Source of the DNA: Spirochaetota bacterium
GTDB taxonomy: Bacteria > Spirochaetota > Spirochaetia > Treponematales > UBA12059
NCBI GenBank assembly: GCA_029560805.1
Contig: JAKQKE010000064.1
Coordinates: 1-33,281 of the forward strand
Length of the DNA: 33,281 nt
Reading direction: 5' to 3'
Below the pieces are notes generated by a model that was given only the letters and a program-made list of their open reading frames with translations, was not told where the DNA came from and searched no databases. The position numbers were made by a program, and so were the translations under genes. Positions 1 through 33,281 of this stretch are shown here, in pieces (within the stretch, counting starts at the first letter, position 1; the number at the start of each line of letters is the position of its first letter).

Positions 1-495
1 GCCTACGCCTTCGGCGCCTACCTGACCCGCAACTACGGCGGCTCGGAGTTCGTGCGCCGTCTCGTGCAGTCGGCCTCGACCGATGCCGGGGCCGTCGCGG
101 CCGCCGCGTCGGCGTTCTCCGGGCGCGACGAGTCGATAGTCGGGCTGCTCAGACGCTGGGGCGCGGCAGTCCTCCTGTCCCATCGGACCGACGCGCCGGC
201 CTACTACCGCTACAACTCGGGCGGCGCGTTCTCGTCGAGCTCGGGCGGCCTGACCTATAATCTCGGCTCGATCAATATGTACAACTACCTATGCCTGGAC
301 GCCATCGATACCGACGGCGACGATATAGGCGACGCCGACCTGGCCGAGCCCTACGCGTTCAGCTCCGCGACGATAGGCGACCTGTACGGCGGCGCCTACT
401 CGAACGCCTTCATGGACCTCGGCGACCCCTCGTCGTCGTCCGACTGGCGCTTCGTGCTGCCGGCCGGCATGTACGCCACCGTCGTCATCGACTAA
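1..495 (+). CDS. C-terminal part of a secreted protein, possibly an M30-type metallopeptidase (partial)
   Basis: The reading frame is open from the first base of the window and stops at TAA 493-495, so the start lies upstream. About 164 residues are visible. They begin with AYAFGAYLTRNYGG, a Tyr/Gly-rich helix of the kind seen near the C-terminal end of large secreted zinc metallopeptidases of the M30 (hyicolysin) type. A Ser/Gly/Tyr-rich region and an Asp-rich stretch (DAIDTDGDDIGDADL) follow; the latter could bind calcium. The final segment (DWRFVLPAGMYATVVID) looks like a closing beta strand. No HEXXH motif falls inside the fragment, so the peptidase call rests only on overall similarity in style and is weak. 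It is convergent with the CsgG-like gene at 554-1696. Confidence 0.6.
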   Translation, partial: AYAFGAYLTRNYGGSEFVRRLVQSASTDAGAVAAAASAFSGRDESIVGLLRRWGAAVLLSHRTDAPAYYRYNSGGAFSSSSGGLTYNLGSINMYNYLCLDAIDTDGDDIGDADLAEPYAFSSATIGDLYGGAYSNAFMDLGDPSSSSDWRFVLPAGMYATVVID

Positions 496-497
496 CT

Positions 498-530
498 AAA
501 ACGCCCGGCCGGAACGATACCGGTCGGGCG
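498..530 (-). terminator. Intrinsic terminator for the CsgG-like gene
   Basis: An 11-bp stem (502-512 with 520-530, one G-U pair) closes a 7-nt loop. Read on the minus strand it is followed by GTTTTAG, so it has a short U tract. It lies 24 bp past the stop codon of the minus-strand gene at 554 and directly after the plus-strand stop at 495. It may serve both genes, but the U tract favours the minus strand. Confidence 0.65.
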
Positions 531-553
531 CGTCGATCAAATCGCAGGCGGGG

Positions 554-1696
554 CTAGAACGCGAAGCCCGCCCGCAGGGACAGGGAGCCGGTCGCCGCGT
601 CGAGGTCGACCCAGTCCTCGTAGATCTCGGATAAGGTGCCCATCACGAATGAGTAACGAAGGCCCAGCACCAGTCGCCCGAGCCGCGCGTCGGCACCGGT
701 CTCGAAGCCGTAGGCCAGCCCCGACCAGGTTCCCTCATTCGTCGAATAGTCGTAATATTCCTCGGTCCAGGTGAGCATCAGGTAGCCAAGCCTGGCTCCG
801 GCGTAGAGCATCACCGGCCCGACCATGAAGTCGAGGCCGGCTCCGGCGCTTGCCTCGACGGACTGCGTGTAGCTGTACCAGCTGTAGTCCTCATGCTCTG
901 TATCGGTCAGGGACGCGGCGGCCGACAGGTAGAACAGGCCGGACGGGAAGATTCCGGATATGCCGTACGAGAAACCAGAGACCGCTTCTGAATCCTCTTC
1001 GGCGTGTGTATAGAGATCGATATCATAGTTGTTTCCTAGGAAGACCGCTATCGTCGCCGCGGAGCCGACGTCGGCGGTGACGCTCGAGAAGCGGGCCGGC
1101 TTCCTCCGCTGCGCAGGAGCCTCCTGCCGGCCGTCGGACGCGGCGGCCGAGGCCTGCGGGGCGGACGACTGCGTTGGCTGGACGGCCGTCCGGCCGCCCG
1201 AGCGCGACGACGAGGCGACGTCCTGGCCCATCGACGCGGCGACGAGCTGCCTGCCGAGGTCCCCGGCCATGTCTATCAGCACCGATACCGAGCCGTCTCG
1301 GTTGACCGAGGTCTGGGCGGTGATCACGCCTGTCTTGACCTCTATCATCTTAGCCGACAGGAAGTAGGTGCTCTCGAGCTGCTGCACGGTGGAGGCGACG
1401 ATGTACGACGCCTTGAGGAAGCCGCCTATCGTCGCCAGCTTCTCGCTGTCCCCGGAGGTCAGGTCGGAGGTGCTGAACTCCAGCTCCGACAGTGTCTTGG
1501 TGATATAGGAACGGTCGAGCACGGTAAAGAGCTTCGACTTGACGAATTCTTCCATGATCTTCTCGGTGATCGGGATGATCACCTTGGCGTCGATGCCCTT
1601 GGGCAGCACGGTGTCGAGCACCGCTATCCGCTCCTGGGCCCCGACGGCCGCGATCGATAACGCCAACGCCATGACGCAACAGGCTCGCTTGATCAT
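554..1696 (-). CDS. Exported CsgG/TolB-like protein fused to a C-terminal beta-barrel-like domain
   Basis: This is a 380-residue protein. ATG 1696 was chosen because AGGAGG lies just upstream and a signal peptide follows (MIKRACCVMALALSIAAVGA, cleavage near residue 20). Residues about 22-155 resemble the CsgG/LpoB-type periplasmic fold: IAVLDTVLP, then a 'FVKSKLFTVLDRSYI' element, 'GGFLKASYIVAS' and 'AKMIEVKTGVI'. A low-complexity Ser/Ala/Gln/Pro linker spans about 158-200. Residues 205-380 are rich in alternating Tyr/Gly/Leu strands and end in a terminal Phe (LSLRAGFAF), typical of an outer-membrane beta barrel. The likely place is the outer membrane with the CsgG-like part in the periplasm. 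The specific role is unknown. There is no lipobox cysteine at the cleavage site, unlike true CsgG. Confidence 0.72.
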   Translation of the reverse strand: MIKRACCVMALALSIAAVGAQERIAVLDTVLPKGIDAKVIIPITEKIMEEFVKSKLFTVLDRSYITKTLSELEFSTSDLTSGDSEKLATIGGFLKASYIVASTVQQLESTYFLSAKMIEVKTGVITAQTSVNRDGSVSVLIDMAGDLGRQLVAASMGQDVASSSRSGGRTAVQPTQSSAPQASAAASDGRQEAPAQRRKPARFSSVTADVGSAATIAVFLGNNYDIDLYTHAEEDSEAVSGFSYGISGIFPSGLFYLSAAASLTDTEHEDYSWYSYTQSVEASAGAGLDFMVGPVMLYAGARLGYLMLTWTEEYYDYSTNEGTWSGLAYGFETGADARLGRLVLGLRYSFVMGTLSEIYEDWVDLDAATGSLSLRAGFAF

Positions 1697-1720
1697 CGAA
1701 TCCTCCTGGGCATGGCATAA

Positions 1721-1747
1721 GTATAGCATCTACCGGCCGGGTATCAA
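1721..1747 (-). promoter_or_regulatory. Candidate promoter of the CsgG-like gene
   Basis: Reading the minus strand, TTGATA (1742-1747) precedes TATACT (1721-1726), a near-consensus -10 box. The spacer is short at 15 nt. It gives a leader of about 20 nt carrying AGGAGG before ATG 1696. It lies back-to-back with the candidate promoter of the gene at 1801. Confidence 0.4.
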
Positions 1748-1765
1748 GGAGAACCTTCCGGTCGC

Positions 1766-1794
1766 TTGCGGACGGAGCGGCGGCGTGATACCGT
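1766..1794 (+). promoter_or_regulatory. Candidate promoter of the B3/B4 gene
   Basis: TTGCGG (1766-1771) and TACCGT (1789-1794) are 17 nt apart. The -10 box ends only 6 nt before ATG 1801 and no ribosome-binding site is present, so the mRNA could be leaderless. The -10 match is weak. Confidence 0.3.
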
Positions 1795-1800
1795 CGCGTT

Positions 1801-2469
1801 ATGGACGACTCGATACGATTACGTAAGGACGACGACCCGCGGCTGTCGGGATCGCTCGTGTGCATGGTCCTGGCCGAGGTCGACGACATGGCCCCGGCGC
1901 CGCGCGCCCTTTCGGGCGCGCTCGGCGAGCTGGCCGCTCGCCGAGCCTCGAAGGACTTCCCGCCGGCCGCCGTCAAGGAGCCGGTGCGGGCGATGCTGCG
2001 CGCGGGGGGCTTCAAGCCGGCCGGCCGACAGAAGCCGGCCAGCGAGTACCTGGCGCGGGCCGCCCGCGACGGCGTCTTCCCGTCGATCAACGGGCCGGTC
2101 GACTGCAACAACCTGCTGTCGCTCGAGACCGGGCTGCCCATCAGCCTGCTCGACGCCGACGAACTCGGCGGCTCGGCCCTGATCCGCGTCTGCGGGGCCG
2201 GCGAGGCCTACGTGTTCAACGCCTCCGGCCAGGAGATGGACTTGGCCGGGCTCCTGTGCGTCTGCGCCGCCGACGGCTCGCCGCTCGGCAACCCGGTCAA
2301 GGACTCGATGCGCGGCAAGCTCAAGGACGGCACGAGGCGGCTCGCCGGCTTTATCTACGCGCCTCTCGGCTTATACTCGCCAGCGAGCCTCGAACGGGTG
2401 GGGGAGCGCTTCGCGGCCCTGCTCCGCGAGCATTGCGGCGCGACGGCCAGGGTCGCCGGGACGGTCTAG
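1801..2469 (+). CDS. B3/B4 tRNA-binding-domain protein (stand-alone PheT-like editing fold)
   Basis: This 222-residue cytosolic protein resembles the B3/B4 domain of the phenylalanyl-tRNA synthetase beta chain. The best signature is at about 90-130: 'GVFPSINGPVDCNNLLSLE' followed by 'TGLPISLLDADELGG', matching the family pattern of 'P.in..VD..N..SL...lPi...D...i.G'. In PheRS this domain edits mischarged Tyr-tRNA; stand-alone homologues are common and mostly uncharacterised. It is followed after 2 bp by a LysO-type exporter and the two are surely co-transcribed. No Shine-Dalgarno sequence precedes its ATG. An amino-acid-related role is inferred from the neighbour, not shown. Confidence 0.75.
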   Translation: MDDSIRLRKDDDPRLSGSLVCMVLAEVDDMAPAPRALSGALGELAARRASKDFPPAAVKEPVRAMLRAGGFKPAGRQKPASEYLARAARDGVFPSINGPVDCNNLLSLETGLPISLLDADELGGSALIRVCGAGEAYVFNASGQEMDLAGLLCVCAADGSPLGNPVKDSMRGKLKDGTRRLAGFIYAPLGLYSPASLERVGERFAALLREHCGATARVAGTV

Positions 2470-2471
2470 GC

Positions 2472-3449
2472 ATGGGCGCCTTCGCGCAGATACTCGTCCT
2501 CCTGGCCTTCATGGCCGCCGGCGCGCTGATCCACCGCGTCAGGCTATCGCCGCCGGCCAAGATGACCGACCGTTTGATCAAGATGGTACTCTGGGTCCTG
2601 CTGCTCGTGATGGGCTTCAGGCTTGGGAACGCGCGCGAGCTGCGCGACCGGCTCGGCGAGATAGGCTTGTTGGCGGTCGGCACGGCGCTCGCCACGCTCG
2701 CCGGTACGATAGCGGCGATCTGCGCGGCCTACTCGCTCCTCGACGCGATGCGAACCCGTCGAGGCGGCCATCGCGCCGGCGCGCCCGGCGCGCGGCCCGA
2801 CGGCGGCTCAGGGCCGGTGACCGACGAGTCGCCGCGGCTGGGCTGGGAACATTTTAAGGGGCCGTCGGTCCTGCTCGTCGTCGTCATCGTCGGTTTCGTG
2901 ACCGGGCTCGCCCTACCGGAACTGGCGCTCGACTACGGCTCGGTGACCGGCTGGGTGCTCAACGCGCTCCTGTTCATGATAGGGCTCCAGTTCGCCCAGT
3001 CCGGCATATCGCTGCGCTCCGCCTTCGTGCGGGCCGACACCGCGCTCGTGCCGATAGCTACGATGGTCGGCAGCCTCGCCGGTGGACTCGTCGTCGCGGC
3101 GGCCTTCTCGATCAGCGCCGGCAAGGCCCTCTCACTCGCGGCCGGCTTCGGCTGGTATAGCCTCTCGGGCGTGCTGCTATCCGACCTCGGCGACCCGGTC
3201 CTCGGCTCGGCGGCCTTCCTCGCCAACATGGCCCGCGAGTCGATGGCCCTCCTCCTGATACCGTTCCTGTCGCGGTCCAAGCGGCCGTACACGGCGGTCG
3301 GGGCCGGGGGGGCCACCGCGATGGACGTGACGCTCCCGCTCATCGAGCAGTGCCTCGGCCCGGACTCGGTGCCGGTCAGTTTCACGAGTGGGGCGATACT
3401 ATCGCTCCTCGTGCCGGTGCTGGTGCCGTTGTTCTACGGCCTCGGGTAG
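2472..3449 (+). CDS. lysO: LysO (YbjE/DUF340) family lysine exporter
   Basis: This 325-residue inner-membrane protein starts at ATG 2472, two bases after the B3/B4 gene stop. Helices are evident at about 5-22, 33-50, 62-90, 132-150, 157-175, 190-212 and later. The signature GFGWYSLSGVLLSD (225-238) followed by LGSAAFLANMARES (244-257) is the hallmark of LysO, which exports lysine and its toxic analogue thialysine in Escherichia coli (299 residues there). A hydrophilic insertion of about 35 residues (94-128, Arg/Gly/Pro-rich) explains the extra length. The pairing with a B3/B4 protein suggests a shared role in handling amino acids. The substrate is inferred from the family. Confidence 0.82.
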   Translation: MGAFAQILVLLAFMAAGALIHRVRLSPPAKMTDRLIKMVLWVLLLVMGFRLGNARELRDRLGEIGLLAVGTALATLAGTIAAICAAYSLLDAMRTRRGGHRAGAPGARPDGGSGPVTDESPRLGWEHFKGPSVLLVVVIVGFVTGLALPELALDYGSVTGWVLNALLFMIGLQFAQSGISLRSAFVRADTALVPIATMVGSLAGGLVVAAAFSISAGKALSLAAGFGWYSLSGVLLSDLGDPVLGSAAFLANMARESMALLLIPFLSRSKRPYTAVGAGGATAMDVTLPLIEQCLGPDSVPVSFTSGAILSLLVPVLVPLFYGLG

Positions 3450-3462
3450 CGTCCCCTGGCTG

Positions 3463-3492
3463 CGGCTTAGTCGGCCGAGGCCTAGTCAGCCG
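3463..3492. terminator. Candidate terminator-like quasi-palindrome between convergent genes
   Basis: CGGCT (3463-3467) pairs with AGCCG (3488-3492) and GGCC pairs with GGCC around a GA turn, separated by TAGTC on both sides as an internal loop. It overlaps the end of the minus-strand gene at 3482 and follows lysO by 14 bp. There is no clear U tract. Confidence 0.3.
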
Positions 3493-4273
3493 CCATCTTC
3501 GACAGCTCGGACTCGACCATGGTCAGGCGGTCCTGCAGGTTCTTGATGGTCCGCTCGAGCCGCTTGCGCTCCTTCTGCAGGCGCTCCGACGGGTCATCGG
3601 CGGGCTTGTCCCGCCTGACCATGGCCTTGACGGTGTCGGGGCTCTTGCCCGACTTGAACGCCTCGATAGCCTGGCCGCGAACCTCGGACTGCCTGATGCC
3701 GGAGACGACCTTCATCGCGTCCCAGCCTATCTCGGCGGGTACCTGGAAGCTATAGGCCTTCATCGCGGCGGCGGCGCTCGTCCTCGGGATACCGATGGCG
3801 CGGTCCAGGTAATCCTCGAAGCGGACCAGGTGCTTACGGCACAGCGCCTCCGCTTCGACGACGAGCTTGCCGAACTCGAGCATCACGCGGCCATTCTCCG
3901 GCAGAAGGGCCCTGATGCGCCCGGTCATCTCGACGAAGTCCGGGTCGGAGTCGAAGCTGTTCTCGTACAGCCCCAGGCCCTCGGCCTTTTCGAGCAGCTC
4001 GTGGAAGATGGCCCAGAACTCGTTCGTGTGCGACCTGGCGCCGGGTACGAAGCCGCCTCGCTCGCAGTGGATATGGTGGGCGTACTCGTGGATGGCCGTA
4101 TAGATCAGCTGGCCGTCGTTCTCGAAGTTCTTGTTATGGATAAGTATCTCCCTGGTCAGGGGCTTGTAGAGGCCGTTGACCATACCGCTCTTCTTGCCCG
4201 TGAACACGACGCTGAACTCCGTCTTGCAGTCCTCGACCCTGAGCAAGAGTTCCTTGACCTGATCCTGGTTCAT
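3482..4273 (-). CDS. HEXXH metalloprotease-like protein with C-terminal coiled coil
   Basis: This 263-residue protein has no signal peptide, so it is probably cytosolic. A zinc-protease motif HEYAH sits at 62-66 within 'IYTAIHEYAHHIHCER', and 'SHTNEFWAIFHELL' (81-94) could supply the third ligand (E85 or H91). The spacing resembles SprT/ImmA-type gluzincins, but I cannot assign a family. Residues about 131-175 (LEFGKLVVEAEALCRKH, then FEDYL, GIPRTSAAAAM) resemble the DUF3102-type helical module of phage and plasmid proteins. Residues 228-260 form a basic/acidic coiled coil. GGAGG lies upstream of ATG 4273. It is convergent with lysO. Function is unknown; a DNA-associated or stress protease is one guess. 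Confidence 0.68.
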   Translation of the reverse strand: MNQDQVKELLLRVEDCKTEFSVVFTGKKSGMVNGLYKPLTREILIHNKNFENDGQLIYTAIHEYAHHIHCERGGFVPGARSHTNEFWAIFHELLEKAEGLGLYENSFDSDPDFVEMTGRIRALLPENGRVMLEFGKLVVEAEALCRKHLVRFEDYLDRAIGIPRTSAAAAMKAYSFQVPAEIGWDAMKVVSGIRQSEVRGQAIEAFKSGKSPDTVKAMVRRDKPADDPSERLQKERKRLERTIKNLQDRLTMVESELSKMAAD

Positions 4274-4291
4274 CGATGGCCTCCGCCGCGC

Positions 4292-4321
4292 ACTGTACTA
4301 CGGCGCCGCTCGGGGCGGCAA
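4292..4321 (-). promoter_or_regulatory. Candidate promoter of the HEXXH gene
   Basis: On the minus strand TTGCCG (4316-4321) and TACAGT (4292-4297) are 18 nt apart, giving a leader of about 12 nt that holds GGAGG before ATG 4273. Confidence 0.35.
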
Positions 4322-4440
4322 GCGACTCAGTATCGCGACCGGCATAGACCATGAGGTAAAAAAGGTTTAGGATAGTAGCTCTCAGGCGTCGGTTCGAAGC
4401 GCCGAGCCCCAACCATCGTTCAATCATGAAAGGGATATCC

Positions 4441-4677
4441 GTGGCGAAAAGGACCAATTATTCGTTCGAGAAGCGCCAGAAGGATCTGGCTAAGAAGAAG
4501 AAGCGCGAGGATAAGCTCAAGAAGAAGCAGGAGCGCAAAGCCTCCGGCGTCCAGACCATCGTACAGATAGACGAGTACGGCAACGTGGTCGAGATCGAGG
4601 TGGACGCGGACGGCAATCCCATCGTCGACTCGGATGATGACGACGACGATGACGACGACTCGGATGACGAAGACTAG
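4441..4677 (+). CDS. Small basic/acidic protein with poly-Asp tail
   Basis: GTG 4441 is preferred because AAAGGGA ends 6 nt before it. This gives a 78-residue protein starting (V/M)AKRTNYSFEKRQKDLAKKKKR. An upstream in-frame ATG at 4426 would overlap that ribosome-binding site. The first 35 residues are a highly charged Lys/Arg helix of a small, widespread but uncharacterised family that begins 'AK..YSFEKRQKEL'. A middle strand segment (VQTIVQIDEYGNVVEIEV) is followed by a tail of about 17 residues that is nearly all Asp, Ser and Glu. The charge split suggests a nucleic-acid or ribosome-associated protein, but there is no direct evidence. The tail is encoded by a GAY-type codon run (about 4633-4674) that could vary in length. 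Confidence 0.72.
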   Translation: MAKRTNYSFEKRQKDLAKKKKREDKLKKKQERKASGVQTIVQIDEYGNVVEIEVDADGNPIVDSDDDDDDDDDSDDED

Positions 4678-4678
4678 C

Positions 4679-4706
4679 GGGAGCCGTTTCAGCCGGCCAG
4701 GCTCCC
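4679..4706. terminator. Candidate hairpin terminator between convergent genes
   Basis: GGGAGCC (4679-4685) pairs with GGCTCCC (4700-4706) around a 14-nt loop, directly after the stop at 4677 and before the minus-strand gene ending at 4720. No U tract follows, so strength is uncertain. Confidence 0.4.
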
Positions 4707-4719
4707 CACGGGCCGACGT

Positions 4720-4947
4720 CTAGCGCAGCGCGCGCTCCAGTTCGGCCGTATTGAATCCGACGATGACGCGTCCGTTGACGTCCGTCACCGGCACGCCCAT
4801 CTGTCCGGATTTCCTGACCATCTCCTCGGCCCGCCTCTGATCCTGGGCCACGTTGTAATCGTCGAAGCGTACGTTCCTGGCCTTGAGCCAGTCCTTTACC
4901 AGCCTGCAGTACGAGCAGCTCGGCGTCGAGTATACCGATACAGCCAT
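4720..4947 (-). CDS. Glutaredoxin-like (NrdH-type) thiol-disulfide protein
   Basis: This 75-residue single-domain thioredoxin fold has the active-site CSYC at 11-14 (TPSCSYC). It also has the cis-proline segment GVPVTD (51-56) and the C-terminal GFNTAEL (64-70) that closes glutathione or thioredoxin-reductase binding sites. The length matches NrdH/glutaredoxin-like proteins, which reduce ribonucleotide reductase or other disulfides in the cytosol. CSYC, rather than CPYC or CVQC, leaves the electron donor open. AGGAGG ends 6 nt before ATG 4947, and a good promoter lies upstream. Confidence 0.88.
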   Translation of the reverse strand: MAVSVYSTPSCSYCRLVKDWLKARNVRFDDYNVAQDQRRAEEMVRKSGQMGVPVTDVNGRVIVGFNTAELERALR

Positions 4948-4982
4948 ATAGCGCCTCCTAATATATGGAAAAGTATATGTAT

Positions 4983-5011
4983 AGAATACCGATAGATACG
5001 CCGGTCGTCAA
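4983..5011 (-). promoter_or_regulatory. Promoter of the glutaredoxin-like gene
   Basis: On the minus strand TTGACG (5006-5011) and TATTCT (4983-4988) are separated by 17 nt. The leader, about 30 nt long, is AT-rich compared with the surroundings and carries AGGAGG. Confidence 0.55.
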
Positions 5012-5043
5012 GCGAGGCGGCTCCCCGCGTCGTATGCGCCCGT

Positions 5044-6399
5044 ATGAGTCATACAGGACACGGCGGCCTTGATCCGCTCAAAGCCGGAGGGCTAGCTCCG
5101 ATCGCGATCAGGGCCGCGATCGCCGCGGCTTGGCTCCTCTCGGCCGGCCTTGACGCATGGCCCTCTCCTCAGCGGGCCGCGTCGGCGATCGGCGCCCTCG
5201 AGCTGTCGAACGTCGACGGCCTCGACTGCAAGGCCGCGATTGCCACGGCCGCCGCCGGGTTACGGTTCAGCTACCGCGTTCCTGTTCCCGCCTCCGACGA
5301 TCCGGCCGAGGTCGGCTTTACCATGACCCTACCGTACCTGCTCGTAGGCTCGGCCAGGCCAGTGGGGTTGGCCGCCTTCGTCGAGGCGCCGGCCTCGGCC
5401 ATCGTGACGCTGCTCGGCCGCTCGGGAGCGCCGCTCGAGGCCGCTTGGCCCCTCGCGGCGACGCGGGTCGGCGCGGCGCTCGGAGACGACTACGGCGCCT
5501 ACGCCGAGCTGCCGGCCTTCGACGGCGGCTCGGCCGGGGACTGGGCCGCGTACGGATTCTGGGCGGCGCCCCGAGGCTCGCCGCTGTCGGCGCTCGCCAG
5601 CGTCGTCGAGACCGAGGCCGAGCCCGGCGGCCTCGGCTGGTACGACCCGCCGGCCCCGGCCGGGCGACGGGCCTACGGAGCGCTCGGCGTCTCCGTAGGC
5701 GGGCCTGCCTGGGCGGCCGCCGGGGCGGCTGCGGCCAGCCTCGGCTTGCCGGGCCGAGACGCGGCGGCCGGCCGCGCCGAGGCGCGCCTGTCGGTCGCCG
5801 GGTACCGCCTCGAGCTAGTCGCCTCCTGCGCCGACCGGTTCTGGGTCGACGTCGACGGCGGTCAGGCACCCTTCCTGAGGGCCGACCTGAGCCTGCGCCG
5901 CTCGAGGTCCGGCCTGGCCTGGGCCCTGGGCTGGCGCTACCTCCGCCCGGATGCCTATACGCCCGAAGGTACGGCCGTCTCCATGCGAGCCTCCTGCGAC
6001 TTGGCCGCGTGGCTGGGCCTGGCGAGCGTTCGGGCGCGCCTGAGCCTGGCCGACTCGGCGGAGGCTGGCTCGAGCGTCGTCGAGCTCGACGCCCGCTACC
6101 GTCCGGCTCCGGCGCCGTGGCTATCGCTGCGCAGTTCCTGGCGCGTGGTAGGCGGCGCCTCGGAGCGCTTCGACCTGGGAGCCGCCATATCGGCAGGAAG
6201 TCGCTGGCCCCTTGAGCTGGAGTCCGGCCTGCGCTTCGTCCCCGAAGGGCGCTTGTACAAGGCCGGCCTGTCCTTGGGCGTCTCCGGAGACCGCGCGTCG
6301 GTGCGCCTCGGCATCGGCAGCGACGGGTGGATCCCCGAGGGCGCGAGCTGGGTCGAGGGCCTCGAGTATACCGTACGCCTGTCCGCCAGGTTCCCGTAG
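5044..6399 (+). CDS. Exported protein of unknown function, probably outer-membrane beta barrel
   Basis: This is a 451-residue protein. The N-terminus has a hydrophobic segment (about 20-42, IAIRAAIAAAWLLSAGLDAW), consistent with a signal peptide preceded by a long n-region. The rest is rich in Ala, Gly, Ser, Trp and Tyr with alternating hydrophobic strands. The final strand (LEYTVRLSARF, then P) resembles an outer-membrane barrel terminus. No domain is recognised. ATG 5044 is the only convincing early start; no strong ribosome-binding site precedes it. An internal start cannot be excluded. The gene stands alone between the divergent glutaredoxin gene and pncA. Confidence 0.65.
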   Translation: MSHTGHGGLDPLKAGGLAPIAIRAAIAAAWLLSAGLDAWPSPQRAASAIGALELSNVDGLDCKAAIATAAAGLRFSYRVPVPASDDPAEVGFTMTLPYLLVGSARPVGLAAFVEAPASAIVTLLGRSGAPLEAAWPLAATRVGAALGDDYGAYAELPAFDGGSAGDWAAYGFWAAPRGSPLSALASVVETEAEPGGLGWYDPPAPAGRRAYGALGVSVGGPAWAAAGAAAASLGLPGRDAAAGRAEARLSVAGYRLELVASCADRFWVDVDGGQAPFLRADLSLRRSRSGLAWALGWRYLRPDAYTPEGTAVSMRASCDLAAWLGLASVRARLSLADSAEAGSSVVELDARYRPAPAPWLSLRSSWRVVGGASERFDLGAAISAGSRWPLELESGLRFVPEGRLYKAGLSLGVSGDRASVRLGIGSDGWIPEGASWVEGLEYTVRLSARFP

Positions 6400-6410
6400 C
6401 GCGCGCCGTC

Positions 6411-6439
6411 TTTACCGGCTCGTCATTATCCGTTACTCT
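6411..6439 (+). promoter_or_regulatory. Candidate promoter of pncA-pncB
   Basis: TTTACC (6411-6416) and TACTCT (6434-6439) are 17 nt apart, 22 nt before ATG 6461. The intervening leader contains GGGAGGGA as ribosome-binding site. Confidence 0.45.
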
Positions 6440-6460
6440 TGTGCCGCATGGGAGGGACCG

Positions 6461-7057
6461 ATGCGTATCGACAGATCGAGGACGGCGTTCCTGGCCATCG
6501 ATATCCAGAACGATTTCTGCCCCGGCGGCGCCTTGGCGGTCGAGGGCGGGAACGAGATCGTGCCCCTCGTCAACGAGCTGGCCGCCATGTTCGAGCTATG
6601 CGTGGCCACGCAGGACTGGCACCCGGCCGGTCACATCTCCTTCGCGTCGGTCGGGCCGGGCGGCGGGCCCTGGCCCGACCACTGCGTCCAGGGCACGCGA
6701 GGCGCGGAGCTACACTCCGCGCTGCGGCAGGATCCCTACCGGCTCATACTCCGCAAGGGCTACAGGCCGGACCTGGACAGCTACTCGGCTTTCTACGAGA
6801 ACGACCGATCCACCCCGACCGGGCTCGACGGCTACCTGCGCGCCCTCGGCGCCTCGGCCGTCGTCGTCGCGGGGCTGGCCCTCGACTACTGCGTATACTA
6901 CAGCGCCCTCGACGCTGCCCGTCTCGGCTACTCGGTCGTCGTCGTCTCCGACGCCACCAGGGCCGTCGGCTCGCCGGAGGGTTCCGTCGACGCCGCGCTC
7001 GCTGACCTCAGGTCCAGGGGCGTGGCGATCATAGATTCCTTGGAGGTTTTCCGTTGA
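6461..7057 (+). CDS. pncA: Nicotinamidase
   Basis: This 198-residue isochorismatase-fold enzyme hydrolyses nicotinamide to nicotinate, the first step of the Preiss-Handler NAD salvage route. The catalytic triad is clear: D14 in AIDIQNDF, K99 in LRKGYRPD and C144 in LALDYCVYYSA. Metal ligands are D52, H54 (QDWHP) and H74 (WPDHC). ATG 6461 is chosen because GGGAGGGA lies just upstream and residue 1 leads straight into the conserved first strand; the same frame runs further upstream without family similarity. The gene overlaps pncB by 4 bp (TTGA), so the two are translationally coupled and form a two-gene salvage operon. Confidence 0.93.
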   Translation: MRIDRSRTAFLAIDIQNDFCPGGALAVEGGNEIVPLVNELAAMFELCVATQDWHPAGHISFASVGPGGGPWPDHCVQGTRGAELHSALRQDPYRLILRKGYRPDLDSYSAFYENDRSTPTGLDGYLRALGASAVVVAGLALDYCVYYSALDAARLGYSVVVVSDATRAVGSPEGSVDAALADLRSRGVAIIDSLEVFR

Positions 7058-8487
7058 ACTCGAGCGCCCTATTCACCGATTTCTATGAGCTGACGATGGC
7101 CCAGGGCTATTGGAAGCACGGCCTGGATACCAGCGCCGTCTTCGACGTCTTCTTCCGGCGACAGCCCTTCAAGGGCGGCTTCTCGGTGTTCGCCGGCCTG
7201 GAGCCGCTCCTCGAGGCGCTCGAGGTCTTCAGGTTCTCCCAGGACGACCTGGCCTGGCTGTCGGCGCAGCCTGGCTTCGACCCGGCCTTCGTCGCGTACC
7301 TGGCGGACTTCAGGTTCTCCGGAGACATCTACGCGATGCCCGAGGGCGAGCTCGCCTTCCCGCAGGAGCCGCTCCTGCGCGTCCATGCCAATCTGATAGA
7401 GGCGCAGATCATCGAGGGCCTGGTGCTCAATACGATCAATTTCCAGAGCCTCATCGCGACGAAAAGCGCCAGGGTCGCCCTGGCGGCCAAGGGCAAGAAG
7501 GTGATGGAGTTCGGGCTCAGGCGGGCCCAGGGCTTCGACGGAGCGATGTCCGCCTCGCGGGCGGCTTATATAGGCGGCGCCCACGGTACCTCGAACGCGT
7601 TGGCCGGCAAGCGGCTCGGCATCCCGGCCCTCGGCACGATGGCCCATAGCTGGGTGATGGCCTTCGAGAGCGAGCTAGCCTCGTTCGAGGCTTACGCCGA
7701 CATGTACCCGGACGGCACCACCCTGTTGATCGACACCTTCGACACGCTCGGCTCCGGCCTGCCGAACGCGATCAAGGTCGGCAATCGCCTGGCAGGGCGA
7801 GGCAAGAAGCTAGGCGTCAGGCTCGACTCCGGCGATATAGACTACCTGTCGCGCAAGGTACGCGAGGGGCTTGACGAGGCTGGCCTCGATGACGCCTTCA
7901 TCGTCGTATCCAACGAGCTCGACGAGGAGATCATCGAGACGCTCGTAGCCGCCGGCGCGCCGGTCGACGTCTGGGGCGTCGGTACCCACCTGGTCACCGG
8001 AGGCGACGAGGCATCCTTCACCGGCGTCTACAAGCTGGCCGCCTTTGAGCGGGGCGGCGTATGGTCGCCGACGATGAAGTTCTCGGACAATCCCGACAAG
8101 TCGACCAATCCCGGCGTCAAGGACCTGTACCGCGTCTACGACGAGTCTGGCGCCGCCGTGGCCGACGTGATGACGCTCGCCGGCGAGACGATAGAGCCCG
8201 GGAAGACGGTCACCTTCCATCATCCGTCGCTCGACACCAGGCGCGTTACCTTCGAGCCGTGCGGCGAGATACGGCCCATGCTCGGCAAGGTCATGGAGGG
8301 TGGCAAGCGCCTCGCGCCAGCCCCGACGATGCAGGAGCTACGCGCCAGGCGCGCCGCGTCGATGCGGTCGTTCGACCACACCTTCCTGCGCTTCCTGAAC
8401 CCGCACATCTATAAAGTATCCATCAGCGGGCGGCTACGGGACCTCAAGCTCGAATTCGTCGAGCGCTACCGAGGCTCCAAGGGCTAG
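7054..8487 (+). CDS. pncB: Nicotinate phosphoribosyltransferase
   Basis: This 477-residue cytosolic enzyme makes nicotinate mononucleotide from nicotinate, PRPP and ATP. It follows nicotinamidase in the same salvage pathway. The start is TTG 7054, supported by GGAGG at 7042-7046 and by the family-typical beginning 'ALFTDFYELTMAQGYW'. Other family marks are MEFGLRRAQG (151-160), GGAHGTSNALAG (174-185), MAHSW (196-200), LLIDTFDTLGSG and GVRLDSGDI, which lie in the phosphoribosyltransferase core. Length fits the longer bacterial NaPRTases. It is convergent with the Bat-like operon, with only 6 bp between the two stop codons and no separate terminator. Confidence 0.95.
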   Translation: MNSSALFTDFYELTMAQGYWKHGLDTSAVFDVFFRRQPFKGGFSVFAGLEPLLEALEVFRFSQDDLAWLSAQPGFDPAFVAYLADFRFSGDIYAMPEGELAFPQEPLLRVHANLIEAQIIEGLVLNTINFQSLIATKSARVALAAKGKKVMEFGLRRAQGFDGAMSASRAAYIGGAHGTSNALAGKRLGIPALGTMAHSWVMAFESELASFEAYADMYPDGTTLLIDTFDTLGSGLPNAIKVGNRLAGRGKKLGVRLDSGDIDYLSRKVREGLDEAGLDDAFIVVSNELDEEIIETLVAAGAPVDVWGVGTHLVTGGDEASFTGVYKLAAFERGGVWSPTMKFSDNPDKSTNPGVKDLYRVYDESGAAVADVMTLAGETIEPGKTVTFHHPSLDTRRVTFEPCGEIRPMLGKVMEGGKRLAPAPTMQELRARRAASMRSFDHTFLRFLNPHIYKVSISGRLRDLKLEFVERYRGSKG

Positions 8488-8493
8488 CCGCTC

Positions 8494-9924
8494 TCAGTCG
8501 GCCCGGCGTCGCCTCAGGCCGAGCCAGGCCTTGAGGCCGTAGAGCAGGGCGAGCGCCAGCGCGACGGCGACCCTGCGTTCGGGCGGCGAGCCCGCAGCCG
8601 CGACGACCCTGCGTCCCGTGGGCGCGTACTCGCCCGGCGGCGGCGTGACGACGGTCTCGTCTGGGTACAGGTATCCGTCGCCGACGCGCGTCGGCCTCGA
8701 GTCGCCTGTCGCCCCGTCGGCCGTCGGCGTCGACGAGGCCCGGGCGAGCCAGAAGGGCGTCGCCGCCTCGGCCGAAGCGAAGGCCGCCGGCCCGAGCGCC
8801 AGGTCGGCCCGCCGGTCCAGCCCGGAGGCGACGAGGGCGCCGAGGGTGGTCCTCGGCGGCAGGAGCCACGACTCGTCCCGGGCGGCGGCGACCGACAGCG
8901 AGCCCGGCCTGCCGGCCCCGCCGCGGTCGACGACCATGACGCCCCGCCCGGTAGCGCCGCCTATCGGCTTGAGACCCGCGATGACGCGCTCGGCCATCGT
9001 TCCGCGAGCCCGCAGCGGCTCGGGCGGCCCAGGCGCGACGAAGGGCAGGAGCCGGCCGTCCCATCGTACCGCCCAGGGGCCGGGCCTCGCCAAGGCCAGC
9101 TCGAAGCCCGAGGGGGAGCGTCGTATCTCGTAGTCCTCGGGCTTGGCGCGCGCCGCGGCTCCGCCCGGCCCGAGCCGCCATAGGCTATCGGGCTCGGCGC
9201 CGCCCGCGGCTACGAAGCGCGCGACGCTCTTGCCCGAGCCGCGGTCCCAGGCCGCCGTCGCCAGGAGCAGGTAGCGCGGCGGCTTGGCCCCTAGCCTGAC
9301 GATCTCGACGCCGAGCCCCTCGACCGAGGCGTCGTCGGTAAGGAGCGTCACCTCGCCGTAGCCTCGGCGAGCCAGGCCCGCGAGCAGGGCGTAGTCGACC
9401 GACATGAACGACTCCGACGATTCGAGGCCCGCCGCCAGCTCCTGGGGGCTCTTGGCCGTCTCGAGCAGGGCGCTCCTATCGGTCAGGGAGTGCCTGCGCC
9501 TCGTCGGGTCCCAACCGAGGGCGAAGAGCCTCGTCCGGCGCGCGCCAGCCTCGTCCTGGCTGTAGTACGACAGGGCCAGGCGCGCCGCCTCGTCGAGAGG
9601 GCGGTCGCCGCGCATGCCTGCCAGCATCGAGGCCGATGCGTCCATGACGACAACCGGGCCCTTGTCTGCCGCTGGCCGCGGGTAGCCCGCGAGGGCCAGC
9701 CCGACGACGACGGCGCAGATGGCGTCCAGGGCGGTGTCGAAGTAGAGCCGCATCATTCTCAGGAGCAGGGCGGTCGGCCTCGCGCCGCTCCGATCGGCGA
9801 GGAGCTCGTGAGGATAGACCAGCCTGCGCCTGAGCCTGAGCGCCACGAACAGGAGCGCTATGACAGGCACGAGGAGCCAGGCGATTGGTCCGAGCGCCGA
9901 GGTTAGCGCGATCCGATCAGGCAT
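8494..9924 (-). CDS. BatA-like membrane protein with VWA domain
   Basis: This 476-residue protein is the last gene of the eight-gene operon. It has N-terminal membrane helices at about 11-29 and 62-80, then a von Willebrand A domain with MIDAS motif DASASM (95-100) and the strand 'GYGEVTLLTDDAS'. A long extracytoplasmic region follows, and there is a C-terminal helix near 455-470 before an Arg-rich tail (RRRRAD). The TM-VWA-TM layout matches BatA/BatB. The gene overlaps the DUF58 gene by 8 bp. In known systems such proteins work with MoxR ATPases at the inner membrane; the client here is unknown. Confidence 0.8.
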   Translation of the reverse strand: MPDRIALTSALGPIAWLLVPVIALLFVALRLRRRLVYPHELLADRSGARPTALLLRMMRLYFDTALDAICAVVVGLALAGYPRPAADKGPVVVMDASASMLAGMRGDRPLDEAARLALSYYSQDEAGARRTRLFALGWDPTRRRHSLTDRSALLETAKSPQELAAGLESSESFMSVDYALLAGLARRGYGEVTLLTDDASVEGLGVEIVRLGAKPPRYLLLATAAWDRGSGKSVARFVAAGGAEPDSLWRLGPGGAAARAKPEDYEIRRSPSGFELALARPGPWAVRWDGRLLPFVAPGPPEPLRARGTMAERVIAGLKPIGGATGRGVMVVDRGGAGRPGSLSVAAARDESWLLPPRTTLGALVASGLDRRADLALGPAAFASAEAATPFWLARASSTPTADGATGDSRPTRVGDGYLYPDETVVTPPPGEYAPTGRRVVAAAGSPPERRVAVALALALLYGLKAWLGLRRRRAD

Positions 9925-10750
9925 ACAGCCGCTCCAGCGCGTCCCAGTAGACCGGGGCCCGGGGTGTGCCGGGATCGAGCCGCCTGAAGAACACCCGCGG
10001 GATCGAGGCCAGAGCGGCGTCCCGCGACGCCTCCGCCTCCGCCCAGGCCCGTTCGTCGGCCTTGCCCCAAGGCGCCACGACCACGGCGCCCGACTCGGGA
10101 TCGCGCACCTCGGCCTCGGTCCCCGGCAGGGCCAGGCTCGAGAACGGCGTCCGATAGCGTATCAGGAACAGTCCGCCCGACGACCTGAACGTCGGGTTGG
10201 GCTCGTGGAAGTCGGAGAACACGAACGCGCGGCGCTGCCTGGATCCGGCGCGCCACTGGGCGAACGACCTCGAGCAGGCGGTCGGACCCTCGAAGCGCAT
10301 GGACGCCAGCGCCCCGGCTATCGAGCCGTGCGAGCCCCTGGACCGCGCCGCGACGCAACGCTCGGACAGCCGCGAGCCGAAGGTCCACAGGCGAACGCTC
10401 ATGCCGAGCGACAGGAGCAGGAAGGCCATCGACGATACGAAGCGTAGGTACTCCTCGACCGGGGCGCACGACAGGCTGGCCGAAGAGTCGACGAGGAAGG
10501 CCACCTCGTCGTCCGCCTCGTCGTAGAATTCCTTGACGAAAGCGCGGTCGGATCGGCCGTATAGCTTCCAGTCGATGGCCCGCGGGTCGTCGAAAGGCTG
10601 GTACTCACGGATGCTCTTGAGGTCGTAGCTCGAGCCGGAGCGGCGGTACATGGGGTCCTTGGCCGCGATCGACTCGGGTAGCCTGGCGCGCAGGTCGTGC
10701 CGGGAGAAGGCCGCCGCGATGGCCGCGCACTCCGGGTCGACGAGCCTCAT
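9917..10750 (-). CDS. DUF58 protein (MoxR partner)
   Basis: This 277-residue protein has the DUF58 core at about 38-95: SSYDLKSIREYQPFDDPRAIDW, continuing to 'FVKEFYDEADDEVAFLVDSSASL'. The conserved 'R.Y...DD.R.IDW' pattern and the following VWA-like strand with DSSAS (88-92) identify the family. No membrane helix is evident, unlike many DUF58 proteins, so it is probably cytosolic and peripheral. It overlaps MoxR by 4 bp (ATGA) and the BatA-like gene by 8 bp, the standard moxR-DUF58-VWA order. Confidence 0.9.
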   Translation of the reverse strand: MRLVDPECAAIAAAFSRHDLRARLPESIAAKDPMYRRSGSSYDLKSIREYQPFDDPRAIDWKLYGRSDRAFVKEFYDEADDEVAFLVDSSASLSCAPVEEYLRFVSSMAFLLLSLGMSVRLWTFGSRLSERCVAARSRGSHGSIAGALASMRFEGPTACSRSFAQWRAGSRQRRAFVFSDFHEPNPTFRSSGGLFLIRYRTPFSSLALPGTEAEVRDPESGAVVVAPWGKADERAWAEAEASRDAALASIPRVFFRRLDPGTPRAPVYWDALERLYA

Positions 10751-11754
10751 CGGCGCTCCCTGGCGAAGGCCTTGGCGGCGTCGGCCCTGACCGCTCCGAG
10801 CACGTCGGCCACCGTGACGCCGTCGGCCTCTGCCTCGAAGTTGAGGATCAGGCGGTGGGCGGCCACATCGGCGAGCAGTTCGTCGACGTCGTCGAACGAA
10901 ACGCTCGGGCGGCCGGCCATCGCGGCCTTGGTCCTGGCCGCCGCGAGGAGGGCTATGGCCGACCTCGGCGAGGCGCCATACAGGACGTACTTCCGCACCA
11001 GCTCGACCGGCGAGCGGTCGGGGTGGCTGTGCTCGACGATGCGGGCTATGTAGGCGCGTACGCCTTCGGGCGCGGCTATATGGGGCGCCAGGGCCCGCCA
11101 GCCCGCGACGGCCTCCTGCGAGGCCTCGGCGCCGATGGCCCGGCCATGCTTCTCGGTCGCCTGGAGATCCATGATGCCGAGCAGGGCGTGGAGGTCGGGC
11201 ATCGCGAAGTTGAGCTTCATGAAGAAACGGTCTATCTGCGCCTCGGGGAGCGGGTAGGTGCCCTCGAGCTCGATGGGGTTCTGCGTCGCTATGACGAAGA
11301 AGGGATCGGGCAGGGGATGGACCTCGCCGAGGAAGGTGACGCGCTTTTCCTCCATCGCTTCGAGGAAGGCCGACTGGGTCTTGGGGGTCGCCCGGTTTAT
11401 CTCGTCGCCGAGCACCACGTTGGAGAAGATGGGCCCTCGGTAGAAGCGGAACGAACGCCCGGAGGGGCCTTCCTCGAGCAGGTTCGAGCCGATGATGTCG
11501 AGCGGCATCAGGTCCGGGGTGAACTGGACCCGACTGAAGCCGAGCCCGAAGAACTCCGACCAGGTCTTGGCCAGCGTCGTCTTGCCGAGTCCAGGAGCTC
11601 CCTCGAGCAGGACGTTGCCGCCGGATAGGAACGCTATGAACAGGCGCTCGAGTATCCTCGGGTAGCCGAGCACGCGGGTGCCGACGAAGGCCGTGTAGTC
11701 GTCGTAGAGGTCCTTGATCGAGGCGAGCGATCGTTCGAATTCATCGGGCTGCAT
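10747..11754 (-). CDS. MoxR-family AAA+ ATPase
   Basis: This 335-residue ATPase has Walker A GAPGLGKTT (52-60), Walker B VVLGDEIN (113-120) and sensor 1 ATQNP (156-160). It also has the MoxR-typical insert 'RATPKTQSAFLEAMEE' and 'EGTYPLPEAQIDRF'. MoxR proteins act as chaperone-like ATPases that remodel or activate partners containing VWA domains; three VWA-type candidates are encoded in the same operon. It overlaps the upstream PrsW-like gene by 14 bp and the downstream DUF58 gene by 4 bp. Confidence 0.95.
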   Translation of the reverse strand: MQPDEFERSLASIKDLYDDYTAFVGTRVLGYPRILERLFIAFLSGGNVLLEGAPGLGKTTLAKTWSEFFGLGFSRVQFTPDLMPLDIIGSNLLEEGPSGRSFRFYRGPIFSNVVLGDEINRATPKTQSAFLEAMEEKRVTFLGEVHPLPDPFFVIATQNPIELEGTYPLPEAQIDRFFMKLNFAMPDLHALLGIMDLQATEKHGRAIGAEASQEAVAGWRALAPHIAAPEGVRAYIARIVEHSHPDRSPVELVRKYVLYGASPRSAIALLAAARTKAAMAGRPSVSFDDVDELLADVAAHRLILNFEAEADGVTVADVLGAVRADAAKAFARERR

Positions 11755-12367
11755 ACACGCTCCAGTATCCGTACCGAATTGCCAGCGCCACGACGAGCGC
11801 CGAGAGGGCTATCAGGTTGACGACCGTGCCGACGATCGGCAGGGCCGGGAAGGGGAACAGGGCCGCGACTATATTGAAGCCTGAATGCCAGGCCCACGCG
11901 AGCGTGAAGGCCGCAGCTATCCCGGCCGGCCAGCTCGTCGGACGGCTCGCGCCATCGGGGCTTTTGCTCTCCCCGGTGCCTATGGCGTACAGCGCCGCAG
12001 CCCCGGCGTGGATCGGCACGGCGTAGCCCAGACGCCAGTACGCGTCGAGCGTCGGGAAGGCGGCCAGGTACGAGGCGTTCTCGAGCGCGCCGAGCGAGCA
12101 GGCCGCAACGACGCCGAGGCCGACCGTACCCGGTTCGAGCCCGGCCCGGCGTACGTATCGCGCTATCAGCAAGGCCAGGCCGAGCCTGAGCGCCTCCTCG
12201 ACGCCGGCGTTGGCGGCTAGCGCGGCCCATTCCGGCACGCGCCCGAGGACGGGGCGCAGCGCTCCTTGGCACAGGCGCATAGCGTACCACAGCGCCGCGC
12301 CGGCGGCGATCGCCGCGAGCGTCCGGAGCGTCGTGGCCGAGGCGGCCAGGATCGATGCTCGCCTCAT
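11741..12367 (-). CDS. PrsW-like intramembrane protease homologue
   Basis: This 208-residue polytopic membrane protein has about six helices. It carries the PrsW-type constellation of conserved residues inside the membrane: GVEEALRL (E57-E58), SLGALENASY (E96, Y100), H120 in 'VPIHAG' and WAWHSGFN (H161, N165). PrsW in Bacillus subtilis cleaves the anti-sigma factor RsiW; related proteins of the glutamic/CAAX-protease superfamily process other membrane substrates. Here the gene sits inside a MoxR/VWA operon, one base after the upstream stop and overlapping moxR by 14 bp, so its substrate may be an operon partner. Protease activity is inferred from motifs. Confidence 0.75.
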   Translation of the reverse strand: MRRASILAASATTLRTLAAIAAGAALWYAMRLCQGALRPVLGRVPEWAALAANAGVEEALRLGLALLIARYVRRAGLEPGTVGLGVVAACSLGALENASYLAAFPTLDAYWRLGYAVPIHAGAAALYAIGTGESKSPDGASRPTSWPAGIAAAFTLAWAWHSGFNIVAALFPFPALPIVGTVVNLIALSALVVALAIRYGYWSVYAAR

Positions 12368-12368
12368 G

Positions 12369-13511
12369 CTAGGGCCTCCTCTCGCCGGTTGCGGCTGCCC
12401 CGGGGCCGAAGGCGTCGAGCCAGGCGGCCCCGAGTCCGGCCAGCTCCGGGTCGACGTCCCCGCCGACGACCACCCGGGCGTCGTAGCTCGAGAAAAGCTC
12501 GGTTATGGCGGCCGAGACCGTCTCGGCGCTCGGTTCCGGGCCTATGGCCGTCTCGACGCCGGTTGCCTCGGCATACTGGCGCTCGAAGCGCGCGCGATAG
12601 TCCAGCATCGGGCTCGGCTCGATGGCCCGCCCCCGCCCCTCGTAGCCGGGGCTCGAGGCCTCGCCGCCAGAACCGTCGCCCGAGCCGTCGCCCGAGGATA
12701 CGGCGCCGCCTCGCCTGGTCCCGGCCCCGGCCACCGCCGAACGGCTCGGTGCCTTGGCCTGATCCGTCGCCGCCGCCTCGGCCGCTCCGTCGCCCGGTCG
12801 GCCGTCGGACGCCGCCACGAAGTCGGGCTCCTCGAGCCTGTTCTCGTCGGCTTCCCCGGCGCTTCGGGATGGGCGAGGTTCGGCCGATCCGTCCTCGGCA
12901 GGCTTTTCGTCGACTTCCTCGGCCTCGGCCTCGACGACGGCTGGATACCCGTCTTCGATAGCGACCGACGCGTCCGATACGGCCGGGACTATCTCGCGTT
13001 CCGGATAACCGAGGGATAAGCCGCAGCCCGAGCCTATCGACGCGATCTGGGCGGCCACGAAGCTGGCGAGTCCGACGGCGTACAGCGCCGCTACGAAACG
13101 GCGCGCGCTCGCCGGACGCCTCGTCGCCTGCGGCACTCCTATCGTCGCGAGGCCCAGCGCTTCGAGGGCCCTCCGTTCGAGCAGCCGCTCGGCGGGGCCA
13201 CCCCGATAGCCGAGCCAGGCTTCGATCGAGGTCTCGCTATCGGCCGCCCGTATGGCGTCCATGCCCCAGGATCGCCTCGCCGGATAGGCCAGGAAGGCCG
13301 GGAGCGAGCCGACGATCGCCATCACGATGGCGTTGAACGCCAATGGGGACGGCATGAGCCTCGTGTCGAGCAGGCTGACCGACGCCAGCAGCGTCAGCGA
13401 CCAGGCGGCGAAAGCGGTTCCGAGCCAGGCGACCGAGCGGAACCGTAGCCGCCCGAGCGCGTCCCTTAGGACGAGGCGCCGGACCGCACGCCTGGCGCTC
13501 ATCATCCTCAT
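12369..13511 (-). CDS. Membrane protein with long disordered acidic linker, unknown function
   Basis: This 380-residue protein is not recognised. It has a basic N-terminus, helices at about 26-48, 56-76 and 138-159, then a long low-complexity region (about 165-300). That region is rich in Glu, Ala, Asp, Ser and Gly (for instance SSGDGSGDGSGGEASS). A short C-terminal domain (about 300-375) includes a helix with FERQYAEATG and a strand 'YDARVVVGGDVDPELAGL'. Such an anchored protein with a flexible linker could be a substrate or scaffold for the VWA/MoxR partners. It overlaps the upstream gene by 4 bp and ends 1 bp before the PrsW-like gene. Confidence 0.72.
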   Translation of the reverse strand: MRMMSARRAVRRLVLRDALGRLRFRSVAWLGTAFAAWSLTLLASVSLLDTRLMPSPLAFNAIVMAIVGSLPAFLAYPARRSWGMDAIRAADSETSIEAWLGYRGGPAERLLERRALEALGLATIGVPQATRRPASARRFVAALYAVGLASFVAAQIASIGSGCGLSLGYPEREIVPAVSDASVAIEDGYPAVVEAEAEEVDEKPAEDGSAEPRPSRSAGEADENRLEEPDFVAASDGRPGDGAAEAAATDQAKAPSRSAVAGAGTRRGGAVSSGDGSGDGSGGEASSPGYEGRGRAIEPSPMLDYRARFERQYAEATGVETAIGPEPSAETVSAAITELFSSYDARVVVGGDVDPELAGLGAAWLDAFGPGAAATGERRP

Positions 13512-13981
13512 CGGGGCCTCGCGAAGGCTAGCGACGATAGGACGACAACGAGCGACGATACGGCCGCGCCTGACCAGGGACCGGCCAGCTCGGACGCGGC
13601 CGCGCAGCTGGCCATGGCGACGATGGGTACGACGAGGCGCGCGCGGCCGTGTCCGGCCCGGGCCGAGCGTTCCAGCGCGAACGCCGAAACCGAGCCGGCC
13701 ACGGCCGCCGAGGCCAGCGCGACCAGGTCGGGCCAGGACGGCCTAGGCGCGTAGGAGGCCAAGGCCCAGGCGCCGAACGGCAGAGCGCCGGCCAGGGCGA
13801 TGGCCAGCCCGGTCGCGTCCAGGCTGGCCGCGAGCGACACGGCGGCGGCCCAGGCGAGGGGCAAGCCCCCGGCTATCGAGGCGGCCGCAGCCACGTCGGC
13901 CTCACCCGGTAGCGCCAAGGCCGCAACCAGGAGCGGACCCACCACCATCGCCGCGCTCGCGACGCCCAAACGCCTACTCAC
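13508..13981 (-). CDS. Small polytopic membrane protein, unknown function
   Basis: This 157-residue, very Ala/Leu/Val-rich protein has about five predicted membrane helices (for example 5-24, 34-56, 60-78, 84-103 and 116-152 as one or two helices). No family is recognised. It overlaps its upstream neighbour by 8 bp and its downstream neighbour by 4 bp, so it is an integral part of the operon and probably a membrane component of the same complex. Confidence 0.7.
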   Translation of the reverse strand: MSRRLGVASAAMVVGPLLVAALALPGEADVAAAASIAGGLPLAWAAAVSLAASLDATGLAIALAGALPFGAWALASYAPRPSWPDLVALASAAVAGSVSAFALERSARAGHGRARLVVPIVAMASCAAASELAGPWSGAAVSSLVVVLSSLAFARPR

Positions 13982-14885
13982 GAGGCCTCCCTGGAAGGGC
14001 CCAGGCCGCCTGGAACGGGGCCGGGGCGAGCGCCGGCCGGCCGTTGTCGCCCGCTATCACGAGCGGCGGTCGCTGGAACCTCAGCCTCGCGTAGCCGTCG
14101 AACGACGACAGCGGCAGGGGTTCGAGCGGCGAGCGGACGCCGAGCAGGGTCGCGCCGCTATCGTCCGGGGCCGAGCGTAGGTCCGGCCGGGCATGGCCGA
14201 GCGCGAAGGCCAGCACGGCGATCGCGATCGTCGCCGAGACGGCCGCGACCGTCTCGGCGACCGCGGGGCCGCGCCTCGTCGCGTACCGTCCCGAGCGCCT
14301 GGCGGTACCAAGTCGGCCTCGCCCGCCGAGAACGGCGAGCGGCGCCAGCGAGAACAGGGCGGCCCAGAGCGCTAGCAGGGCGAGCGGCCATGGCCGCCTG
14401 TCGGACTCGAGCGCACCCGGCATGCGCCCGCGCATCGGGAACTCGAGCGTCGACAGGTCCGGCTCGGTCTCCGCCCCGGGACTGGGCCCGAAGCCGGAGC
14501 GTTCGAGCCGCGCGCGAGCCTCGAAGGGCAGCCCATCGCCGTCCAGACCTTCGGTGACTATGGCCTCGAGGCTGGGCCAGGCATAGAAGGTGACGGTCGC
14601 GGCGTCGGCGTAGCCGAGCTCGGCCCTGTAGAGCTCATACCGTTCTCCATCTGAACCGAGGCCGTAGACCGTCAAGCGGCCCGATAGGCCCGTACGGCTC
14701 GAGACCACGGCTTCGTTGAAGGCGTAGGGTAGCGACGAGGCGGGCGATATCGAGGCGGCGGCTGAACCCGACGCCGCGACCGACTGCGCCCCGGCGACGA
14801 GGGGGACGGCGGCCAGCGCGGCCGCCGCAGCGGCCGCCAGAGCGAAGCGGCAGGCCGGAACGCGGCGAACCGTCACGGCCCTCAT
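13974..14885 (-). CDS. Exported/membrane protein with two central helices, unknown function
   Basis: This 303-residue protein begins with a signal peptide or anchor (about 10-33, Ala-rich, ending VAGAQS). An extracytoplasmic domain of about 130 residues follows. Helices lie at about 165-187 and 210-230, and a C-terminal domain of 70 residues follows (LLGVRSPLEPLPLSSFDGY and on). The layout recalls BatD-like or protease-accessory proteins of aerotolerance operons, but no residues fix that. Translation is coupled to the first gene by an ATGA overlap. Confidence 0.7.
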   Translation of the reverse strand: MRAVTVRRVPACRFALAAAAAAALAAVPLVAGAQSVAASGSAAASISPASSLPYAFNEAVVSSRTGLSGRLTVYGLGSDGERYELYRAELGYADAATVTFYAWPSLEAIVTEGLDGDGLPFEARARLERSGFGPSPGAETEPDLSTLEFPMRGRMPGALESDRRPWPLALLALWAALFSLAPLAVLGGRGRLGTARRSGRYATRRGPAVAETVAAVSATIAIAVLAFALGHARPDLRSAPDDSGATLLGVRSPLEPLPLSSFDGYARLRFQRPPLVIAGDNGRPALAPAPFQAAWALPGRPRE

Positions 14886-17023
14886 CGCCTGAACCTCAGG
14901 ATCACGGTCGCTACGAGCGACGAGGCGAAGAACGCGATCAGCCAGGGCGAACCGCTCCTCGGCAGGGCCCAGAACGGGGGGCGGTACTCGGCGGCGACCG
15001 CCGCCGAATCGCTCGGCCGCCCCTCCATGCCGCCGTTATACACCAGGGCCACCCGAGCGATGGTCCGGCCGCGGTCCTCGACGAGGGCGGTGTACGAGCC
15101 GATCGGCAGCCTGCCCGGGGCCGCGTGGAAGTGCCCCGGGGCCACGCGCTCGAACGGCGCGTTTGCGACGACGCGGCCCGAACCGTCCGCTATGGCCGCC
15201 CATGGCTCGACGAGGTAGTCGGCGGCCAGCGTCAGCGCGAGGCCATCGGCGGTCTCGGTCACGGTGAGCGCCGGCGCGGACTCGCCGGATATGCCGTCGA
15301 GTAGCGCGTCGAGTAGCGATAGCGTTCCGGGATTCTCGAGGAACTCGCGGCCGTAGCGGCCGTAGAGGTCGCTCGCGTAGACGACGGTCGACCTGGAGCC
15401 GACGCGCCTCGTCGCCAGCAGCGGGTCGCCGGCCGCGCTCGAGTAGAAGGCCAGCGCGTCCGGCCTCGGCCCGAGCCTGGCCATGCCGTCGATATGGCCC
15501 GCGGGCCGCCCGGCCATGTCGACGACGGCGACGCGGCTCTCGGAGAACACCGTCCTCGAGACGCTCTTCCGGTCCTCGATGATCAGCGACGGCACCTCGG
15601 ACGCGTCCCTGACGCGGTAGAACCGGCCGCCGGACCCGGCGGACAGCCGCGTCAGCAGGGCCTTGTCGTACTCGCCGCCGACGGCCATCGCCGATATCGC
15701 GATGCCCGACCGGAAGGCCCTGGCCGCCAGCGCGTCGAAGTCGGCCGGCTCGGTGATGCCGTCGGAGACGACGACCAGCCGCTTCTCGGGCATGCCCGAC
15801 GCCTCGAGCGAGCCGATGGCCTCGGCGACGGCCGGAAACAGCCTCGTGCCGCCTCCGGCCCGGAGCGGCGCCAGGCTACGCTCCGCGTCGAGCCGTCCGA
15901 CCGACGCCAGCGGGTACAGCCAGCGCGCTTCCTCGTCGAACAGGATGATGCCGGCCTCGTCCGTCGCCTTGAGGTTGGCGAACAGCTCGAGGCCTATGGC
16001 CTTGGCCAGCGACAGCTTGTCCCCGTACATCGAGCCGGACACATCGAGGGCCACAGCCATCGCGACGTCGGGCAGGCGCGACAGCGCCCTCGGCGACAGG
16101 TCGACCGGCAGGAGACCCTCGATCGCCGGACAGTCGCCGGGCTTTCCTACCTCGGGCGAGTCGACCGCGACCAAGAGGCTGCCGGCGCCGCGCTCGACAT
16201 AGGTCGCTATCGCCTCGGCGACGCCTCCGTCGAGCGACGATAGGTCCGGGCCGTCGAGCACGATCAGTTCATACCGATAGATGCCGGCGCCGCCGAGTTC
16301 ATCGTAGCTCACCGTACGTACCGGGCGCAGCGCCTCGATCACGCTCCTGGCCCCCGTCCGCCGCGTGGCCAGGAGGACGCGGGGCTCGCCGGGCGAAGCG
16401 TCGGCTATTGCGACGCGAGCCGTCCTGGAGGATTCGGGCGGACCGGCCTCCAGCTCGACGACGACCGCGCCGCCCGATCCCGCGTCGGGCGAGTCAGCGG
16501 CGGTTATGGGCACGACGAGCCTGCGGTCAGGGCCGACCGCCGACGGGCCGAGCGCGGGCCGTCCGCCGATCGAGACGCGGGCCTGGCCGGCGGCGGCCGC
16601 CTCGTCGAGCAGCAGGGTCAACATGGACGGCGAGCCGTCCCCCGCGACGGACAGGGAATAGGCCTCGAGCGGCGAATCGGCGCCAGGGCGCGCGTACGCC
16701 TTGAACGCGACCGGCATGCCGGTCTTCCGGTAGTGTTCCCGCGCCGCGGCGACGTCGGCCATGGACGGAGGGGCGCCGAGCTCGACGCGAACCGTGCCGA
16801 GCTGGCCTTCGGACGCGCGGAGCGCGTCCTCGAGGCCTGCCCCCTTCGTCACGTAGTCCCGGACAGGAAGCGTGAGGCGCGGTAGGGGCATGGGAAGCCG
16901 GAGCGCGTAGGGGACGAGCGTCAGGAGGGGGAGAGCGATGACGAGCCCGAACCTTACGCGTCTCGCGGCGCCCGCCTGAGGGCCCGTGTCGTCGCCTACC
17001 TTTTCGCCCTTGTGGTTCGCCAT
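14882..17023 (-). CDS. Large VWA-domain membrane protein with glutamine-amidotransferase-like region
   Basis: This 713-residue protein is the first gene of the operon. ATG 17023 is chosen: the frame extends to a TTG at 17062, but that codon lies inside the -35 box of a good promoter. Numbering from ATG 17023, there is an N-terminal helix at about 22-42. A strand/helix region at about 215-305 (RVLLATRRTG, then 'YELIVLDGPDLSSLDGG') resembles the class I glutamine-amidotransferase-like fold without its catalytic Cys. A VWA domain spans about 320-485 with MIDAS motif DVSGSM (327-332), GGGTR and VVSDG. There is a beta-rich stretch at about 560-665 and a C-terminal helix at 693-709. The layout is that of large VWA proteins found beside MoxR genes. 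It probably faces the periplasm and is the central structural partner of the ATPase. Confidence 0.82.
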   Translation of the reverse strand: MANHKGEKVGDDTGPQAGAARRVRFGLVIALPLLTLVPYALRLPMPLPRLTLPVRDYVTKGAGLEDALRASEGQLGTVRVELGAPPSMADVAAAREHYRKTGMPVAFKAYARPGADSPLEAYSLSVAGDGSPSMLTLLLDEAAAAGQARVSIGGRPALGPSAVGPDRRLVVPITAADSPDAGSGGAVVVELEAGPPESSRTARVAIADASPGEPRVLLATRRTGARSVIEALRPVRTVSYDELGGAGIYRYELIVLDGPDLSSLDGGVAEAIATYVERGAGSLLVAVDSPEVGKPGDCPAIEGLLPVDLSPRALSRLPDVAMAVALDVSGSMYGDKLSLAKAIGLELFANLKATDEAGIILFDEEARWLYPLASVGRLDAERSLAPLRAGGGTRLFPAVAEAIGSLEASGMPEKRLVVVSDGITEPADFDALAARAFRSGIAISAMAVGGEYDKALLTRLSAGSGGRFYRVRDASEVPSLIIEDRKSVSRTVFSESRVAVVDMAGRPAGHIDGMARLGPRPDALAFYSSAAGDPLLATRRVGSRSTVVYASDLYGRYGREFLENPGTLSLLDALLDGISGESAPALTVTETADGLALTLAADYLVEPWAAIADGSGRVVANAPFERVAPGHFHAAPGRLPIGSYTALVEDRGRTIARVALVYNGGMEGRPSDSAAVAAEYRPPFWALPRSGSPWLIAFFASSLVATVILRFRR

Positions 17024-17033
17024 GGTTCGCACT

Positions 17034-17062
17034 ATTCTAATACGGTATCGGCTGGCGGACAA
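17034..17062 (-). promoter_or_regulatory. Promoter of the eight-gene VWA/MoxR operon
   Basis: On the minus strand TTGTCC (17057-17062) and TAGAAT (17034-17039) are 17 nt apart. The -10 box ends 10 nt before ATG 17023, leaving room for only a few untranslated bases and no ribosome-binding site. Confidence 0.5.
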
Positions 17063-17104
17063 CCGAAACCGCGATGCTAAAACCGATCACGAGGATGCGA
17101 TTCG

Positions 17105-17572
17105 ATGGATACGAATAGTTTGCGGCCGTTCTTCGACGCGGCCGGCTCGGTCTTCGCGCAGATGTTCGGCCTCGAGCCGGAGGCCTCGGCCCCGCGGGCC
17201 CTCGACGGGGCGGAATCCCATGACTGGGAAGTTTCCGGGCTGCTCGGCATAGCCGGCTCGTCGCAGGGCGTGCTGGCGCTCAGGTTCACCATGGCCCTCG
17301 TCGACAGGCTTCTCGAGGCCAGCGGCGTCGAGTCGCGCGACGAGCAGGACAGGCTGGCCACGGCTTCCGGCCTCGTGGCCGAGATGACGAACATCGTTGC
17401 CGGCAACGCCATCGGCGAGATCGCGGGGCAGAACCTCGAGATATCGCCCCCGGTGGTCATCAAGGGCAAGAATCATCAGATAACCTGGCCAAAGATAGCG
17501 CCGGTCGTCGCCGTCGACTTCAAGACGAGCCTCGGCGCCTTCGAGCTGGCGGTATGCTATAACGGCAAGTAG
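17105..17572 (+). CDS. cheX: CheX-family CheY-P phosphatase
   Basis: This 155-residue CheC/CheX/FliY-superfamily protein dephosphorylates CheY-P in chemotaxis. The active-site pattern E-x-x-N is visible as E93-M-T-N96 followed by GN (100-101) in 'VAEMTNIVAGNAIGE'. Only one such motif is present, as in CheX (CheC has two). The typical 'PPVVIKGK' loop follows at 115-122. Spirochaetes rely on CheX, usually in a cheA-cheW-cheX-cheY cluster, but here it stands alone between the divergent VWA operon and the his operon. It could instead serve another response regulator. GAGG lies 10 nt before the ATG, slightly far. Confidence 0.88.
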   Translation: MDTNSLRPFFDAAGSVFAQMFGLEPEASAPRALDGAESHDWEVSGLLGIAGSSQGVLALRFTMALVDRLLEASGVESRDEQDRLATASGLVAEMTNIVAGNAIGEIAGQNLEISPPVVIKGKNHQITWPKIAPVVAVDFKTSLGAFELAVCYNGK

Positions 17573-17585
17573 CCTCGATAGGCGC

Positions 17586-17615
17586 TTGACGCGGGACCTC
17601 CGTTCCGTGTAGCGT
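17586..17615 (+). promoter_or_regulatory. Promoter of the his operon leader
   Basis: TTGACG (17586-17591) and TAGCGT (17610-17615) are 18 nt apart, immediately after cheX. The -10 box ends 7 nt before the leader-peptide ATG at 17623, so transcription would begin at or next to the start codon. Confidence 0.55.
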
Positions 17616-17622
17616 ATCTCCG

Positions 17623-17706
17623 ATGAGTAACGCTCGATACGTACAGTTCTGCCATCTCCATCATCACGGCCACGCCTATGCGGTCGCGATGATCGTCATA
17701 CCCTAG
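17623..17706 (+). CDS. hisL: his operon leader peptide
   Basis: This is a 27-residue peptide, MSNARYVQFCHLHHHGHAYA followed by VAMIVIP. Five of the seven residues at 11-17 are histidine, the hallmark of a his attenuator control peptide. No ribosome-binding site precedes the ATG, which sits 7 nt after the -10 box, so it is probably translated from a leaderless mRNA. A ribosome stalled at the His codons (17653-17673) would cover the 5' arm of the hairpin at 17660-17693 and so switch the RNA to the antiterminator form. Confidence 0.88.
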   Translation: MSNARYVQFCHLHHHGHAYAVAMIVIP

Positions 17707-17767
17707 GTTCCAGTATCGGAACCGAACGGAACGATACGCCGGCCGCCCGAGGCCGGCGTTTTCGTTT
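17660..17767 (+). promoter_or_regulatory. his transcription attenuator
   Basis: All three alternative structures can be drawn. The pause hairpin pairs ATCATC (17660-17665) and CGGCC (17667-17671) with GGTCG (17682-17686) and GATGAT (17688-17693). The terminator pairs 17736-17744 with 17751-17759 around a 6-nt loop, followed by a T-rich tract to 17767. The antiterminator would pair GGTCG (17682-17686) with the CGGCC in the terminator arm (17740-17744), and ATCGT (17692-17696) with ACGAT (17731-17735). CGGCC occurs both in the His-codon region and in the terminator arm, giving the competition. A separate small hairpin (17706-17711 with 17718-17723) lies between. The logic is that of enterobacterial his attenuation. 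Confidence 0.82.
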
Positions 17768-17840
17768 CTTCGGGGCTTCCGGGCCTCCGCGAGACGGACG
17801 CGGCCGCGCGCGGCCTTCTATCTCGGAAGGAGCGAACGAC

Positions 17841-18710
17841 ATGGAACGGAAGGACGGGAAGCTGCGCCTGGCGCTGCCCAAGGGAAGGATGCAGGAGGGC
17901 GTGCTGCGCCTCCTCGCGGAGGCGGGCCTGGACATGAGGGCCGCCGAGCGGGACTACAGGCCGGCGGCCGGCCTCGACTGGCTCGACGTCAAGGTGCTCA
18001 AGCCCCAGAACATCATCGAGATGCTCGCCGCCGGCAGCCGCGACCTCGGTTTCGCCGGGGCCGACTGGGTGGCCGAGCTCGGTATGGATCTCGTCGAGGT
18101 GCTCGATACCGGTCTCGACCCGGTGCGCCTCGTCGCCGCGGCCCCCGCGGCCATGCTCGAATCGGGCCGACTGCCCGAGCGCCCTCTCGTGGTCGCCAGC
18201 GAGTACGAGGGCTTGGCTCGGCGATGGATAGCGGAGCGGGGCCTGGAGGCGGAGTTCGTGCGCTCCTACGGGGCCACCGAGGTCTTCCCTCCGGAGGACG
18301 CGGACTGCATCGTCGACAATACGGCGACCGGCTCGACGCTGCGCGCCAACGGCTTGGCCGTCGTCGACGAGGTGATGAGCTCGACGACGCGGCTCTACGC
18401 CAACAGGCGCGCGATGGACGATCCGTCCAGGCGCGATCGCGTCGAGTGGCTCGCGATGCTGTGCGCCAGCGTACTCGCCGCCCGAGGCCGCGTCATGCTC
18501 GAGGTGAACGTCGACGCCGAGCGCCTCGAAGGGCTCATAGCGATCCTGCCGGCGATGAAGGAGCCGACCGTCTCGCGCCTCTTAGGCGAGGCCGGCTACG
18601 CCGTCAAGGTGGCCGCGCCAAGGTCGTCGCTACCCGCCCTCCTGCCTGAGATCAGCGCGCGGGGCGGTACTGGCATCGTCATCACCCAGCCGTCGCAGAT
18701 AGTGCCATGA
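17841..18710 (+). CDS. hisG: ATP phosphoribosyltransferase, long form
   Basis: This 289-residue enzyme catalyses the first step of histidine synthesis, joining ATP and PRPP. The N-terminus 'LRLALPKGRM' and the PRPP-binding loop DCIVDNTATGSTL (155-167) are clear. A C-terminal regulatory ACT-like domain (about 215-289, VMLEVNVDAERL onwards and GGTGIVITQ) makes it the long, self-regulated form that does not need HisZ, so feedback inhibition by histidine is expected. AAGGAG precedes ATG 17841. It overlaps hisC by 4 bp (ATGA). Confidence 0.96.
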   Translation: MERKDGKLRLALPKGRMQEGVLRLLAEAGLDMRAAERDYRPAAGLDWLDVKVLKPQNIIEMLAAGSRDLGFAGADWVAELGMDLVEVLDTGLDPVRLVAAAPAAMLESGRLPERPLVVASEYEGLARRWIAERGLEAEFVRSYGATEVFPPEDADCIVDNTATGSTLRANGLAVVDEVMSSTTRLYANRRAMDDPSRRDRVEWLAMLCASVLAARGRVMLEVNVDAERLEGLIAILPAMKEPTVSRLLGEAGYAVKVAAPRSSLPALLPEISARGGTGIVITQPSQIVP

Positions 18711-19819
18711 CGACGACAGAGACCTCCGTCCGGCCAGAACGGCCGTCGTCGCGCTCTCCGTGGATACCGGCAAGCGCCGCCTATGAGCCGAGGCGGCCAG
18801 ACCCGCGTATCCGTTGGTTCCTCGACGCCAACGAGGGTCGGCCGTCGCCCTCGGTCGTCGCCGCGATAGGCGAGGCGCTATCGGGGGCGACGTCCGGAGT
18901 CGGCCGCTACCCGTCGTTCTACGAGCTGGAATCCGCGGTGGCGGCCGCCTGGGGCGTCGAGCCGGCGAGGGTCGTAGCTACGGCCGGCGGAGACGACGCC
19001 ATAAGCCGCGTCGTCGCGGCGCGCCTCGCGCCAGGCGCCAAGATGCTCGTCCACGAGCCGGCCTTCGAGATGTTCGGCGCCTACGCCGCTTCCAGGGGCG
19101 GCGTTACGCTCGCTCTACGTTGGATGGACGGCGAATCCTTCCCGCTGGAAGCCACCGTAGAGGCTATAGAGCGTTGCCCGTCGCTCGGGCTGGTTACCGT
19201 CGTCTCCCCGTCCAACCCCACGGGCGGGATCGTCCCCGAGGCTGACGCGTTGACTATCGCGGCCGCCTGCGCCAGGAGCGGCGCGGCCATGCTGTTCGAC
19301 GCGGCCTACGGGGAATTCGCCGAAACCGACCCGAGCGCTCGCCTGGTAGCCGAAGGCTCGGCCTACGTCGTGCGCAGCTTCTCCAAGGCCTACGGGCTAG
19401 CCGGCCTGCGCATCGGCTACGTCATAGCGCCGGACGCCCCGTCCGCCGCCTCGCTTCGCGCCTGCGGCATGCCGTACCCGAGCTCCGGCCTGGCCTGCGC
19501 GGCCGCCATCGCGGCTTTGGCCGACCGGTCCGCCATGCTATCCGCGGTCGCGACCGCGCGCGCCGAGCGAGACGCCATGGCCGCCCGCTTCCGCGCTCTC
19601 GGCGCCCGGGTCGCCGATTCAGGCGCCAACTTCGTGCTGGCGCGCGTTCGCGATCCGGCCGCCCTCGCCGCAGCGATGGCCCGCGCGGGCGTCGCCGTCA
19701 GGAGCTACGGCGGCCGAGCGGGGCTCGCTGACGCCGTCCGCGTCAGCTGCCCCTGCGACGCGAGCGGCCTGGCCGCCGTACTCGGGGCCCTGGACGGGGC
19801 CGAGGAGTATATCCGATGA
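18707..19819 (+). CDS. hisC: Histidinol-phosphate aminotransferase
   Basis: This 370-residue class I/II PLP-dependent aminotransferase converts imidazole acetol phosphate to histidinol phosphate. The PLP lysine is K227 in RSFSKAYGLAGLRIGY. NPTG (170-173) and the D198/Y201 pair in LFDAAYGE are the other cofactor contacts. Phosphate-cup residues are in 'GGDDAISRVV'. The N-terminus has about 30 extra polar residues before 'RWFLDANEGR', where family members usually begin, so a later start is possible. It is coupled to hisG and hisB by 4-bp overlaps. Confidence 0.94.
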   Translation: MTTTETSVRPERPSSRSPWIPASAAYEPRRPDPRIRWFLDANEGRPSPSVVAAIGEALSGATSGVGRYPSFYELESAVAAAWGVEPARVVATAGGDDAISRVVAARLAPGAKMLVHEPAFEMFGAYAASRGGVTLALRWMDGESFPLEATVEAIERCPSLGLVTVVSPSNPTGGIVPEADALTIAAACARSGAAMLFDAAYGEFAETDPSARLVAEGSAYVVRSFSKAYGLAGLRIGYVIAPDAPSAASLRACGMPYPSSGLACAAAIAALADRSAMLSAVATARAERDAMAARFRALGARVADSGANFVLARVRDPAALAAAMARAGVAVRSYGGRAGLADAVRVSCPCDASGLAAVLGALDGAEEYIR

Positions 19820-20418
19820 ACGATACCCGAAGTCCTCGCGCCGCGGTCGTCGAGCGGCGCACCAAAGAGACGGACGTACGGGTCGAGCTTACGCTCGCGT
19901 CTGGCCCGGTCGACGTGCGTACCGGCGTCGGCTTCCTCGACCACCTCCTATCGAGCCTCGCGTTCCACGGCGGACTCAGCCTGTCCTTACGCTGCGACGG
20001 CGACATCGGGGTCGACGACCACCACAGCGCCGAGGACTGCGCGCTGGCGCTCGGCTCGGCGCTCAAGGACGCGCTGGGCGACAAGGTCGGCATACGCCGA
20101 TTCGGTTCGGCCTTCGCGCCGCTCGACGAATCGCTGGCGCGCGCCGTCGTCGACCTGTCGGGCCGGCCCTGCGCCGTCGTCGACCTCGGCCTGACCCGCG
20201 AGGCCCTCGGCGGCCTGGCCTGCGAGAACGTCGCCCATGTCGTGGCGAGCCTCGCGAACGCCGCCATGGCGACGATACACCTGGACGTGCTACGCGGCTC
20301 GAACGACCACCACCGGGCCGAGGCGGCCTTCAAGGCGCTCGCCTTGGCCCTGCGCGAGGCCATAGCGCTCGACGGCACGTACGGAGCCGCCGTACCGAGC
20401 GCCAAGGGGGCCCTATGA
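19816..20418 (+). CDS. hisB: Imidazoleglycerol-phosphate dehydratase (monofunctional)
   Basis: This 200-residue enzyme has all family blocks: TGVGFLDHLLSSLAFHGG, 'GVDDHHSAEDCALALGSAL' and 'RFGSAFAPLDESLARAVVDLSGRP'. The second metal-binding repeat 'GSNDHHRAEAAFKALALALR' and a final 'SAKGAL' (usually GTKG) follow. It carries no HAD-type histidinol-phosphate phosphatase domain, unlike the bifunctional HisB of E. coli. It overlaps hisC and the hisHF fusion by 4 bp each. Confidence 0.96.
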   Translation: MNDTRSPRAAVVERRTKETDVRVELTLASGPVDVRTGVGFLDHLLSSLAFHGGLSLSLRCDGDIGVDDHHSAEDCALALGSALKDALGDKVGIRRFGSAFAPLDESLARAVVDLSGRPCAVVDLGLTREALGGLACENVAHVVASLANAAMATIHLDVLRGSNDHHRAEAAFKALALALREAIALDGTYGAAVPSAKGAL

Positions 20419-21914
20419 GCGCCGCCTTAGGACAAGACGTCATCATCGTCGACACGGGACGGTCGAACGCGGCCAGCCTGGCCGCCGCTCTCGAGCGGGT
20501 GGGCGCTAGGCCGAGGCTGAGCACCGATCCCGCGGCCGTCCGGGTCGCTTCTTTCGCGGTGCTACCCGGCGTCGGGGCCTTCGGCGCCGTCATGGACCGG
20601 CTGCGCGCCATGGGCGTAGTCGAGGCGCTCAAGGAACGAGTCGAGCTCGGCCTACCGACGCTCGGCGCCTGCCTGGGCATGCAGCTGTTCTTCGGCTCCA
20701 GCGAGGAGTCGCCTGGCGCCGTGGGCATTGGCGCGCTTCCCGGCGCCATCACCGCGTTCGGGCCCGGCGTCCGCTCGCCGCAGTTCGGTTGGAACCGCCT
20801 GTCGCCACCGGAGCCTTCAGTCGGCGGTCTGCTGGCTGGTGCAGAAGCGCTCGGCGGAAGGGCCGCGTGCGCCTATTTCGCCAACTCCTACAAACTCGAC
20901 GAGGCGCCCGTCGGCTGGGCCTCCGCGACCGCGTACTACGGCGCGCCGTTCGTCGCGGCAATGGCGCGCGGCCCCGTGTTGCTCTGCCAGTTCCACCCCG
21001 AATTGTCCGGGGCCTGGGGCCAGGCCCTGCTCGAGCGCTGGCTGGTCGCGGGAGGCGCTCCAGCGAGCGCTCCGACCGAGTCGTCATCGATCACGGCGGA
21101 ACCGAGTATGGCGGAGCCCGGCACGGTACCGAGGCGGGGAACCCTGCCGAGGATCATTCCATGCCTCGACGTGGTCGGGGGCCGCGTCGTCAAGGGCGTA
21201 CGCTTCGAGGAGCTGCGCGACTCGGGCGACCCAGCGGAGCTGGCGGCGCGCTACGAGGCGTCGGGAGCCGACGAGATCGTCCTGCTCGACATAAGCGCGG
21301 GCCTCGAAGGGCGCGAAACCGCGGCGGAGACCGTGCGGGCCGTCAGGCGGAGGATAGGCATACCCCTGTGCGTCGGAGGCGGCGTCAGGAGTCTCGCCGA
21401 CGCTGAGCGCGTGCTCGCCGCCGGCGCCGACAAGGTCGCCCTCAACTCCAGGGGCTATCGCGACCCGGGTCTCTTGACGGCGATCGCGCGCGAGTTCGGC
21501 CGCCAGTGCTGCGTCGCCGCGGTTGATGCGACGAGGCGCGGCCGGTCGTCCGGCGTCGCGCTTGACGGCGCGCCCGTCGTCGTGCTGGACGCGGGCCGGA
21601 CAGAGACGGCTACCCCGGTAACGGACTGGATACGCCGGGCCGTCGACGCCGGGGCCGGCGAGCTTCTTTTGACGAGCCGTGACCGAGACGGCACCCGCTC
21701 AGGCTACGACCTCGAGCTCCTGCATTCGGCCTGCGCCGCCGCGCCCGGAACCCCGGTGATAGCGTCGGGCGGAGCGGCCAGCCCGGAGCAGATACTGGAA
21801 GGCCTACAGGCCGGAGCCGACGCGGCGCTGCTCGCCGGCGCCCTGCACGACGGCTCGTTGACAATTGCCGCGATCAAGGACTACATGCGCCGCGAGGGCG
21901 CGGAGGTACGCTGA
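20415..21914 (+). CDS. hisHF: HisH-HisF fusion: imidazole glycerol phosphate synthase
   Basis: This single 499-residue protein carries both halves of IGP synthase. Residues 1-212 are the HisH glutaminase: oxyanion loop PGVGAFG (51-57), nucleophile C86 in GACLGMQ, and H194/E196 in CQFHPELSG. A Pro/Ser/Glu-rich linker (about 213-244) joins the HisF cyclase barrel (245-499), with D252 in PCLDVVGG, K260, D371 in AAVDATR, 'LLTSRDRDGTRSG' and 'ASGGAAS'. Fusion is standard in fungi and plants (HIS7) but uncommon in bacteria, where two proteins are normal. It would channel ammonia within one chain. An internal ATG at 21108 in the linker could give a separate HisF, but no strong ribosome-binding site supports it. 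Confidence 0.95.
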   Translation: MSAALGQDVIIVDTGRSNAASLAAALERVGARPRLSTDPAAVRVASFAVLPGVGAFGAVMDRLRAMGVVEALKERVELGLPTLGACLGMQLFFGSSEESPGAVGIGALPGAITAFGPGVRSPQFGWNRLSPPEPSVGGLLAGAEALGGRAACAYFANSYKLDEAPVGWASATAYYGAPFVAAMARGPVLLCQFHPELSGAWGQALLERWLVAGGAPASAPTESSSITAEPSMAEPGTVPRRGTLPRIIPCLDVVGGRVVKGVRFEELRDSGDPAELAARYEASGADEIVLLDISAGLEGRETAAETVRAVRRRIGIPLCVGGGVRSLADAERVLAAGADKVALNSRGYRDPGLLTAIAREFGRQCCVAAVDATRRGRSSGVALDGAPVVVLDAGRTETATPVTDWIRRAVDAGAGELLLTSRDRDGTRSGYDLELLHSACAAAPGTPVIASGGAASPEQILEGLQAGADAALLAGALHDGSLTIAAIKDYMRREGAEVR

Positions 21915-23269
21915 TGCTGATTCCATCGATCGATATCCTGGGCGGCAGGGCCGTCCAGCTCGTCGGGGGCGAGCGTTTCGAGCTGGACTGCGGGGATCCG
22001 CTCGAGCTCGCGGAGCGCTTCTCCGTACTCGGTGAGCTGGCCGTCGTCGACCTGGACGCCGCCATGGGCTCCGGCTCCAACCTTGAGCTCGTGGCGGAGC
22101 TGGCTTCTCGCTGGCCGTGCAGAGTCGGCGGGGGCGTGCGCGATGAGTCGACGATGCGCCGGCTCCTCGACTCAGGCGCCCGCTCCGTCATGGTTGGTAC
22201 CAGGGCGACGCCGGAATTCTTGTCCGCTTTCCCCAGGGAACGTCTCATAGCCGCCCTCGACTTCAAGCGCGGCGTCGTCATGACCGAGGGCTGGAAGACC
22301 AGCACCGGAGCGAGCGTAGCCGATAAAGCCGCCGTGCTGGCTCCGTACGTCGGCGGTATCATCGTCACCGCTATCGAGATAGAGGGCTCGCTGTCGGGTA
22401 TCGACCTGAACGCGTCCCGCGCGCTTGTCGAGTCGATACGCGCGGCCGGCTTCGACGGGGTGCTGACGCTCGCCGGTGGAGTGAGCTCGGCCGCCGAGGT
22501 GGCTACCCTCGACGCGATGGGCGTCGACGCGCAGGTCGGCATGGCCCTATACAAGGGCGTACTCGATCCCGCGGACGCGTTCGCCGCGTGCCTGTCTTCC
22601 GACCGGCCCGACGGGCTGTGGCCCACGGTCGTCTGCGACGAGTCAGGCGTCGCGCTCGGGCTCGCGTACTCGGACGCGGAGAGCCTTAAGGCTGCCATAA
22701 CGGAGCGCTCCGGCGTCTATCGCTCGCGTAGGCGTGGGCTGTGGCGCAAGGGCGAGTCGAGCGGCGACCGCCAGACTCTCCTACGAGTCGACGCCGACTG
22801 CGACCGAGACGCGCTACGTTTTACCGTGCGCCAGTCTGGCGCCGGGTTCTGCCACCGGGGAACGCGGACCTGCTTCGGGGCCGTCGGGGCGGCCGGGTTC
22901 GGCGGCGACGATCGCGGCTTCGCTCTGGTATCGAGGACGACGGAGCGGCGCCTCGCCGAAGTCGCCGCGGGCGAAGCGCCGGCGGGCTCATATACGGCCA
23001 GACTCTTCACGGAACCGGGCTTGCTCGACGCCAAGATAGCCGAGGAGGCCGCCGAGCTATGCGAGGCTAGGGGACCGGGGCGCTCCGCCGAGGAGGCGGC
23101 CGACCTCGTCTATTTCGTATCGGTGAAGCTGGCCAGCGATGGGACGAGCCTCGCGGACGTCGAGCGCGTGCTCGACCGCCGCGCTCTGCGCGTGACCAGG
23201 CGGCCCGGTAACGCCAAGTCGCCGTATAGGGAGCAGGGGAACGAAGCGTGGAAGACCGGTATACACTGA
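21914..23269 (+). CDS. hisAIE: HisA-HisI-HisE trifunctional fusion
   Basis: This 451-residue protein joins three enzymes. Residues 1-228 are the HisA isomerase barrel (D7 in PSIDILGGRAVQL, D116 in ALDFKRG, T152, AGGVSS). Residues 232-322 are HisI, PRA-CH cyclohydrolase (GLWRKGESSGD; metal ligands C296 in DADCDRD, C313 in FCHRG, C320 in RTCFG). Residues about 338-430 are HisE, PRA-PH pyrophosphatase (KIAEEAAELCEA, SAEEAADLVYFV). HisIE fusions are common; HisA fused in front is unusual. In HisA the usual DGTLSG reads EGSLSG (157-162), an Asp to Glu change. The ATG overlaps the hisHF stop by one base (TGATG). Confidence 0.93.
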   Translation: MLIPSIDILGGRAVQLVGGERFELDCGDPLELAERFSVLGELAVVDLDAAMGSGSNLELVAELASRWPCRVGGGVRDESTMRRLLDSGARSVMVGTRATPEFLSAFPRERLIAALDFKRGVVMTEGWKTSTGASVADKAAVLAPYVGGIIVTAIEIEGSLSGIDLNASRALVESIRAAGFDGVLTLAGGVSSAAEVATLDAMGVDAQVGMALYKGVLDPADAFAACLSSDRPDGLWPTVVCDESGVALGLAYSDAESLKAAITERSGVYRSRRRGLWRKGESSGDRQTLLRVDADCDRDALRFTVRQSGAGFCHRGTRTCFGAVGAAGFGGDDRGFALVSRTTERRLAEVAAGEAPAGSYTARLFTEPGLLDAKIAEEAAELCEARGPGRSAEEAADLVYFVSVKLASDGTSLADVERVLDRRALRVTRRPGNAKSPYREQGNEAWKTGIH

Positions 23270-24522
23270 GGCGCGTCGGCCTCGAGGAGATAGGCCGTAG
23301 GGGCCGACCGGCCGACGACCCGGCCTGCGAGGCGACGGCTAGGCGCATCATGGACGAGGTACGGGACGGCGGCGAGGCAGCGCTCGCCCGCCTGGCAGCC
23401 GAGCTCGACGGCAACGCCGGCCGGCTGTGGTACGGCCCGGACGACTTCGCCTCGGCGCTGCAATCGATCCCGGCCGCCGAGCGCGGGGTCCTGGAACGGG
23501 CGGCCGGCAGGGTAGGGGCCTTCGCCGCCGCCCAACTCGCCTCGCTCGGAACCGTGGACCTCGCGGTACCCGGCGGCCGGGCCGGCCACGAGGTCCTGCC
23601 GGTGGAGCGGGCCGGCTGCTACGTGCCCGGAGGCCGCTATCCCTTACCGTCCACCGTGCTGATGACCGCCCTCGTCGCGAGGACCGCCGGCGTCGCGGAC
23701 GTCGCGGTCGCCTGCCCGAGGCCGTCTCCCTTGATACTGGCCGCCTGCGCCGTCGCGGGCGCGGATTCCTTGCTCGCGGCGGGCGGCGCGCAGGCCATAG
23801 CCGCCTTCGCGTACGGAGCAGGGCCATTGCCGCCCCGCGACGTCGTCGTCGGCCCGGGCAACCGATACGTCGCCGCCGCCAAGCGCCTAGCCCAGGCACT
23901 AGTCCGTACCGACGCTCCGGCCGGCCCGAGCGAGCTGCTCGTCATCGCCGACGAATCGGCCGACCCGACGACGGTCGCCTGGGATCTGCTCGCCCAGGCG
24001 GAGCACGATCCGGACGCCGTGCCGGCCCTGGCCGCCTCGTCCGAAACGGTCGCGGGCGCGGTGGAGCTGGCCCTGGCGGCCTGCCTCGGCGAGCTTGGAG
24101 CCCTCAGGCCCGAGTCGGCCTCGATAGCCCGGGCGGCCCTCGCCAACGGGTGGGCCTTCGTATCGGCCGACCGTACCGAGCTAGCGGCGGTCGCCGACCG
24201 CTTCGCCCCCGAGCATCTGGAGCTGGCCGTCGTCGAAGCTCGGCGCCTGGCCGGCTCGTGCCGTCATGCCGGGGCGATCTTCATGGGCGGTTCGAGCGCC
24301 GAAGCTTTCGGCGACTACGGCGCGGGCCCGAACCACACCCTGCCCACCTCCGGGCGGGCTCGATCGTCGGGCGGCCTGTCGGTGTTCGACTTCGTGCGCA
24401 TACGCAGTTGGCTGGCAGTCGACGACGCCGACGAGCTTCTCATCGCCGACACGGCGCTACTGGCCGGGGCCGAGGGCCTGTTCGCTCATGCGAGATCGGC
24501 CCTACGGCGCTCCGCTCCGTGA
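23248..24522 (+). CDS. hisD: Histidinol dehydrogenase
   Basis: This 424-residue NAD- and zinc-dependent enzyme performs the last two oxidations from histidinol to histidine. Zinc ligands are Q250 and H253 (LAQAEHD) and D356 (FGDYGAGPNHT), with a His in the C-terminal AEGLFAHAR. Catalytic E322-H323 are in RFAPEHLEL. CYVPGGRYPLPSTVLM and 'AGGAQAIAAFAYG' are further family marks. The start is GTG 23248, with AGGGAG upstream, overlapping the hisAIE end by 22 bp. It ends the operon; no histidinol-phosphate phosphatase gene follows. Confidence 0.95.
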   Translation: MEDRYTLRRVGLEEIGRRGRPADDPACEATARRIMDEVRDGGEAALARLAAELDGNAGRLWYGPDDFASALQSIPAAERGVLERAAGRVGAFAAAQLASLGTVDLAVPGGRAGHEVLPVERAGCYVPGGRYPLPSTVLMTALVARTAGVADVAVACPRPSPLILAACAVAGADSLLAAGGAQAIAAFAYGAGPLPPRDVVVGPGNRYVAAAKRLAQALVRTDAPAGPSELLVIADESADPTTVAWDLLAQAEHDPDAVPALAASSETVAGAVELALAACLGELGALRPESASIARAALANGWAFVSADRTELAAVADRFAPEHLELAVVEARRLAGSCRHAGAIFMGGSSAEAFGDYGAGPNHTLPTSGRARSSGGLSVFDFVRIRSWLAVDDADELLIADTALLAGAEGLFAHARSALRRSAP

Positions 24523-24566
24523 GTGGTACGAAGATTGTGGACCCTGTAATTCAAGCGCCGACGGAC

Positions 24567-24572
24567 TATACT
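24567..24572 (+). promoter_or_regulatory. Candidate -10 box of the YbjN-like gene
   Basis: TATACT lies 47 nt before ATG 24620. No convincing -35 box is present at the right distance. The leader contains AGGAAGGGAG as ribosome-binding site. Confidence 0.35.
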
Positions 24573-24619
24573 AGCGATACGCGCTTATATCGATTCTACC
24601 GATAGGAAGGGAGCAATCT

Positions 24620-25129
24620 ATGAAACTGTTCAGGGCTATCGCGACGATCATGGTCATGTCGCTCGTCGCCATTCCCGCCGTCGCCCAAGGTAGCTCGGAG
24701 GCGGGCAAGGCCGATCCTCGGGTGGCCCAGGCGCTCGACTCCTTGGGCCTCAAGTACTCGGTCAACTCGTCGAATAACTACAAAGTCGTCTACAGCATGG
24801 AAGACGGCTCCGGCCGCTCGCACCTGGCCTTCGTCGTCTCCAAGACCTCCAAGTACCGGAGCCTTGAAATACGGGAGATATGGTCGATCGCGGCCATCCT
24901 GGACGAGTATCCGGACGCCGAGGTCGTCGATTACATGTTCACGATGAACTCGACGACCAAGATCGGCGCTTGGGCCATCGAGGTGTCGGACGACGGCGAG
25001 GTCTGGGTCATGTATACGGTCAAGGTGCCCGCCGACCTGTCAGCGGACGAGCTCAACGATATCATCTACTTCGTCGCCGAGGTCTGCGACGAGCTCGAGG
25101 TCGAGTTGACTGGCGACGACGAGTACTGA
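24620..25129 (+). CDS. Exported YbjN-like protein
   Basis: This 169-residue protein has a signal peptide (MKLFRAIATIMVMSLVAIPAVAQG, cleavage near 23). The mature part resembles the YbjN / type III chaperone-like fold: 'ALDSLGLKYSVNSSNNYKV', 'RSHLAFVVSKTSKY', 'EIREIWSIAAILDEYP', and a closing helix 'LSADELNDIIYFVAEVCDELE'. Periplasmic YbjN-like proteins are small and uncharacterised. It has its own -10 box and a strong terminator at 25166, so it is a separate transcription unit after the his operon. Confidence 0.75.
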   Translation: MKLFRAIATIMVMSLVAIPAVAQGSSEAGKADPRVAQALDSLGLKYSVNSSNNYKVVYSMEDGSGRSHLAFVVSKTSKYRSLEIREIWSIAAILDEYPDAEVVDYMFTMNSTTKIGAWAIEVSDDGEVWVMYTVKVPADLSADELNDIIYFVAEVCDELEVELTGDDEY

Positions 25130-25165
25130 TCCCGTACCTTCTCACGGGTTACCCGCTCGCGTACA

Positions 25166-25203
25166 ACGAGAAGCCCCGCCTTGCGGCGGGGCTTCTCGTG
25201 TTT
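25166..25203 (+). terminator. Intrinsic terminator of the YbjN-like gene
   Basis: A perfect 15-bp stem (25166-25180 with 25185-25199) has a TTGC loop and is followed by GTTT. It lies 36 bp after the stop codon. Confidence 0.85.
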
Positions 25204-25392
25204 GGAGGTGGCGAGAGTCGGCTTCCAGTCGCGCGCGTCCTGCGCGCTCCTTCCAGCCCGCCTACGGGCCGGTGCTCGCTCCTGCTCGCACATCGGCAGG
25301 GGCGCAAGGGGGATACCCCCTCGAGCGACGGCGAGCCGCCGCTCTCACCCCAGCGCCGCTGCGAGTCTCGCGTCGCATGGTTCGACTCCCCC
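25203..25392. repeat. Hairpin-rich element whose ends copy the tmRNA 3' end
   Basis: The stretch between the two terminators holds no credible gene. Its left end TGGAGGTGGCGAGAGTCG (25203-25220) matches the tmRNA-end sequence at 25436-25453 at 16 of 18 positions, in direct orientation. Its right end GGTTCGACTCCCCC (25379-25392) is an exact inverted copy of 25444-25457. In between are several short hairpins: GCGCGCG/TGCGCGC, GCCCGCC/ACGGGC, GCTCGCTCCTGCTCGC, AGGGGG/CCCCCT and GGCGAGCCGCC. The element therefore looks like a small non-coding mobile or REP-like unit with terminal inverted repeats placed beside the tmRNA. Its class is unknown. Confidence 0.55.
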
Positions 25393-25393
25393 G

Positions 25394-25435
25394 AAAACAA
25401 GTCAGGCTCCGCTTTCGCGGAGCCTGACTTGTTTT
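25394..25435 (-). terminator. tmRNA terminator
   Basis: A perfect 19-bp stem (25394-25412 with 25417-25435) closes a 4-nt loop, GAAA in the tmRNA transcript. It begins immediately after the tmRNA discriminator base. On the minus strand it ends in TTGTTTT, a good U tract. Confidence 0.9.
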
Positions 25436-25791
25436 TGGAGGTGGGGGGAGTCGAACCCCCGTCCTATCACGCGGAAGGAAGGCTTCTACAGGTTTAGGCG
25501 GCCTTTCAAGTTGTCGGGAGGCGGGCGGCGGGCCGCCGCGCTATCGCCTCCGTATCCCGCTTGGTGTCCCCCCCGTCCCGCGGGCGTGGCGGGGGGTAAG
25601 CCCTGGTCGGGTTACAGACCGGTCGCGGCGCTCAGAGCGGGGCGCCGCGGAGTCCGTCGCTATCGGCGCTTACGCGGCGAGAGCGAAATTGCCGTTGTCG
25701 TTGGCAATTAAAGGTTTGCCGAGAGTAGGAGATCGGCGCTCCACCTGCGACCCGCGAACCGGACCGTGACAGTCGAAACCGGGGCACCCCC
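25436..25791 (-). ncRNA. ssrA: Transfer-messenger RNA (tmRNA)
   Basis: This 356-nt gene rescues stalled ribosomes with SmpB. The 5' acceptor strand GGGGGTG (25791 down to 25785) pairs with CACCTCC at the 3' end, with one G-U pair. The T arm is GGGGGTTCGACTCCCCC and the 5' part contains GGTTTCGACTG, both tmRNA signatures. The reading frame for the tag encodes ANDNGNFALAA and then TAA at 25670-25672, ending in the typical ALAA degron. Resumption is probably at GCC 25703-25705. The CCA end is not encoded: AAAA of the terminator stem follows the discriminator. It is a one-piece form. Confidence 0.96.
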
Positions 25792-25801
25792 GTACATGGC
25801 T

Positions 25802-25830
25802 ACAATACTGATTGTCGCCGCATGGGTCAA
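25802..25830 (-). promoter_or_regulatory. tmRNA promoter
   Basis: On the minus strand TTGACC (25825-25830) and TATTGT (25802-25807) are 17 nt apart. They lie 10 nt upstream of the mature 5' end, leaving a short leader for RNase P. The promoter lies between mnmA and the tmRNA gene. Confidence 0.7.
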
Positions 25831-25866
25831 GTTGACGAGGGGGACAGCCGTCGCGCCGCCACGGCC

Positions 25867-26970
25867 CTAACGCAGCGCCCGCTCTATGACGCATCCGCCG
25901 AGCACGAAGCCGTCGGCGTCGTAGAAGACGGCCGACTGGCCAGGCGCCGCGGCGCGCTGCGCCGAGTCGAACTCGACGCGGGCCGCCTGGCCGTCGACCG
26001 TGACGAACGCCTTGGCCGGCCTATGGTTCTGCCTGATGCGCACGAAAGCCTCGAAGCGCCGGTCGGCCAGCTCCTCTGCGTGGAGGACCGCGTCGCCGCC
26101 CTCGATGCCGGAGCAGAAGAGCCTATCGTCGCCCGTGACCACGACCCGGTTGCGCTCCGCGTCCAGGGCCGCCACGTAGAGGGGCTCGGGCCCCGTCGAG
26201 ACACCGAGTCCCCTGCGCTGGCCTATCGTGTAGTTGACGATGCCCCGGTGCCTGCCGAGTACCTTGCCCCGCTCGTCGACGATGTCGCCCGGCTCTTGCT
26301 CGTCGAACAGCGCGCCGTAGCCGCCGGGTATGAAGTCCTGGCTCTCCGGCTTGTCGGCGACCTCGAGGCCGAGCCTGCGGGCCTCGGCGCGCACCTCCGC
26401 CTTGGTCATGCCGCCGAGCGGGAAGACCACGCCAGACAGGGTCGCGGGACTCAGGCGGTGTATGAAATAGCTCTGGTCCTTGGTCTCGTCGGCCGCGCGC
26501 CTGAGCGTCGGGCGGCCGGCCCGGCTATCGATCCTCGCGTAGTGGCCGGTGGCGAACAGCTCGAAGTCGAGGCCGGCCGAGCGCGCCCGCTCGAGCAGGA
26601 AGCCGAATTTCATCTCCTGGTTGCAGCGCACGCAGGGGTTGGGCGTACGGCCGGCCCGGTACTCGCGCTTGAAGTAGTCGAGTATCCTGGCCTCGTACTC
26701 GGCCGATAGGTCGAGCGAGCGGTACGGCACGCCGAGCCCGGCGCAGAGCGACTCGGCCGCGGCCACGTCCTCAAGCTCGCCGGGTCCGTAGCACGCGTCC
26801 CCGACGCCGGCTATCGGAGCGGCGCCGGGCCTCCATATCCTCATCGACAGCCCGAAGGCGTGGGCGCCAGCCTCCGCGAGTAGGGCCAGGGCGGTCGAAG
26901 AGTCGACGCCGCCCGACAGGCCTACCGCTATGCGTCGGCCCTTATACTGACTGAGTGCGCTTCCGTTCAT
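25867..26970 (-). CDS. mnmA: tRNA 2-thiouridine(34) synthase MnmA with unusual cysteine pattern
   Basis: This 367-residue enzyme adds sulfur to U34 of tRNA-Lys, -Glu and -Gln. The PP-loop SGGVDSS (19-25) and 'ATGHYARI' are present. The first catalytic region reads TPNPCVRCNQEMKFG with C113 and C116, that is C-x-x-C where E. coli has D-x-x-C. The second catalytic cysteine, normally in a segment such as ESQD-I-C-F-I, is absent: here the protein reads KPESQDFIPGG (207-216 region), as if two residues were deleted. C60 and C76 are extra cysteines near the N-terminal domain. ATG 26970 directly follows a GGAG too close to act as ribosome-binding site; a -10 box ends 7 nt upstream. Confidence 0.93.
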   Translation of the reverse strand: MNGSALSQYKGRRIAVGLSGGVDSSTALALLAEAGAHAFGLSMRIWRPGAAPIAGVGDACYGPGELEDVAAAESLCAGLGVPYRSLDLSAEYEARILDYFKREYRAGRTPNPCVRCNQEMKFGFLLERARSAGLDFELFATGHYARIDSRAGRPTLRRAADETKDQSYFIHRLSPATLSGVVFPLGGMTKAEVRAEARRLGLEVADKPESQDFIPGGYGALFDEQEPGDIVDERGKVLGRHRGIVNYTIGQRRGLGVSTGPEPLYVAALDAERNRVVVTGDDRLFCSGIEGGDAVLHAEELADRRFEAFVRIRQNHRPAKAFVTVDGQAARVEFDSAQRAAAPGQSAVFYDADGFVLGGCVIERALR

Positions 26971-26977
26971 CTCCTGG

Positions 26978-27007
26978 ATACTAGCCCGAAGCGGGCGAGG
27001 CGGACAA
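26978..27007 (-). promoter_or_regulatory. Candidate promoter of mnmA
   Basis: On the minus strand TTGTCC (27002-27007) and TAGTAT (26978-26983) are 18 nt apart. The -10 box ends 7 nt before ATG 26970, so the mRNA would start at the initiation codon. The same TTGTCC box is used by the VWA operon. Confidence 0.45.
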
Positions 27008-27046
27008 GCTGGCCGTATCGGCCCGCGGCGTAACCATCCGCGCGTA

Positions 27047-27075
27047 TTCGCCTTTTATTGCCATTGTGGTATACT
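27047..27075 (+). promoter_or_regulatory. Candidate extended -10 promoter of the gene at 27134
   Basis: TGGTATACT (27067-27075) is an extended -10 box. TTCGCC at 27047-27052 is a weak -35 box 17 nt upstream. The leader is about 50 nt and carries CGGAG near the ATG. Confidence 0.45.
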
Positions 27076-27133
27076 CGCCTACGTCGACCAATTCCGCTGA
27101 AGTCCTCTTTAGCAATCAAACGGAGCATGACTC

Positions 27134-28189
27134 ATGACCATATGGAGACGCGCGGCAGCCGCCTGCGCGATACTTGCCGTCGCCCCTCTCGGCGCTGCCG
27201 CCGCGCCAGCGGCCGCCGTAGCCCTGGACGCCTTCCCCGACTACCTGTCGGTCAGGTCCGAGTTCCTATCGGCCGCGATAACCGCCGCCCCGGCCGTAGC
27301 CCTGGCCTTCAAGCCCGCCTATCGCGAGACTCCGGCCGGCCGTATCCGCGTCTCGGTCGAGCGCGACGGCGCGTCCTTCTACGTACTCTTCCAGCGCGAG
27401 CGCGACGGGGGCTACCCGATCGGCTCGGCGGGCAATATGGTCATCCAGCGATCCGCGGTTACGGGCTACGTGACCGGCGTGATCTGGTACCTGAGCGACG
27501 ACGGGACGAGCTACGTCGGCTTGACTCCCAAGAACGAGCGCACCGTCGTCGACTACGTCGTGGCCGGGTCCCTGTCGCGCGGCGACTATGCGCTGTCTCG
27601 CCTGGTCTACCAGGTGTTCACCGGCAGCTTCAAGGCTTTCCACGACGCGACGAGGGGCGCCCTCGACTGGTCGCTCGTGTTCGGCCAGCCCGGCCCCGAG
27701 GCGTCGGAGACCTTCGCCTCCGCCCTCTTGGCCGGCGGGCCAAGTAGGGCGGCCAAGGCACTCCTCGCGGCCGCCGACGATTTTACCGCGATCGGAGCCT
27801 ACCTAGGCTCGGTCGGCCGCGACGGCTACGAGCCCGAGGAACTCCGCGAGCCCCGGTTCGCCAAGGCGGCCTCGTTCGACGATCCGCGCAGGCCGATCCT
27901 AAGGCCCATCCGCGCGTGGAGCGACGACCAGGGCCTGCCTATCGAGGCCGCCATGGCTACGATACTGGCGGCCCCGCCCGGCGGCGCGTACATAGCGCTC
28001 GTCGGGGGCGTCTCCGACCGGCCGCCGCGGAAGCTGGTTGTGGTGCCCTATCGGAACGGTCGTGGCGCCTACACGCTAGCCTCCTTCGATGCCGACGATT
28101 CCAGCGCCGTCGACCTGGCCGCCCTCGTAGGTTCCATGGCCGGCGCGTCCGTACGACTATTCAGCGTCCCGTTACCCGGAACGATATGA
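27134..28189 (+). CDS. Exported protein of unknown function
   Basis: This 351-residue protein has a clear signal peptide (MTIWRRAAAACAILAVAPLG, ending near AAAAP, residues 22-25). The mature protein is mixed alpha/beta, with 'GRIRVSVERDGASFYVLFQRE', 'GNMVIQRSAVTGYVTGVIWYLSDDG' and a C-terminal strand region 'RKLVVVPYRNGRGAYTLASFD'. I recognise no domain or catalytic motif. It is preceded by its own promoter. The next promoter, for oadB, overlaps its last 15 bases downstream of the stop, so it is probably monocistronic and periplasmic. Confidence 0.72.
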   Translation: MTIWRRAAAACAILAVAPLGAAAAPAAAVALDAFPDYLSVRSEFLSAAITAAPAVALAFKPAYRETPAGRIRVSVERDGASFYVLFQRERDGGYPIGSAGNMVIQRSAVTGYVTGVIWYLSDDGTSYVGLTPKNERTVVDYVVAGSLSRGDYALSRLVYQVFTGSFKAFHDATRGALDWSLVFGQPGPEASETFASALLAGGPSRAAKALLAAADDFTAIGAYLGSVGRDGYEPEELREPRFAKAASFDDPRRPILRPIRAWSDDQGLPIEAAMATILAAPPGGAYIALVGGVSDRPPRKLVVVPYRNGRGAYTLASFDADDSSAVDLAALVGSMAGASVRLFSVPLPGTI

Positions 28190-28194
28190 TTCTG

Positions 28195-28223
28195 TTGACA
28201 GATACCGAATGAGGGCGTAGCCT
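28195..28223 (+). promoter_or_regulatory. Promoter of oadB-oadG
   Basis: A perfect -35 box TTGACA (28195-28200) is 17 nt from TAGCCT (28218-28223). It starts 5 bp after the upstream stop codon and yields an untranslated leader of about 190 nt. Confidence 0.6.
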
Positions 28224-28224
28224 C

Positions 28225-28416
28225 GAGTCAGAGTCAGGCTGCGGCCCGGGGGGGCGGGACGGCGAGCCTGGCCCGGGGTAGCACCCCGACTCCATGAAAC
28301 CTCCTTTCCATGGGGCCCCCCGCCGCCCGCGCCTAGCGCGGGCGGCTTCGTCATCCCCCTCCTTGCCTCCGCGGCGCGTACCGACTACTATGTACCCATC
28401 GAATCGGGAAAGGCGG
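28225..28416 (+). promoter_or_regulatory. Long structured 5' leader of oadB, candidate RNA regulator
   Basis: A multi-helix structure can be drawn. GAGTC (28225-28229) pairs with GACTC (28288-28292), CAGGCT (28235-28240) with AGCCTG (28265-28270), and GGGG (28275-28278) with CCCC (28284-28287). A strong 11-bp hairpin follows (28322-28332 with 28336-28346, CTA loop). ACCTCCTTTC at 28299-28308 equals the 3' anti-Shine-Dalgarno end of 16S rRNA and could pair with the oadB ribosome-binding site AAAGGCGG (28409-28416). The layout of aptamer-like fold, hairpin and anti-RBS suggests a riboswitch or other leader control. I do not recognise a known class. Confidence 0.45.
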
Positions 28417-28419
28417 ATT

Positions 28420-29553
28420 ATGGACGGTCTACTCATAGGCTTCACCTCGGTGAGCTGGCAGCAGGGCGTGATGTATCTGGTCGGAGCGGCGTTGATCATT
28501 CTGGCCGTTACGAAGGAATATGAGCCGATGCTGCTCCTGCCCATAGGCTTCGGGGCCATTCTCGTCAACCTGCCCTTGTCGGTGGTGTGGGAGCATGAGG
28601 GCGCGGCCGGGTTCCTCAAGGTGCTCTACGACGGCGGTATCTCCAACGAGTTGTTCCCCATCCTCATCTTCATCGCGGTCGGAGCGATGATAGACTTCGG
28701 GCCCTTGTTCAAGAACCCGTTCATGATCTTCTTCGGCGCGGCGGCCCAGCTCGGCATCTTCGCGACGATGCTGATAGCGACGCTGCCGCCGTTCAACTTC
28801 AGCCTCAAGGAGGCGGCGAGCATCGGCATCATCGGCGCCGCGGACGGCCCGACCGCCATCTACGTGGCGAGCAAATTCGCGCGGGACATGCTCGGGCCCA
28901 TATCGGTGGCCGCCTACTCGTACATGGCCCTCGTACCGCTCATCCAGCCGCCGGTGATACGGCTCCTGACGACCCATAAGGAACGGTGCATCCATATGGA
29001 GTACCACGAGGCCGGCGTGCCCAGGTGGCTCAAGATAGCCTTCCCGATCGTGGTGACGATGATAGCCGGCTTCGTGGCGCCCATATCGGTGCCGCTCGTC
29101 GGATCGCTGATGTTCGGCAACCTGGTACGCGAGTCCGGCGTGCTCGAGCGCCTGTCGCAGACGGCGCAGAACGAGCTGGCCTACCTCGTCACCCTGCTCC
29201 TGGGCATTACGATAGGCTCGAGCATGCGCGCGGACCGCTTCCTGAACGTGCAGACGCTGATGATACTCGGCATGGGCCTCGTCGCCTTCGTGTTCGACAC
29301 CGCCGGCGGCGTGCTGTTCGCCAAGCTGGTCAACCTGTTCCTGCCGAAGGATAGGAAGGTCAACCCGATGATAGGCGCCTGCGGCATCTCGGCCTTCCCG
29401 ATGTCGGCTCGCGTGGTGCAGAAGATGGCGGCTAGCGAGGAGCGCGGCAACATCATACTGATGCACGCGATAGGGTCGAACGTGTCGGGCCAGCTCGGGT
29501 CGATCGTGGCCGGCGGCATGGTGCTGGCGCTCGTGCCGCTGCTCGTAGGCTAA
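28420..29553 (+). CDS. oadB: Sodium-pumping decarboxylase beta subunit (OadB/GcdB/MmdB family)
   Basis: This 377-residue integral membrane protein is the carboxybiotin decarboxylase subunit that couples decarboxylation to Na+ export in oxaloacetate, methylmalonyl-CoA or glutaconyl-CoA decarboxylases. The signature IGAADGPTAIY (138-148) holds the ion-binding D142. 'ILIFIAVGAMIDFGPLF' and 'GACGISAFPMSARV' with 'ALGSN'-like 'HAIGSNVSGQLGS' near the C-terminus are also family marks. ATG 28420 is chosen for AAAGGCGG just upstream and the family-length N-terminus. Only a gamma-like subunit follows; the alpha (carboxyltransferase) and biotin carrier subunits are not in the window, so the substrate stays open. 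Confidence 0.93.
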   Translation: MDGLLIGFTSVSWQQGVMYLVGAALIILAVTKEYEPMLLLPIGFGAILVNLPLSVVWEHEGAAGFLKVLYDGGISNELFPILIFIAVGAMIDFGPLFKNPFMIFFGAAAQLGIFATMLIATLPPFNFSLKEAASIGIIGAADGPTAIYVASKFARDMLGPISVAAYSYMALVPLIQPPVIRLLTTHKERCIHMEYHEAGVPRWLKIAFPIVVTMIAGFVAPISVPLVGSLMFGNLVRESGVLERLSQTAQNELAYLVTLLLGITIGSSMRADRFLNVQTLMILGMGLVAFVFDTAGGVLFAKLVNLFLPKDRKVNPMIGACGISAFPMSARVVQKMAASEERGNIILMHAIGSNVSGQLGSIVAGGMVLALVPLLVG

Positions 29554-29563
29554 GGGGGTAACG

Positions 29564-29716
29564 ATGGACGCTTTCTTAGAGGGTCTCAAGCACTCGTCGA
29601 CGACTGTCCAGGCCCTTGGCGTCAGCGCCATAGGGCTGGCCGGCGTTTTCATCACGCTCGCGTCGTTCTTCGCCATCATCTGGCTGGCGGTCAAGGCCGG
29701 CGGCAAGAAGGCGTAA
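29564..29716 (+). CDS. Small single-pass subunit, OadG-like
   Basis: This is a 50-residue protein with one membrane helix (about 20-44, GVSAIGLAGVFITLASFFAI) and a short basic tail ending AGGKKA. It starts 10 bp after oadB behind a GGGGGTA ribosome-binding site. Position, size and topology fit the gamma/delta anchor subunit of Na+-pumping decarboxylases, although it is shorter than most OadG proteins (about 80 residues) and lacks their Pro/Ala-rich tail. The call rests mainly on context. Confidence 0.75.
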   Translation: MDAFLEGLKHSSTTVQALGVSAIGLAGVFITLASFFAIIWLAVKAGGKKA

Positions 29717-29763
29717 CGCCCGGTCGCGGGACCCCTGGAGGGAGACGACTCCCGGCTCCGCCC

Positions 29764-29811
29764 GCTATGACGAGGCCCGCGCCGGGTGTCCGGCGCGGGC
29801 CTCGTCATAGC
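29764..29811. terminator. Perfect 22-bp hairpin between convergent transcription units
   Basis: Bases 29764-29785 are exactly complementary to 29790-29811 around a GTGT loop. It lies between oadG and the flavodiiron gene (stop at 29832). No U tract flanks it, but its length and position suggest a bidirectional terminator. Confidence 0.65.
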
Positions 29812-29831
29812 AACTACGCTAGCGGGCGGGC

Positions 29832-31043
29832 TTAGCCGTTCTTGACGGCCTTGGCCAGCTCGCGGCCGCGCTCGCGCAGCAGGGCGAGGGTGGCCTCGTC
29901 CGCGGCGCCGGCCCATTCGACCGGCTCCACGTGGGTCCACTTGAGCGGGGCGACCCGCTCCTCGTATTCCTTCTTGGCGCCGCCGACCCAGCCCCAGGAG
30001 CCGATGCGCAGGGCCTTGCGGTTCCACACGTGCTTGCGCTCGAAGATATCGAGCACGTAGGCCATCGGCGGGAACATCTTGTACTCGTAGGTGGGCATCG
30101 CGATGACGATGCCGGCGCTCTTGTACGCGTCGGCTAGCACGAAGGACACGTCCTCGTCGGGCACGCGGTGTATCGAGAACGGCACGCGCTCGTCCTCGAT
30201 GCCCTTGAGCAGGGCCTCGAGCGCCTTTCGGGTGTTGCCGTACATCGAGCCCCAGACGACGCAGATCTCCTTCTCCTGGGGGCCGTCCATGTAACCGGCG
30301 TACTTCAGGTAGCGGTCGATGATGACCTGGGGACGCTCGCGCCAGATGATGCCGTGGCTCGGCGCGATGACCTTGATGCCGAGGGGCCCCAGCTTCTGTA
30401 CGGCTCGCTTGACGAACAGGCTGAAGCTACCGACGATGTTGGCGTAGTAGCGCAGGCTCTCGCCCTGGAAGAAGGCATGCTCCTCCGCGTAGTACTCGTC
30501 GTCGAACACGCGTTTGCCGAGCTTGCCGAAGCTGCCGAAGGCATCGCAGGAGAACAGCGTGCCTGACTCGGGCTCGAAGGTGACCATCGTCTCCGGCCAG
30601 TGGACGTTCGGAATCTCCTCGAAGCGCAGCGATACGCCGCCGAGGTCGAGCTCGTCGCCGGACTTGACCGCGCGCAGACCGTCCGTGACCTTATAGAAGC
30701 TCTTGACCAGCTCGACGCCCTTGGCCGTGGCGATGATCTCGACGCCGGGGTTCTCGGCCTTGAACTCGGCCAGCCAGCCGGTGTGGTCTGGCTCCAGGTG
30801 GTTGAGTATCAGGTAATCTATCTTCGACGCCTCGACGCCGGCGTCGGCCAGCTGGGATTTCAGGTTGGCGGCGGCCCCGCACCAGTCCTTCACGAGGTCG
30901 ATCAACGCAATCTTCTCGCCCTTGACCAGGTATGAGTTGAGCGAAACCCCGTTGGGGATCGGCCAAATGCCCTCGAAACGGTCGTCGGTCTCGACATCCG
31001 CGTGCAGGGCCCAAATACGATCGCTGATCTTGGCGGCTTTCAT
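29832..31043 (-). CDS. Flavodiiron protein (A-type flavoprotein, FprA family)
   Basis: This 403-residue cytosolic enzyme reduces O2 to water or NO to N2O, protecting anaerobes. The metallo-beta-lactamase-like domain carries the complete diiron ligand set: H82, E84, D86, H87 (HLEPDH), H148 (HWPET), D167 (SCDAFG) and H230 (PSHG). The FMN-binding flavodoxin domain starts near 260 with WGSMYGNTRKA (264-274). There is no rubredoxin domain fused. ATG 31043 is chosen over an in-frame extension to 31082, because the conserved N-terminus begins there and AAGGAG precedes it. Detoxification fits an anaerobic or microaerobic life style. Confidence 0.94.
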   Translation of the reverse strand: MKAAKISDRIWALHADVETDDRFEGIWPIPNGVSLNSYLVKGEKIALIDLVKDWCGAAANLKSQLADAGVEASKIDYLILNHLEPDHTGWLAEFKAENPGVEIIATAKGVELVKSFYKVTDGLRAVKSGDELDLGGVSLRFEEIPNVHWPETMVTFEPESGTLFSCDAFGSFGKLGKRVFDDEYYAEEHAFFQGESLRYYANIVGSFSLFVKRAVQKLGPLGIKVIAPSHGIIWRERPQVIIDRYLKYAGYMDGPQEKEICVVWGSMYGNTRKALEALLKGIEDERVPFSIHRVPDEDVSFVLADAYKSAGIVIAMPTYEYKMFPPMAYVLDIFERKHVWNRKALRIGSWGWVGGAKKEYEERVAPLKWTHVEPVEWAGAADEATLALLRERGRELAKAVKNG

Positions 31044-31071
31044 CCTCGTGCGGCTCCTTTTAATGCGGCTA

Positions 31072-31137
31072 GGCGCGGCCATCCGGCCGCGCCATGAACT
31101 GTAAGCGATACTAGGCCAAAAAGCCCGAATAGCACAA
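31072..31137 (-). promoter_or_regulatory. Promoter and leader hairpin of the flavodiiron gene
   Basis: On the minus strand TTGTGC (31132-31137) and TAGTAT (31108-31113) are 18 nt apart. The leader of about 60 nt contains a perfect 9-bp hairpin (31072-31080 with 31085-31093, 4-nt loop) before the AAGGAG ribosome-binding site. No U tract follows the hairpin, so it is more likely a stability or binding element than a terminator. Confidence 0.5.
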
Positions 31138-31181
31138 GGATAAAAATGCGGGAGCGAGCCGGTACGCGAAAGCCGAAATAA

Positions 31182-31255
31182 GAGGATACGAGTAGAAGAG
31201 GTAGGAAAGAGTCATTTCCTTGAAAAGGTATTCCTCTTCCCTGCCTCGTATCCTC
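31182..31255 (-). terminator. Large hairpin after the outer-membrane barrel gene
   Basis: GAGGATACGAG (31182-31192) pairs with 31245-31255 over 11 bp. Inside, GAAGAGG (31195-31201) pairs with CCTCTTC (31233-31239), and AGGAAA pairs with TTTCCT near the tip. On the minus strand it is followed by TTATTT. It lies 44 bp after the stop of the gene at 31299, in a notably AT-richer stretch. Confidence 0.6.
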
Positions 31256-31298
31256 GTATTCTCTTCGTCGCCTTATTCTAGTCTCATGGAGCCTCCGC

Positions 31299-32786
31299 TT
31301 AGAACGATCCCGAGCCTAGGGTGACGGCGACGGACAGGGCCATCGCGCGGCCGTCGTAGAGCACCACGTACTCGCCGTCGTCGAAGCCGAGCGCGAAGGT
31401 CGCCGACAGCGACGCCGACAGCCCGTCGAAGAACGCGTACGACAGGCTCGGCCGGAGGAGGGCCGATAGGTCCGATAGGTTGCCCATAGCCATCAATGTG
31501 AACGATAAGTCCTCGAGGAGCAGCTCAGACTTGGAGAAGCTGAGCGCCGCGTAGTGCCGGCCCGAGTTCCTTATGAGGCTTTTAACAAAGAAGTCAAATG
31601 CTTCACTCGATGTTAGATCTGTTCCCTTGGCAGCCGAGATCGCCGCGAGCGCTTCGCCGAGAAGGACCTGATTATCTCGGGCCTCCTGAACCCGGGCGCT
31701 CTTATCGTCGCTCGAGTAGCCCTCGCCGTCGTAGAGGTACTGTCCGGCGACTGTGACGTTCGAGTCGCTATGGCTGTACATGAAGCCGGCTGTGCCCTTG
31801 AAGAACGGCGACTCCTCGTCGGTCTCGGTGGCCACGAAATAGGTCGCGGCGAGGGCCGGCGACACCTCGGTCACCCAGGTACGGTCCGAGCCGCGCGACA
31901 GGGTGGCCTCGCCGAACAGGGAGAGCTGGCCGATCGAGCCGGAGGCGGTGACCATGCCGCGGAGGGGCTCCTCGTTCTTGTAGTAGCCGCCGGCGCCTAG
32001 CTCCCAGCCGCCGAGCACGAATTCGGCCTTGGCGGCGAGCGCCGTGTCCTGCGGCCTCATGTCCTCCGCGTCGAAGACGGCGTAGCCCCAGAGGTTGTGC
32101 TGGCTGCCCGGGACGGGGTAGTGGACGCGTAGCGCGACCGGCCCCTCGAGCTGGACCTCGGGGTCGAACGGGTCGATCGCCTCGAGGTTCATCACGTTGG
32201 CCGGCGAGAAGAAATAGCCGACGCCCCAGTTGATCGTCTGCTTGCCGAAGCGCAGGTACAGGGAGTCGTTCCACGAGAAGTCGGAGAACAGCTCGAAGAC
32301 CTCGAGGTTCGGCGTCGCGACCGTATCGCCGGTAGGATCGCCGTTAGAGTCGAGAACCTTGGTTGACGTGATGAACGGCCAGGCGGTCTTGACCGAGCCG
32401 TAGAAGCGGGTCGACTCGGTCGGCCGGCCGTCGAAGAACACGAGCGCGGATAGCTCGGGCGCCAGGCCGTAGGAATCGGGCGCGGCGGGATCGAAGGAGC
32501 CGCCCCAGGGATCGTCCCAGGTCCACGAGCCCGAGGCCTTGCCGACGAAGGAGCCGCCGATCCGTACCGACTCGGAGACGAGGAGGCTCTGCACGGCGGC
32601 GCCCTCGTCGGATTCGGCGACCGTCTCGACGACCGCGTCCTCGGCTCCGAAGAGCTCGTCCTCGTCGAACGAGAACGAGTCCTGGGCCGCCGCCCCGGGG
32701 GCGGCGGCCGCGGCGAAGGCCGCGGCTACCAATACGGCCATAGTCGCGCGCGGCAGCGCGCGCACGATCCTGAACGAGGCGGTCAT
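31299..32786 (-). CDS. Outer-membrane beta-barrel protein of unknown substrate
   Basis: This 495-residue protein starts at ATG 32786, overlapping the upstream LolA-like gene by 4 bp (ATGA). It has a signal peptide (MTASFRIVRALPRATMAVLV and on, cleavage after AAAQ near 35), then an acidic segment (SFSFDEDELFG). About 440 residues of amphipathic strands follow, ending LGSGSF with a terminal Phe. The segment 'RFGKQTINWGVGYFFSPANVMN' resembles DUF1302-like or other porin-type barrels ('GKQ.I.WG...F.P'). Coupling to a LolA-like protein suggests that the pair works in lipid or lipoprotein handling at the outer membrane, often with an RND-type transporter. That partner would lie beyond the window. 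Confidence 0.82.
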   Translation of the reverse strand: MTASFRIVRALPRATMAVLVAAAFAAAAAPGAAAQDSFSFDEDELFGAEDAVVETVAESDEGAAVQSLLVSESVRIGGSFVGKASGSWTWDDPWGGSFDPAAPDSYGLAPELSALVFFDGRPTESTRFYGSVKTAWPFITSTKVLDSNGDPTGDTVATPNLEVFELFSDFSWNDSLYLRFGKQTINWGVGYFFSPANVMNLEAIDPFDPEVQLEGPVALRVHYPVPGSQHNLWGYAVFDAEDMRPQDTALAAKAEFVLGGWELGAGGYYKNEEPLRGMVTASGSIGQLSLFGEATLSRGSDRTWVTEVSPALAATYFVATETDEESPFFKGTAGFMYSHSDSNVTVAGQYLYDGEGYSSDDKSARVQEARDNQVLLGEALAAISAAKGTDLTSSEAFDFFVKSLIRNSGRHYAALSFSKSELLLEDLSFTLMAMGNLSDLSALLRPSLSYAFFDGLSASLSATFALGFDDGEYVVLYDGRAMALSVAVTLGSGSF

Positions 32787-33281
32787 TTGTTCACCTGCTC
32801 GAGGAAGGCCTTGGTGAAGACCTTGTCCGGCAGCGGGGCCAGCGACTGCTCGGTCATGGTCATCTGGCTGCGCTCGCCGGGGTTCAGCTCGTCGACGATC
32901 AGCAGCTGGGACGGCATCAGCCGGCCCTCGAGCTCGACGTACTTGGGGTAGAGCGTGGTGCGCATCAGGCGGCCCGAGACCGAGTAGTCCTCCTGCTTGA
33001 GCAGCATGGTGCGGTCCTTGCGGACGTAGAGCACGACTCGCTCGTACGAGACGTCCTTGGTCCTGGCCTTGAGGTCTATCACCCATACGGCGATCTTGCC
33101 GACGGAGCCCTCGGTCGTCGAGGCGACCTCGTAGTCGTCGAGGATGCTGCGCTTGGTCAGGTCGGAGTTCTTGGCCTCGGAGTTCTGGATGTTCTCCTTG
33201 ATCGACGAGAACGAGAACTTGCGGCTCGTCGGGTCGTAGAACCAGACGTTGTCGTCCTCGCGCAGATAGCCCTGGCCCTTG
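32783..33281 (-). CDS. LolA-like outer-membrane lipoprotein-sorting protein (partial)
   Basis: The frame runs off the right edge; 165 residues of the C-terminal part are visible. The first visible segment, 'KGQGYLREDDNVWFYDPTSRK', is typical of the COG2834 'outer-membrane lipoprotein-sorting' family, a LolA/LppX-like half barrel often found with RND/MMPL transporters. Later strands 'VWVIDLKART', 'RVVLYVRKDRTMLLKQEDYS' and 'TLYPKYVELEGRLMPSQLLI' continue the fold. It ends FLEQVNK and is translationally coupled to the barrel gene. It is probably periplasmic; the start and signal peptide are not in the window. Confidence 0.83.
   Translation of the reverse strand, partial: KGQGYLREDDNVWFYDPTSRKFSFSSIKENIQNSEAKNSDLTKRSILDDYEVASTTEGSVGKIAVWVIDLKARTKDVSYERVVLYVRKDRTMLLKQEDYSVSGRLMRTTLYPKYVELEGRLMPSQLLIVDELNPGERSQMTMTEQSLAPLPDKVFTKAFLEQVNK

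Follow-up and report, generated by a model that had tools for sequence, protein, structure and literature searches.

The histidine operon and its leader region

The analyzed window, a stretch of 33,281 nucleotides from a 3.3-Mb spirochaete assembly, encompasses on its forward strand a histidine biosynthesis operon with gene order hisG-C-B-HF-AIE-D. The first controlled gene, hisG (17841..18710; Pfam HisG and HisG_C), is followed by hisC (18707-19819), hisB (19816-20418), a hisHF fusion of 499 aa (20415-21914), a hisA-hisI-hisE fusion of 451 aa with three Pfam domains (21914-23269) and hisD (23248-24522). The genes are tightly packed, and most share a few bases with the gene that follows. A hisH-hisF fusion (506 aa) is also found in the same genus (L268), and hisH and hisF are separate in Gracilinema caldarium (L270). 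ORFs similar in length and sequence to the hisA-hisI-hisE fusion are present at both loci, which suggests from sequence that this fusion may be general in the order. A gene for a CheX-type chemotaxis phosphatase (17105-17572) lies upstream of the operon, with 13 nt separating its end from the -35 box described below. A tmRNA gene is located on the reverse strand at 25433-25791 (Rfam RF00023, 138 bits).

Between the chemotaxis gene and hisG lies a short ORF, hisL (17623..17706, forward strand), encoding a 27-residue control peptide, MSNARYVQFCHLHHHGHAYAVAMIVIP. As the initial annotation had noted, the peptide has five histidines in seven residues, encoded by the run CAT CTC CAT CAT CAC GGC CAC (17653..17673), for which relatives carry HLHHHGH-like equivalents. 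Downstream of the His codons, folding predicts a set of mutually exclusive helices on the same strand. The His-codon arm (strand 1, 17660..17671) pairs with 17682-17693 in a pause hairpin, and strand 2 (17680..17696) can pair with either strand 1 or strand 3, the latter giving an antiterminator. Strands 3 and 4 form an intrinsic terminator hairpin with a T-rich tail (17728..17768), identified by both folding and terminator search. The Shine-Dalgarno sequence of hisG, GGAAGGAG (17825..17832), has no counterpart before the leader peptide.

A search with the Rfam His_leader model (RF00514) returned no match in the window at the gathering score, nor in 17550-17850 at E values up to 10, nor in 19 related loci from other families and phyla, while the E. 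coli leader, used as a positive control, was matched at 131.6 bits. The his leader of the window falls outside RF00514. Assignment to the T-box class or to another described RNA family was likewise rejected, with no Rfam match upstream of the operon.

Alternative RNA helices and their conservation

The competition originally proposed for the leader, in which two copies of CGGCC vie for the same GGTCG, is borne out by the coordinates: CGGCC occurs in the His-codon arm (17667-17671) and in the 5' arm of the terminator (17740-17744), and each copy can pair with GGTCG at 17682-17686. The antiterminator extends beyond this five-base match, joining GCGGUCG (17680-17686) with CGGCCGC (17740-17746) and AUCGU (17692-17696) with ACGAU (17731-17735), and it closes over a small hairpin, GGUUCC/GGAACC (17706..17723), in which two pairs are changed on both sides among relatives. 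Compared with shuffled sequences, the leader fold has a z of -3.7 and the terminator region a z of -4 to -5, the whole leader beating nearly all shuffles mainly because of the terminator; the pause hairpin alone shows no extra stability over shuffles (z of about 0).

The unconstrained fold consists of the His-codon hairpin (17660-17671 with 17682-17693) and the strong terminator at 17728-17768. We also folded the RNA with the bases covered by a ribosome excluded and with its end set at 17750, before the 3' arm of the terminator exists. Under this constraint, the 2:3 antiterminator is the best fold when the footprint covers position one, three or four of the His run. No antiterminator forms when the ribosome sits at the last His codon or at the stop codon, or when it is absent; the lack of the 2:3 pairing with the last His codon in the A site counts against the proposed mechanism. 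The complete terminator is more stable than the antiterminator, indicating that switching must be kinetic and occur during RNA synthesis, as in known attenuators.

Loss of the His run or of the pairing in close relatives, which would speak against the proposal, was looked for across the order of the window, and both features proved to be retained. Of 59 related genomes searched, 43 presented hisG and 30 loci were read. A His-rich ORF was scored before hisG in 28 of these 30 loci, one of them (L028) doubtful because it lacks a start codon, and TTGAC lies 34-41 nt before the peptide start in 27/30. The peptides vary but retain HLHHHGH, HHHHGH or HHHHHG, and a terminator accompanies each of the 27 leaders examined in the order. 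The leader is also found, as MKRITMNHHHHHGYSSRGA, in a cultivated relative, Gracilinema caldarium (Spirochaeta caldaria H1T). Across the order, CAYCAYCAYGGNCAY proved too frequent per genome to be informative, and a search of 39 relatives for leaderless Trp leaders carrying three Trp codons yielded five scattered matches. No His leader was detected near hisG in 28 loci from the rest of the phylum, including Treponemataceae, indicating that the leader is not general in spirochaetes.

Strand 2 and the 5' arm of the terminator change together among these leaders, from GCGGUCG/CGGCCGC in the window to GGAGCCG/CGGCUCC in L020 and L021, GAUAGCCG/CGGCUAUC in L022 and GGAAUCC/GGAUUCU in L026. When each strand 2 was paired with the terminator arm of its own leader or with that of another leader, own partners gave a mean of -18.9 kcal/mol versus -16.6 kcal/mol for swapped partners (p = 1e-4 with 27 leaders; p = 4e-4 with 15 representatives). 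In one relative (L011), strand 2 is conserved in nucleotide sequence and read in a different frame, which argues that it functions as RNA. Tested leader by leader against shuffles, the 2:3 pairing is significant for only a minority, a weakness attributable to the G+C-rich composition of both strands and to the terminator finder sometimes choosing a second, downstream terminator. Within the genus most pairs never vary, so the covariation rests on more distant relatives.

Several loci (L007, L010-L013, L018, L020, L021 and L023) contain a second intrinsic terminator between the first and hisG. The 3' arm of the first can pair with the 5' arm of the second, as in L011 (-21.5 kcal/mol), and such pairing could pass antitermination on through a longer series of strands.

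Promoter position and initiation of the control peptide

The hisL promoter, as read from the letters, consists of a -35 element TTGACG (17586..17591, forward strand) and a -10 element TAGCGT (17610..17615) separated by an 18-nt spacer. The start codon at 17623 follows the end of the -10 element by 7 nt, and this gap contains no purine-rich Shine-Dalgarno sequence, in agreement with what the initial annotation had read there. The distance from the -35 element to the hisL ATG is 37 nt, which places the expected start of transcription on the AUG or within 1-2 bases of it (about 17622-17623 as predicted from the spacing). The position of the -10 element about 7 nt before the start codon and the absence of a Shine-Dalgarno sequence are both features of leaderless mRNAs, and the control peptide is thus probably read from a leaderless RNA, as had been suggested. 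The weak -10 element and the 18-nt spacer count against this reading; a strict-consensus search found no promoter at the his leader because of the TAGCGT -10 element, and relatives present better promoters, such as TTGACA/TATATG in L007. The hisL coding sequence opens with nine bases, ATGAGTAAC (17623-17631), that are invariant in the eight aligned leaders (the window, L002-L007 and L011), whereas later codons vary; this invariance may be relevant to leaderless initiation.

We searched the genome of the window for a promoter-ATG pattern (TTGAC, 18-20 nt, TANNNT, 5-8 nt, ATG), using the reversed pattern as control. The search returned 41 matches versus 2 for the reversed pattern. This roughly twentyfold excess supports the leaderless reading of hisL and suggests that the spirochaete may have many leaderless mRNAs. 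In the 100 sites listed, the gap between -10 element and ATG peaks at 6-8 nt, and most of the 30 sites fetched (L111-L140) open long ORFs, some of which resemble housekeeping proteins by eye. Leaderless mRNAs have been mapped in the spirochaete Leptospira interrogans (PMC5243855), and Zheng et al. inferred them in 6/18 spirochaete genomes (PMC3160421).

The same arrangement is encountered beyond the spirochaetes. A scan of named genomes for HisG relatives provided 80 loci, to which searches of three further phyla added more; in this sample, chosen by similarity to the HisG of the window and therefore no census of bacteria, a His leader is present in 89 of 185 non-redundant loci, and in 69 of the 89 TTGAC lies 35-40 nt before a start codon. 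With phylum labels taken from record titles, leaders with this spacing make up 27/28 in the order of the window, 17/23 in Planctomycetota, 11/18 in Acidobacteriota, 5/7 in Myxococcota, 3/3 in Pseudomonadota, 2/2 in Gemmatimonadota, 2/3 in 'Deltaproteobacteria', 1/2 in Sumerlaeota and 1/3 in others. When a single pre-set start was used per leader, the spacing was found in 63/86, compared to a mean of 0.6 and a maximum of 3 in shuffles, and several of the exceptions carry another TTG-containing hexamer at roughly the same site. A Shine-Dalgarno core of at least 4 bases precedes 20/86 leader peptides versus 83/86 hisG starts, the latter value being inflated because the best of several candidate hisG starts was taken. 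In eight Acidobacteriota loci (L209 and L212-L218) the His leaders lie about 500-570 nt upstream of hisG, perhaps with a small operon gene in between.

In a FastTree phylogeny of HisG, whose deep branches are weakly supported, the leader is scattered through a lineage in which phyla are intermixed, suggesting that the leader may have travelled with the operon. Taken together, these data make it rather more plausible than its opposite that his attenuators with leaderless peptides are widespread before hisG in eight groups (Spirochaetota, Planctomycetota, Myxococcota, Acidobacteriota, Gemmatimonadota, Sumerlaeota, some Pseudomonadota and 'Deltaproteobacteria'), often within one phylum-mixing HisG lineage, and that the enterobacterial leader with its 5' UTR is one of two designs.

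Alternative readings and proposed mechanism

The conserved distance between TTGAC and the peptide start bears directly on whether this could instead be an ordinary his attenuator, transcribed from further upstream by read-through from cheX or from an unseen promoter and translated from a weak or non-canonical ribosome site. The weak -10 element favors such a start, and the short interval between the end of cheX at 17572 and the -35 box would allow read-through RNA. However, a promoter for a leadered RNA has no reason to hold its distance to the peptide start, and this distance is held in 27 of the 30 loci of the order, including two (L005 and L024) with unrelated upstream sequence, as well as in other phyla. 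Together with the gap before the hisL ATG, devoid of a Shine-Dalgarno sequence, this renders an upstream start unlikely. A closer competitor is a very short leader of about 2-5 nt in place of an exact start at the A of the AUG, for which a spacing of 39-40 nt in 12/69 leaders and the GTG-starting leaders of L012 and L013, at 40 nt, can be adduced. The most frequent spacing, 37-38 nt, agrees with transcription beginning no more than 1-2 nt from the AUG, leaving the short leader as a possible, though clearly less favored, option; since initiation would depend on the 5' end in the same way, it departs from the leaderless reading only in degree.

It is also conceivable that the peptide and terminator are real and that control does not proceed through stalling on His codons, with the released RNA or peptide acting in trans, as do the RNA and peptide of the leaderless trpL attenuator of Sinorhizobium meliloti (PMC7298713). 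A trans role alone would need neither the enrichment in His codons beside a terminator, which is kept across phyla, nor the covariation of strands 2 and 3, and we regard it as very improbable as the sole explanation; trans and cis roles are compatible.

With these alternatives weighed, the his operon is, with high probability, controlled by a ribosome-mediated transcription attenuator, the control peptide of which begins at the 5' end of the RNA or no more than about 3 nt from it. Judging from the spacing and the missing Shine-Dalgarno sequence, RNA polymerase would start at about 17622-17623 and a ribosome would load straight onto the 5' AUG. By analogy with the E. coli his leader, and in line with the predicted fold, the 1:2 pause hairpin, with the His codons in strand 1, would detain the polymerase until the ribosome arrives. 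When charged tRNA-His is scarce, the ribosome would halt on the His codons and cover strand 1, allowing strand 2 to pair with strand 3, a pairing seen in silico in the constrained folds and the covariation, and transcription would be expected to proceed into hisG. When histidine is plentiful, a ribosome at the stop codon would cover strand 2 and the 3:4 terminator would form. In the absence of translation, hairpins 1:2 and 3:4 would both form, making the default state off.

In silico, the leader thus displays the features of its class, namely a short ORF rich in cognate codons, an intrinsic terminator before the first gene and an antiterminator dependent on ribosome position, and at the sequence level it appears to work like a classical attenuator, with a predicted effect on expression. 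If so, his attenuation would reach phyla for which the papers found contain no report of it, and the ribosome entry step of an attenuator could be linked to the opening bases of its RNA. Synchronization of transcription and translation would be altered, turning the role of the pause hairpin into a testable matter, and the terminated RNA would be a mini leaderless mRNA.

The E. coli his leader forms pause, antiterminator and terminator helices. The leader described here resembles E. coli hisL (RF00514) in these helices and in presenting a His-rich peptide and a terminator before hisG. It differs in the placement of the promoter, since in E. coli hisL, used as control, 68 nt separate the -35 element from the ATG and the RNA has a real 5' leader; the departure from the enterobacterial arrangement signaled by the initial annotation is therefore upheld. 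In our search of the open-access literature, we found no report of a leaderless his attenuator, or of his attenuation in spirochaetes or planctomycetes. According to a 2010 survey, leader peptides were known solely from Proteobacteria and Actinobacteria, apart from the Firmicutes cases of the survey itself (PMC2965389), and PMC4833913 cites the comparative attenuation survey published by Lopatovskaya and colleagues in 2010 and a conference paper of 2015 dealing with actinobacterial His leader peptides. According to the available portion of PMC9413887, his attenuators have been described in Proteobacteria and some Firmicutes, with candidates in the Bacillus cereus group, Peptostreptococcaceae and Erysipelotrichales. 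As presented there, these candidates are similar to the leader of the window in combining a His leader peptide with a terminator and an antiterminator outside the Proteobacteria; they belong to different lineages, and leaderlessness is not described in that portion.

Leaderless control peptides are known from Actinobacteria, where Streptomyces lividans has leaderless LeuL, TrpL and IlvL upstream of Leu, Trp, branched-chain and other genes (PMC8079986) and mycobacteria have leaderless poly-Cys ORFs (Canestrari 2020, as cited in PMC9031893). In these cases, as proposed for the his leader, an amino-acid-rich control peptide is carried by a leaderless RNA that precedes biosynthetic genes, but they serve other amino acids in another phylum, and for the histidine operons of Actinobacteria Seliverstov (2005) reported that no conserved RNA structure lies upstream (PMC1262725). 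In S. meliloti trpL, the attenuated RNA begins directly with the ATG of the leader peptide (PMC7298713), the position that the promoter spacing predicts here; the likeness noted is one of arrangement, trpL being a tryptophan leader of an alphaproteobacterium. What appears new, within the literature searched, is a his attenuator with a probably leaderless peptide, leaderless leader peptides being already known for Trp, Leu, Ilv and Cys.
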